NCBI GenBank assembly: GCA_021432605.1
Contig: MU271147.1
Location: 496,001 to 560,000, forward strand
Source of the DNA: Coniochaeta sp. PMI_546
Lineage: Eukaryota > Ascomycota > Sordariomycetes > Coniochaetales > Coniochaetaceae
DNA: 64,000 nt
Reading direction: 5' to 3'
In this document: positions 1-64,000 of the stretch, piece by piece
Layout of the letters: each line of letters opens with the position of its first letter
Position numbering within the stretch: position 1 is the first letter of the stretch
Notes under the pieces: generated by a model
The model's input: only the letters and a program-made list of their open reading frames with translations
Told to the model about the DNA's origin: nothing
Databases searched by the model: none
Position numbers and translations under genes: made by a program

Positions 1-60
1 GGATACTACGGGGAACTGCGGGATTAGGTTCTGTACAACTCTAGGGTCACCTTACCAGCC

Positions 61-3000
61 TCAGATCAGTCCAACCACACCCTTGGGCCAGATGGGCGGT
101 TTCTCCTCCGAGCTATCGCTCTCGCTGTCGCTCTCGCTGTCCTCATCGTCATCACCGGTCGGGTCCTCCTTGACTTCCTCTCCCTCCTTCCCATCTCCAT
201 AATCAGAACTCTGCTCTTGCGCTGAGTCGTGGTTCCCCTCAGCCAGCGTCTCCTGCTTCTCGATCATGTCGTCCAGCTCTCTCTTGGCCTCCTCTCTCGA
301 CATCTCGCTGACGTAGGGCTCGGCCCAGTGATGTTCGGCCAGCGCAGAAGCTACTGCCATCGTCCGTGCGAAGTCCGGCGTTGGCTGTGGCTCTTCTCCT
401 TCAAGAGACACTTTCTCGATGTGTGTCAGCCCGCCATATCCGGCGGGCCAGGGGTAGGGTCTATAGACAAGCGCAGACAAATTAGCTGACAGCGTCACTT
501 GCGGTCAGAGAGGGAAGTCGATCTGGAACGGCCCATACTTCTTGATGTATCCCATGAGAGCTTGGTTCTCCCACTTGGTCAGCGATACCATCCGGCCCAG
601 CTCACCAAAGCTGATCTTCACGATCGGGCAGCTATGAGGACGAAATGTGTTAGGCATATGAGACTTTACTGGTAGAGATGCCTGACGGGGAGTGGTGTAC
701 TCACCGAGGGCCGTCAAGAATATCCAGTGGCCGCATGTGCACCAGCGGTATCTTCCAGCGGTCCTCGATCTCGAGGAAGTCCGAGGGATAGTACCGCAGA
801 TCGCCTCCATTGACCGCACCCTCGCCCCAGAAACGCACCCAGTTGAACACCTTGCAGATACGGTCATCAGCCGGATCTCTGGCGAGAACGAGCAGCTCAG
901 CCCACTCGCACTCCGTGCTGTCTACCTTGACTGCTACCACCAAGTTGACACTCGCGATATCCTGCAGATATCGCTTGCTTCTCCTGTAGAGCTCAGCGCG
1001 TGACTCGCCGATGCCGACCTCGTGGATCACGGCAGGACTATCAATGTCTGTCCACGTGCTGTACACCCCGTCAGGAATCCTGCCCCAGGACTTGCGCTTG
1101 TCGTGCACCAGGACACGCTCAACACATTCGATGAGGTGTATGTATTGTATGGTTGACCTGGGCGAGTGCTTCCTGGCCACGTCGAGCTGGGCGTTGACCT
1201 TGTGCATGAGTGACTTGGCGATGTACGTGTGTTCCCGCGAGTACGCTGAGAGGTAGAGTTTGAACCCTGTGCGGCCGCTGGCGACAAACTCGATGCGATA
1301 CTGTCCGTCGGTCACCTTCTCCTGTAGCGTCTGGAACATCTCTGCAAACACCACGTTGGAGAGGCAGAGGAGAACCGTGACGTAGTCGATGGGCCGCTGG
1401 AAGTGCTTGAGAGTGACCTCTTGAAGCTGGAGGTCCTCAAACATCTTTGCGACATCGTCCAGCATCTCCCAATAGTCCGGTGATTTCCTAGGGAAGTACC
1501 ACGTAAGCAATGGATCACAGGGGTCATAGTCAGACGTCTCTGCCGCGACGCCGCCGCGACGGGAGCGCGGAAAGCGGAGGGGTTTGTCTTCTGGTATGGG
1601 CTCTAGGTCGAGCGATGCGCCTCGAGGATGGTAGTCGTTGTCTTCTTGTTTTGCCTCAAAGTGTGCGACCTTCGACTCATTCTTCCCTGGCTGGCGAGAC
1701 TGGCCATTAGGAGTGAGAGCTGGGGGTAGACGTTGAATTTCAGCAGGATTACTTTCGCGCTTGGCCTTGACTTTCCGCCTCTTGCGATTAGATCTCCGGG
1801 TCGGTTCGGTAGCATCGCGCCCTGTGGCTGATCTTGAAGTGGTACTGCCATCCCCGTCTGAACCGCGAGCTAGTGTCTTGCCCGTGCGTTTGCCCTTCGA
1901 CTCAAGCCTGCCGTTGTCGGAGCTGCCATCTTCATCGGTTCCAGCACCTGATGTACTGCCGCCAGCGACAATACGTCTGTTTTTATTGCGTGCCGGCTTC
2001 GGTTTGTCCTCGAAGATTCTGAGTACACCCGGCAAGAGTACTCTCGCATCGACAGAGAATTTCTCCTGCCACGGGACGTCAGCGTCCTCGGGTCCCGGTG
2101 GATCGGTAGGAACTGGTGCATTCCAGTCCTTCTTCCGGCCAGAGTGAATAAGCTTATGGAATGGTTGGGTACTGGAAGCCTTAAACAGTCGCGGAGACCT
2201 GCCGCCCTTTTGAACAGGCTCTGAATCCGAGGCTTGCGACCCAGCCTGACTATTGACCAGCCGCGTGCCAGGACTAGCCTTTCCCGTCTTGGCAGGCGCT
2301 GGAGAGGCTGTAGACCGTGAGAAAGGCTTGATGTGGCCAGGCGGTGAAGGGCTCGAGCTGCTCTCGGGTTGCTGAACTTGGGTTAGATCGGGAGATTTGC
2401 CAAGCTGAGAGCTGCTCGCGCCGTGGCCAAAATCAGAGCGAACTAGCTTCGGCCGAGTCTCACCGAAGCCGGCGCCGTCGGTTGTTATGGGATCGTACGA
2501 GGCCTGCTCGGTGGTCACTGTCTGCTGAAACCTTGGCGAAGATTGGTCAATACGGCTGACAGCGGGCGTGTTGGCCAGGGAGTCATTCGAGAGACTAGCC
2601 TCGGATGCGTCATCAGAGGTCTCGGACGTCTCGCTGTCACCATCGGAAGGAATCGGCACTCCCATGGCCTCGAGGAGCCAAGAAACGTGCCTTCGCCGAG
2701 GCTGTCTACAAGTCAGCAAGGAACGCCTGGGCTGTAAATGGCGGCACTTACCGGCCTTTCTCGTCCACGAGACAAAACAGAATCGATCGAGGGCAACTCT
2801 TTGGTTATGGGCAGAAACCAGAAGCCTCGTGATGAGCCTCGTGGCACTCCCGCGGAGTTTTTGTTGGTACACAAGGAAAGCAGCGAATCCCGATGACGGG
2901 GATCTCCGTTGGGTGGAGGCCAGAAGTATGTTCTGCGTTGTCTCGTTGGCTTTTGAGGACTCTCTGCCGGCCGCCAAGTATCTTCACGAGGCTCGGGAAA

Positions 3001-3894
3001 CTCGGGCATGCAACTTTGTCTGGGTCTGAAGTGGCGAACCTGGATTGGGGGCAGAAGCGATCCCTTTGGAGGGTGAATCAACACGGATTGCCCAGTTCGT
3101 GGCCGTTGTGGTTCGAGATCTAGTCGGTATGGGGGCAGATTGAGCTCGGGAGGCGCGCTAATGACGATGTCCGGTGGTGGTGACCCATCCCCAGAGCCCG
3201 AGGGTGCTGTGACAACAGGCGTTGCGAGATCCAGTCCCCAAGGAGCATCTTCGTGCTTGATGACGAGGTTGGTGGGAATACCCGTCCCCACAAGGGGAGA
3301 GTCGAGCGGACCAGCCGAGCACATGTTGACTGCAGGGGAGGTGTCGGCTCCATCATCGTCGGATATAGGGGCGTCAGAGTAGATGGTGTCTCCCCTCTCA
3401 AGATCGACATCAGAATCTATCCCAAGACCTGTGCTGAGACGAAGTTGGTTTCGATTGCTGTCCAGTCCTGAATGGTCATCCGAGGAAGCTTGTACTGCAG
3501 CATAGAGCTCGGGGGCTTGGAGCGGAGGATCCTATCTCTCAGCTCTGCCACTGATCGTGCCCCCAAAGCCGCTTCCCATCTCAGAGTCTAGCGGTGTCAG
3601 AGGCGATGACACCTTTTGGCCTGTAATAGGCTCCAGATGGGAAGATGGGATGGCGGCCGTGGTCCTTGGCTCCGTCGCTTCTGTTAGACTGACTGAGGGA
3701 AGCGCTAGCAGGTACTCTGGAGCATAGTCCACAACAGAACTGCCTGTGACCCGTATCATATCCTCGCCATTGGGGTCAGAGTCCGACGAGCATGAGCTGT
3801 ACTCGGAGTCGGTGTTTGGCTCCGTACCATGACTTGCTGAAGCCGGGGTCTCGAACTGCAATGCCTGGCCAGGCTCACTTGGCGCGCGAGACAT
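61..3894 (-). CDS. Large disordered protein with conserved C-terminal domain, five predicted exons
   Basis: Predicted exons on the minus strand: 3894-3613, 3531-2752, 2701-705, 631-539 and 460-61, giving about 1183 aa. Every junction keeps the frame. Donors include GTAAGT (2751), GTGAGT (704) and GTATGG (538); the GTGTCA donor at 3612 is the weakest. The first two thirds are Ser/Pro/acidic-rich and probably disordered, with basic KRRK-type clusters that could be nuclear signals. The last roughly 350 residues are compact: an aromatic-rich helical part, then a stretch containing VIHEVGIGESRAELYRR followed by a hydrophobic strand (NLVVAVKVD). That layout resembles fungal PD-(D/E)XK-like domains with a conserved acidic strand, but I am not sure of this. 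The C-terminus is a Glu/Asp/Ser-rich acidic tail. Two introns are multiples of three and each contains an in-frame stop, so the unspliced frame is nearly open. Function unknown. Confidence 0.65.
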
Positions 3895-6112
3895 GACTGC
3901 TGATAATGATAGCAGAACACTCTAGCGGTTGTTTAGGCCTTCGAAGACACGATATCACAAAGTGAGGTCTACTCAGAGGCAAGTCGGGGAACCCATGGGC
4001 GACTGAGCAAACAAGGAAGCGGCGGCCATACAATAGGATATGAACAAGTCATGAGCGTGATATTGTTATAAGTTAAAGTGCTGATTGGTAACTTGGGGGT
4101 AAGTAAATGGGAAACTTAGGTGATGAAGACATTGAGTACTTGTTGCAGAGGATCAACGCACTGGCCAAAGGAGAGGTCGTCAAAGAGCGAGTCCGTTCGT
4201 ATCGTGTTGCTCTTTCTCTATCGCCTGGATCAGCGAGTCTGGGAGGGAACCCAACGTACTTGCTTCGATAACATGCTGGACGGAACAGGATGAAAGAACA
4301 GACTCCAAAGAAAGTGTGGCTTCGTGTTGCATCACCGGTCCCTTCTCTGGGAAAGAGAGCCTGGGAAAGAGATGATCAGATCAGTCACCTCACAACGCTA
4401 GTCCAGATTGGGCATGCAGATGACTCTGCGGCTCGGCCCGTTGCGATGCACACCAGCTCGCTCTCTTCATCATGTACCATTGAAAGGGCAGTTGGATTGT
4501 GTACTGATGTTCGACAGTATCAATGTACTGCTCTTTGTTTTCCCTCTGTCAATCAGGATGGTCCTCATCTCATGTCCTTGTTCCACCAGGCAGTGTGACT
4601 CTTAGTCTCTTGCTGTTTGTCTTCCGACGGGTTTCTCATTCGCCGTATCCAGATTTGGCTCACGGCTGAAATACAGCCCAGCGACGTTCCAGCGCTTGTC
4701 CTTGGCCTTCGCGTCTTTATTCCAAGCAGGGACATCAAGTGTGTGGACGTCTTGGATGATATATCAAGCAAGAGATGTACCAGGCCGACCTCCTGGTAGC
4801 AAGGGTCGGACTAGGCATCCATCCTGAAGCCCACTAGAAGACAAGCTAATGATCTTACGTTCAAATTCATGGATAGCAACCATACGGCAATTCATGTCGT
4901 GTTGCACCGGCGGAGGACCAACTCATTGATATGCAGGAGAAGGAATCCAATGGTATTTCTCAGGTGTGACTATGTGCCGAGTTATTGGCAATGTTAATGG
5001 ACACACAAGAGCAAGAAGACACCCCTTTCACTTCAAAACTCAGGAAGATGCAAAGCATCGAACTTCCTCCTCTTTGTCGACAACCATGGAGCTTTCATGT
5101 TGGTTATACATATTCATCAGGTCTCCCGTGCCTGAATTACGTAGGCAGCGTATCCTAAGTTCGGTTGTTTACACATGCCGGGAGAGAAAGTACTGTTATA
5201 CCGAAAACATTGTCCCCCGGAAATTATGCGGATGAAGTGGTACTAAGCCAAATATCGACCTTCAGTATGACCACTACTAAACCACGAGCCACTGCTAATT
5301 GTGTGAAATGCCTCGGTACATGGCCATTTGCTCATATTCCAGGCTGCCAAATGGAGAAACGTTATCCTCAAAGGTGAAAATTGTGACAAAGTCCGAAGCC
5401 GCAGGTGCGCGAGACGAGGTGAATGCTCCAAAGGCGCATTTCCCGTTGAATTTTCGATTGCAGTAAGTGGTATGTACGAGGCATGTCAGGCGACGCTGAA
5501 TAGTACAGAAACTATTGAGGGTGTAAACAAGAGGTCAATACAGCTGCAAGCCAGCCTTGATGCCGGTGGTGGGTTGCACAAGTCACCCGGCTGGCATACT
5601 CAGTGGATGGTACCACTCCTACTGTCCTACACATCGACAAGTGAGGCTCAATCACCCTCTCTAGTTTCCGCGTGACTCTTGCCTTGCCCCTCCATCTATT
5701 GCTCCCACTTTCAAAGTGATGGTTTCCAAAACAGCGAGTATTACCCGTACCACATACACGGGTCCTTGAGATAAAGTACTCGTTCCAAGAGCAGCGTCAA
5801 AGCAGGAGCTTAAAACAAACCTACATCAACGGTTAACCACGACCTTCAAAGCTTTCACACACAGCATCCTCTATGTCTCATTGGCTCGCTCACTCGTGAT
5901 TCGTCTATACGCATCTCACTTGCATGGAATTTTGGGAGCATATCTTATCAGCTGAAGACCTTGGTTCTGAGCCCATGACGCTCAAGAACACGAAAGACTG
6001 ACACTACGAGAGGGTATGCCACAATGAAGTCGTTCAGCATCACCACTCCCCAAACTAAACATCTTTGTCAGGCAAAACAACGAGTCTGCCTATCGCAAGG
6101 CCTACGACCATC
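3895..6112. other. Intergenic region without a supported gene
   Basis: About 2.2 kb upstream of the large minus-strand gene. It holds only short ORFs with no recognisable composition or motif. The segment just after 3895 presumably carries the promoter of that gene. I see no repeat, RNA gene or transposon remnant in it. Confidence 0.5.
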
Positions 6113-6544
6113 ATGTGCTATGAAACTCCCTTGATGCCCCTATGTCCTAGCTGCATGAAGAGCGACGGCGAGGCGGGTTTCGAAGGGATCAAGTGCAAAG
6201 AAGCCAGAAAAAAGGGACTTGGTCTTGGGAAGTGCTCTCGAATTCCTCCTGTCAGGGTCAATAGAGGAGAGTTCTATCTCAATGCATATGCATGTCTTCC
6301 ATGCTCGTGGAGGTTGGAGGCTACGGTGCAGATGGAGCGGACAGAGCAGAGGAACTTTGAGTTGAAGAGGATGGCCGAGCTAGAGCTAGAAGCCAAATCT
6401 AGACACGCCAGCCTGGAGGAAGAAAAGTATAGAAGACTGGCAGTGGAGATGATCAGAATGATTGGGGAGAAGCGGAGGACGGAGAAGACGAGACTGTTGA
6501 TGGAACCCTCTTTGAGCTTGAACACAGACAAGAGGGACAAGTAG
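6113..6544 (+). CDS. Small Cys-rich protein, family member A
   Basis: Predicted 143 aa protein starting at the ATG of MCYETPLMPLC, in the context ACCATCATG; the frame is open 48 nt further upstream, but this start matches the sister gene at 7484. The N-terminal part carries C2-x8-C11-x2-C14-x13-C28-x12-C41, then a later CLPC pair, probably a zinc or disulfide-bonded module. Residues from about 80 onward are highly charged (Glu/Arg/Lys) and likely form a long helix or coiled coil. There is no signal peptide or membrane segment. It stands alone on the plus strand about 0.9 kb before its diverged sister. I do not recognise a named family; function unknown. Confidence 0.6.
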   Translation: MCYETPLMPLCPSCMKSDGEAGFEGIKCKEARKKGLGLGKCSRIPPVRVNRGEFYLNAYACLPCSWRLEATVQMERTEQRNFELKRMAELELEAKSRHASLEEEKYRRLAVEMIRMIGEKRRTEKTRLLMEPSLSLNTDKRDK

Positions 6545-7483
6545 ACAGAGGGTACGGCTCAGCTACTAACCACCATTGTTCATCATGCATCTCCTGTCTA
6601 GGCAGCTCGTATGATGAATCTGGGTTTGGAGAATGGTAGTTCTAGGACTCTTGGCTTCTGTGATCTGTCAATAGCATTACCATGAATACCAATGAGCACC
6701 TGGTCTTGAAAGCGATAGCTAGGCGTAGCTGCAGGTGACAGAGATATGTCTCAAGGTAGTCCACAGTCTACTCCGGTTTCTGAAAGCGTGTTTTGTGCCG
6801 CTAAAATGTGGGAAGACGCGCTTTGATCTCGCTAGTGCAGACGGTTCTGTCTGTCATACATTGACCTGAGTTCTGATGAAAGAAGCTGCACGGGATGAAT
6901 TTCTACCAACATTCTGATCATGTTAAGTTGAAACCTGTGGCGGCAATGATGCTTCTGACTCCCTGTCGTCTTCGCATAATCCCGTTGTCATTCATGCATG
7001 AATCATATCCCATCGTGTGCTGCAATGTGCGCCTTAGCGACGATTACTCCTCTACATGATCTAGTCATCCTCTTTATGGCGAGATGCTTTCACCAGCCTC
7101 TGTTCCCATACATTGCCCACGGACATCACCAACGAAAGCGTGCAAATGATGTATACATCTATGCGTGTGCATGTGGCACTGAGGGCTCCCAAGAGCATAA
7201 AGTTCTTGCACGGTCCCTATTGCCCAAGACTATATTAACATGCTCATTGCTGAGTACTCCGCTGGCTCTAAACCGACCTCGACATCACAATAACTGCTAC
7301 ACCGTGGACGCATACTGCACTGAGAGACTTGTCAAAGTCACAAGAGTGATTCTACTAGAGTAAGTGCCTGACCACGTATCACACAGTGACATACAATAGC
7401 CCTGATTGTCTCAGCCCTCCCTAGCAACTGTGCCGATTTGTCGGGCCTAAGAATCACGTTCAAGCATCTCAAGCCCTATCAAG
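6545..7483. other. Intergenic spacer between the two small Cys-rich genes
   Basis: Roughly 0.9 kb. One ORF of 121 codons (6998-7363) is present but has no family-like composition, so I do not call it. The part just before 7484 should hold the promoter and leader of the second Cys-rich gene. Confidence 0.4.
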
Positions 7484-7720
7484 ATGTGCAAACGTACCAT
7501 GAACATTTTCAGATGCTCGAAATGCAACGCCGAGGTCCACCCACCTGCCAATTATACAACTTTTGGATGGATACCCTGTCCAGAGTTTAGACAGGGCCGT
7601 TTGGGAGAGCCTCAGGACTGCACCCTAGCAGACTGGAATGTAGAGGAGCCTACACAATATACTTCGACAGAGCCTCACAAGCACTGTAAGGGCCGAAAGG
7701 AGAAAGGAAGCCAGTCCTAG
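7484..7720 (+). CDS. Small Cys-rich protein, family member B
   Basis: Predicted 78 aa protein. Its cysteines, C2-x8-C11-x2-C14-x17-C32-x13-C46, match those of the gene at 6113 almost exactly at the N-terminus. Around the fourth Cys both share the pattern Cys-x-Glu-x-Arg-x3-Leu-Gly before the next Cys (here CPEFRQGRLGEPQDC). A final Cys lies in the basic tail (HKHCKGRKEKG). It lacks the long charged helix of member A, so it is a minimal version of the same module. No signal peptide is visible; location is probably intracellular. The four-cysteine arrangement would suit zinc binding, which is inference. Function unknown. Confidence 0.55.
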   Translation: MCKRTMNIFRCSKCNAEVHPPANYTTFGWIPCPEFRQGRLGEPQDCTLADWNVEEPTQYTSTEPHKHCKGRKEKGSQS

Positions 7721-8447
7721 GTGTTGGAAAAGGAGGAGTAAAAGAGGCTGGTCTCTGGGGAAAATGCTAGAGCGGCAATGACACTGTCTTTCATTGTAAA
7801 CCATTGAATGACACACATCGAGAGATGTTGACCTGCACAATTGATGACTGACTACCTTCCAGGGCACCGATGCCGGTCTTTGTTGCTGCATGGTTTATCA
7901 AGTTGCTTGGATTGGACACAAGATGACTGGCCATAAAACATGGTAACAGTGAAGAAGAGATGTCATAGCTAGGATCCCAGCCTCTGGATATCTATGCTTT
8001 GGAATGGCTGTCTGGGACGAGCAAAGCACAAAGACAATGATGAAACGACGTCTAAGACAATCGGGAGTCGTGCTGGGGGTTCCAGTGGACCAGTAGTGAG
8101 GTGGTTAGTGATTATACGAGAAACTGCTTACATAACAAGGTGTGGTTTTCCTGATAGTCCGCGTAAGGTCACCTGAAACAACAGTCAACTTGCCGCCACA
8201 GTGGATCTCGCCCAACAAAATCGCTGCCGGACGGCCCTTGCCGCTGAAATCACATGTCAGGCATAACAAGTCTCAAATGATAGGCATGGCGAGATGCTAC
8301 CCGACACGTCTCTCGAGAACCGACTGTGATTTCAAGGTCGCCATTGTCACTGTTGCTTCCGCCCATTTCTACCTCTACCTTACACCGTCTCATCGCCGAC
8401 TCTTGTTCTGATACTACCTCTTCATTTCGACACTGTAAGAACATCCC
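7721..8447. other. Intergenic, promoter side of the lipase gene
   Basis: About 0.7 kb with no supported gene. The last 100 bases are pyrimidine-rich (runs of CTTC, TACCTC), typical of a fungal 5' leader preceding the lipase ATG at 8448. Confidence 0.4.
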
Positions 8448-11400
8448 ATGGCTTCTACAGTCCCTACCGGTAGTGATGGCGATCCAGATGAGCCGCCGGG
8501 GACTTCTGGCCGAGAAGTAGTCCTTATACCAGGTCCGGATGGTAGCGCACACCCAGCAAATGGCACAGCTCCTGCAACCCCTGGTCGGACGCTTCTTCCA
8601 GCACCTGTGGCCCAGGCTGTCAGCTTCGCGACGCGGTCAACCAGCCTTGCCCTACGCGTGGGCACGCTTGTCGGCAGCTTTGGTCTAGGTGCTGCAAAGG
8701 CTACAACCCTGTCGAGCCTTGAGCTTGGTCGCGGTATCCTGGAGGGCATCCTCAGCAGGGCCGGCAAGGATGTGGTTACGCGCTCTCAGAGTGAGCTTGG
8801 CAAAGCCGATGCCGAAACTGTCCTGGAAAAGAGCTTGGAGAGCCTTCACCACGCTATGACGCAGGTGGTCTTTTGGACGACAACCGGCTTTCACCTGACA
8901 TCGACATCGCTGTCAATGATATCGGATGTCTCTCAGCTACTCCTGTCCTCACTTGACCAGTTTTTCGGCTCGACCGACTCCTCGCGGGCTATTGCTAGCA
9001 TCATCACGTTGATCCGCCGCGAGTTTCGCAATCCGGCTACGGGAGTCCAGGGAGAGAGGGTTGGCGTCGTTGACCTCGTGATGGGGCTTTGTGGTCTGGC
9101 TTATCTGCAGCAATGGTGCCACCGGCTGGTCGAGGAGGAGAACCGCCGCTTGCGCATAGACGAGATTGTGTGGGATGTCGTCGTGCTGAATGACGGAGAA
9201 AGAGTGGATGTGCACGATGGGAGTCCGCCAGGGTTGCGTCTTGAAGCTCACGATACATCCAGCCTCCTTGCATCAGAGGGACACCGCAGCATTGGCGGTA
9301 CCATCCAAAAATCCAGCACTGTTCAGGAAGACAACAGCAGCGATATCGAGCTGGCAGCATCACAGCTCAGGCAACAGATAATGGACACGCTGCCCGCAGG
9401 GGCCAGCGTATCCTTGGCAACGTCTGTTTCCACAACCAAGACAATCACTGCCGATATATCTGGTCTGCAAATGCCCTACATTGATCCTCCGCCCGGATTC
9501 GAGTTGGTGGAGTTTGAGGCACTATCCCCAAGGACTGTAGACTCAGTTTCGCTAGAGGATGACAGCTCGGCAGCTTCTGTCGACGCGATGGCGACTGATA
9601 TGGAAGACATTCCGCCTGCGTACCGCGTTGTATATCGATTGAAGCGCACAACAGGTACAACCACCCATCTACGGGGAGGAAACGACCATGCGCAGCCTAC
9701 AAGGCTGGTTGAGCAAGAGTTGGATGAGAAAGGTGTAACAATTATCGAGATTCCGGACTCCCCTGAACCTCCAGTAGTCCCGGGCAGACGCAAGAGTGCC
9801 GACCGACAAACAACGAAACCAGCTATTAACACCACGGCAAACCAAAAGCGGTCCCGCATACCTCCTCGGACCTCTTCTACAAATGCTCCTCCTCTTCCTC
9901 CTCCTCCTCCGCCTCCTGTCCCCAAACAGCGTCGAATGGCGCCAAGCACCGAGAAGACACAATCTTCCACGCCAATGCTTTCCCGTCGTCCTTCGGCTGG
10001 AGAGAAGAAAGGGCTCTTCCGAAACCCTTTGCGCAAAGGTTCCGGACCGACAGTCAAGAACCTTCTGCGGAAAGACTCCGACACGGCATCTAGGGGTACA
10101 ACTGTAGCGAAGCATCTCGATGTGCCAGCTCAGCGCCCGCCACCAACCCATACATCCCGTACTCCACCGCGTACACCGATTGATACCGAAACAGCACGTC
10201 TCTATCCTCGGACCTCGTCACGTGCGAGCTATGTGGCGGTACACCAGACCAGAAGAGACTCGCTGGTATCTCAGACTGACACGTACTCGATACATTCGGT
10301 CGATACCCACCGTGGCCTCTCTCCAACCTTCAAGCGAACAGAGTCCAGGGCTGGCGGATCAATCGTCAGGTCGAGATCTGAAAAGGAGCTAGCAGGGACA
10401 CAACAGTCTCCGTCTCCGACGAAGCATCAACGTCGCGGAAAGTCGCATGCCCATTCTCCTAGCATATACACTATCAAGACCAACGGGTCGGAAACCTCCC
10501 TGGTCCCGTACTCATACCACGATCGGGGTGTTTACGACGAGGCCGAGGCACTTGACACCCTACGTCACTCGGGTATGGTTGCGGGGATCTTCCCGCGCTA
10601 CCATTTGCTGAGGAACCTCGACCGATACATGCGATTTGCGTCGGCGTCCTACGGCTCGAACTTTTTGAAGTTCATGAAGATCGGCAGGGAGATGCCCATA
10701 CTACGAGCGCTCGACGATACGCACCATGAACTGCGTTCCTTCGCACATCACACCGGGTCCGACACGGACAGCATTCTGCTATCCTCATTTGTGGACCCCC
10801 AAGGCGGCTCTGACTCCACAGGTTCGACAAACACTGGCGTTCCCATGGTTCACTATATATCCCTCGACCATGAATCCAAAGCCGTGGTACTTGCTTGTCG
10901 CGGCACACTTGGTTTTGAGGACGTTCTGGCCGACATGACATGCGACTATGACGATCTCGTATGGCGCGGCAATACTTACAAGGTCCATAAAGGCATCCAC
11001 GCGTCAGCTCGACGGCTCCTCTACGGTGGCGACGGCCGGGTTCTGCTCACGCTCAGGCAAGCACTCGAAGAGTTTGAGGACTACGGTATCGTCCTCACTG
11101 GACACTCCCTTGGAGGGGCCGTCACAGCTCTGCTTGGCGTGATGCTCTCCGAGCCTGCTTCGACCGGAACAACGTTTGTTACCGCGTCTATCGTGGAGAA
11201 TCAGCGTCTCCTCACGCCGTCCTCACCGCAGCCAGACGCTACCGACTCTTCAAGCCAACCACCATCGCTCATAAGTCTCCCACCCGGCCGCCCTATTCAC
11301 GTCTACGCCTACGGCCCACCAGCAACAATGTCGACCTCCCTCCGTCGTGCGACCCGTGGCCTGATCACCAGCGTCGTCAACGGCAACGACCTGGTGCCCT

Positions 11401-11888
11401 ACCTCTCCCTAGGCGTGCTCCACGACCTCCAAGCCATTGCCCTAGCCTTCAAAACCGACAACTCCGACGCCAAGAGCGAAGTGCGCCGTCGCGTCTGGGA
11501 GGCCTTCCAAACCGGCCTGGCAAACAAGTGGTACAGCGAACCCGGCGCCGGGCGACGATTCATGCCGGGCGTGGAGGACGACGGCGAGGAGTGGGCGTGG
11601 GCTGCTCTCAAGGTCTTGCGGGCGAGCATGATGAGCCACAAGCTGGTGCCGCCGGGCGAGGTATTTGTCGTGGAGAGCAGTGCTGTGCTTAGGCGGGACG
11701 CGTTTGTCTCCGAGGAAGAGCATTTTGCGAAGCCGGCCCGGAGGGTAGTGTTGAAGTATGTGCGCGATGCGGAGGCGAGGTTCAAGGAGGTGCGGTTCGG
11801 CACTAGTATGCTGACTGACCATAGTCCTGGGAAGTATGAGGATGTGTTACGGAGACTACGATGGGGTGTCATGGAGGGGTACAAGTAG
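8448..11888 (+). CDS. Class 3 (diacylglycerol-lipase-like) lipase
   Basis: Single-exon protein of 1146 aa. The C-terminal third is a Lipase_3 alpha/beta-hydrolase domain: VLACRGTLGFEDVLADM (oxyanion-hole and entry region), a KGIHASARR segment, then the nucleophile elbow GHSLGG with Ser887, and YGPPATMS plus NGNDLVPYLS, where the acidic residue of the triad usually lies. The N-terminal region has weakly hydrophobic, Gly/Ala/Ser-rich helices (about residues 40-170) that could associate with membrane. The middle (about 400-690) is disordered, basic and Ser/Pro-rich, with a proline run of eight near residue 480. The family is known from sn-1 diacylglycerol lipases, which hydrolyse diacylglycerol at membranes; the exact substrate here is inference. 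ATG context is CCCATGG. Confidence 0.9.
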   Translation: MASTVPTGSDGDPDEPPGTSGREVVLIPGPDGSAHPANGTAPATPGRTLLPAPVAQAVSFATRSTSLALRVGTLVGSFGLGAAKATTLSSLELGRGILEGILSRAGKDVVTRSQSELGKADAETVLEKSLESLHHAMTQVVFWTTTGFHLTSTSLSMISDVSQLLLSSLDQFFGSTDSSRAIASIITLIRREFRNPATGVQGERVGVVDLVMGLCGLAYLQQWCHRLVEEENRRLRIDEIVWDVVVLNDGERVDVHDGSPPGLRLEAHDTSSLLASEGHRSIGGTIQKSSTVQEDNSSDIELAASQLRQQIMDTLPAGASVSLATSVSTTKTITADISGLQMPYIDPPPGFELVEFEALSPRTVDSVSLEDDSSAASVDAMATDMEDIPPAYRVVYRLKRTTGTTTHLRGGNDHAQPTRLVEQELDEKGVTIIEIPDSPEPPVVPGRRKSADRQTTKPAINTTANQKRSRIPPRTSSTNAPPLPPPPPPPVPKQRRMAPSTEKTQSSTPMLSRRPSAGEKKGLFRNPLRKGSGPTVKNLLRKDSDTASRGTTVAKHLDVPAQRPPPTHTSRTPPRTPIDTETARLYPRTSSRASYVAVHQTRRDSLVSQTDTYSIHSVDTHRGLSPTFKRTESRAGGSIVRSRSEKELAGTQQSPSPTKHQRRGKSHAHSPSIYTIKTNGSETSLVPYSYHDRGVYDEAEALDTLRHSGMVAGIFPRYHLLRNLDRYMRFASASYGSNFLKFMKIGREMPILRALDDTHHELRSFAHHTGSDTDSILLSSFVDPQGGSDSTGSTNTGVPMVHYISLDHESKAVVLACRGTLGFEDVLADMTCDYDDLVWRGNTYKVHKGIHASARRLLYGGDGRVLLTLRQALEEFEDYGIVLTGHSLGGAVTALLGVMLSEPASTGTTFVTASIVENQRLLTPSSPQPDATDSSSQPPSLISLPPGRPIHVYAYGPPATMSTSLRRATRGLITSVVNGNDLVPYLSLGVLHDLQAIALAFKTDNSDAKSEVRRRVWEAFQTGLANKWYSEPGAGRRFMPGVEDDGEEWAWAALKVLRASMMSHKLVPPGEVFVVESSAVLRRDAFVSEEEHFAKPARRVVLKYVRDAEARFKEVRFGTSMLTDHSPGKYEDVLRRLRWGVMEGYK

Positions 11889-12704
11889 GAAATCATGTGT
11901 ACGACGACTTCTTCTTTAAAGCTTTGATGTCGTCCCGATCTGCACAGATTATTCAGGGACAATAGATGGATCCAAGTTCCCGGCTAAGTCTAGGGAGCGA
12001 CGCGTGCCCCGCGATGCAGAACAAATCATGTATGCAGGTCCATGGGTGGAATGGACAAAGGTCCTCGCTTCTCAAGAAGGACTCACGTCCGCTTCAGAGC
12101 TAGAGGATGAACCGGAAAACGCCCGGCGGGGAGATACCGGGGACATATGCGTCATACCTGACTGACTATCAGGAGGAGAATACATTAGAGACAGATGCCT
12201 CCCCATGGCCCAGCTCGCCAACTCGCACTGGAGGACTCAGGTCCAATGGGAACCAGCCAGGCCTAGCTGAATCTGTGACACCCGCTAACCGGAACGAATC
12301 TCGTTCCCTTCTTCGCAAAGTGGTCATGTGATGCCAGGCTGTATACACGTGTACATCCATCGATGCCGTCTGTGTCTAATGACATTGAATGTTGACCGAT
12401 CTACATGTGAGATACCTAATGGAGAATGCGGGGATGCAGCCAGCTGTATGCAGCCAAGTGACGTTCCAGATGAGAGAGGCACTTCTTACTTGACATCACA
12501 ATTTGTGGTTGAACTCAGAGTGTATTTCTTGTCAAGAGTAGCCCGAGGTGTCAAAAACAACCAACCTTGGGTAGGTACCGAACAGAAGGTTGGAGGAAAA
12601 ACCACCCCGACATACTCCTTTTAGCGCTCTTCACAAACAGTACTAACTCATCCCTCTTTGATAAGAATCTCCAGACCATGGGATTCTCCAGACTTATATC
12701 CATC
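11889..12704. other. Intergenic region
   Basis: About 0.8 kb between the lipase stop and the 3' end of the minus-strand secreted-protein gene; it should contain the 3' ends of both. No coding or RNA feature is supported. Confidence 0.4.
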
Positions 12705-13144
12705 CTACTTGCAGTCCAGCGTAGCTGCCACAATGTTCTTGCCAGGTGCGATGCAACCCTGGGGCCACGTGAGTGCTGTGATAGCCCCGATGCCCTCAAC
12801 CGCGTTGTTGCAAGCAGCATCGGAGTAAAGCCAAAGATTGCAAGACGAGACGCCGTCGCTGATATCTGAAGCGCCCGTGATGGCGACACTAGCGACGGCC
12901 TGGGTGCTGATAGCGGTGCAGCCCTTGCTACCGAGAACTCCGGACCGAGTGATCGTGGTCACAACCGGGTTTCCCGAGCATCTGTTGTCGGGGCTGCTGT
13001 AGGCGTTGAGCTTGATGCTCGCGAAGGCAGCAGAGGCGAGAGAACTGGCGCCGAGGGCAAGGATGAGAGACTGCTGAGTGTCAGCTCAAGCATACATTAT
13101 TTCGCACGGTGAGCGCAACAGAGTCTTACCTTGATGTTAACCAT
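12705..13144 (-). CDS. Small secreted cysteine-containing protein
   Basis: Two predicted exons, 13144-13130 and 13070-12705, joined by a 59-nt intron (GTAAGA donor, CTGAC branch, CAG acceptor; a tandem CAGCAG acceptor could add one residue). The product is about 126 aa. It begins MVNIKSLILALGASSLASAA, a clear signal peptide with likely cleavage around residues 19-22. The mature part has six cysteines, enough for three disulfides, and is rich in Ser, Thr, Ala and Val. Size, signal peptide and cysteine number fit the small-secreted-protein or candidate-effector class of fungi. I recognise no specific family. A TATATAAG box lies 134 bp upstream of the ATG. Confidence 0.75.
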
Positions 13145-13277
13145 TGTGACAAGCTGATTCTTGATATTGTTCTTCAAATGAGAAGTTGGAAGTTCTGGTA
13201 GAAATGAGTTCTGGTGTGCTGCTGTGTGATGCTACAGAACGGCAAGAGAAGTCGAGAACATCAGGTCGACCACGAGC

Positions 13278-13285
13278 CTTATATA
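13278..13285 (-). promoter_or_regulatory. TATA box of the secreted-protein gene
   Basis: TATATAAG on the minus strand, 134 bp upstream of the ATG at 13144. Strong TATA boxes are typical of regulated, highly inducible fungal genes. Confidence 0.5.
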
Positions 13286-16200
13286 CTTGTCCTCCTGAGT
13301 ACGAGGAAGATCATTGCTCTATTCACAGGACAGTACACATGCTTGAAGATGAAGAAGCCACTTCCAAGTATTGCTGGTCCAAGCCGGGCCATGATCTTGG
13401 CTAGCCCATGGGTTCTACAACCTACCGCCTCTCGTGACAGAACCTAAACTACAAGTCGTTAGAGCCGCGGCTTGCTCTCAGCAAGGAGTTTCCTATTTCA
13501 TCTACCGGCGGACTCGGTTGCAGCCGTTGACACAGGGGTACAGATGAGACACGGTCGTAATCTGGCATCGGTCTTGTTGTAGACTGCAAGGTTCTACGCG
13601 TGTAATTCTCCTATATAGGTAGGTAGGAGCATCCCAGTACCTGTAGGAACCTCAACCCTGATTTATGCCACTCGTGGCAATCGGCAGACGTGACTTCCCT
13701 CGTAGTGAGCAACCATGTTCGCACGAACTCAATGCATGGCTGTTCCGGGGCGAAAACTCATTCACGCCTATGTCATAAGGGGGAAAGCCATGCTTCCATC
13801 AGGGCATAAGCTCAGCAATTTGAAGTCATGATGAAGAGAAGAAATCCCAGGGGCACACGTGAAAATGCTCAGTTGGCACAGTATTGAGTCTTGACGACAT
13901 CGCACAGATAGAACCAAAAGACTGCCAGTACCGGTTGTTGAAAGGCGACACCTTTGTTCCAGTAGCCACCCTTGCGGATGGTGACAACCAGGCAATATAC
14001 GAGCCAGGTCTGACAAAGGTATCATCAGCTTACTGTTTGTTACCTTGTTCCATGTGTTGATAGAAGTCGACCACGACCACGGTGTTGAGGTGCCTAGCTT
14101 GATCTACACTGTTACGTCATGGTTGAGACGATGAACTTGTGTTTACTACCCAGATTAATGTGTTTGAGCCAAACGACGAGTTCAGTTCGTATCTCGGTGC
14201 CAAGTGCTCCAGTAGTAAGCTTCTGCTCGTACCTATTGTAGCATCGCTATCTGCGGATCACGAAAAGCAAAACTTAGTCGGCCCTACACAGAAACCCCAC
14301 GATACTTGCAATTCATGCCTGACCGCTGCTCGATCGGCGAAAGTCAGTCTTCGCAACAAAGAATATGCGTTGCCTGTTTCGTCTGGCTGCCTGCCAACCG
14401 GTAACGAGCCTTATATGGCTATTGGTGAATTCAAACGGCCCCGCATGTCAGTGAACATCATAAAACCAGGAACGCGCAAAATAAGCTTCCCACAGGGGCA
14501 CCAAACCCCGTCTTCTGGCTTGGTGGTTGCTTCTACCCTGGGCAACTGAGATCCAATGCTGGTCTACCGAGGCAGTCATCCATCGGCTAGCCCCGTCAGC
14601 CCTGTGTAAGGTAAGGCAGGTATTGTATACGACAACGCAAAAGTGACGTCACATCCTGCAGCCAGGCTAGCATGTCTGTGGCTCTTGATGTGCCCCCAGT
14701 CGCGAGAGCCGCCTCCGAGATCACATGCACTGTCAGCGGGGTGGATGTACCTCGTTAGATGAGTTCAGAAGACATGAATCATTGGCCAGTGTGAAGGCAA
14801 ATTGGAAGGACCTATGGACAGTTGAGACAATAGACTTGACAAGTGGAACTCACTCTCCAAGAACCACTGAATCTTTAGGCCTGGGTTATGCCGTGTTCGG
14901 TGAGAGGACATGACATCCCTTGTCTAAGAACACCCCATCGGCTCCACCCCATGTTTTGTGGAAATCCAGTAGGTATGTCCAGAGGCTTTGGCAGGTGCTG
15001 AAACTACTTTGGGCAGGATACAGAGACAAGCACCTGCTGGCGGGGCGTCATGGCCGTGATCTAAGTCTACCCGTGTAAGTTGGGCGGACAAGGATTCATG
15101 GGAAATGGCTGCCGAAGAAGCTGGGCGTTGCGGGTGCCACCGTAGTGATGTTGAAAATCATTCCGAGTGAGCTTTCGTTCAGAAGGCATCTGAGGAGATG
15201 GCATCGATAGACCTTCCCCATTCAGCAAGTTTCTGGCAGGATCTCGCTTGTGGACGGTATTGGCTACTGAGCTCAGGACTCAGGAGACCCATGTACACAT
15301 CTTGAGTTCAGGCAGGAAGGATTGGATTGGGTATTGCCAGTTTGTGATGAGGCATGGCAGTCCCTGGAGAAGGAAGAATGGGACCCTGCCTTACTTGGAT
15401 GCCACCTTGGACCAAGGTCTGGGACTGTGAAGAGACACGCAGGAGCTGGAATCCCGTCTGGGCACTGCTCTCATCACCTTTCCCGCTTCAAGTGAAGAAT
15501 TTTGGGCCATGGCCTCCGATATCGCCTCGACATCAAGTCTTTGTCGCTCCTTCTTGATGAACATTCTCTCACACATTCGCAGGAGTATAAACCCCCCCCC
15601 CCCCCCCCCTCGGTTTCTTCTTCCCAACTCCAACCAACTGTCATCCTTTCGATTGTCTCCAGAAACTTCGGGAGCTTCAAGTCACACCAGAGACATGCAA
15701 TGGCTAGTTCATGTTGGGAGATCTGCGGAAGCTCATTGGCATTTCATTGTATCATGTCTTACTGTTCACAACTAACGAGTATTGGGCAAGTTTGGGCATC
15801 GGGATATCCATCTCTGCGTACTATGTATCACAGATTGTCAGACTAGCTGAAGCGAGAGCACCTCATCCATGTCTTCCAGAACAGAGCACACGCTCTCATG
15901 GGTCAATGAAAGCGGTGACTCCTGTGAGACTGATGATAACTCAGCGAAGGCAATCTTTCTCAGCAGAGCTGAAGTCCAAGGGCAAACAGCTATCACAAGC
16001 CAAGACTGAAGCGTGCGTTCTGTTGAGAGACATGTCCATCAGCTCAAGGCACTCATCACATCGCTTCCTCGACCGCCTATCGGTCACGTCGTACATGTAG
16101 ATTCAGAGACGCGACAATGTAATTCCAGCTCATGAGCCTTACCTGAGGATCTTTCTCTCTAGGTCAGGTACGCTGTGTCTTCATTCGAATGACGAGTGGA

Positions 16201-16722
16201 AAGGCAGATGGGTTGGTTTCCAGGCTGTAACATGCATGGACTGCAGCGTCAGTGGCATGGATATTGTTCTCAGAGCCAATTTTCATTCATCACTCTCACA
16301 ACATAATGAAGTCAGGTCCATGTACAACATTGCGGACTGCCATCCTTTGCTTGGAAGAAGTCTAGCGCGTCGTCCTTCTCAATACAGAAGATGTCCCATG
16401 GTAGAGCCGGTTGGGGCTTGGGGCAAACGCACGGACCACCGCCTACAACTTGAGGCCCTAAGGGACCATCGATGAAATCTCACATGTGGCAGAACATCAG
16501 CACATCTTGGTCAGAGCGGAAGAAGCGAAGCAAGCACAGCAACTTCACAGGCTGTTGTCCCCAACCTGAAAGAGGTACGCCGACTGATCCCGCGTGCATA
16601 TGAATCGGGTGAATGCAGAACCTGATCAATCACAGACCCCTTTGACGGGCGGGCACTTCAATTGCTGTGCGCGTGAAGGAAGGACGTCTTTCCCCACTGT
16701 TCGGGCATCTCAAGCTTACAAT
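13286..16722. other. Long intergenic stretch without supported genes
   Basis: About 3.4 kb. The longest ORFs (for example 14139-14549, 136 codons, and 15711-16100, 129 codons) have no recognisable motif or domain-like composition. A run of 18 C lies at 15592-15609. I find no transposon features (terminal repeats, transposase or reverse-transcriptase motifs). Confidence 0.4.
15592..15609. repeat. Homopolymer C18
   Basis: Eighteen consecutive C on the plus strand inside non-coding sequence. Such a G/C tract is unusual in this otherwise balanced region and is prone to length error in assembly. Confidence 0.9.
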
Positions 16723-17762
16723 ATGGCGCCTCGATATGAGTCAACACAGCATCAAGAAGATCGAAATATGCAGTCAAGTATAGAACATCAACAGACTCCG
16801 CCTCCGCAGGTCTCCAGGCCGAACCCAAGGCCGCCGAGGTCGCCAGCCGATATTGCCAGGATCCGAGTCAAGAATCGCAGGCGAGAGTACTTGGAGCGCA
16901 ACCCAGCCTATTTCCAGTCAGCGGATCATGAGTTTGCTGGTAGGTCCTTGCTTTGCTCAGCTGCTTGTTACGCAATCATTCTGCTCCGAGGCTCCTGTCC
17001 TATGTCGCCCTTCTGTTTGCTCGTTCCAATATCCACTTCGGGTCGATGCTGTGGCGTATAGAGTGCTGTCGTATTTGTGATGGGATCATTTGAATTACAT
17101 CCGGCTGGTTTGCATTGTTTCAGAACAGTGTGACCAGCCAATAAGTTGCAGCGTCGACGATTGCTAAAAAGCCTCCTGTCGGATACGTGCTTACCCAGCA
17201 AACAGATCCTCTCCTCTACGACGAGCTAGTCCGACAATTTCAAACGCCAGCAGAGCGGGAAGCCGATGGGAAGGCGAAGGGCTACGGCCGCGTGCTGGAG
17301 GGCTCATTATTGCGAGGCGAGGCGAGGTTAGCGAAGTTGTCTGGCAGTACTGCCCATACTCAAGCTGAAGGGGCAAGTAATTCAAACCCGACACCGCAAG
17401 AACCAACCTCCACGTCTCCGAAAATAAGTCCACCACTGCGAGGAACAATGGCGCTTGAAGAAGACATGATTGAGCTTGCGACACCTCCCTCAAACAAAGA
17501 TGAGGCTACTGAACGGTGGCAAGAGTTTCTGCGGGCTCGCTTTGTCCGTGGCGGTGATGAAGACTTCGATTACGAGAAGGTGGATGAGAATGAGGACTAT
17601 GACACGCTTGCGAGGAAAGACGAAGAGGAAGCTTGGTTTGATGATGAGGATCCCGACTGGGCTAGCACTGGTGATGACGAAGACAGCAAAGAGACAGGTG
17701 GCAGAAATAAGACGAGACCGGAGCGAGTTCTGCAAGGACAAACAGGTGTCCAAGACTACTGA
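16723..17762 (+). CDS. CCDC97-like (DUF2052) protein
   Basis: Two exons, 16723-16939 and 17152-17762, with a 212-nt intron (GTAGGT donor, TTGCAG acceptor, phase 1), giving 275 aa. Exon 1 encodes a Gln/Pro-rich start, then a basic helical stretch (IARIRVKNRRREYLERNPAY). Exon 2 has the family hallmarks: DPLLYDELVRQFQ, EREADGKAKGYGRVLE, RFVRGGDEDFDYEKVDENED and a strongly acidic C-terminal region. This pattern matches the CCDC97/DUF2052 domain, whose animal member associates with the SF3B part of the spliceosome; a nuclear splicing-related role here is inference. It is convergent with the DUF6590 gene, with 128 bp between the two stops. Confidence 0.85.
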
Positions 17763-17890
17763 ATCAGACAACTGAATGGAACATAACTCTTGGGTGACCG
17801 ATGGTTAGCATGCGCTTTTCAGTGTTTCATCATTATGCGAGTCTCGCAGAAATAGCTCTATGGAACTAATGATAATGCAACCCGTTTCTA

Positions 17891-19191
17891 TCAGCTTACA
17901 CTTTCCCTAAAGCATTCTTCAAGATTGCCAAGCGAGTCAGGATGGATCCTGCCGATCTTCATCACCCTTAGGTTGTCTTCGACCGTGTATATGCGACCAC
18001 AGTCGACGCGTGCGGCAGGAGAGAGAAACTGTTGCCCTTCTTCTATGATGATTGCCAGGGGATCTCGTTCTATCCCCTCCTCAGGCCACGGCTCTGGCGG
18101 CTCAATGCCGTGGGGATAGAGCACCACAAAATCGCGTGCTCGGCCACGGCTCGTCTTGGTGGCCGCTCTGCCGCCAAATGTTGTGATTGCGAAGCACAAG
18201 GAGTGATGCAGTCGTTTGCGTACCACTACAAACCATCTAAACTTGGCAAACGGCCTCTCTTCATGGAACGCCGGGCATGCTGCTGACCAGTTCTTATCCG
18301 GATCAGCTGCAGCCAGATCCTGTTGAGGGCCTGGTTCGAACCAGACGGCTTTGAAGATCCTGCCGATAGCAAAAAAGCGCTTTGGCTTCTCGACAACGCG
18401 AAACCCTGTAGAGACGATCAGCAACTATCGTTATTTTGGTCGTTGCGAAAGTCAATGAAATCTGTAATAACGCTCCGAAGGAGGCCAGGGAGGAATGAAC
18501 AGGACGCTTACGAAGATCAAGAGGAGTTTCATATGGCTTAAGGATCCTCATTGGCAGATCATCAACATCAGTTTGAGCCGGTGGTGCATCCACAGCTGGA
18601 GATGGAGAATTCGGCTGTTCAAGTTCAGCGGCTTTGTCTTTGGTATCTTGCTTGTCGCTGTCGGCTGTATAGGCTGTCGTCCCAGCGACGTTTGCGCTTG
18701 GCGGTGATGGGCCTTGTGCAGTACCAGGTCGCGATGGGCTTTTCGTCTCGAGGTTTGCCACACCCTTTTGATACTCAGTGTACTTCAAAACCTGTCCATC
18801 TGGATGAGTGACGGTCAGTTCAGTTTCCCGTGTTCATTAACATATGAACCAATGATCCCCATCCCGTTGTCGTGCAATGACTCCGGTCGACAGTGTCCTT
18901 GCTCGACTATCCGAAGTGCCATCCGCATGAGGAACAGGCATAGTGCCCCAACACAGTGCCACCTCGTGATAGCATCTCAACGGGCAGCGAACCAGAACGG
19001 CAGAGCGACTAACCTTGCTCCCGCACATAATCACCGTACCGTGAGTCCCAGAGCCAGCGATGTCCTCTGGCAGGCTGTCTTGTCTGGGACTCGGCGTCAG
19101 GAGATGGAGAAGATTTGCTACCAAACGACCGCGATCCACCTGGATCAGAGGCATAATTACGATCATCTGCTTGCCGCGTTGTGTTAGCCAT
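17891..19191 (-). CDS. DUF6590-domain protein
   Basis: Three exons, 19191-19014, 18799-18512 and 18405-17891, giving 326 aa. Junctions are GTTAGT...CCAG (214 nt, CTGAC branch) and GTAAGC...ACAG (106 nt), both frame-preserving. The N-terminus contains RWLWDSRYGDYVREQDGQ, a Trp/Tyr motif often found near the start of such fungal proteins. A Ser/Pro/Asp-rich linker follows. The C-terminal domain has FFAIGRIFKAVWFEPG, FRWFVVVRKR, GRGRA-type basic residues, and ends with RIYTVEDNLRVMKIGRI, which are typical DUF6590 elements. The domain is common in Sordariomycetes and its biochemical role is unknown. No signal peptide or membrane segment. Confidence 0.85.
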
Positions 19192-21285
19192 GGCGGCTTC
19201 GATCCTTGATAGGTGATAGGAAATGGTAAACCAAGAAGGTGTATGAGAAGAAAAGGGTGAAAGAAGTAGTTGAGAAGCGGGGACAACGGCCCGTGAAACA
19301 CTGTGCTCACCTCCCCAATTAGATCTTGGTTGCTCAATGGGCGTACCTCTGTTTGTATATGTCATGTTGAATCCCGTTCACCGGCCAGAATAGGCGGGCA
19401 ACTTGGCGATGTTCAGGTGCCCCTGGACAATGGCGGTGTAACCTGACAAAACCAGAAAATAAAGTTCCAAATCTTTCCAAGTTGACTTGAACTGGCAGCC
19501 AGTTGCCCTTCCACCAATACTGCTACCGCTGCATCATATAAGAGTAATTTGGAGCACCAGAACGAGGAGCGCGTGACCTTCAAGGAAGACGGAACGAAGC
19601 GGACGTGGCGCAAGAGTACAGTCACAGAGCAGATCAATCATCTAGCCCAACAACGAGAAGTGAGGCCGTGAATATCGCGTACAGTCGTCAAAACAGCAGC
19701 GTATCATCAACATAGAGGGATCTGAGGCTCCAGGACTAGTGTTTTGAAAATCTTATGTCGTCGTTGTTTGGGGGAAAGGGCCCGGACTCGGGTTGAGACG
19801 CCGAAATGCACATGTCGGTCGGTCGCCATTCCACGAGCCAATGACACGTAAGCGCGCCCTCTTTGCAGCGCCGCCTTTCTCCAACATCTTGGCCTCCGAT
19901 GTTCGGCTCCGTCGTTCTTCAGTCTCAAATTTCAAGTCTATTTGTCCGTCTCACCTGCGCGAAATCACGGGAGAAACCCAGGCGGTACAAATACTGGAAC
20001 GGTAAACCAGAGGCCATGCGACGTTGACGATGTCTGGCTTCAGGTTATCATATGGTTTGCATAGAGTGTTCAGCGCAGAGAATAATAAGGATGCTTCTTC
20101 CTCCTCCTCAAGTTTATGCATACAGATTCAATGTCAACATGTACAAAGTCTCACTAGTTCACCCTCGGAGCGACAGCATAATGCGCTCTCTGATCGATCG
20201 AATCACTTTCCTTGCGCCTCTTTCATTCTCTGGCATGCCAAACCATGCCCATACATGACTGCGAAAATTACATAGTAAAAGGTACCGGAAAATTACGAAA
20301 CAGGACAGTGTACAAGACCTAATGCGTGATCCTAGGTCACGTGCCTTACCCAGTAATCCGAGCCTGTGAACTCTTGGACTTGGCAGATCCAAGATGTGCG
20401 TGTTTGCCTGGTTAGGATCCAGTCCCGGACTCCTCTAAGCTGGCCAACTCTGAAAGGACTGTTCTGTAGATCTGCGAAACGGCATTTGTATAGAGACAGA
20501 CCGATCGAGAATGCACAGTCGCTGGCCCATTCGAACGGCTGCTGGTCCTTGGCTGTCGTGCGAAGGATCCTCCTCAATCCCAAGAGACACTGGTCCTGTC
20601 GGACCTCCTCAACGCTTTCGACTGGACAGACTCACCTGAAGGTTAAACTGCTCAGCGAGCGAGACCAAAATGGACTGTATACCATTGTAGTTTGTACTGC
20701 AACATAACATGAACACCGCCGACAGCTCGTTGCACACTGCTCACTTCAAGCCTCTAGAAGGGGACGTTCATTCTTCTCACTGCCAGATCGAAAGCTGAAT
20801 GCTAAGTTGATCTTCCTCGCTGGAGAATTAGTTACGAAATGGATTGTCTGGCCCGATCCCTGGGCGCATCCCTGACGTACGTATCGCGGGAGTCTGTATC
20901 TCGCCTGCCCCAATCTTTGCGACCAATTCCTCGCGCCCGGGAAAATCGTGTAAACATTCACAGATGGTACGGCTGTTGGTTGCTTTTAGCGAGAGAACAC
21001 CAGAAGCTCGATGCCACGGCGCTATCACTATATAGTATAAAGCTTTCATGACGGTGTTTGTGGGGTTCGGAGCGACATTGGTATGGTCGACTCCTATAGG
21101 CGGATTGTCGGCCAGGGAACCGCAGCTGATACTAAAGAGAAAGACCCCAGAGCCCCATCTAGGTGCGAAGAACCAGAACGAACACTTGAGCCCAGCTCTA
21201 TACGTCCGCAATGACTTCATAGCTCGAACGAGCTGTCACTCAACTGCAAAACTCAGTGGTGTCGGACTGACCTGTCACTGTTGAC
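19192..21285. other. Intergenic region without supported genes
   Basis: About 2.1 kb between the DUF6590 start and the HET gene stop. Only short ORFs without recognisable motifs. The sequence next to 19192 should be the DUF6590 promoter. Confidence 0.4.
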
Positions 21286-23805
21286 TCAGATCACGACGAA
21301 CTCACCGTATCCTGCCTCGTTTCTCTGGAAACCACGGACGACCTGGGCACTATCCACACTCTCGGGAAACGTCCCCAGAGCCATCACGAGTTTATCTTGT
21401 CGGAAAAGACTGGGGATCCTGCCAAAGTTCCCAGTTCCGAGCCGTCTGTAGACCTTGTCGCCGGGCTTGACAAAACGGCCGCCCCCGAACCCTTCGCCGG
21501 GTAGCACCTCGGTAAGAACAAGAGCCTTACACCCCACCATGCTGTAGTCTCCTTCAAGGATGAGAGGCATCCAGACGAGTTTACTCAACCCGACCCGAGA
21601 GGCAGCCATCTCATAGCCCTCGGTCGTGTCTGAGGCGAACCATAGCTTCTCCCCGGTGGCTGCGTCTGTAAGGCTCGTGCTCACCGAGCTGCCCTCGTAA
21701 TCGTAGTTCGCCTTGGTCTCGGAGGCCGAGATGGGCTTTAGGCAGCCCCAGATGCGCAGCCAGCCGGCCGTCACGGCCGCATACTCGAAGGTGGTGGCCA
21801 GTGAGACATCAGCGGCACGGACGTCGGCGAGCGCCTTCAGACGATCTTCGTCCCCCGGCCAGGACATCGCCGCCATGACCACAGGGGCCTCGATACTCGC
21901 CCAGCTCCAGCTCGGCGCCACGTAACCCTCGGTCCCGACGCGTTTCCGGGCTGCTGTCGTCCTGCGCCCTTCACAGGTCATCCACGCCAGCTGGAAGACG
22001 AGGTTGGCATCCCACAGGCCAGCAAGATATCGCTTCTGCTGCAGGAGCTTGGAGTCAGCCAGCTCCCGGGCTACCGAGGAGATGGCAATCAGCCGGTCCG
22101 AGTCCTTGGTGAGCTTGCAGGCGGTGTAGTCGACGACGGACCCGTTCCAAGTGGCGAAGAAGCGTTTCATGAGGGCGAGCGCCTCGTGCTGCATTCGGGC
22201 CGCCGGCAGGGGGGCCCCAGCGGTGGCTGCCTCGGCAGCGAGTGTGGCAGGCATATCAAGCATGGACTGCAGCAGCGGCCTGGGGCCTCCGCCTTTGCCA
22301 CATCCAGCAGGCCAGGCCGGATGCTCTCCATGACTGGCCTCGTCGCAGACGAAGAAGACGCCGTGCGTGGCGAAGGCGAGTGTGCGGCGCGCAAGACTGC
22401 GCTCCTGGTACACCCAAGCGCGAGTGAACAGCGGCGCCAGCCGGTCACCGCCCCCGGGCAGATCAGATTGGTAGTCCCAGAGAAGCCTTGCCTCGCCGTC
22501 TAGGAGAATACAGGGCTGTCCTCGAGAGTTGAAGTTGGATGCACTCCCACCCAGCAACGAACCGAGGGCGGCCCGAAAGCCAAAAACGACTCGCGGGTCG
22601 CGGGCATCGTTGATGAATCCTTCATAGTCTGACTCTGTCGAGAGTGCAGCGATATTTAGCCACGCAAACTTGTAGACGTCGGCCATGACGGCACTCTGCT
22701 CCTGCCAGTCCGGGACGCTGTCCTGGAGGATGCACAGGCTGTCAATCCATATGTGGTCGAATCCTAGCGAGACGCAAACCCTGACAGCGTGCTGGAAAGC
22801 CAAGGGTAGCTTGTCCAAGGGAAGGTCCTTACGCCACGCGGCGAGTGTCTCGGCCGTGAGTACGGTACCGGTGCGACCTCCCAGCGGAGCTGAAGGATCC
22901 GGTGGTGGGCCCCAGCAGTGAGAAAACGACAGATAGTTGATGCCTGTGCAGAGCATAGCGGCTGGGTAATCAACTGCTTCAGACTTGAGCACAATGCGGG
23001 TGCTATACTTGGCAGTTCCTGTTCTCGCAATCCGGATGAGACGGTCCGGGAACCACGCGGCAACGGCCCGGCCGGGACTCTCGCTCCCAAATAGCTGGTG
23101 GCACTTCTTGTGGGTTGAGTAGCACTCTTGCATCCAGGAGGCCATCATCGCCAGGCTCTCACTACTCAGGGTCGAGCCAAAGTCATCCTCAGCACCGTGA
23201 AGAGCTGCGATGGTCTTGTGTTCGGGAACGCTCTTCCGCTCGGCTACCCCAGGCAGTGAGATGCGTGGGTCAGGATGCAGCATGAAAGATCCTTACTGGC
23301 ATGTTAGGACTCACTGATTCTGCCCGGGTGGCACGTCGACATACTCACCGATCCCCCAGCTGTAACCGCGCCGGTGTCGAACCATCAGGGAGACTCGGGC
23401 TGCCTGCTGCGAGAAGTGATGCCAGGAAACAGTCGCAGGCGCGTCAAACTTCCACGTCAGATGCCACTCACCCAGTGGAGTCTCTCGCAGACTGGGTTCG
23501 AATGAGACATGTTTCTGCATGCCGTCAAAGAGTAACAGCATCTTGGCGCAGATGACGCAAGATGCGCCTGAAAGAGAGGACATGGGCGAGGAGTGAGGCA
23601 TCTCTAGGGCCTCGCATGCCGTTCCAATGCCGTACGCATGGACAACGTGGTAGAGGAGGGTGAGGCATCGTCCGCATAGGCGGCGGGTGCCTGTTCCTGC
23701 GGTGGGCGGCAGGGGGAACGACAGTGTTGGGAATCGTGACAAATTGACATCGTTGTTATGATCCGTGAACTTTTTGACTGCCGAGGAGATGAGACGAGAC
23801 AGCAT
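21286..23805 (-). CDS. HET-domain (heterokaryon incompatibility) protein
   Basis: Two exons, 23805-23349 and 23291-21286, giving about 820 aa. The start is the first ATG (MLSRLISSAVKK); the frame is open slightly upstream but without another ATG. The 57-nt intron has a GTGAGT donor and CCTAAC branch. The only acceptor that keeps the frame is an AAG just after a CAG. The N-terminus has two Cys pairs (LCGRC and CVICA), common in this class. The HET domain (about residues 270-420) shows YLSFSHCWG, HIWIDSLCILQDS, DWQEQSAVMADVYKFAWLNIAAL. The C-terminal part (WTCEGRR, VAPSWSWASIEAP) is the usual HET-protein tail. HET proteins trigger cell death on contact between genetically different hyphae; the partner of this one is unknown. 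Confidence 0.92.
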
Positions 23806-24203
23806 TCTCCTGAGAGTGTCCAAGAGGCTTTGTTCAAGTTCGATGTAAGAGTTGCGTCAAGCATCTCGAGTATGTTGGTGGGGAGAGGGACTGTATTAGC
23901 GTGCTTCAGGTACGGCTGAGCGTGAAACTGTTTCTCTTGTTCAGGGCCCATCATCCACAGCACATGGTCCGCCAGTTGAAAGTGACCGGGGAAGTAACAC
24001 AGGGTCACAGTCACACTAGCACTGCAGCAGATCAATGCGAAAAGTCTTGCGAGGTTTAGAAATTGTGTCTGAATACCAAAGTATGTTGTGGGTGACGGGA
24101 ACTAAATAACAGCTCACCAACTATCTGTTTCCTCGGTTGCTAGTGGCTCTTAGTCTTGCGACACCCTGGACAACCATAAGAATGATCCGTTGTGTTTGTC
24201 ACT
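23806..24203. other. Spacer upstream of the HET gene
   Basis: About 0.4 kb containing the HET promoter and the 3' flank of the orphan gene at 24204. An ORF running 24035-23604 overlaps HET exon 1 in another frame and is treated as a shadow. Confidence 0.4.
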
Positions 24204-24815
24204 TCAGTCGGCAATTGCGTATGCAAGTGCTAAGCAGAAGCTACCGACCATCTCCAGGCTTTCAATAGCAAATACAATCCCGGGCTGGACTTTCTCCTCC
24301 CACCATTCAGCGAAATCCTCCATGATTGCGTGGAAGCGCGGATTTCCCACCTCCTCTCTCAGAGCCTCTTGTGCAGAATTGATGAGTGCCTGGACCTCCA
24401 AGAGATTGAGGTCTTGTTCCTCACGCGCAGGAATCTCCGCGCCAGACCCCGAGGCCTCTTGGTCTTGCGGCTTGAGTTGAGCCTCGGTGCCAACAAGTAC
24501 AACCTTTCCCGATCCAGACTTGTAGTCAATAATCTTACGCGCGGCATGTCGAAGGTCGCTGGACAAAGCTCGCCGGTCTGCGTGCTCGGTCTCGTCCTTG
24601 CTGGAGGAGGCCACTACAACTTCGTCCTTTTGGGGCACGTCAGCCCAACCATACCAAACCTCATTACACGGCCTTTTGAGCTGGCTTGTACTCACTCCTG
24701 ACCCTCGGATATCACTATCCTCGGATGTCGTCAACCAGTCCTGCAATTCCCTCCTAGCCTGGGCATAAATGAGTCGGGACTCGCTGGTTTTGACTTTGTG
24801 AATGTCTTCGTCCAT
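24204..24815 (-). CDS. Orphan acidic protein with hydrophobic C-terminus
   Basis: Uninterrupted ORF of 203 aa starting MDEDIHKVKTSESRLIY. Within it, 24695-24627 has all signs of a 69-nt in-frame intron: GTGAGT donor, GCTGAC branch and AAAAG end. The spliced form would be 180 aa and lose the Trp-rich stretch EVWYGWADVPQ. The protein is rich in Glu, Ser and Lys, and helical in the second half (EVQALINSAQEALREEV). It ends in a hydrophobic segment (GIVFAIESLEMVGSFCLALA) that could be a C-terminal membrane anchor. No Cys signature like that of its upstream neighbours. A TATATAAG box lies 109 bp upstream. I do not recognise a family. Confidence 0.55.
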   Translation of the reverse strand: MDEDIHKVKTSESRLIYAQARRELQDWLTTSEDSDIRGSGVSTSQLKRPCNEVWYGWADVPQKDEVVVASSSKDETEHADRRALSSDLRHAARKIIDYKSGSGKVVLVGTEAQLKPQDQEASGSGAEIPAREEQDLNLLEVQALINSAQEALREEVGNPRFHAIMEDFAEWWEEKVQPGIVFAIESLEMVGSFCLALAYAIAD

Positions 24816-24923
24816 GTTAACTTATTTCAGGGTGGTTAGTCGCACGTGGTCTCTTGTGTTCTTTGGAGTAGATCTGGTGAGGTTGAAATAGGATGGCCGG
24901 CGGGAAGTGGGCAGGGAGGCGAT

Positions 24924-24931
24924 CTTATATA
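24924..24931 (-). promoter_or_regulatory. TATA box of the orphan gene at 24815
   Basis: TATATAAG on the minus strand, 109 bp upstream of the ATG. The same octamer sits 111 bp upstream of the next gene in the row. Confidence 0.5.
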
Positions 24932-25200
24932 GACATATTACGGTTCTAGACGTCTAAACCATACATGCTCAGAGTATGCTCTCTCGTTGAATCCTGACAT
25001 TCCTGCCTTGTCACGGATAGGTCTCTCACTCAGTTTGGAAGCTGCGTGGAAGGCACTGCTCGGCAAGAGTTCCATTCACTGACTATTCATAGGTTGTAAA
25101 CGGCCCTTTTCGTCAGTCCCCGTGCTTCCTGAGACTCAAAGCTGATCGGTTTCCGAACTATGGACTCGACTAGCTCACCCCATCGTCCCATTCCTCGGCT
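24932..25200. other. Spacer between orphan genes
   Basis: With the TATA region this makes 385 bp between the orphan genes. Nothing else is recognised. Confidence 0.4.
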
Positions 25201-25785
25201 TCATGCACCGTAATTGCTCTTGAAGATGCTGCAGCTGAGATACCAGTGATGCTCTGTCATGAGGTGATGCAGGGCAGTCAAATCGATACCGTTCTCCTCC
25301 AAGTATGAATTCCATCGATAGTGTCCCAGAAATCCGCTAATCCAAACTATACGCTCCCTTCGCTCTACGAGTGCTACTTCGGCAGTGTCCATCTCTTTTC
25401 TGATCTCTTCAAGACGACCAATATTGCGCTCGAGATCCGTTACAGTTGTCTGTCTTGCGAAGAACCTTTTGCGTTCCCTCTTCAATTCCTCCTTGTCGGC
25501 TTGGAGGCGAATATCGATACTTCCCATCAGTCTACGGAGTGCATCGACAACAGATTGCCGGTGTTCTTGACATTCGCACAGCATCGGTATGTCAAAGTCT
25601 TTGCAGTCGATGCACTCCTCTGCCACTGGCAAATCTTCCTCGAGTGGGCTTTGGTGATCCATATTTGTTGAGCTGTGTGGTCGTAGAAGGAACTTGCTAC
25701 CTTCTATTGACGGAGTGTGTTCACTGGCATTTTTCACTACCCTTGAAAGTTCTTCTCCATCTAGACTGTTTCTGATAATATCCAT
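25201..25785 (-). CDS. Orphan CxxC-CxC coiled-coil protein 1
   Basis: Predicted single exon, 194 aa, starting MDIIRNSLDGEELSR at an ATG in context CCAACATGG (the frame is open 75 nt further upstream). After about 60 Ser/Glu-rich residues comes the signature CIDCKDFDIPMLCEC (Cys-x2-Cys-x8-Cys-x-Cys). A heptad-like helical region with many Glu, Lys and Arg follows (about residues 85-150). A C-terminal part contains ISGFLGHYRWNSYLEE. The LGHY element recurs in the gene at 28135. It belongs to a head-to-tail series on this strand, and the cysteine module suggests zinc binding. No known family recognised. Confidence 0.6.
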   Translation of the reverse strand: MDIIRNSLDGEELSRVVKNASEHTPSIEGSKFLLRPHSSTNMDHQSPLEEDLPVAEECIDCKDFDIPMLCECQEHRQSVVDALRRLMGSIDIRLQADKEELKRERKRFFARQTTVTDLERNIGRLEEIRKEMDTAEVALVERRERIVWISGFLGHYRWNSYLEENGIDLTALHHLMTEHHWYLSCSIFKSNYGA

Positions 25786-25895
25786 GTTGGTGACACGTGA
25801 GCGCTTGATGATTATATTCGCTTCTCGTCGTATATGTGTATGCTGGATGCATGCGAGCACAGGTGAAACTCAGGGAGGTCAAGATGCAGGAGCCA

Positions 25896-25903
25896 CTTAT
25901 ATA
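25896..25903 (-). promoter_or_regulatory. TATA box of orphan CxxC-CxC gene 1
   Basis: TATATAAG on the minus strand, 111 bp upstream of the ATG at 25785, almost the same spacing as in the gene at 24815. Confidence 0.5.
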
Positions 25904-26557
25904 TTCTTCTTCTGTACTCGAATCATGTAGAATGGCAACTAGTCAAGGTCTTTGACGGATTGTGGCACTGAACTTGCAGGCCAATGAGAAGACCCAGATG
26001 ATTCACGTCTTTGAGAATAGACATGCCTCTCATCAGGATCTACGGAGATCACCAAGGACAGTGTGAGGCCTGAAGTCTCTGGTAACGAGAAACTATTCTC
26101 GGCGGTCCGTGAACAGCGGCGCTCTGTTCTGTTTGGAGTGTCAAAAGTTGGTATAACAGCTGATGCTGGACAGAGGGCTGGAACCTTTGGAGCTTCTGAG
26201 CAAATGAGAATCATGTTGAGTGACAACCCGCTGATACTTAACAGAGACAATGACATGCATGATTCCCCAAGTTGCGTGATACTAGTTGTAAGAATAGAGG
26301 TAGTCAGACGAGAGTTGCATGTTCCTATGAGTACTTAGACGTTGCTGAACTGTAAGCTCTCGATTCAAGCAGAGCAGGTCGAATCAGCAGGTCAAAATAC
26401 TTACGGCGGTCTACTTAATGCTACGCAAAGCTGTTCACACTCGAAGATCCGCATCGATATTTTTGAGCTGAGATTTTTTTTTTCGAACTGACTGGGTTCT
26501 ATCTGCACTCCACGCCTTCATCCCGCGAGTGATGCTGACGCCCGATCAGAAGGCTTC
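25904..26557. other. Spacer between orphan genes
   Basis: About 0.65 kb with no supported gene. A T-rich run lies near 26470. Confidence 0.4.
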
Positions 26558-27320
26558 TCACCACTTGTAGGCTCCAGCCCTGGACGCCATCATCCGCCAG
26601 ACTCTCGCATCTTGGCCACCCGACTTCGCCAAGCCAGCGCAATATATTGCTAGAGAATCTCCACAAAGGGGCCATAACAACAACTCCTCCACTGAGATAC
26701 CCTCGAGCTTGTCCCAAACGTCTATCTTCCGTACCTCCCAAAATATATCAACTTCAGTGGCGCCGCTCACAGGTTTCAGTGGCTTCGGTGGAGTGGCACA
26801 CTTCTGCTTCACTTGGCCCGCGATCTGAATGATGCGTGGCCTTGATTGGGGGGTTAGACTTTCGAGAACGCAGCAGCAGAAGTGGACATGTTCGAGGTCG
26901 GTCTCCAGCCTGTTTCGGCGTTTCAAGATTGATGTTGCAATGACTCCCAGCTCGCGGTGCGACCAGATGAGCAGTTGCCGCTGTCGCTCACGAGCGAGTG
27001 GCTCGGGCCATACCTCGTTGTGATACTGCTTGAACATGGAGGCGATCTCCTCGTGCAGCTCGAACAGGTCAACGAGAATTGCTGCGCGGTAATGCAGGCA
27101 GTCGCACGCAATCGACTTGCTGTGACAGTCTTTGCACCGCTGTACATATAATATTAGCATGGGGTCTCTCATAACAAACTCAATAAAGAACCGTCGACAA
27201 GCGAAAAGTATTTACGTTACGCTGGACCAAGCGGATGACGGCTTTCCAGAGCAGGGCGATGATGCACGTTGAGGCCAGGTCTGAGATCATGCCGGTCATC
27301 AAGCTTAAAATCCACAGCAT
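26558..27320 (-). CDS. Orphan CxxC-CxC protein 2 with N-terminal membrane segment
   Basis: Two exons, 27320-27216 and 27139-26558, joined by a 76-nt intron (GTAAAT donor, GCTAAT branch, TACAG acceptor, phase 0), giving 228 aa. Exon 1 is one hydrophobic helix of about 30 residues (LWILSLMTGMISDLASTCII and on), a likely signal anchor. Exon 2 opens directly with RCKDCHSKSIACDC, i.e. Cys-x2-Cys-x6-Cys-x-Cys. A helical stretch (AAILVDLFELHEEIASMF) follows, then an Arg/Leu-rich middle with a CCC triplet. The C-terminus has many Trp (VWDKLEGI, VWRMM). The hydrophobic exon would put the Cys module just next to the membrane. A TATAAATA box lies 161 bp upstream. Family unknown; it groups with 25201 and 28135 by signature only. 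Confidence 0.6.
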
Positions 27321-27480
27321 GATGACTTTTGTGCCGAGATAAATTCAGCCAGCAGTCAGAAGTGGTAGATTATGGTTCTCAGTCGTCCGTTCTGTCGCTC
27401 AGTAGTAGATCCCTTGGTTTGTGCCTGGCAAGTAGACATGGAGAAGCAGAAGCAAATATGGTGAAGGTTGAGCGAGGCAG

Positions 27481-27488
27481 TATTTATA
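27481..27488 (-). promoter_or_regulatory. TATA-like box of orphan gene 2
   Basis: TATAAATA on the minus strand, 161 bp upstream of the ATG at 27320. Confidence 0.4.
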
Positions 27489-27712
27489 CGTTCCAGGTGA
27501 CCCGTGAGAAGGCACGTCGAGACAATGATTCCACAACCAGATCGAATTACGCAAGTTGGCCACAGTCCGGATGTGAGTGTGAGCTGGACCTACCTTAACC
27601 TTGTATCGAAGATTCAATTTTGTACCTCGCAGGCAGATGTTCAGTCATGAATGGCATCTCGGCAATCATAGGCACATCGCTGGTCAGGAAGCACGGAAGT
27701 TGTCGATCATCT

Positions 27713-28120
27713 CAAAGCCTCTCCCAATATTTGTTCTGTCAACTTGAGTAATTCGGCGATGCTGCCCAGCTGTGTCTTGAAAGAGGTTAAAGCTTCGGCC
27801 AATTTCAATCTGAGTTCTCCATCCATATGACTGGACCAGACTAGACCAATCAGTCCTCTGTTAGTACTTCCACTTATGGTGGTTTTGCGCAGTTGCTCTA
27901 TAACGCCGGCAAGTGCCCAGTCTGTACATCACACACTCACGAAGACATCTGTCACTGCAATGGCAAGGAAGAGGTACGGCGTCTGGACCAAGAGGTCAAT
28001 AATAGCGGATAGGCTAGAGTCTGCCGCTTCGATACATTTCTCCACCATCCCGGACCCTGTCTGAGCTAGCCATTCGCTCGCCTCATGCCGCTCCCTTAAA
28101 ATGATAACCTTCTCCTTCAT
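27713..28120 (-). pseudogene. Possible degenerate orphan paralogue with hydrophobic helix
   Basis: From the ATG at 28120 the frame reads MKEKVIILRERHEASEWLAQ, then a hydrophobic segment (IIDLLVQTPYLFLAIAVTDVF), then GTGAGT and an in-frame TGA. Past that stop the same frame stays open and reads like coding sequence: DWALAGVIEQLRKTT and a long amphipathic helix (LRLKLAEALTSFKTQLGSIA) before its final stop near 27713. A 45-nt in-frame intron is conceivable but its acceptor is poor. The alternative is an ordinary nonsense change in a decaying gene. The ATG lies only 14 bp after the stop of the gene at 28135, unusually tight for two fungal genes. No Cys signature. Treat as tentative. Confidence 0.3.
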
Positions 28121-28134
28121 GACACATACGGTGC

Positions 28135-28726
28135 TCAAGCATCCGTGGATGGTTCATTCGACGTCTGATCACTCGACTTTGCTGACTTGCACTCTATGTT
28201 GTGCAGCTTTGCCAGGGTAACACGCTGCTCTTTCAGCTTGTCCATAGCAGTTTTGATACCAGGATCTGTAGAGTAGTGCCCGAGGGTGCCGAGCATGACT
28301 GACCACTCATCAATATCCTCCAACTCCTCATTCAGGACATCAGCGCCCAGCCCTCGACTCCACAACGGAACTCTTGTGGAGATAGCCTCGCATAGGGCGT
28401 CGGCTAGAGTCTCGTGCACGCTTCTGAAGCCGGGATCTTGACGTTCGTGTTCCCGTAGCTTTTCGATTTCCTCTGCCAGTCCCTTGATAAACGGAGCCAT
28501 ATCACGCCTGAACTGCTGGCAGCCACACAGTCCAGTGCTTGAGCAGTCCTCACATGGGCTGTCCTCACATGAGCTGTCCTCACATGAGCTGTCCTCACAT
28601 GGGCTGTCCTGTTTCGGCTCGTGTCAGTATCTTCTGCCGGTTGCATGCCTAACACGGGTCAATGTTATTTACAGCTTCATGTTCAAGATTGACGCTCTGG
28701 GTGGCGTCTGAATCCTCCGTCGACAT
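28135..28726 (-). CDS. Orphan CxxC-CxC protein 3 with pentapeptide repeats
   Basis: Two exons, 28726-28673 and 28608-28135, with a 64-nt intron (GTAAAT donor, CTGAC branch, AACAG acceptor, phase 0), giving 175 aa. The start reads MSTEDSDATQSVNLEHEA. Exon 2 begins with four copies of Asp-Ser-(Ser/Pro)-Cys-Glu, then runs into CEDCSSTGLCGC, i.e. Cys-x2-Cys-x5-Cys-x-Cys, the same signature as the two genes downstream. A helical acidic region follows (GLAEEIEKLREHERQDPGF), then a part with MLGTLGHYSTDPG, which shares LGHY with the gene at 25201. No membrane segment. The repeat adds a cysteine every five residues, which could bind extra metal. Family not recognised. Confidence 0.6.
28546..28605. 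repeat. Four tandem 15-bp units encoding Asp-Ser-(Ser/Pro)-Cys-Glu
   Basis: Four near-identical 15-bp copies (gtcctcacatgrgct on the plus strand) inside exon 2 of the orphan gene at 28135. Only the g/a position, which makes Pro or Ser, differs between copies, so the expansion is recent. Confidence 0.9.
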
Positions 28727-28861
28727 CGTGATTCAAGGTGGTAAGCTCAGCTTCACTCCAAATTGAAAGAATAGCTTCTCGAAAGGCGTTGTGCTATTTG
28801 TCAGTATGATGGATGCTTAGAAGTCTTGCAGGAGACATTGGCTCATGGTGCCTACGGCAGG

Positions 28862-28880
28862 TATATATATATATATATAT
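28862..28880. repeat. TA dinucleotide run
   Basis: Perfect (TA)n tract of 19 bases, 136 bp upstream of the ATG at 28726. It may serve as the TATA element of the orphan gene at 28135. Confidence 0.7.
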
Positions 28881-29334
28881 GCGATGCATGGGCTTGCAAG
28901 GCAGTTCGGCGGGAATCACATATTATCATACTCCTCCGATGAATACTGGCTGGCTCTTGCACCGTGTGTGCTGAATGCGACGTATGTGTTTGGTCGGTGA
29001 CGACTAATACAGAGACACTCAAGAGGTGAATCGTGTGTGGTTTTGTATTATCACGAGTGATAGCCATTAGCCAGCTGGGTGACTGTGCTACGACTAAGCA
29101 AAGGCTATACCATCATACGAGGATGGGTCTATCTGCTGTAGTCCCGGCTGTTACTGCCAATCGTATGTGACCATTACGAAAGAGGTTTGATCTCATCTGT
29201 CTGGAGATAGAGCGATGCTCTCGCCGGGTCGAAGATGCCTGTCCTCCCAGGTAGGCTCCGATGCGATGTGGCCCAATACAGATGTACATCCATCTGAGCA
29301 GAATGACAATACTGTCAGATCTGTCGTGCGAGTG
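28881..29334. other. Intergenic spacer
   Basis: About 0.45 kb between the orphan cluster and the kinase-like remnant. Nothing supported. Confidence 0.4.
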
Positions 29335-29745
29335 TCAATCATCATCCCAATTGATAGATTGGTACGTCCAACATAAATGAGCAACATCATGACCCGCCTC
29401 GACGTCAGGGTCACCTTGATCCAGCATGTGCGCCGTATCAAAGTCAATGACCATAATCTTGTCTCCAACCAGCATGAAGTTGTCCAGTTTAGGGTCGCCT
29501 TGCCCTACCTTGAGGTGGGTAACAGCTCGAATTGTCTTTGAGAGCATGGCTTCAAGATGCCTGATGTCCAAGCCATGAGCATCGCTTAAGCCAACACCGC
29601 CGACGTCTGATATGATGGGAGCACGTGTACCGGCTCTCTTGGTTCCGGGAAGTCCGACTGCTTCGTAGGATCTAGGCATGGCCGTTCCTTGTATATGAGC
29701 TAATGCTTGGTGATTCTCTTTTCGTTTTCGATCTCCTCTCTCCAC
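29335..29745 (-). pseudogene. Truncated kinase-like gene, C-lobe only
   Basis: The frame reads AHIQGTAMPRSYEAVG, then a linker with IISDVGGVGLSD, then the kinase-like C-lobe core VGQGDPKLDNFMLVGDKIMV and VIDFDTAH. This is the catalytic-loop Asp, the Asn three residues on and an Asp-Phe-Asp metal site, as in fungal APH/protein-kinase-like proteins. It ends about 35 residues later (LCWTYQSINWDDD), short for the family. The nucleotide-binding N-lobe with its Lys is not found upstream. Just upstream another frame reads VEWREEIENEKRITKH, the kind of sequence that normally precedes the QGTAMPR element, so a one-base shift or a missed intron separates them. Most likely a decayed host gene. Confidence 0.55.
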
Positions 29746-31098
29746 TCAACTTTTTCCCTCCTCATGACAACCCTTGGCGGAAAGAAGAAATGGTGATGCC
29801 GGCACTCCAGCCAGTCTCTCCAGAGGTTGGAAGAAGGAAATCAAGCAGTGCAAACACCCAGTCGAACCTGCCAGAGTGAACCCGGAGGAATACGACATTC
29901 GGGTGATGATCGCAGGGAGTGCCGCGAGCCGTGACAGGCGCCAGCCGAGTCGAAATGACTACCAGCAGTACGTACAAAGGTCAGCGCCGAACAAACAGGT
30001 GTTCGGGGCAAGCTTGGGGGGTTGACCACCGAATTCGAGCTCCCCAGGCGCACCGCTGTCCGAAACAAAGACGGAATTTGCGTAGACAGACCCGGCATCG
30101 CTAGGCGGTATGGAATCATGGCCCGAGTCACCAGCCCTAGCACTGGCTGGGAAAAGAAGATTTGGGGATCATATACACAGTGAGGCAGAAAAGTAAGTGT
30201 GGACACTGGTATCTTCGAAAGCGGGAAGACTTTGGTGATTTCATACACGATGCCTGCCACAGTGAACAAAAGAAAACGAACTGGGCATGTCGCGGGGGCG
30301 GGTTTACATTGCTCAGGGCCTTGGTGTGATGCTCATGATACACGGCCGTCCGCCTCCGTGACAACTTCGTGATGCTTGACCAGGTCTCAGCAGGCGGAAT
30401 TGACCTTGAGCACTTGAATACGAACTGCTAACGACGGTATTTCCTTGTGTGAGGTGTGCCGCCGTGAAGCGACACGTGCCAAAGATCTCCAGGCATACCC
30501 TGAAAGACCTGTGCAGCATTTCTCGCAGCCACAAGTCACGCTACGAAACTCGGACGATGACGAGGCACTTTGATATCCGGCGACCTCAAGGTGTATCCCG
30601 AGCTCGTGCTATCCTCAAAATCTTTGTGACGCGAAGTACCCGCTAGTCTCGAGTCCAGTCAGGGACTATGCAGTAGCTCGGGGCCAAGATCCACAAGGTC
30701 GACAGGATGTGAGCTTGGGGTAAACGGCTAAATTGGGATAAATCGGCTGGGGTCCCGCACCGTTGACACATTTTCCATTCTGCCTCCAAAGATGGCGCGC
30801 GCAAACCAGCATGATGGGACGCTGAGGAGACAGCCATCTACCCGACTCGCGGTGTTGGGTGGCGCTAGGTCGGATAAAGGCATATATATATCAGGAGAGA
30901 CGATCCTCGATGTCTTGCCAGCTCAACTGCTTGACTCCCACTCCCAGGTCGGGCTTCATACTTGAAAGCATCAGTTTCCCCGCATTCAACTCCAACTTTC
31001 TCCAACAGCCTCCTCGATTGGACCTCCCCCGCAATTCAGGGACACTCACCTCTCCATCGTGACCAAACCGCCACAAGAAGTGAGACTCGGCAAGAAAG
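29746..31098. other. Intergenic region, promoter side of the GH43 gene
   Basis: About 1.35 kb. A TATATATAT run at about 30882-30891 lies some 210 bp before the GH43 ATG. A 50-codon ORF from the ATG at 30910 to the stop at 31062 lies in the leader region and could act as an upstream ORF if transcription starts early enough. No gene is otherwise supported. Confidence 0.4.
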
Positions 31099-32085
31099 AT
31101 GGCGCCCCTAATTAAGCATCTGTACACTGCCGACCCCTCTGCCCACGTCTTCAACGGCAAGATCTACATCTACCCGTCCCACGACCGCGAAACCGACATC
31201 AAATTCAATGACAATGGCGACCAGTACGACATGGCAGACTACCACGTCTTCAGCCTCGACACCCTGGACGGCGACTCTCCCGAGGTGACGGACCACGGCG
31301 TCGTCCTCAAGGCCGAAGACGTGCCCTGGGTGTCCAAGCAGCTCTGGGCCCCCGACGCCGCCACCAAGAACGGCAAGTACTACCTGTACTTCCCCGCCCG
31401 CGACAAGAAGGGCATCTTCCGCATCGGGGTTGCCGTCAGCGACAAGCCCGAGGGGCCGTTCAAGCCAGAGCCCGAGCCCATCAAGGGAAGCTTCAGCATT
31501 GATCCCGCGACCTTTGTCGACGACGACGGGAGTGCGTATCTGTATTTTGGCGGCCTGTGGGGCGGGCAGCTGCAGTGCTACCAGAAGGGGAATGACATCT
31601 TTGACGAGAGCTGGTCTGGCCCAAAGGAGCCGAGTGGCGAGGGTGTCTATGCGCTCGGCCCCAAGGTCGGCAAGCTGACGGATGACATGCTCCAGTTCGA
31701 GAGTGAGGTGCAGGAGATTGAGATCCTAGACCCCGCGACAGGGAAGAAGATCCTGGCCGACGATCACGACAGGCGGTTCTTCGAGGCCGCGTGGATGCAT
31801 AAGAAGAATGGAACGTACTACTTCAGCTACTCGACCGGTGACACACACTACCTCTGCTACGCCACGGGATCGAGCCCTACGGGTCCGTTTACCTATGCTG
31901 GCAGGATTCTGGAGCCGGTCCTGGGGTGGACGACGCATCACTCTATCGTTGAGTTTAAGGGCAGATTGTGGCTGTTCCATCACGACTGCGAGCTGAGCGG
32001 AGGTGTCGACCACTTGAGGTCGGTCAAGGTCAAGGAGCTGTTCTACGACAAGGATGGGAAGATTGTCACCGAGAAGCCGGAGTAG
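31099..32085 (+). CDS. Intracellular GH43 glycoside hydrolase
   Basis: Single exon, 328 aa, ATG in context AAGATGGCG. Five-bladed beta-propeller features of family GH43: YTADPSAHVFNGKIYIYPSHD at the start with the catalytic base Asp12, SIDPATFVDDDGSAYLYFGG with the pKa-modulating Asp135, and RRFFEAAWMHKKNGTYYFSYS with the catalytic acid Glu229. Family members act as beta-xylosidases or alpha-L-arabinofuranosidases on xylan or arabinan fragments. There is no signal peptide, so this one probably works inside the cell on imported oligosaccharides. Length is typical for a one-domain GH43. Codon use is strongly C-ending, suggesting good expression. Confidence 0.92.
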   Translation: MAPLIKHLYTADPSAHVFNGKIYIYPSHDRETDIKFNDNGDQYDMADYHVFSLDTLDGDSPEVTDHGVVLKAEDVPWVSKQLWAPDAATKNGKYYLYFPARDKKGIFRIGVAVSDKPEGPFKPEPEPIKGSFSIDPATFVDDDGSAYLYFGGLWGGQLQCYQKGNDIFDESWSGPKEPSGEGVYALGPKVGKLTDDMLQFESEVQEIEILDPATGKKILADDHDRRFFEAAWMHKKNGTYYFSYSTGDTHYLCYATGSSPTGPFTYAGRILEPVLGWTTHHSIVEFKGRLWLFHHDCELSGGVDHLRSVKVKELFYDKDGKIVTEKPE

Positions 32086-34602
32086 ACTTGAAATCGAGGC
32101 GACTTGTGCCTATTCAGCTGTACTATATAATTTCGACTTTTGATCCTTGCTCAACCTTGTCTTCCCATCATCAAATGCCGCACCAGGCTAGACCTGCCCG
32201 GAATCCTCCAGCAGCCTACTGTCATACTGAAGTGAATAGCCGCAGATTGAGTACAGCCCCATCAATGTGAGCAGCACATTGAACCAGCTGGCTTCACCTT
32301 CCTGACCTTTCCTCGCCCGCCACAATGCTTCTTCCACAAAATAAGACTGCTTTTCATCGCATTTTGTCTGTATGGATTACTACTCTGGCGGGCTGAAGCG
32401 ACTGAACTTGGGACTGGTTGAAGCTAGGCTGAACCCGACTTGGCTCCTCCTACGTCGATGATGGTTCTTTCCCCGGTGATATCGAACTGACTTAGAGCGA
32501 GCAGGAAGACTTCAATGTGGTAGTTCAACCATTTTGTATGGCCTCGATGCCGGGCGGGTAGAGAGGGAGTGACCGAGCATGTACACCGGTGATACAAGTC
32601 TGGAGAGAAGTCGGCGGGCGAAGACGAGCACTGGTTTTTACTTGACATAAGTGGAAATAGACGCCAGACTGAGTATCATCGACGCCACTGAACCCATATG
32701 GAAATGTCCCGGTCTGATCATGATGCACAGGTTATCCAGGGGCTTGGGCCCCGATGCCCCTGTTATCCACAAGTAAACGACCCGCTGCTTTGGTGTTTTG
32801 CTCTTGTTCAAGAAAGAGTGCGATCCGACTTCAAGCGGCGGTAGTGGTGATCATTGGTCCGGTGACTGAAGTAGTCGGCGCGGTAATCCCAGCGTCTTCT
32901 TAGCACTGGTATCTTCCCCACAAGCCTATGGGCCGTTCTTGGATAGAACGGAATTCCTAACGAGAGCTTCTTCGGGGTACTGTTTTCTCTTCGCCCGTGA
33001 AAGTTGTCATCGTCCCCCTAGCCTTAGGGAATGAGCTCAGTCAAGCCTTGCCACTTCCAGCAACAGACTGGATGGCAATTTGGAATAGACAACAACCCAG
33101 CTTTATTTCAAGTCCTTACTTGTTCATAGCTAACGGTTGCCCATAAGCGCCTGGGACGAAGGCTCGGTGAAGGTCTCCACCGGCTCCGGTTTGCGACTGA
33201 CTGGGGGAGGCATGCCACTAGATAGACGGTCAAGTCATGCCCCTAATGCGTCACAACTATGCCAGAGACAGCGCAGATGGAGCAGGAATCTTTGCAATCT
33301 ATACTGAAATACCAGACGAGACCGTGATAAGGAAGTGGAGGATCATATTGGGATAAAGTGTTGCTGTCTCGGCAGAGGCGGATGTGGTTCGGAGGTGGCG
33401 GTGCTCCCAGGCTTTGTAAACTAAAACAGACTAACCTGCTCTTGAGTCGCGAGATGATGTTTTGCGGAGATCGGTGCTTTGAAGGACCTATTTACTTGTT
33501 CTCGGGTTGGGTTCTTGGAGAGCTAGGAGAGATAACCAAGATGAGCCGATGCCAACAGAGGGCTGGCCTGGTTTTAGAAGAAATGGTAGAAACAGCTGGC
33601 ACATCTGCTGAAGGGTGGTTTGGTAAAGGAAGACTCTTGTTGGTATTGACAAGTCAGCTATGGTGAATCCCTCAGGCGGACAACAAGGTCGTTCCTGCCT
33701 CTTTGCAAGAGCACCGCCCGAGATTCGTGTGTCTTCAGCCAAGGAGAGTGAAGGTACGACTGTGGAAAAGGCTGAATGAAGACCCGGAGCGAGGCAGAGT
33801 GCTCTCACCTAGGTTAGTACCTCCGGCTCTGCTCACTCCCGTACTTACTGTTCACGCTATCTGCCTCCAATAAAGAGGGCCTTACAACTACCGTCTGACT
33901 AGCCGTTCACACGAAGTTGTCGCGTCCTGTCCCATGCCTGAGTGTGCCGGTGACCTGGAGCGCCCACTGTGCGCCCACTTGCACCTACACATCGTCAGGG
34001 AGTAAGTCTCGAGTTTTGACCTCACCGATAGCCTCAGCGAAGCCGAGTCAAGAAGGTTGTCTCTCGACCCGCCTTCTGTCTGGACGTCTTCAATGTCGCC
34101 AGAGAAGGGACTAGTTGGTAGGGAGGAGTAGCATGTTCCACGATCTCAGGGGGTATAATCAGCCGCCTCTGCAGTCATTCACATGTCCTGGTAGTTTGTC
34201 TCTAGCATACTGCTCGAGTTTGAGGAAACGATGTCATCACAACTCGTGACGGGGTTCAACTGATAGCCATACCTTCAGAACTATATCCGTCCAGAAGCTT
34301 CGGATCGCAGCAGAGCTGACAGGATAACACAGTTTCGAATCTCGGCTAATGCCGCTAGCGCCCCCTGGAATGTACCCCGCCAACCATCGAGGTCCTCAAT
34401 GTGTCAACAAAATTGTCCGCAAACATGTAGGGCAGCGCTTCGTATTCACCCCACTAATAGCCGCTTGCGTCGCCTTTGTCGGTCGCAACAAGCTTCTCTC
34501 CAGCTTCATATACTCTTTTGCTCAGGTATATATAACACGTCGGCTGGGCAACTGGCTCTAGAGAGACCTACAGCAGATCAGTTCAACACAATCGACGCAG
34601 CC
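32086..34602. other. Intergenic region without supported genes
   Basis: About 2.5 kb. ORFs of 60-106 codons on both strands have no recognisable features. Near its end, TATATATAA at about 34525 sits some 75 bp before the GNA1 ATG and is a likely core promoter element. Confidence 0.4.
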
Positions 34603-35237
34603 ATGGCATCACCAAGCCTCTTTTCAGAGGATCTCCTCTCCCCAGCAGTATCAGAAGCGTTGCCGCCAGGCTACAAGATCCGATCACTTCGGAGGACAGA
34701 CTACGACACTGGCTTCCTTGACTGTCTGAGGGTTCTCACGACTGTCGGCGAGATCAGCGAGCAACAATGGCAGGACCAGTACGACTGGTTCACACAACGT
34801 GACGGCAGCTATTACATCTTGGTAGTAGAGGACGATAAGAGCAAGGTGGTTGGCTGTGGCTCATTGATTGTTGAGCGCAAGTTGTAAGCCAGACAGACCC
34901 CTTCCATGGCTTTACTAAAGTCACCTGTTCTTCTCAAGTCCGCAGCTCAGTGTCGGGACAATGGCTAATTGCGCGACTTTGGTCGGTTTCTAGCATCCAC
35001 AATCTAGGCATAGTCGGCCACATCGAAGACATCGCTGTCGCAAAGGACCAGCAAGGCAAGAAGCTTGGGCTACGCATCATCCAAGCGCTCGACTACATCG
35101 CCGCGAAGGTCGGGTGCTACAAGAGTATCCTCGACTGCAGCGAGGCCAACGAAGGCTTCTACGTCAAGTGCGGCTTCCGTCGCGCCGGTCTCGAGATGGC
35201 GCATTACTACGAGACATCTAAAAGTAAAGCACCATGA
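34603..35237 (+). CDS. GNA1: Glucosamine-6-phosphate N-acetyltransferase
   Basis: Two exons, 34603-34883 and 34994-35237, with a 110-nt intron (GTAAGC donor, TTTCTAG acceptor, phase 2), giving 174 aa, the usual Gna1 length. GNAT fold: substrate part PPGYKIRSLRRTDYDTGFLD and VGEISEQQW, core strand YYILVVEDDKSKVVGCGSL, then VGHIEDIAVAKDQQGKKLGL with the acetyl-CoA pyrophosphate-binding loop (QGKKLG). It ends with YKSILDCSEANEGFYVKCGF, the conserved Gna1 C-terminus. The enzyme makes N-acetylglucosamine-6-phosphate from acetyl-CoA and glucosamine-6-phosphate, an essential cytosolic step toward UDP-GlcNAc for chitin, glycans and GPI anchors. Splicing restores the VERKF-IHNLG junction exactly. Confidence 0.95.
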
Positions 35238-35947
35238 TACAACCCCTTTCTGCTCTTGGCACTGAGCGGATGAACAAGTCCTCGTACCGTTTGGGTGTGC
35301 GTGTACATGGATCGAGGCTGATCAGTGTCGTGTGTATAGAACCAGACGCGCACATTTGACGGCCTCGCGTGCTGGACAGGAAGAGTGGTCGACTAAGGAG
35401 GAAAGAAGCCTATGGTGTCTCTCAGCCGGATTTGCAGAAATAATCTGAAGATGATGAAGACGAGGTTCTTGTGATATACAGGAACCAGACGGGAGAAGCT
35501 GGAATGGCGCTTCATGTCGAACCGCCGTAGTGTCGAAACATATCGTATTTTCGACAGACGACAGAGTTCGGACTCAGGCGCAGCAAGCAATATTTATAGA
35601 CAGGGTTAGGGCAACTAATAGAGGTCTGCTTCGCGTGTCAAAAGCTGTGTTGCAGAGTCAATCGCAAACAAGCACTCATCCAGGCCCGATTCGAAGCAAT
35701 CAGCCTCATATTTCAGCCTTGCAGAGTAACGCTGACCATCAAGTCCGCTGTCCAAGAGTCACACTACATCCGTCTTAATCGTCATACGAAAGGAAAGAAG
35801 CGGCTAACTTCCAGCTTTGTGGATGCTAGGTCGATTACACTCCGCAAGATCGAAAGACTGCAACGTCGAGGGTGAAGACCAGATTGTCTGGCTCGAAACT
35901 TATATTTCCTCCAACCCGGCACGGACAATCAATATCAACAAGATTGC
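35238..35947. other. Intergenic region
   Basis: About 0.7 kb between the GNA1 stop and the chromate transporter stop (convergent genes). Nothing supported. Confidence 0.4.
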
Positions 35948-37720
35948 TCAATCGGAGACGACCCCATACCAAACTAGACCCAGCACGGCACCCATGACAA
36001 TGGCAACCAGAGGCTTCACGCCGAACCAGTAGCCGCCAACGTAGCTCAAAGCCGTAACGACAACCCACCACGGCTCCAACGCTAGGCTGGTGCCCTGTTG
36101 GAATCCCTCATCTATGTATCCAATCTGCCACAGCCGATATACCGCGGTATAGATAAGCCCAACGGCGGCAGCATTGACACCCCTGAGAAGCGACTTGACC
36201 CATCTGAGGCCGCGAATTGCGTTCCATATACCCACGGTGCCATGGACGGTAATGAGGCCGGGGGCGAAAATTCCAAGGTACCCTAGCACCGCTCCGGCGG
36301 CGGAATTGTACCCGCCATTGATCGCGGTCAAGGCACCGAGGTACACAGCAAAGTTGAAGTTCGGTCCTGGAAAGGCCTGCTGGATCGCCAGGCCGATCAG
36401 AAAGTCCCGCGGACTGACCCAGTTTTCGGCGACCACGTATTCACGGAGGAGTGGGATGACGACGGGTCCGCCACCGAAGATAATGGTACCGGCGAGGTAC
36501 ATGTTGGCGAAGAAGCTGAACAGTAGCGACTTTACCGGCAGCACACCGCGGAGGACCATAATGACTACAAAGGAGATGAGGAACAGCACTATGACGCTCA
36601 GACCGAATTGCCATGAAATATTGAGGTTCCGCTCTGGCGGGACGATTCGGGGCTCGTTTTCAGCAGAGGCGTAGCTGTGCTCCCTCACGGGGAGGATTGG
36701 CTGCGCGCTTGTGTCATCGCCTTGACCCGGTCGCTGTTCAGATTGGTTTGCTGCTCCGTCGGAAGGAGTCTCATTGACGCTTTCCTGCTGCTGAGGCTGT
36801 AACTCGACACTTCTTTCATCCCGGACGCGGCGTCTCTGCCAAGGTTTCTTCACTATCCTGGCCACAGTCTTGACGGGGCCATGGAGCCAGCGGTAGTCGT
36901 GGATGATAGCAGCTATTCCGGCGACGAACATCAGAAGCGGGAAGTACCATAGAGCGTTATACAGCATGCCGGCGGTCGCGCCGAATAAGACAAGGATACG
37001 GGTAATCTTGTCTGAGATGGCCTTTTCCGAGAGCTGGACAGCGGCGAGGGCGATGATGCCGACGGTGGCAGCATTGAGACCAGAGAGCAGAGCATAGACA
37101 GGTCGCGGAAGAGTCGTCCCGATATTGGAGACGCCAATGGACAGGCCGTACATCCCCAAAGCTCCCGGCAAACTGGTATATTTGGTCAGCGTCACATGTA
37201 CCAGCTTGTATCCATGACTTGGCACCTCCTTGGCCATCTTACCTCCAGATCAAGAAGCCGAGTGCAGCAGGAAGAAAGCCGTCATGAATCAGATTGATGC
37301 AATAGTGCATCTTGGTGCTGCCGGGGCCGGAAAACGCCTGGCAAACACTGAAAAGCTCCTGGTACTACTCGCCGTATCCTTCAGCACACACCCGAACCTA
37401 AGCCACGACTCCAAATGAGGTCTTACCACTTGCTCATCGATCCATTGCAGCTTAGTCACGAACCGATCGTGAAACTGGTATCGTGTATTTAGTAAAGACT
37501 CTCTACCGGAAATGCCACCACTGGGTTGGGTATCAGGCGCTGCAAAGTGCTACATGGCAGATAGAGCACGGCCAAATAGACTCACAATCTTGAAGTGCAC
37601 CGGCGGCCCCCCAAAGGCCGTGAAGCCGAGATGGTAGTTCTTCGTGACGGTATGCCACAATCGCCCGCCGAGATCCACTGGGCGCCAGCCCTGCCAGCCC
37701 TGCCAGCGTCTGATAGCCAT
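35948..37720 (-). CDS. Chromate transporter, CHR (ChrA) family
   Basis: Four exons, 37720-37586, 37474-37427, 37358-37243 and 37172-35948, giving 507 aa. All introns (111, 68 and 70 nt) have GTGAGT or GTAAGA donors and CCAG acceptors and keep the frame. Long-chain type with two homologous CHR halves. The first has YHLGFTAFGGPPVHF, FSVCQAFSGPGSTKM and about six hydrophobic segments. The second has GTIIFGGGPVVIPLLREYV and IGLAIQQAFPGPNFNFAVYLG. A charged, Gln-rich linker of about 80 residues separates them. Bacterial members export chromate by proton antiport; fungal members are less studied, so substrate is inference. A 429-codon ORF starting MAKEVPSHGYK begins inside intron 3 and is not the true start. 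Confidence 0.93.
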
Positions 37721-38091
37721 TGCTCGAATTGCCTCGGTGCCTCTTCAAGGGAGGCACGGTAATCGAACTTCAAAGACGCAAGAATGTAAAATCTTCTTGG
37801 AAACCAAAACACGATGCAGCCCTGATTGGCAGGCCAAGGGAAAGGCTATGAGAAACTCTGCATGAGAGTGAGCCTGCAGACGGCACTGAGTTCTTGTAGG
37901 ATGGCCAAGCTCTTTAGCCCCCGTCGGCGATCACTGTAGCTCCCCCGTCGGCGACCACTGGAGCTGCGGGCTTGTTGAAGCCGCCGAACAATTTCTCGAC
38001 AGTGCACGTGGGTGATTCTGCTGTACTCGTTGGCCCCTCCAGAACCTGTCGTCTAGCCCGCCGGGCACAACTATTCTGCTACTATTAACAC

Positions 38092-38124
<33 letters not shown>

Positions 38125-38601
38125 GGAAAGGAAAGGAGAAAAGGCGCGTTGAAACCATCATGATTCATCAAGACCCGAAGACTCTGACTCCTGTATAAAA
38201 CTCTGGGCATTTCCCTTGACTCTCTCCCGTCTTCCAAGGTCCAGGTAGCTCTTTAGATGCGCGTGGCTTGATCGCGTCATTGGTGAAGGAGATCACTACA
38301 TACCAGCCAAGAGCCACCAGTAAATTTAAATAGCAATCAAGATGACATCGCGCTCTGAGCAAAGCAGTTAAGGTAGAGTAATCCACGTCCGCCGGCTCCA
38401 AGAAGATTGCTATGACCTACGTGTACCTTAGATAAAAAACAAAAGAGCTCCGTTTTGTAGACAAAGTGAAAGATCTTCTGAAGGTCGTGGGCAGCGTAAG
38501 ATCCGTCCAGACCTCATCTGCGCCGTTGCTGTACTTCGCAAGAAGTCATCATCATCATAGACCAGGACAACCGTACTAATTCGGCAGCCCGCAAAGCGTC
38601 A
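37721..38601. other. Intergenic, divergent promoter region
   Basis: About 0.9 kb between the divergently transcribed chromate transporter and histidine phosphatase genes. It contains a run of 27 A (38094-38120) and no supported gene. Confidence 0.4.
38094..38120 (+). repeat. Homopolymer A27
   Basis: Twenty-seven consecutive A in non-coding DNA. There is no adjacent open reading frame or target-site duplication that would mark a retroposed copy, so I treat it as a simple repeat. Confidence 0.9.
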
Positions 38602-39258
38602 ATGACCATGGGGTCAGTGATCTACCTCGTCCGCCATGCCGAGTCCGCACACAACGTCTCCAAGGACTTCCATCACCGCGACCCGCCCCTGACCGACCTC
38701 GGCAAGACTCAGGCGGCCGCGCTGGGCAAATCATTCCCTGCCTCAGCCTCCGTTGCTGCCGTCTTCACCTCGCCCCTCACCCGCACCATAGAGACCACGC
38801 TCGAGGCTTTCGCTCACATACTCGACAGACAGGCCGTCGGGGACGATGGCATTGTTGGAGGTGCTCGTCTGGTCTTAGATCCAGACCTGCAGGAGCGGAG
38901 CGCCTTGCCGTGCGATACTGGCTCTGACCGCGCCACTCTTGAACTGAAATTCCCAAACCTGGACTTTGGTAGTCTCGGGGATGCCTGGTACGCAAAGGAT
39001 GGAGCATACGCCGCCGATGATGCGGCAGTCGAAGCTCGGGCGAAGGCGGTGAGGAAGAGACTGAGTAGCGCCCTTGAAAGACTAGAGCAGGATGGAAGTG
39101 CTGCTGAAGGGAAGAGAGACGTGGTCGTGGTTACCCACGGGGTCTTTATGAAGTTCCTTGCGAAAGACGAGACGATTGACTTGCCGAAAGCAGGATGGCA
39201 AGCCTGCACGGTATCCAAGCGGGATGATGGCGAGGTCGATCTCGTCCCCGTCGAATAG
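38602..39258 (+). CDS. Histidine phosphatase superfamily protein
   Basis: Single exon, 218 aa; the second Met (residue 3) is an equally good start. Hallmarks: VIYLVRHAESAHNVSKDF with the phospho-accepting His in RHA, LTDLGKTQAAALGKSF, FTSPLTRTIETTLEAF with the phosphate-binding Arg, LQERSALPCDTGSD, and VVVTHGVFMKFL with the second catalytic His. This matches the fungal phosphoglycerate-mutase-like phosphatases of branch 1. Such small members are usually phosphatases of unknown substrate and not glycolytic mutases. Cytosolic by sequence: no signal peptide or membrane segment. Its promoter region is shared with the chromate transporter. Confidence 0.92.
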   Translation: MTMGSVIYLVRHAESAHNVSKDFHHRDPPLTDLGKTQAAALGKSFPASASVAAVFTSPLTRTIETTLEAFAHILDRQAVGDDGIVGGARLVLDPDLQERSALPCDTGSDRATLELKFPNLDFGSLGDAWYAKDGAYAADDAAVEARAKAVRKRLSSALERLEQDGSAAEGKRDVVVVTHGVFMKFLAKDETIDLPKAGWQACTVSKRDDGEVDLVPVE

Positions 39259-40327
39259 GCCACCAGCATACGGGGACCAGACTGCCAGTGTCCCCGCAGG
39301 CTCTACAGGCACTCAAACCCTTGTGATATAAACATGACGGCCTTTTTGCTGCAAGATTTCAGTGTCGGTTCATCTACAAATCTGTCGCCACTTTCACGAC
39401 ACATCTTGACTGCCTGTGATCCGACATCCCAACTGTTTCTTTTAATACTTCTAGGCAGTTGACAGAGCTTGGTACAATACCATGTGAAAGGCATTACAGG
39501 TACAGGGGCCGCAGAAGTAACAGTTCGCAAGAGATAAGCTGTACCTTAGCCTGCTATTTCTACAAAAAGACTGCCCCACTAACGAGGACACTGAGGGGAA
39601 TGCGGTACAGTATGCGTTACTGCTAGTGGATTAGGTAGTAGGGCGTGCCGCCATGCAGCCTAGCGGTCCCGCGGTGCGGGCCGCAGGAAGCAATTACGGG
39701 GGCATCGTCTTGGAAACTCTTACCGGTTTCAGGTAACGGGATTCATGTGTAAAAGGTAAGGTATCATGGGCAATGCAGCAGAATCTACACGTGTAGGAAA
39801 CATTGGGGAGACATCGTTACCTCTGCACGGGAAGCAGTTCCACCAACCTTGAGATATATGATTCGCTGCTCAGGTATTGTCGTGCCTGCTGCCTTGCGCG
39901 CGTATTCTTTGAGTACCTGTGTTCTTACCGATCTGTGTCTGTACAACGACCAGGCTGGGTATTGTGTCATAGCCAAGGTTGGGGGTGGCCAGTCATGGCG
40001 TTCAAATGTCATGTCACGACACTCTTGTACGTCGCTTCGCCAGCCTTGTACGCGGCGACGTGAACGCTGAAGTCGCGACGGCAGTGGCCACTATGCGACC
40101 CTTAGCAAAGTAGCACGTCCCGTCCTGGAAAGACATGCAGGAGCTTCAATAAATGACCAGGACAGACATTCAACGTGAAGGACTATAAGAAGATGAGACT
40201 CCTTCCACTCCCAATGGCCGACTTCCCTCCAGCTCATCATCAGATAGCCTTCGTGCATTACTTCTACCGTCGCTTCTCATAGCCACAGACACCTCTATTC
40301 TTCTGCCCAGCCACAACTCTCCACCTC
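39259..40327. other. Intergenic region, leader of the microprotein gene
   Basis: About 1.1 kb. The last 100 bases are C/T-rich like a 5' leader and precede the ATG at 40328. Nothing else is supported. Confidence 0.4.
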
Positions 40328-40420
40328 ATGCCTTCCGAAGTTGTGACTTGCAAGAGCTGTGGTGCTTCCATCTCCAGTGCGCAGTCAGAGTGCCCCAGCT
40401 GCGGAAAGAGGCCCGCCTGA
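40328..40420 (+). CDS. Zinc-ribbon microprotein of 30 residues
   Basis: Short ORF beginning MPSEVVTCKSCGASISSAQS and continuing ECPSCGKRPA, then TGA. Two Cys pairs, C8-x2-C11 and C22-x2-C25, each followed by Gly, form a complete minimal zinc ribbon; each half reads Cys-(K/P)-Ser-Cys-Gly. Ribbons of this kind usually occur as a module in larger proteins (zinc-ribbon domains that bind one zinc between two knuckles). Here the ribbon is the whole protein. The ATG lies after a pyrimidine-rich leader (CTCTCCACCTCATG). It is too short for default gene finders. No signal peptide. Function unknown; it could act as a small adaptor or regulator. Confidence 0.65.
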   Translation: MPSEVVTCKSCGASISSAQSECPSCGKRPA

Positions 40421-40812
40421 CTACTATGGTACAACCGTGGTATGGCTGAATTCGCCAACTGATGCTTCTAGAGCTAGCTAATCCTGTCAAGCTCACTGTG
40501 CAGGTTGGGCTATATGCTATACAGTGGAATGATTAGCACCGAAAAGTGTTGGACACGGTAGATTGGAGGAAGGCTTTGTAGGGGTAGAGATCATGGGTTG
40601 GGATAGTTGACAAACTCTGGAGCGGCCAAAGGATGCCTTACTTTGCGAGGTTACATAGAAGCTACCATCTACGTAACACAGTTTCAGCAGATTCGATAAA
40701 TTGTCAGTTGACGTCTGTTTCCTTGTACTTGCCGAAAGCTATGCTACGTGACGGGAACTTCTTGGTGCTGTCAAACCGGACTGAACTCCGCATGATGATT
40801 GAGATTCCGTCC
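40421..40812. other. Spacer
   Basis: About 0.4 kb containing the 3' ends of the microprotein gene (plus strand) and of the kinase-like gene (minus strand). Confidence 0.4.
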
Positions 40813-41505
40813 TTATTCGCTTCGTGACTTGAGAAAATCGAGTAGCTCGAGGGAGTCATCAACTTCGTCTTTCCCAGCAACCGAGGGCCCGAGTCTGGAG
40901 TAGAATGGCCACTCGAAGCGAGCTGGGTAGAATCCGGCATATTCCCAGTCAATGATGGCGTTGATTTTCAGCGTGTCCGGGTCGACAATGACATTCTGCT
41001 GAGACAAATCGTTGTGGCAGAAGACATATTCGTCATGATCGAGGGCTTTCAAGTGCCAGTGGTCAATATCTGTACGCCTTAGAACCCGATATGGGGGGAT
41101 CACAATTCCCGATGGTCCACCAATACGGTTAGACTTGAGAGTCTGGAGCGTTGCGAGATGGCCCTGGAGCTCCTCACGTACAACGGCCTTCTGGTCCTCT
41201 GTGAGGCGCGACATGCTCACACCCTCGACGTACTCCGTGACCAGGTAATAAGCATCATCGTCCTCAAAGTCGCAGTAGACGGCCGGGACTGGAATATTGG
41301 TGTGATGACGAATGTACCGCAATGACTCCGCTTCGTTCATGAGACTCTCCTTCCGAAAGCGAGGTATGTGAAGACCTCGATGTCCCGTGCGAAACTCCCG
41401 GGGTCTCAGGGATCTTTTGATGAAGGCTCCTCCGCGGTGGTAATATTTTCTCTCGAATGTGACCGCAAAACACCCTTCCTCCAGTGCCTCTTGGTTTTCA
41501 GGCAT
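40813..41505 (-). CDS. Aminoglycoside phosphotransferase (APH)-like kinase
   Basis: Predicted single exon, 230 aa, starting MPENQEALEEGCF. A compact kinase-like fold: FERKYYHRGGAFIKRSL with the probable ATP-binding Lys, a Glu-rich helix (ESLMNEAESLRYIRHH), hinge YYLVTEYVEGVSMSRL, catalytic loop YVFCHNDLSQQNVIVD (Asp and Asn) and metal site IIDWEYAGFYPARFEWPF. This is the fungal APH/choline-kinase-like family often found expanded in filamentous ascomycetes, with unknown small-molecule substrates. The protein is short for the family but has both lobes and all key residues. No signal peptide. Confidence 0.85.
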   Translation of the reverse strand: MPENQEALEEGCFAVTFERKYYHRGGAFIKRSLRPREFRTGHRGLHIPRFRKESLMNEAESLRYIRHHTNIPVPAVYCDFEDDDAYYLVTEYVEGVSMSRLTEDQKAVVREELQGHLATLQTLKSNRIGGPSGIVIPPYRVLRRTDIDHWHLKALDHDEYVFCHNDLSQQNVIVDPDTLKINAIIDWEYAGFYPARFEWPFYSRLGPSVAGKDEVDDSLELLDFLKSRSE

Positions 41506-42354
41506 CGCGATCAAGGACTGAGATCAAATGCAGGCGAAATCATGACTTGGAGACGTCGTTTACGAGCAGATATTGCTTAAAGAGCTCCAAAATGATTCTT
41601 GAGGTTATTATCATGGAGCATCTGATTGGGCTTTGACGATTTGCGTCGTAGGAAAATTCTCTGCTGAATGGTCGAGGAGAAGGCAAGCTGACCTGCAATA
41701 TTAGTTGGAGTAACTGTGGCTGTATGAACGCGAATGCGCCAGCTTCAGGAAGGCACACCGCCTTCCTTCTTAGATACCTTATACCTGAGGTACTGTACCT
41801 TACTGTTAGCAGGATCGGAGAAGACTGGTCCAGGTACATGGCAGTGAGTGACTGGTGCGCCTCCCTTTCGACACTGCCGAGAATGAGGACATGCGCGAAC
41901 CCAATCCCGCGGCTACAACATCGTTTTCTCGACTTAAATATGTAGTTGGGGTGCACAGTCCGGATGGGGATTGCAGTCCATGTCTCTCAGAGACGCGGTA
42001 CCCCTCCCCGGACAACCGACACGGAGATCCCCAACACCAAGCATGTGTGATGTCGGGACTGAAGTGCCGGACTTCCTGACCGGCAGGGACAGCCCTCACT
42101 AATGCCAATTGAGAACCCGGTAAAGGGTTGTGGGAAGTTAATACTGAGTGGCCCAATGTGCTCGCAGAGGAGATACATAATGCGTGCCCCGGCCATATCC
42201 TGTTCGGGGCAGATGAGAGCCCACGAGAACCCTGAACAGATCCGGGGCCGCAACGGAACCGTCACTAGACGCAGTCTTGAACACAAACGCAGACAACAAG
42301 ACGCACTTGGAGCACAGGACATTGACCTATCCATCGCTGACGGATCAGACCGAC
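41506..42354. other. Divergent promoter region
   Basis: About 0.85 kb between the divergent APH-like kinase and Ayg1-like hydrolase genes. No gene supported. Confidence 0.4.
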
Positions 42355-44006
42355 ATGGCTCCCCACGCCGATACAGCCGTGGCCTCTCACACGCCCACGT
42401 CATCTTCTACTCGGACTCAAGCGCCAGTGAAGAAGGATACGGGAACACTCCCGCCCAAGCAGGCTACGCCGGCAGGGAGCATCTCTGCCACGGTGCCAGG
42501 ACGACAATGGATCATGGGGAGGGAAGCCTTTGAGCGCAGGATGCCTCACCACGACGGCATCAAGGCGCTCTGGGAGACCAAGTGGAAATTCCCCTGCACC
42601 AAGAGTGTCTATCCCTTCCACGACGGCAAATACGAGGACTTTGAGCCCATCTTCAACTTCTTGATCGAGGTGAGCAAACCTCCCCTTCCAGCCCTTAACC
42701 AAACCATCTCTTCTAGCTTACAAACTCTTCTATCCTGTAGAACAACATCAACGACGGCACCTCCCCAGCCTACACCGAAGCCTTCATCCGCGCAGCCAAC
42801 AGCCTCGTCGCCAAAGCCGACACGCAGCTGTCCTCCGGCAACCCCAACGCCGCATCCGACCTCTACCTGCGCGCCTGCACCGTCTACCGCATCGCGCGCT
42901 TCCCCTACATCACCTCCCGGCCCGGCGTCAACGACGAGACCAAGTGGCGCGCCTGGACGGCCCAGAAGCAGGCCTACCTGAAGGCCGCCTCGACGTGGAA
43001 GCGCCCCGTCCAGGAAGTCATGGTCCCCTACACCCGCGCCCAGGCCGGCGAGGAGAGCCACATCCCCGTCTACGTGCGCACGCCTTCCCCCTCCTCCTCC
43101 TCCCCGCCGGAGCACAGGCCGGGGCCCACGGTCATCCTCTTCACCGGGCTGGACGGGTACAGGCCCGACAACACGGGGCGGTGCGACGAGTTCCTCGCCC
43201 GCGGCTGGGCCAGTGTCGTGGTCGAGATCCCCGGCACGGCGGACTGTCCTGCCGATCCGGCCGACCCCGAGGCCCCGGAGCGGCTGTGGGATAGTCTGCT
43301 CGAGTGGATGGGGCGGGACGGGCGGTTTGACATGGATAGGGTCATGGTCTGGGGCTTGAGCAGTGGGGGGTACTATGCCGTTAGGATCGCGCACACGCAC
43401 GCGGAGAGGTTGGTCGGGGTTGTGGCGCAGGGGGCTGGGTGCCATCATTTCTTTGACAGGGAGTGGCTCGAGCGGGCGGACGGGCATGAGTATCCTTTCC
43501 AGTAAGTTACGGTTGATGGAGGGCGAGGGGGAGGGGACCACACAACTGCTAATAATAATGCGATGGTGATAGATTGACGCCGGCTATGGCGCTGAAGCAC
43601 GGCTTCCCCACCGTTGAGGAGTACAAGGCGAATGTGCAGAAGAAGTTCTCGTTGTTGGAGAATGGGATACTGCAGAAGCCCTCGACGAGACTGCTGCTTG
43701 TCAATGTGAGTGTTGCGGGGCCTGGGAATGGCGTGGTGTGTTAGTGACTGACGATTTCATGAAAGGGCGTGCTGGACGGACTGATGCCCATCGAGGACTC
43801 GATGATGCTGTTCGAGCATGGGTCGCCCAAGGAAGCTCGGTGAGTCCCCAAGTCGTCCCTCGTATTGCCGTTACAAGTTTTGTCATTGCTGACAATGTCC
43901 CAGCTTCTTTCCTGGCGCTCTGCACATGGGCTATCCGGCGGCTAATGGAGCTGTCTATCCCTGGATGGAGGCCGTGATGGATCAGACGGAGACGGGATCG
44001 GGGTGA
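42355..44006 (+). CDS. Ayg1-type polyketide-shortening hydrolase
   Basis: Five exons, 42355-42669, 42741-43501, 43573-43705, 43766-43839 and 43904-44006, giving 461 aa, with every junction frame-preserving. From about residue 60 the sequence follows Aspergillus fumigatus Ayg1 closely as I remember it ([57 protein letters not shown]). Triad: Ser312 in GLSSGG, Asp407 in [11 protein letters not shown] and His435 in GALHMGYP. The spacings 95 and 28 equal those of Ayg1 (Ser257, Asp352, His380). Ayg1 cleaves a heptaketide naphthopyrone to tetrahydroxynaphthalene in DHN-melanin synthesis. Here a Ser/Thr/Pro-rich extension of about 50 residues is added at the N-terminus. No polyketide synthase lies in the window. 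Confidence 0.92.
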
Positions 44007-44270
44007 GAGCTACATGCTAGCTCTGATGTACTCGGGTTATCAGGGTCCCAACGGACCGGAGACTCAAATGCCGCCAGGTTGCAGGGTGTTAGCGACCCCG
44101 GGCCTGTAAAGTCCGATATATTTGGAAGGACCAGTGTCAAAAACGAGGCACGAGACAGAGTGCAATTTTGTATATTAGCAGGTATGGAGGCAGATCTCAA
44201 GCACTCACCATGATGCATGATGGATCCGTGGCACCTGACGCTGCAGATACAATAAATCCTTCCCCAGATA

Positions 44271-45122
44271 TCACCTTCCCATCCAGCCACCATCAATAAC
44301 CAAAATATGTCCACTGACATACGCACCCGCCCGGCTAGCCAGATACACCGTCGATCCCTTGAAGTCCTCGGGCGTCCCCCATCTCCCAGCCGGGATCCTG
44401 GCGCTGATACTCGCCAACCTATCCGGGTCATTTACGATGGCGGTGTTCATATCCGTGTCGATGTACCCCGGCGCGATGGCATTGACCGTGACCCCCTTGC
44501 TCGTCCACTCATTCGCGAAGCTCTTTGTCAGCTGGCCGACCGCACCCTTGGAGGCCGCATACGCCGGCACGGTCAGTCCGCCCTGGAAGGTGAGCAGCGA
44601 GGCGAAGTTGATGATGCTGCCCTTCCGGCCGGTGATGGGCGACGGTTCGAGGTCGAGCATGTGCGCCCCGACGTCGCGGCAGAGGGTGAAGACCGTGTTG
44701 AGGTTGACCTGGATGACCTCGTTGAAGTCCGAGTCGGGGAATTTCTCGCAGGGGTGGCGCCTCTGGATGCCGGCGCAGTTGATGAGGATGCGTATTTGGT
44801 GGCCGTCTGCGAGGATTCTCGGGACGAGCTTGGAGACGTCCTCGGCCGAAGACAGGTCTGCGGTGTAGATCTGGGCCTTGCGGCCGAGGGCTTGGATGGA
44901 TTTTAGCGTTGATGTGGAGGATTCGTCTCTCTGGTAATATGTTAGTTCGTGGCCATCTCAGAGCTATATTCATTGTTGCTGAAGATTTACCTGGACGAGG
45001 AGAATGTCTGCGCCGGCTCCGGCGAGAGCAATGGCGACGGCTTGTCCGATGCCTCTTGTACCTCCTGTCACGAGTGCTGTGTGGTTCTCCAGAGAGAACA
45101 TATTCTGTAAAAACGCTGCCAT
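44271..45122 (-). CDS. Short-chain dehydrogenase/reductase (gluconate/deoxygluconate dehydrogenase-like)
   Basis: Two exons, 45122-44991 and 44930-44271, with a 60-nt intron (GTAAAT donor, TACCAG acceptor), giving 263 aa. Classical SDR: the cofactor glycine motif TGGTRGIGQ, ADLSSAEDV, the NCAGIQRR motif (NAG equivalent), the catalytic Ser in SIINFASLLTFQGG, and Tyr and Lys in PAYAASKGAVGQL. It ends with HILVIDGGWMGR. The FSLENHTALVTGGTRGIG start and the IQRRHP element resemble 2-deoxy-D-gluconate 3-dehydrogenase/gluconate 5-dehydrogenase. It diverges from the polyol dehydrogenase gene (724 bp between start codons) and converges on the Ayg1-like gene. Confidence 0.9.
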
Positions 45123-45846
45123 GGTTGAGGTGTAGAACTGTTTCTCTCCACTACACGGTTTCCTTGCTCTTGAAATCAGCGATGAGAGACAAAGACAATC
45201 AAGATGCTATGCCCTCATAAACACGCGAGACATACGGATTGCCCTCAACTCCGGCAATTGAGCAACCATGGTACACAGTTTACCTTAGCAAAGCAACCGA
45301 AGCATCGGAGAGCCTACTATACCGGTACTACCTTAGTACACCACAGCATGCCGCAAACCCCGCACACAATTGCCCTCTCCAACTGAACAATGGTCAAACC
45401 CCGCAATGTCTGTGCGCTGCGGTTCATTTGCCGACAATAGACGCTGCTCGGCCCAGATCGGCTTTGGGGATGGTCGGGCCAATTGACCAATTGACCAATA
45501 GGCTGGCGGATCTTCACCCCAAGGTGCCATCTCGCCTTGTGTTCACCCGCTTACCGGTATTTCCACTCTTCCACTCGGTGTCGGTGTTTGGTCTTCAGGT
45601 CTTCTGACACTCGCCTTCTCTTGGGGCAAGGGAAAAGGTTCGATATCGGAGTTGGGATTCTGGGGTCCGGTGTTTGTGTTTTATTTCCCGTAGTATTCGC
45701 TCTCTACTTGCCATGACTGTCTCTTCCACGTCATTCTTGTCATTGTAACTCATTCATTTGGAAGTTTGTTCGAGCCTGCAGTTTTGAGTCTGTCTGGCAA
45801 GTTGTATTCCATCTCATCTCATCCTCATCCTCATCCTCATCCCCCA
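45123..45846. promoter_or_regulatory. Shared divergent promoter region of SDR and polyol dehydrogenase
   Basis: The 724 bp between the two start codons contain no gene. Just before the dehydrogenase ATG lies a (TCATCC)n-like leader repeat at about 45816-45842. The head-to-head layout would allow joint control of both enzymes. Confidence 0.4.
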
Positions 45847-47048
45847 ATGGCCGGCCCGTCAGTGAAAGCCTCCGTGCTCCACGGAGCCAGAGACATACGC
45901 CTCGAAGCCCGCGAGCTCCCGTCTCTCGCAGCCGACGAGGTCCTCGTAGCAGTCAAGGCCACCGGCCTCTGCGGTTCAGACCTGCACTACTTCAACCATT
46001 TTCGAAACGGAGACATCATAGTCCGGGAACCCCTGACGCTCGGTCACGAATCCGCCGGCGTCGTGACAGAAGTCGGCTCGGGAGTCACGACGCTCCAGCC
46101 CGGCGACCATGTCGCGCTCGAGGTCGGTCTCCCCTGTGGGAAATGCGAGCTCTGCGCGGAAGGGAGGTACAACATCTGCAGAGAGATGAAGTTCCGCAGC
46201 TCGGCGAAGGCGGTGCCGCATGCCCAGGGCACGCTACAGGAGAGCATCATCCACCCGGCGAAATGGTGCCACAAGCTGCCCAAAGAAGTGTCTCTCGACT
46301 TTGGCGCGCTGGTCGAGCCGTTGTCGGTGGCTCAGCATGCACAGGACCGCGCAAAGCTGCCTGCGGGCTCGACAGTGCTGGTGTTTGGCGCTGGTGCTGT
46401 CGGCCTGCTCTGCGCGGCAATGAGCAAGGTCGCCGGAGCGAAGACGGTCGTGATCGCGGACATCCAGGAGGATCGAGTCAGGTTCGCAGTGGAGAACAAG
46501 TTCGCGGATGCCTCTATCGTTGTGCCGATGAAGCGCCCGGAAGCCATTGCGGATAAGCTCGAGTTTGCCAAGGAGGTGGCAGAGCTGGCCAAGCAGACGG
46601 AGGTGAATGGACGAGCGGTTGGCGAAGTCAATGCTGTGTACGAGTGCACGGGAGTCGAGTCATGTCTGCAGGCTTCTATATACGTAAGTCCTGCTCTTCG
46701 CCATTTCATGTCGCGTGAAAGGAAACGGGCAACGTGCTGACACCTGACCAGGCGACGGCACCCGGCGGCAAGATTATGCTTATTGGCATGGGCACACCTA
46801 TCCAGACCCTGCCAATATCAGCTGCAGCTCTACGAGAAGTGGACTTGGTCGGAGTGTTTCGATACGCAAACACATATGCTGCGGTCATCGAGCTGCTAGC
46901 CAGCAAGAACCCCTTGCTGCCCGATCTGAGCAAGTTGATGACACATAGATACAGCGGCATGGAGAGCATCCCACAAGCATTCGATATGGCAGCAAAGGTC
47001 AAGGATGAGAAGGGCAATTTAGTTCTAAAAGTCATGGTGGACATGTGA
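45847..47048 (+). CDS. Zinc-dependent sorbitol/xylitol-type dehydrogenase (MDR)
   Basis: Two exons, 45847-46683 and 46752-47048, with a 68-nt intron (GTAAGT donor, GACCAG acceptor, phase 0), giving 377 aa. The start MAGPSVKASVLHG is chosen over an in-frame ORF start 81 nt upstream. Medium-chain dehydrogenase: catalytic zinc ligands in TGLCGSDLHYF and LGHESAGVV with a downstream Glu in the LVEPLSVA stretch; structural zinc loop CGKCELCAEGRYNIC; cofactor loop VLVFGAGAVGLLCAAM, followed by VVIADIQEDR, whose Asp points to NAD(H). Family members oxidise sorbitol, xylitol or L-arabitol; the polyol used here is not certain. It converges on the aldo-keto reductase, with 127 bp between stops. Confidence 0.92.
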
Positions 47049-47175
47049 CGATGACCTAGGGCAATGGACTGCAAAAAAAAAAATAGGCTAGGTAGACTGA
47101 ATACCCAATTCTAAGGTCTATATCTCGCTATATGCTGCTGTAAATGACCTGACACAACACGACATGGCCAGCCGT

Positions 47176-48306
47176 CTAAGACTTGTCCGGGAATCCAAAG
47201 TCGACTCCGAATGGGGGATAGACGAAGCGCATGAGCTTTTTGTTGCGGGTCAGCTCGTCAGACCAGTCGTTGAGAAGCTTCATGTCTTGGTCGTCCAGTT
47301 TGATGAGGTTCATGTTCTCCTTGATCCGCTCCGGAGTGACAGACTTGGCGAGCACAGTGCTGCCTCGGGGCACTACCAGGTATCAGCATATCTCCGCGGT
47401 CTAAAGAACTTATCTGCAGCCATAGAATACTTACAGTGGTAGCTGAGCAGGACAGTCGAAGGCTTGACACCGTGCTTCTCTGCGATCTTGACGACAGGCT
47501 CGGCGGTCATCAGGGGTCCACCAGTGCTGCCGAGCGGGCTGTATGCCATTATGTGGATGCCCTTTTCCTTGCAGAGGTCGACTATCTCCTGCTGCGGAAG
47601 GGCTGGGTGGTTCTCAATCTGGTTGACGGCGGGTACCACGCTAGCGTGTGGTAGGAGCTGCTCGAGATAACGCTTGCTGTAGTTGCAGACACCGATTGCC
47701 TTTGTCTTGCCCCCGGGGAGGAGCTTCTCCATCTGCTTCCAGGTGTCGACATGGTTGTGGTCCCGGATGATGTCCCTGCTGCCGTCGGGGAGCTTGGGGA
47801 ACTTGTCATCGTTTCCTTCGGGGTTCATCAACAGCGGCCAGTGCTATCGCCGCCTTTGTCAGTGAGAGTTCCGTCTTCCAAAAATGGCTCGCAGAGGGAC
47901 ACCTACCACAAGGAAGAGATCCACGTAGTCGAGGCCCAGGTTCTTCAAGCTCTTCTCCAGACCCAGCTCGACGCGTGTGTTGTAGGTAGCCCAGACCTTG
48001 GTGACGACAAAGATGTCCTCTCGCTTGATGCCGGAAGCAAGAGCCTCCTTGATACCCTCTCCCACAGCCTCCTCGTTGCCGTAGCAGTAAGCGCCGTCGA
48101 TCAATTTGTAGCCCTGCTTCAGGGCGTATGAGACGGCGTGCTTGACTTTCTCATGCTCACCCTGCCATGTGCCTGCAATTTTCGATTGTGAGAGTTAGAT
48201 AGCCGTGTTTGGCACTCTCATGAGATCTGGCTGGGGATATCCACTCACCGAGTCCCAGGGCAGGTATCTCGAGGCCATTGTTCAGTTTGAAGGTCTGATC
48301 GGCCAT
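47176..48306 (-). CDS. Aldo-keto reductase, glycerol dehydrogenase/sugar reductase type
   Basis: Four exons, 48306-48249, 48172-47907, 47843-47435 and 47372-47176, with introns of 76, 63 and 62 nt, giving 309 aa. The start reads MADQTFKLNNGLEIPALGLG. AKR tetrad: Asp and Tyr in KLIDGAYCYGNEEAVG, Lys in VVTKVWAT, His in LFLVHWPLLMNPEG. The cofactor end reads SVTPERIKENMN. The sequence is close to the fungal NADPH-dependent glycerol dehydrogenase/D-galacturonate reductase group; the substrate cannot be fixed by eye. With the adjacent polyol dehydrogenase it could form a reductase-dehydrogenase pair interconverting an aldose, a polyol and a ketose. Confidence 0.92.
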
Positions 48307-48828
48307 GGTTCGCTTCTTGGTCTGAAGGGAAGCGGTTGTTTATGCGGTGTGTAAGTTAAAGCTTAGACTTCTAACAGAGAGACGTCTAGCAGAGGGATTT
48401 CCAAATTTGACGATGGAGTTGCAGCTCCAACAAAAGAACTAGGTAGAAATGGAATGGGACTTTGGACAGACGTAACGTCTCAAATAGGCGGCCGGTTAAA
48501 ATGCAAATGCAAATAAATGCACTTGCACCGGCCTGCCACCTCCCCGTTCCTCCACTCGGCCATAGCTTTACGACAGAACGTTGAAGAGGCGATCGGCATT
48601 CGGGTCAGTGATGGCCGGCAATCAGTCGCAATTGACCCCTCAGAAGGGTCCGGTATTCGGTACAGGACCCCTCGTCTCCGAAGCTCAGACCTGGTGGTGG
48701 AGCTTCACACCCATGGTACCTCAGTGATACAGGTACGTACCTCTAGTCACAGGAGATGTAGCGACGACGGGAACCGAGAGTAAGGTACTTTGATGGTTGA
48801 TATTTAAAACATGGCCATACTCAGCCTT
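48307..48828. other. Promoter region of the aldo-keto reductase
   Basis: About 0.5 kb, no gene supported. Confidence 0.4.
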
Positions 48829-49144
48829 CTACTCCTTATGCGCCCTCCTCTCAGCCTCGGGATCTAATTCAACCGTAGGCTCGGTGGCATCCCAATACCG
48901 CTCCATGATACTATCCACCTTGGCCTCGATGAACTCTTCCACGGCATGACCCTTCAGATAATCAGCATCTACCTCCTCGTCCTGCTCGTGGTCGACAATC
49001 ATGATCCGGTCGCCGGCGACGACGTGGCAGTTGACCAGGTTAGCGTCAGATGGCGCCACGCCCAACCTATAGATAGCCCCGACCGCCGTCTTCGCCATGT
49101 CCCGCAGCTCGTCCGCCTTGAATTCATCGCGTGATACTTTTTGC
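48829..49144 (-). pseudogene. Kinase-like (APH) C-lobe remnant
   Basis: The frame, open from a possible CAG acceptor at 49145, reads VSRDEFKADELRDMAKTAVG, then YRLGVAPSDANLVNCHVVAG and DRIMIVDHEQDEE. This corresponds to the catalytic loop (Asp-x-Asn-x-x-Asn) and the metal-binding Asp of APH-like kinases. The nucleotide-binding lobe is missing upstream as far as I can see. The C-terminus is short and acidic/basic (ELDPEAERRAHKE). Best read as the last exon of a fragmented gene or a decayed copy; an unseen upstream exon remains possible. Confidence 0.5.
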
Positions 49145-50139
49145 CTGGTTAAGCAGGGCTACTACAAAGTTATGTCTGGGTCGAGAGTTGATGGAGCTGC
49201 ATCGACCAGAAACTATTCTGCAACCCCGAGATGACTGGGCTGTCAACCACGCTGGAGCATGTGCCACAGCAGCTACAGTGGCTTATTTATCTTGGCCGAT
49301 AAGCTGCAGCTGAATATCTCGCAGGGGGGTTTTGTGCCTTGTTGACGACCGTCGAGCCAGCTGGGTGCCGTCATTGCGCTGATGGAGTTCACCTTCTAAT
49401 CAACAATCTATGAGATATGAACTCGTCCTCCCTCCTCTTGCTGCTACTGCTGCCTCCTGTGTCTCTCCTTCTTGCTCCATCTGGTAAATCATCACTCCCC
49501 GGATTCCCATATACTAAGCTGTGGTGTCATAGGTTAGGATAGGTAAGGTACCTTGATCTCTTTGGCTCCCCGGCTCTTTTCCACGGGTTTCACATTCTTC
49601 TTTTATTTTCATGTGTTTTCGTCGTGTATCAGCCGATACGCCACGGGAGTGTCCTACATAGCTACCTACAGTGGTACAGCTACAAGCACATTGATTTCGA
49701 TACACTTAGACAAATACTCGCTTCCCATCTCGCTGGGTAACATTCAGATACATATCGAGGAGAGCCCGACGAAGAGACGTAACTGGTGCGCGGTGACTAC
49801 GGGGTAGGTGGTCGACGCATAGGTGTACGTGTAAGCTACGCTGATGGCCGTCATCTGGAATCCCAGCTTGCTGTTGGACCCCGGGCTGAGCTCTGAGCTT
49901 GCGTCCTACTCGCGGCTAGAAGAGAATTGACAGCGGCGCTGGCAGTGGTGGCACTCCGGTCAGCGCCGCCCGTCCCAGCCGTCGACAATGACAGAATCCG
50001 TTTCACCCTTCTCGTGAGGACCCGCCAGGATGCGCCTGCACATCTGTTGCGGGAATTGGACTCTGTGTCTCCCAGTCGACGGTGTGCGCGCCGAATCATC
50101 GAAGGGAGGGCAGCGGCTCCATGTCGGCTGTCGGCTGTC
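49145..50139. other. Intergenic region
   Basis: About 1 kb. Nothing supported in the part before the G-rich repeat. Confidence 0.4.
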
Positions 50140-50540
50140 GGCAGTGGGCGGCAGGAGGCGGGGGAGACAAAGGCGCGACCGGGCCGGGCGGGGGAGAAAC
50201 AGACCAGGCCGGGGCGGCAGGGGGCGGGGGAGGAACAGACCAGACCAGGGCGGTAGCAGGCGGGGCGACAGCTGGCGGGGCGCGCGGCGGAGAAACAAGG
50301 ACGGTCGGGGTCGGGGTGGGCATCGAAAATACAGGCGCGACCAGGGGCGGGCGGGGGAAAAACAGACCAGACCGGGCTGGCAGTGGGCGGGGCGGCAGTG
50401 GGCGGGGCGGCAGCGGGCGGCAGTGGGCGGGGGGGACACAGGCGCTACCAAGGCGGGCGGGGGGACAACAGGCCCGCCCGGGGCAGGCAGCGGAGAAACA
50501 GGCGCGACCGGGCGGCGGGGACACATGGGCGAGCGGGGCG
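50140..50540. repeat. G-rich minisatellite-like tract
   Basis: Degenerate tandem units of roughly 25-45 bases built around GGGCGGGGGAGAAACAG and GACCAGGCCGGGGCGG, strongly G-rich on the plus strand and C-rich on the minus. The long ORFs across it in several frames (Pro-rich on minus, Gly/Arg-rich on plus) follow from the lack of A/T-rich stop codons. Many G runs of three or more could form quadruplex DNA. Confidence 0.75.
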
Positions 50541-50831
50541 GCAGCGCCGATTGTGCGGAGCTTGTGCCCGCATGGGTCCATCCCACAAGCGGCTGCCCAG
50601 GGCGCTGTGGCATGTTCAGCTTGGTCCAGCTAGCAGGTTGTCGAGAGTGGTGCCGGGATCGTCATGGGAGCCTTTCGTGTCGCGAGAAATTCGACCCCAA
50701 ACGGCGGGGGTAACCGGGGGCGGCGTCACGACGGAGGAGTTAGTCAAGAGAATCTCACCCTGATTGACCCCCGGCCACACCAGGCTGGTTGGGAAACCTA
50801 GGTCTTGTTCTTTTTTGTTGCTCTGTTGGAA
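50541..50831. other. Spacer downstream of the nuclease-kinase gene
   Basis: About 0.3 kb, presumably the 3' flank of the gene at 50832. No gene supported. Confidence 0.3.
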
Positions 50832-53261
50832 CTATCCACCCTGTAGTGAGTGTCCCGATAGAATACTTTCAGTGGGAGGTGACCTTGCATCCTTACTGGA
50901 ATCGGCTGCGCTCTGGACCTGCGAGCGGTCAGAGTCCTCCGCCTTCACTAGCGACTGCAACCGGGTAGGCCCAGCAATACACCTCGAAGCCGTCTCTACG
51001 GCACACTCCAGCTCACTCGCAAAGTCGTCCTTGCCTTGTGTATGCCCCTTCTTCCCGCGCTTCCTCTTCAGAGCCTGACCATTGGCGACCGCCGGGCTCA
51101 GGGGCTGACGCCCGCGGAACTCGGCCCGCTCGAAGTCTACCACCATGAGCCTCCCACCCTCGCCGAGCATGTTGCGTGGCTCCGCATCGTGGTGGAGGAC
51201 GCGCAAGCTGTGTATCGCCTTGAATGCCGCCGCGACGCCTTGGACGAGCTGCGCCCGGCTTGCCTGGCCGTGACACTCGAACAGGGGGCGTCCGGCCCAG
51301 CCGAGAAACAGGAAATGCTCGTGGACGCGGCCGTCGTAATGGTGCGGCCGGAGCAGGTCTATGCTGCTCAGACAGACGGGCACGTACTTCCCCTGTATGG
51401 GCCGGAGCCGGTCGTACATGTCGTTCTCGTGCTGCAAGCAGGCGCGGTCGACGCTCTCGACGCCCTTGACCACGAGCGTGTAGCCATGCGTCGAGAGTCG
51501 CACCTTGTAGAGCGAGCCGCGTGCCCCGGATCGATAGAGCGGTGTGCAGTCCGCGCCGGGACCGCGATCTCTGGCGAGCTGCTCTCGGATGCGGTCGAGG
51601 AAGTCGAGCCGGTCGATGCGCCCCTGACGCTCGTGATGTTGCGAGTTGGGACAATCCTTGTCCGGGGCCAAGCCGTAGGCCAAAGCAAGTAGACATTGCT
51701 GCGTGCAGAAAGGCCGGGTGTGTATGCTTGACTCCGTCTGGCTTGGCCCGTGATGCTGGCCTCTGGGCTGTCCTCCATTCCTGCCGCCGCGAGATCCCAT
51801 CCTCTTGGATGACGCCGTCTTGCCCCGAGCGCTAGTAGGGGAGGGCGGGCCGCCGTCGTCGGCGTCGTCATCATCATCTTCCCGGGTCCCGGCATGGGCA
51901 TCCAGTTGCTGGCACCGAGAGCGGGTGCGGATCGGCGAGCGCTGGAAGCCCTTCCAACGTTGGGGCTTGTATGGGGACGCGCGGGGTTGCCCACGTTTAC
52001 GCTCCGTCACGGGAATACTTCTCAGAACGTCGTCATATTCGATAACCCACGTGTCAAGCCTCTCGGCCTCGTCATGCCATGACTGTGGCGGTGGCCTCTT
52101 GCGGATTGCCTGGAGGATGAAGGCGAAGACCTGCGCCGCTGCCGTGCGATGGAGTCTTGTCTCATCGTCTTCTAGAACGTCTAGGCTCGGCACGCATATT
52201 GAAAAGTAGACGTTGGCGGGATCGTCGGGGACATGGAGGAAGACAAAGGCCTCCCCTGTGCAGATATAGCCATACTGTATACCCTTGCCGACCATGTAAG
52301 AGAATAGTTGCGTGACGACGGCGGCAGCGAGTCGTTTGGCAGTAAAGGCGAAGCCCTGGCCGTCCTTGTTGATGATGTCCCGCTCCGGCTGAATCTCTGA
52401 CTCGAGACCCGTGACGAGCTCGTCCACGCTAAGTTTATGTGGCGCCTTATGTTTAATGGCGAGGACTGGGACGCTCTGCCCGTCTGAAGTCCTGTATGCG
52501 CAGAACTGGTCCGCTCGATTGCCCTTACCCCTCGCCCTAAGACGCGCCCTGGGAGCCGCCGCCGGGGGCTGTGCGGTGGCAGATGATGATGATGATGATG
52601 CAGGCGCTGTCGTTGTCGCTGTCGCCATGCCACCCGCGGCACTAGCACCGGCGTTTTCAATAGACATAAGATCCAGGGGCCCGGAGATGGGGTTGTTGTC
52701 GGTCACACCAAGGTTCGTATGGCTCTCAAAAGTCACCGTTCCTCGAAGGCCGAGGGTGCTCCGTAGCAGCGGGTCTGCAGATATCCTGTCGACCATCTGC
52801 TGAACCGCGTTTTCGACGACTTCGCACTCAAAGTCCCTGAGCCCCAGCTCACTACTGATGGGCTTGAGCCGCGACCTCACGTAGTCTAGCTGATGCTGAG
52901 ATGGAAAGGCGGGTACGGAGAAGAAGATGGTGCCGACCGAGAGCTCATCCCAGATCTCCTCCTGTCTGACGGAGAAGTCGTCCCAAGGGATGATTCGTCG
53001 GGGGAAGATCCGGCCGCTGGGGTCCGTGGTCTCGCCTTGTGTCGTCAGAGAGCGGTCAGTTACGACCTGGACGGCAAGGTCGAGGGAGTGACAGGCCTCT
53101 AGGTATTGCTCGAAATTCAGTGGCTGCGACGTGGTCGCAAGTTGTTCGGCGGCTTCGCGCCGGCGTCGCTCCTCTTCGCGTTGGCTCTCGGCCTCTTCGC
53201 GCCTGCGTTGCTCTTCTCGTAGCAACCTTCGCAGGGTTTCCAGCTCATTCGTGTCCTCCAT
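50832..53261 (-). CDS. Predicted nuclease-like plus kinase-like fusion protein
   Basis: Single exon, 809 aa, starting MEDTNELETLRRLLREEQRR; the frame stays open 288 nt further upstream, but the coiled coil (residues 1-45) marks the usual start. Residues about 245-390 (ADQFCAYRTSDG, VLAIKHKAPHKLSVDELVTG, YMVGKGIQYGYICTGEAFVF) form a conserved fungal domain that resembles a PD-(D/E)XK nuclease fold; the position normally Glu of the E-x-K pair appears to be Lys270. A disordered acidic linker follows. Residues 575-715 are kinase-like: Lys599 (LVVKGV), QGKYVPVCL, the loop VLHHDAEPRNML with Asp692 and Asn697, and metal site VVDFERAEF. A KRKRGKKG cluster suggests nuclear targeting. Such nuclease-kinase fusions are expanded in ascomycetes; their role is unknown. 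Confidence 0.75.
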   Translation of the reverse strand: MEDTNELETLRRLLREEQRRREEAESQREEERRRREAAEQLATTSQPLNFEQYLEACHSLDLAVQVVTDRSLTTQGETTDPSGRIFPRRIIPWDDFSVRQEEIWDELSVGTIFFSVPAFPSQHQLDYVRSRLKPISSELGLRDFECEVVENAVQQMVDRISADPLLRSTLGLRGTVTFESHTNLGVTDNNPISGPLDLMSIENAGASAAGGMATATTTAPASSSSSSATAQPPAAAPRARLRARGKGNRADQFCAYRTSDGQSVPVLAIKHKAPHKLSVDELVTGLESEIQPERDIINKDGQGFAFTAKRLAAAVVTQLFSYMVGKGIQYGYICTGEAFVFLHVPDDPANVYFSICVPSLDVLEDDETRLHRTAAAQVFAFILQAIRKRPPPQSWHDEAERLDTWVIEYDDVLRSIPVTERKRGQPRASPYKPQRWKGFQRSPIRTRSRCQQLDAHAGTREDDDDDADDGGPPSPTSARGKTASSKRMGSRGGRNGGQPRGQHHGPSQTESSIHTRPFCTQQCLLALAYGLAPDKDCPNSQHHERQGRIDRLDFLDRIREQLARDRGPGADCTPLYRSGARGSLYKVRLSTHGYTLVVKGVESVDRACLQHENDMYDRLRPIQGKYVPVCLSSIDLLRPHHYDGRVHEHFLFLGWAGRPLFECHGQASRAQLVQGVAAAFKAIHSLRVLHHDAEPRNMLGEGGRLMVVDFERAEFRGRQPLSPAVANGQALKRKRGKKGHTQGKDDFASELECAVETASRCIAGPTRLQSLVKAEDSDRSQVQSAADSSKDARSPPTESILSGHSLQGG

Positions 53262-53935
53262 CGTGACTGTAGCGATGCAGGCAGGCCCTATCGCGGCAAG
53301 ACAAGCGCGGGTGCCTGTCGAAGCAAGGAGCTCGTTCGAGCTGGGTTGGAGGATTCGCACGGCAGCTGCTGACGGTTCGGGAAGTCTGGCATCAGATCCT
53401 GGGGGGGCAATGGTCGACGTTGATGGCGGAGTGCTTCTGGCGGAGTGCTTCTGATGTAACAGACACGAAGCTGACGAGATGTTGCAATAGGCGAAAGGGG
53501 TTCCGCCAGGATTCGAATATGTCCAAGAGCGCATGACGGCGCGCGGCACCGTGACGTTGTACCACCCGCCAGATGTTCATTGTGTATGTGACCGCGTTGG
53601 CCGGACCCCAATCAGCCAAGCCGCTCCCAAATACACGCCAATTGCACGCGTACACGTGCGGCTGGCAGTCACTTGACCGAGGTGCTGTAGGACAGTGAAC
53701 TGTATCATCGTAGGGCAGTACTCGCTACATTCCGGCGTTTGCCCGGAGCTGGTTCCAGTCATGTTTTCCAACGGCTTTCCTTCCCTCGACAGTCATCATC
53801 AAGAAGTTGAATGCCGTCCTGGCAGGTGGATTTCGGACGTGAGCAGCGAGTACAGTAGAAGCTCAAAGACCCCCAGGGACACGCCATTCCGAGGCTCTAC
53901 GGAGAAGGCGTCTGTGATGGCACTCTGCCCTCATA
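53262..53935. other. Promoter region and spacer
   Basis: Upstream flank of the nuclease-kinase gene. Its first 288 bases continue that gene's open frame. Nothing else supported. Confidence 0.4.
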
Positions 53936-54100
53936 CTATCTGATGTCGACCATGACTCCCTCACCTCTAAGCGCATTGCATCTCTTGACCAAGCCGCGAC
54001 CATGGAGCTTTTGAAAACACCCCTCAATCGCATGCTCGAACTTGGCGTTGAGCCGGCGGATCATGTTCAAGATTCGCTGAGACGTGCTAGCTGAAGCCAT
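53936..54100 (-). CDS. Candidate 54-residue basic helical small protein
   Basis: ORF from the ATG at 54100 reading MASASTSQRILNMIRRLNAK, FEHAIEGCFQKLHGRGLVKR and a short tail ending VDIR. The composition (amphipathic, Arg/Lys- and Leu/Ile-rich) looks like real protein, not chance. A GTGAGG near the end (about 53958) could be a donor, so this might be the first exon of something longer. No downstream exon is convincing. It may also be a remnant of a larger old gene together with the coding-looking sequence at 54087-54450. Confidence 0.3.
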   Translation of the reverse strand: MASASTSQRILNMIRRLNAKFEHAIEGCFQKLHGRGLVKRCNALRGEGVMVDIR

Positions 54101-56332
54101 AGCCGATGGCGTCGCACACTGGACTGCCTTCTACCACGAGCATAATGAGGGTTGAGCCGTCCAAGAACTTCGGTTTCGTTAGGCTTGGTGGCCCTCCCGA
54201 GCGGACATGTTGCTCAAGTAATCCTGTTAGCATTAGGTTTGCAGACCTGTCTTGCGCAGTATCTGCATCTGGTCCAAGATCTGCATTTGGTCCAAAGTAA
54301 GATTGCTTCTCTGGCTGCCTGCCATACGCCAGTGGTCGACATTTTCGGCTGTTGTAGAAGTCGCACAATGCGTGCGCCCCGCGGGAAGGAGGCTACCTGG
54401 GTGATGAGGGCGGGCATGGCAAATATCTCTAGGACGGAAGGGTGTCATGAATATTGGTCAACAGCTCGGACGGTGGAATATGTGGGCGTCGCATATGGAG
54501 TGACGAACATTGCCGCGACAGGCTATGAGAGATTGCCTGGTAGGAAGTCGAGCGGCGAGAGACGAGGATGGGCTTCAGCACCTAGGTCGAGGAAGGCGCC
54601 CAAGATAAAGGTCAAGCCAGTGGGCGAGTTTACATATTGAGGCTTGAAGTCTCAAGGATAAATGTGTGGGATTGGTAAAGCTAGTGAGGAGACATGTGGG
54701 CATGCGGACATGCGGCAGTGGTTGCGGTCATCGGTATCCTGTAGTGAACACGGGCCGAGAACGAGTTCGTGATTTACATAGTAGCTGTCCGGAGCGTGCA
54801 AGGCGGAGTAGCTCTGGACTGGTACGTATGTATCCTGAGACATTCATCTTCACGTAGGCCACAAGGCAAGTCGATAAGTTGCTCTCAGTCTAGGGATTGG
54901 CGATACCCTCGCGCAAGGGAGGGCTATTCTGTAAGCTTGCGCCGGTAATATAAATCCCCGACATCTCTACCTACGTAGGAGTATTGGGTTCGGTCCAGCT
55001 GGGGCCGAGATGCTGCCACCTCTGTCATCACAGTTCCCACCCTTTGCTTCATTCAGCGTAAGGAAGCTATACTTAGTAGTCAGGCTTTCTCGGACACAAC
55101 TTCGAGCTGTTACGTCAACTTGGGACAGCAGCTGAAAGCTTGCCGTTAAAAACACTCTTGTCTCTGATTGTCTTCAACAGTCCCGCAACGAGTCTTGCAA
55201 CTGTAGCGGCCGAAGAGTCCGTTGATCTACGGCATTTTGTCATCGGCCTTAAGAGAAGGGAGCAGCAGTACCCCTTGATGTGCTGAGCTTTACTGTGGGA
55301 CAGAACAATATTTCGCAGGGACCACAATAGGAGAACTGTTCTTCTCGATACCTTATGATTGGTCTTCTCACCACACCTGCCACAGTAGTGTACATCTTAC
55401 TTCTGCAGCGGGGTGGCGCTCGGCCGTTGGAGATCTGCATGTGTGCCAGCTCAGCAATCTTCAGCGCTGCACATCGATGACATCGACGGCTTTTTTGGGG
55501 ATGCCATAACTGCATGTACACTACTTGTATCGGTGCCAGGCAGTCAGGGCTCACAGTTCCCGGTATGGCTTGTCCTGCTTGATCTGATCGTCTCTCATCT
55601 AACCGCCTTCGTTTCACACAACAGCAGCGCTTTGTATTGAGCCTGGAGTCTTTCACTGACGCAGTTCCCTCTGATCTGGGAGTTCTGGTCAGACGAGAAT
55701 CCCTGCCGATCCCCGCGACTCGTGGCTGGAACTCGAACTCCGCCTCAATGCCTACGAGTCCGGTTCAAGTCCGGGTAGAATTAATTAATCTTCGTGAGGC
55801 CACCGGCGCCCAACTCCAATGCCAAGGTAACGTCCTAGCGAAAATATGCAGTCTGTTAGCGCCAGAAGGCTTAGAATGCTACGTGAACACTGGCTACCAG
55901 CTTACGTTATGTCTGTCGTGAGAGTTGTGATCCCGAAACCACCTGTCTGTTCCTTGTTCCGTAACCTTGATCTGAGATCTTTGACGCTGGTCTTATCCCA
56001 TCTTTCAGCCTGACAATCGTCTGGATTTGCGACTGTTATCGACTGTTATCGCAGTATCATTGATACTGCTAGCATATCTGGCATTCCTCCTGATTCACTG
56101 TAGCCGACGCGCGCCCTTGACGGCCTCCAGTCTCGCGCCGGCACCAAAGGGAGTTGACACAAAGCATAGCTTGTTTATGAATTCGGTGAATTCCCCAGAC
56201 AAGTGCGCTGCGATCAGAGAGTGTTAGACGAAAGATACATCAACGCCGCTATTTGCCCCTATTCACGTATGCGCCCGACCGACAACTAGAATGCGGTAGC
56301 ACTCCCCTGTGCTGCCGTGCACCAACTTCGCA
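54101..56332. other. Intergenic region with old coding-like remnants
   Basis: About 2.2 kb. On the minus strand, 54450-54101 shows coding-like stretches in alternating frames and a small tandem duplication (Leu-Asp-Gln-Met-Gln-Ile twice, about 54259-54297). Nothing assembles into a clear gene. The part near 56200-56332 should hold the promoter of the next gene. Confidence 0.3.
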
Positions 56333-59300
56333 ATGGAAAGCTCCTACGACCCTGTCTTCCACCAGTCCGGCTCGTCAACTCCGATGTTAGTGATGGTCAA
56401 AGAAGCTCACCCTTGTGATTGCTCTGCTAACATGTCCGCGTCTTCCAGGAGTCCAGATGTACCCTCCGGCCCCGCTAGCCAATACAAGGCGAATGTCAAC
56501 CGAACGAAGACACGAAAATGGGTCGAAGCAAAGACAGTAGACTACGGCGGCGATGATTGGGGCGGCGACTACGATGATGAACCCGCCGAGCCCGAACCGC
56601 AATCTCAGCCTCCCCCGAAGCCTCATGGTCCGCGATCGACGGCTGCCCTTTCCAACAGCCAACCGCCCTCACCAGCAGGGCCACGTCCACTTCAAACGAC
56701 TGGGCTTACGGCTCGGCAAGCGTCCCCAGCGGTATCGTCGAGCCCGGGCCTAAGAACACCAGTCGGTGCGCCGGCCTTACACATCCAAACCCAACAACAC
56801 TCGGCCGCCCAACCACCAACTATAGACACCGAATCGCCTTGGAGGCAAGGCCCACCATCGCGAGGAAGCACACCTGGGATAGAACGGCAAAGGGAGATGT
56901 CTCCACATGTAGTAGGGGTGCCACAGAGTGCAACTACGTCAAGCGTGTATTCTGCCGTGGCGGAATTTGGACAACTGTACGGCGACAGAGGAGCTTCTCC
57001 CGGCCCCTTTCAAGGGCAAAGACAGAGGACAATGTCACCGGGGCCTCAAAGCGCGAGCAGTTCCGTGCCAGCTCGGTTCCCGCGACGAAAGAGCAGTCTT
57101 GGCCAACACGATGCGCCAGCAGACACTGTATACTCTCCGACCCAGGAAGGCAGCACACGGCAGATTGGATCTAGACCTGGATCGAGTCACACAAATGCGG
57201 GTCCCATAATGTCACCAAATAAACCGTGGATGGTGGAAGAGACGGTAGGAGGCCCTCGATCTGCTTCGCCTTCAGGCAGCATGAGGTCGCCAACTACAAC
57301 AGGGAAGCCCCTGCCGTTCGTACGGCCGGCAGACATCTACAAGAAGCTGGAGGAAGAGAAAGAGAAGGTACGAAGGTCTGTAGACTCTGGGAGACCCAGC
57401 ATGGATAGTCTCGGCCTAGGGCGCGGAAGTGAGACTGCGAGCAATTTGAGGGCTCAGTCGCCGGCAGGAACGTCACAGAACACTCGGCAGACACATGAAC
57501 AAGGACAGGTGCAGCCAGATTCGGATGCTACGTCCCCTGGACTTACACGCGTCGCGGACGTGCCTTTCACAGAGGAGGTGCCAGTAGAGTCAAAGGAAGG
57601 CAAGGAGAGCGCCCTGCGACGCGACAATGACGAGACCATCACGCCACGAGGCGCCAGACCGGGTCTGCCGACCGTGGCTGAGAGAAAGAGCGAGTATGGG
57701 ATCGAAGGGTTGATCGCGAGCTATGAGGCACGAGGAGGTACATCTGGCGATACTTCTCAACCTGACGCGTCTCCATTGGCTAGAACAGCCGAATTAGGAA
57801 GCGTGCCTGCCTCTCAACGGACCGTCCCTGCCAGATCTTCAGCAACTTCGCGTCAGACACCGAGAAGCGAGATTGTCGAGACCAGGGTTGATCAAGTTCA
57901 AGGCGCCAGGGAATTGCCAGAACTCGACAAGACGGAAGGAGTGACGCGGGATGAGAGCCGCGGATCTGGCCATCCTCAGGAGAAAGGCGGAAAGGAGGCT
58001 CAAAAGGGTGACCAGGTCGAAGACCTCCAGAAGATGCAGTCTGGGGAAGAGCTCAGGCGACTCTCAACAAGTCCTAAATTGCCAGAACTTGGTCGTCTGT
58101 CTGTCTTTGGACTCGACCTTTTCTCCTCTTCGGCTGCCTCTGATCCGGCAACCTCTTCTTCCTCTCTCAACCTTTCGACATCCTCACCACCACCCCCAGT
58201 TCCAGCAATCCCTTCTTCGCACACTATTTTGTCACCAAGCTCTCCTCTGTCAACCGTTCTTGAGTCACCCTCGTCTTCATCAACACCGCCTCAGCAAGAT
58301 GCCAGTCTGGTCCAAACTCGTCAAGCCCAAGGGCAAACGTCCGGAGACCAGGCAAGAGCAGGCGTTGGACCCAGGTCCGAGCCTCCCTCGCCCGCGGACC
58401 CCTTACCCAGATCCCACAACTCCAGTCCCGATGCCACCCCCACAGTGCACCCAGATGAACACAGAGACCAACATCGACACTCTCACACGGCAAAACCAGA
58501 CCCAGACGCCGGCACCAGTACAGAACAATCCTCAACCGGAGACCGAGCAGCAGCAGCAGCAGCAGCAGCAGCTCCGTCTTCCGAGAGGCCGCAGGCTGGG
58601 CCGAAGAATTTCACAGCTCTTCACGCCGGGTCCGACCCTGTCACGAGTAAGTCTGAGTCTGAGCAGCCGCCGAGCGTTGACAAGGCTCTGCCCGAACTTC
58701 CGTCTGAGGTATCAGTGGTAACACCAGATCCTCAGGCCTCGCAGCTCGCCATCTCTGCACCTATTCCCATTGCTCCATCCCAGCAAGGGTCAGCTGAGGG
58801 AGACGGCATCAATGCTTCGTCCACCACTGATTCGAAGTTGACTCTTCACCCTTTGCTGCTCCAGCATTCAGAGCAGGGTAAGGCCATTCCCTCACAGGTC
58901 AGTGCCAGCAGCAGCTCTCAAGCTATATCTGCGCCTGTCCCGTCATCGACACCAGCTTTGAAGCTGCCGCCGGTTGACGACCAGGCCTCAGCTCCTCCCA
59001 AGGTTCCAGGGCCATTGGTTACGGACTATCAAAGCTATGATGCTTCGTCGTCAGACAATGTGACAGTACCCTCATTGCAGTCGCCTACCAACAGGCTCTC
59101 CGATGATGGAGACGGTGAGCCGACGATGCCCAAGAAGCAGCTTGTCCAAGGTAGCTTTGCCCGTGATGACTCTGACGACATTGTCACCTCCCCTGCCCAG
59201 CCCTCCACTGCTCCTCCTCCACCACCGGTCGAGATGTCTCGTGGAGAGACGTACATGACTGCACTTGAGTCACCACTGTCGGAAAGTGCTTCCCCAACGA

Positions 59301-60567
59301 AGAGCGACAAGCTCTCAGCAGAGATCCTGCAGTCCTTGTCCCCTGCTGCGCCCCACACCACAGCTGTTGTTGAGCCTGCTGACGGCGGCAATCCTTCGTC
59401 TGAAGGTCCCTCCGGTGCTGCCCGCGAGTCTTCATTCCTCCCCGACCTGTATGATGATTATTGGAGCTTCGCGGGTGCTGGCAATGCCAGTGACACAAAT
59501 GCCCCTCCCGCTGTCCCCACCGTCCCCACCAGCACAGTGTCGGACGCCGTCCCTGCTGCCCTGAATGTCCAGTCAGATGACGCTCGCCCGATGTCACTGG
59601 CGGTTGCTGACGACGACGCTGTCCGCAAGGTAAGTCCTCCCTTTATGTTCGGCTCACCTTGGTGGCTTCCAGTCGTCACTAACGCGCACAACAGACACAA
59701 CAGAGCCCACTCTCGTCTGCTCCGGCTGCAACCCCGCGTTCGTCTGTGGATGTCTTTAAGACCGACGTCCAAGCAGTCACTGTCGAGCTGCATCGCCCTG
59801 TTCTTTCGAATAGATTTTCATGGGAACGCGATGGTATCGAGGCCGCCAAGGTTGACATCCAGGTGGAACCAAAATCCCTCGCGGACAAGTCACAGACAAC
59901 GGCCCCTGTCAGCACACTCTCAACTGAACCCGCTTCTGTCGGTCCTGCTATGAATGTCAAGTTGCCTGATCCCATTTCAGAGGTTACCGGGACCCCTTCA
60001 CCAGCGCCCGCATATGAGGACAAGGGCAAAGGTGTGGCCCAGAGCCGCTCACCATCCCCGTCTTTTTCGTTCCAGCAGAGCACTGCCACTTTGCCGCCAG
60101 CAACACTGGGCAATGCTGTTGCTGAGAGTTCCTCACAAGGCTCTCGTGTTCACCCTGGACCGCTGAGCTCCAATCCCGTCATGACCTTCCGCGAGATTCT
60201 GGAGGAACCCTTGCAGACTGACCGGATCAGGGAGTTCAACAAGGCTCGCTCCCACTATGCGGCGGCTGATACTGGCCTAGAGACTATTCTTGAGCATCTG
60301 GCTACCCAGCACCCAGACATTGTCGCAGCCAGCCGTGCTGGTGGAGCGACTTCTGAAGTCTACACGCACGACATGCCCAGTGTCCAGGATGTGGGCGGAC
60401 TGCTGTCGCCAACGGCTCTTGGGACCACGCCTCCTTCCGCTCGCCACCATAGTCACACAACTGCCCACCTGGGCCCGAAGACCAAGGAGTTCTTTGCAAC
60501 GGCGGGCAAGGCCTCCAAAGGCCTGTTCTCGACCTTGAAGGCAAAAGGCAAGAAGGTAGCCAACTAA
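56333..60567 (+). CDS. Very long disordered protein with conserved N- and C-terminal motifs
   Basis: Three exons, 56333-56385, 56449-59629 and 59695-60567, giving about 1368 aa. Intron 1 (63 nt, GTTAGT, GCTAAC, CCAG) is a multiple of three and stays open if retained. Intron 2 is 65 nt. The N-terminus carries a motif conserved in fungi, QYKANVNRTKTRKWVEAKTV followed by DYGGDDWGGDYDD. The C-terminus has a conserved helical domain (PVMTFREILEEPLQTDRIRE, RSHYAAADTGLETILEHLA) and a basic Lys-rich tail. The more than 1000 residues between are Ser/Pro/Thr/Gln-rich and disordered, with polyproline stretches that could bind SH3 domains and a run of nine Ala. Similar proteins are linked to the cell cortex or actin in fungi; for this one that is inference. 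Confidence 0.8.
58546..58572 (+). repeat. (AGC)9 microsatellite encoding nine Ala
   Basis: Nine AGC triplets inside the long disordered protein, read in the GCA frame as polyalanine; another frame would read Gln. Length is likely to vary between strains. Confidence 0.9.
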
Positions 60568-61366
60568 CTTCCTTTGTGCTGATCCAATACAATACCGTCA
60601 CCATACCCATATCATCATTTTCTTTTCATCACCATCCCGTTGCTCTGCAACTATTTTAGCCCGCTGGCTCGCCATCTGGCATTTAGGACTGGTAGACTGG
60701 TATCTGGACGTTCCCACATGGTTTTGGCAAGGCATCGTCATCCTATGTTTCCCAGCATGTTATATTATCAATTCACATTCACTACATGGCTATGTATCGC
60801 AGCAGACTTGGCAGCACTATAGATGGGGGGTTATTGTGACCATGGCTATGCTTGTATGAGAAGGAGGATCGATGGTGTGTGTTGTCGGAGTATGGTTATG
60901 AGGTGGTGCACGAGGTGATGGATGATGTGGAGTAATAATATCTGGCTGCAAAAGGCGTGTTAATGACAGTGGAAGAAGGACATGTTGCTAAGAATCAAGA
61001 TGCTATTCTCAATAGTCTCCTTTCCTTTTGGCATTACCATGTGGCGGATATGTCCAGTCCAGTCCCTCCAGGCTTAAATAGCTCATTGCCATGCCATACG
61101 CAAGTAGCGTTCTCCGCGAGCGAGGAACTCCAGTTTCCGGTTGTCTCACAAATGCTGTGCAGCTAGGGACTGTTGTCCGACCCTGGATGCCCTTTGACAT
61201 CCCCTTCCTGTGCTACGTACAAGCTCATACTTGTGCACACATATGAGCGATCCTCTTTGATTTCACGAGCGTCTTTTCCTGTCCTTGTCCAAGAGCGGCC
61301 ATTTACCCACCTCCTCTGTCCAGTCCATTCGCATCGGCGTTGGTGCTATCCTTCTGCTCCCCGTCT
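60568..61366. other. Intergenic region
   Basis: About 0.8 kb between the two long disordered-protein genes. Nothing supported. Confidence 0.4.
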
Positions 61367-62261
61367 ATGATTTCTGTGAATGTTGTTGAAGATGAGAGTG
61401 GGGATGCCATCAGGCCTCGTATTCAATATTTCCCTTTGTTTTCTTATGTAACCTCTAACACCTACTTCCCAACCGTTGCAATTGAGACAGAACAATAACT
61501 TTCTTATCGTAACTTGTACATAGGACTCGGACGTTCTTGAATCAGCCTCAGGAGCAACAAGCAGAAATGCTGAGGTCAGCACCGGCAGCACAAGGCCAAA
61601 GTCGAAGCGGACACACAGTTGGACTGCCACAAGCAGCAGCATTCAGGACAGTTTCACAAGCTTGGGCAACGCCTTGAAGAGTGAGTTGAAGGAGCGACGC
61701 ACGTCAATCCAACTGCCAGCCGCACCTCCAGCTCCAGGCTCCCGGTCCAGCCAACAACAACAGGATCCAAATGACAAGTCCAAGAGCGACAACGTGGGTA
61801 AAGACGACAGTTTGGGACTGAGCCAACCATCAGTGACACAAACCGGCTCAGCCCGGCGGGGCCGTTGCTCGCTAAGTGGGCTAATAATAAGGACAGCAGC
61901 TCCTCAAGCACGCCAGCCAGCTCAAGGACCCCTGCTAGCTGGAGATGGGGTCCGTCAGCAGCAACAGCACCCTCGGAATCCTTCTCAATTAAATGCGACA
62001 GGCAATCCTCGTCTAAGTGTCAGCCCGAGCTTCTCGCAGCCTCCTCAGCTCCCCAAGCCAGCAAGACTCTCTCCTTTTGACCTGCTATCTCCATCATCGC
62101 CGTGGTCTCCTCCGACTGCCGATACAACTCCTGCTCTTCCTCCACTGCCTAGTCACAGCTTAATCGGTAATGATGATAATCGACCCGGCGCCAACAGCCA
62201 GCTAGTATCTCCTGTCTCTGAGATATTTTCTTTTTCGCGACGACCGACTCCTCTTGCCAAA

Positions 62262-62303
<42 letters not shown>

Positions 62304-64000
62304 AGTCGCCATCTCAGCCTTGTTAGTCTCGACATTGCCGACAGGTTGCGCGTCCCTGCGCCAATCAGCAAGTTCCAGCCGACGTGGAACCCGTACACAG
62401 GCACGCCCTTGTTCGAGGAAGAGGGCTTCGAATTCTACGATCAGAGCTTTCAAGAGCCGACTGAACAAATCCTGCAGGTTGAAAACATCGTGGACAAGAA
62501 AGAAGACGACAATCGGGACTGCCCGTATGCGGATCAGAATGCTATAAGGCCAGTGGCTTCGGACGATCGAGTATCAGACGATATTGAGAGCGAGAGGGTT
62601 GTGTTAGCCCCAGCTACCACAAAGACCTCAGAACGGACCGAATCGCGAGCACAATTGCACCGCACACAAGCAGAAGGACACGAGCGTGGGCCAAACAAAG
62701 AACTGCTGTCTGAAGAAGCAAGTATGGCCACCTACGCTCAGCAGCATCAGCAGCAGCTGCGACAGCCACAGCAGCTGCAACAACAGCAATTCAACCCTGG
62801 CAGCTTCTCAAATACTCAGCCTGCACCTCACAGCTACCAAGGCCAGCATAATCAATCCCAAGCAAGTCACCCAGGCTGGCAGGCTCCGGTGCAGACGCCG
62901 AATCAGGCTTGGGAGCAGAGTCAGCTGTACGACTATCAACCAGGCCAAGGGCAAGCGCGACAACCCCCGCAACAATTTCCTGCACAACAGTACCAGTATG
63001 CGCAACATCCGCAACAACAGTCTGATGATAGCTCGCCAAATCGGCAGTCCTCTTTTGTTGGTCTCCCCCCTATAAGGCGTACTTCTACCCTCTTGAGCTC
63101 TGTTGTGAAAGCGGGCGAGGACGACAACGATTCCACTAGCATCGCAACCTCACAACACTCAGGAGCGCAAGCCGGAAGCAGTGGCCAGGTAATGACCCAA
63201 CCACCTCAAGTCGCCAGCCCGACGACGCAGACGCCACGTCAGTGGCCAGGAACTCCTCAGCAATATCAGATCGCTGGCGGATATCGTCCGAGTCAGCCAG
63301 GTTCATTGCCGGCAAACCAACAACCCTACAATAATGCTGCCTCTCAAGGCATGCAGCAAGGGCAGGGCTCGTCACAACCACAGCAGAACTTCCAGCAAGG
63401 CTCACCTGCGCTGCACACTCGCGCCTTCTCTGGTCCAGTTCATCCTCAGGGCATTGCCATGGCGAACGGCGATCCTCACTTCATGGCACAAGGACAAGGC
63501 CAGACTTCTGCTCCTCAGTTCATCCCGCAAGTGATGAGACAGAATGCCGGTTCTGTATCCCCTAACGCTGGAGGGCATATTCGACTTCCTCCTCAGGGCG
63601 CCTGGAAACTCGAGGAGTCCCATCTGCAACAGCCGCTCCTGTCAGCGAGCCGAAATCGGTCACCGAGTAATGCCACAACTCCGCAAGACCAGCCCTTCTA
63701 CGGGTTTGACAAGGAGACTGGCCTTCCAGCATCGGCTCCTACTCTTTCACAACAACCACAGCAATCTCCTCAAGCTTCTCAGGCCGGACAACAGCCCCCT
63801 TTCGATCACTCTGGCCAACCCCAGCCGGGACAGGTGCCGCGAAGCGATACTGCAGACACCGCGGACACTACTGACACCGCTGACCTCCCCCCTCCTGGTC
63901 CGATCCAGGCGCCAGACGACAAGCAGGCCAAGCGAAACTCTGGTCTCTTTTCCAACATTCGCGGGCGATTCTCCAGGGAAGGTCCAGAAGATCGTCGCGA
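61367..64000 (+). CDS. Long Gln/Pro/Ser-rich disordered protein, 3' end beyond window
   Basis: A continuous open frame runs from the acceptor TACATAG at 61523 (exon from 61524) to the window end, more than 820 codons without a stop. The first exon is uncertain; the best guess is the ATG at 61367 (MISVNVVEDESGDAIRPRIQ) with a GTAACC donor near 61447. The protein is Gln-, Ser- and Pro-rich. It has a run of eleven Asp (62271-62303) followed by a more ordered part (RVPAPISKFQPTWNPYTGTP, FEEEGFEFYDQSFQEPTEQI), then long Gln tracts, and near the edge KRNSGLFSNIRGRFSREGPE, a basic motif that may be a folded or membrane-binding start. Same orientation as the preceding gene. Function unknown. Confidence 0.7.
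62271..62303 (+). repeat. (GAC)11 encoding eleven Asp
   Basis: Eleven perfect GAC triplets in the coding frame of the last gene. Confidence 0.9.

Follow-up and report, generated by a model that had tools for sequence, protein, structure and literature searches.

A same-strand array of small orphan genes, three sharing a four-cysteine signature, upstream of a conserved HET gene in Coniochaeta sp. PMI_546

The lineage-specific genes of Neurospora are mostly without known domains, are clustered near HET genes and often have their duplicates adjacent to one another (PMC10684091); to that extent, clusters of lineage-only genes close to HET genes have a precedent in another fungus. The array described here from Coniochaeta sp. 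PMI_546 consists of four genes, A to D, of which B, C and D share a four-cysteine signature. As domainless, clustered genes beside a HET gene, B–D resemble the Neurospora clusters, and the array fits that type. The words cysteine and zinc are absent from the main text of the Neurospora paper, although CCHC-type domains are mentioned for two genes in its section 13. The Coniochaeta array, for its part, lies ~0.52 Mb inside a 2.74 Mb contig, measured from the closer end, and hence is not shown to be subtelomeric.

At Podospora het-B, incompatibility is determined by a HET gene together with a non-HET gene beside it (PMC10890737), and our locus likewise pairs a HET gene with non-HET neighbors. 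The het-B partner is PII-like, whereas the array comprises four genes that belong to no Pfam family. Fungal metallothioneins contain Cys-x-Cys; the same motif occurs once each in B, C and D, and C has a CCC run in addition, but unlike metallothioneins the bulk of B, C and D is long, charged and cysteine-free.

What the locus offers is a concrete, testable candidate for a lineage-restricted family, in which the same four-cysteine signature is retained while the remaining sequence has mostly drifted apart, beside a widely conserved HET gene. If the array and the HET gene are linked, the locus would show how new recognition parts attach to an old cell-death protein; if they are not, it would be one more orphan cluster. 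No description of the signature in fungi came up among literature titles and the openings of abstracts, which leaves its absence from print unproven.

Layout of the array and the adjacent HET gene

The window, by which we mean the whole 64,000-nucleotide stretch analyzed (C5:496001-560000), belongs to a 33.5 Mb genome in 24 contigs. On its minus strand D is transcribed first, followed by C, B, A and the HET gene. Gene D (28135..28726) encodes 175 aa after predicted splicing of a 64 nt GT-AG, phase 0 intron at 28609..28672, and its product contains a CEDSS-type repeat, CEDC-x5-CGC-x2-FR and an LGHY segment. Gene C (26558..27320), with a hydrophobic N-terminus and CKDC-x6-CDC-x2-YR, encodes 228 aa once a predicted 76 nt intron (27140..27215, GT-AG, phase 0) is removed. 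Genes B (25201..25785, 194 aa) and A (24204..24815, 203 aa) are intron-free reading frames; B carries CIDC-x8-CEC-x2-HR, a long predicted helix at residues 76-164 and an LGHY segment, and A, which is without the Cys module, has a hydrophobic C-terminus.

A first-pass annotation had placed three minus-strand Cys genes at 25201-25785, 26558-27320 and 28135-28726, with LGHY common to two of them (B and D) and a Cys repeat in one, and these coordinates, strand, frames and features all hold. The repeat is the CEDSS-type repeat of D, a 15-nt coding minisatellite of 4.7 copies (28540-28610) beside the Cys module, and its copy number could differ among strains. The membrane helix assigned to the start of C is sound insofar as the N-terminus is hydrophobic (mean hydropathy 1.73 in the best 19-mer), and membrane anchoring would be an extrapolation from this. 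The fourth gene at 24204 does lie in the same orientation but has no Cys module and is similar to none of B–D. A possible fifth gene at 27713-28120 is unsupported: among the splicings examined it has an in-frame stop, its ATG stands 14 nt past the D stop codon, and TATA[AT]A is absent from the 200 bp before it.

As had been claimed, a HET gene directly follows the array. It occupies 21286..23805 on the minus strand in two exons, drawn from ORFs 23311-23856 and 21286-23292, and matches PF06985 with an E-value of 2.9e-20. Its ATG at 23805 was placed by eye from the resemblance of the first exon to P0010, and is ~0.4 kb beyond the stop codon of A, so that gene and array are arranged head-to-tail. 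Among the matches listed, relatives with 44-75% identity over most of the protein's length occur in many fungi, including Sordariales, Botrytis and lichen fungi, the closest named ones being from Cladorrhinum sp. PSN332 (68%; Podosporaceae, Sordariales) and Lasiosphaeria miniovina (64%). The genome has 87 matches to the HET domain, some of which are fragments of a single gene. The idea that Cys-module genes would recur beside other HET genes found no backing: the motif is absent from the 72 kb that surround two groups containing 5 of the 86 other matches.

On the other side of the array, a short minus-strand open frame at 29335-29745 weakly resembles the catalytic region of small kinases (Bud32, 0.0073; WaaY, 0.014). 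No longer kinase frame was noticed beside it in the ORF list, and it is possibly, judging by its sequence, a gene remnant adjoining D.

The cysteine signature and the kinship of B, C and D

The signature common to B, C and D is C-x-D-C-x(5,6,8)-C-x-C-x2-[HYF]-R, in the forms CIDC..CEC (x8) in B, CKDC..CDC (x6) in C and CEDC..CGC (x5) in D. The basic pattern, CxxC-x5-8-CxC, has six matches in the six frames of the window, compared with a mean of 0.58 and a maximum of 3 in 100 simulated windows generated by a first-order Markov model. This excess is only about twofold when judged against real DNA, since real sequence is richer in the motif than the Markov null: a 200 kb sample of the same genome (20 pieces of 10 kb, four of which flank the window) contains nine basic matches, or ~2.9 per 64 kb. 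Only one of these nine belongs to an open frame 150 codons or longer, and both CxDC and the final R are missing from all of them. When x2-[HYFW]-R is added to the basic pattern, B, C and D are the only matches left in the window and none of the 100 simulations yields one, with the qualification that the D and R positions of the extended motif were chosen post hoc from the three sequences themselves. The shared Cys-x2-Cys-x(5-8)-Cys-x-Cys of the three genes is real and exceeds chance, its extended form is unique to them in the window, and the three extended modules are all on one strand in a span of 3 kb. The match CPVC..CHC at 27914 on the plus strand, in a 55-codon frame and without the extended motif, was treated as due to chance.

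Apart from the module, the three proteins had been described as otherwise dissimilar, which does not hold for B and D: these align over most of their length with a Smith-Waterman score of 76, equaled by none of 300 shuffles. Scores for C–D (52; 1/300 shuffles as good) and B–C (44; 6/300) are lower. With cysteines masked, 11 of 300 shuffles do as well as the true B–D pair, compared with 117 for B–C and 134 for C–D; the latter two values are at chance, and so the kinship of C rests on the Cys module. Gene A fails the alignment test as a family member, with 250, 156 and 198 of 300 shuffles as good as its true alignments with B, C and D respectively, and has in common with them only its strand and the TATA arrangement described below. 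Leave-one-out profiles of the module were run against the 6971 open stretches of the window and a further 272 kb. In these, D was the top non-training stretch (E 0.025) and so was C (E 0.3), while B ranked fourth (E 1.4) below three unrelated stretches; such E-values are weak in themselves. The proposal of a tandem family without described relatives is therefore supported for B and D and only probable for C. On these sequence comparisons we regard B and D as related and C as probably related to them, and the three probably arose by tandem duplication.

Predicted structures of the Cys module, which were to be compared, were obtained by modeling B and C, with the Cys regions at low confidence and not resolved. 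The model of B (mean pLDDT 59, pTM 0.27) contains the long helix noted above, whose residues 81-140 have block means of 74-89, but its Cys region stays at about 50 or lower; the model of C, with a mean pLDDT of 43, is unusable.

Distribution and upstream sequences

A search for relatives by profile, proposed in the first-pass annotation, was carried out and returned only one orthologue-like record per gene. The B-C-D profile retrieved three records at E 10 from 5.8 billion proteins, and D alone retrieved one; the queries were B–D together and D singly, and the search detects only relatives sharing exact 5-residue words. As a control, the adjacent HET protein retrieved at least 326 proteins at E 1e-20 from the same set, many of those listed bearing NCBI fungal names, although scoring was confined to the 7998 candidates with the most words in common. 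Because this control finds many fungi, the absence of B–D relatives is meaningful within the short-exact-word limit, and by these searches (B–D together, D alone and the HET control) B–D have no relatives outside the lineage.

The nearest records of B–D, at 87-94% identity and with no indel in the lengths compared, are P0003 for B (169/194 identical), P0004 for C (182/193, exon 2) and P0005 for D (114/121 in the covered part, which starts past the Cys module); the module is accordingly seen to be kept in the relative's records for B and C only. All three come from a source labeled lgn, where their contigs measure 1589 and 2529 bases. The origin of both P0004 and P0005 from the 2529-base contig is consistent with C and D being neighbors there too, and that contig appears to keep the C intron, since the start of P0004 resembles the translated end of it. 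Between B and P0003, residues 1-55 keep 39 of 55 positions and residues 56-194 keep 130 of 139 (Fisher p 7e-5). The description of the family as fast-diverging therefore suits the paralogues, which are very diverged, but not C exon 2 or the covered part of D, both 94% identical to their nearest records; present-day fast evolution is shown by these comparisons in no more than one region, at the variable N-terminal end of B.

When B, D, C exon 2, two fragments of the module and A were searched against the same genome, no locus other than that of the query came up, and the module profile found no further copy in the window plus 272 kb. The search with D missed B, so distant copies would escape searches of this kind. 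Pfam gave no match at E 5 for A or D exon 2, and for B and C exon 2 the best values were 0.0062 (an H-NS-like coil) and 0.13, all below family cut-offs. NCBIfam at E 1 gave no match for B, C exon 2 or D exon 2 and one at chance level (0.086) for A, and solved structures searched by sequence yielded chance-level matches only.

Upstream of the four genes, on the minus strand, TATA-type sequences occur at similar distances: TATATAAG at 24924..24931 (−116 of A), the same TATATAAG at 25896..25903 (−118 of B), TATAAATA at 27481..27488 (−168 of C) and, as the weakest of the four, a TA microsatellite of 9.5 copies at 28862..28880 that matches TATAWAWR from −153 of D. All four genes thus have TATAWAWR between −50 and −180, in a test that was post hoc in that the TATA sequences were first noticed by eye. 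In the background, the motif occurs in 101 of 6080 overlapping 130 nt stretches and in 28 of 2974 of similar GC (0.9-1.7%), and in none of 45 stretches before long ATG frames, which are rough gene starts. Further shared upstream words amount to one 8-mer in three of the four genes and none in all four. These data suggest that A–D have one promoter type in common and that A is tied to the array by regulation rather than descent. TATA promoters accompany regulated genes in yeast work, and the proposal of a stress or inducible module is mildly supported by the TATA-type sequences before A–D. Co-regulation of the array with the HET gene is unsupported, because TATA[AT]A is absent from the 400 bp before the HET ATG.

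Interpretation of the array

Our best reading is of B–D as a tandem family that is old, diverged and restricted to the lineage, and whose proteins are small, helical and probably metal-binding, with regulated promoters. In the fuller version this old family is confined to the fungus and its close kin, each gene has a promoter of its own, and the addition of A makes an array of four genes on one strand that lies upstream of the conserved HET gene; this version seems to us about evenly poised between right and wrong. Metal binding is plausible from the four cysteines, and CxDC...CxC suits a single metal site adjoining helices. In the mechanism we envisage, the C-x-D-C...C-x-C group would bind one metal ion, most likely zinc, and would cap the helical or coiled-coil part, through which the proteins may pair with themselves or with partners. 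The N-terminal helix of C would hold that protein at the membrane while B and D would be soluble, and the promoters would turn the array on under particular conditions.

The chief competitor, which we consider doubtful, is that these are unrelated orphan genes in a lineage-specific stretch and that convergence or chance produced the Cys signature in C and perhaps in B and D as well. The lack of similarity of cysteine-masked C to B or D, the weak leave-one-out values (0.025 to 1.4) and the unrelatedness of A all speak for it, but it must contend with three extended modules in 3 kb on one strand when there are none in 200 kb or in 100 simulations, with a B–D similarity that reaches beyond the module, and with the common TATA arrangement. 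Far less credible is descent of B–D from the C-terminal CxC-helical domain of AflR-type transcription factors with loss of the DNA-binding part. Like B–D, the AflR C-terminal domain (PF08493) has a CxC and a probably helical region, in the AflR-type protein of this genome CACSDD precedes a hydrophobic and probably helical stretch, and the wider likeness of that domain to B–D is one we assume; but neither B, C exon 2 nor D exon 2 matches the Pfam profile at E 5 (a search in which HMMER filters drop most weak matches), and the AflR-type protein has neither CxDC shortly before its CxC nor x2-[HYF]-R after it. This AflR-type regulator is encoded at C11:810430-810735 (L004), and by our reading its N-terminus is Zn2Cys6-like.

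An allorecognition role had also been proposed, which from the position beside a HET gene is a guess. That array and HET gene form one working module, by analogy with the HET gene and adjacent partner of Podospora het-B (PMC10890737), we think unlikely. The head-to-tail arrangement, with the HET ATG so close to the stop codon of A, and the association of lineage-specific genes with HET genes in Neurospora (PMC10684091) count in its favor. Adjacency is cheap, however, in a genome with so many HET-domain matches; the HET protein has its listed relatives in many fungi, in none of which B–D found any; no TATA sequence precedes the HET ATG; and the module is missing from the 72 kb around five of the other HET matches. 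More improbable still is the combined proposal that B–D are a new zinc-binding family, induced together, that sets or restrains the neighboring conserved HET cell-death protein, as a lineage-specific sensor array on an old executioner.

Three further long open frames in the window are recorded for completeness. One of 760 codons at 701-2983 (minus) has no Pfam match at E 0.001 and one chance-level match at E 1, and another of 1217 codons at 56300-59953 (plus) has none at either threshold. The third, a 914-codon frame at 50832-53576 (minus), has a weakly kinase-like C-terminus, below Pfam cut-offs, and a Glu/Arg-rich stretch.
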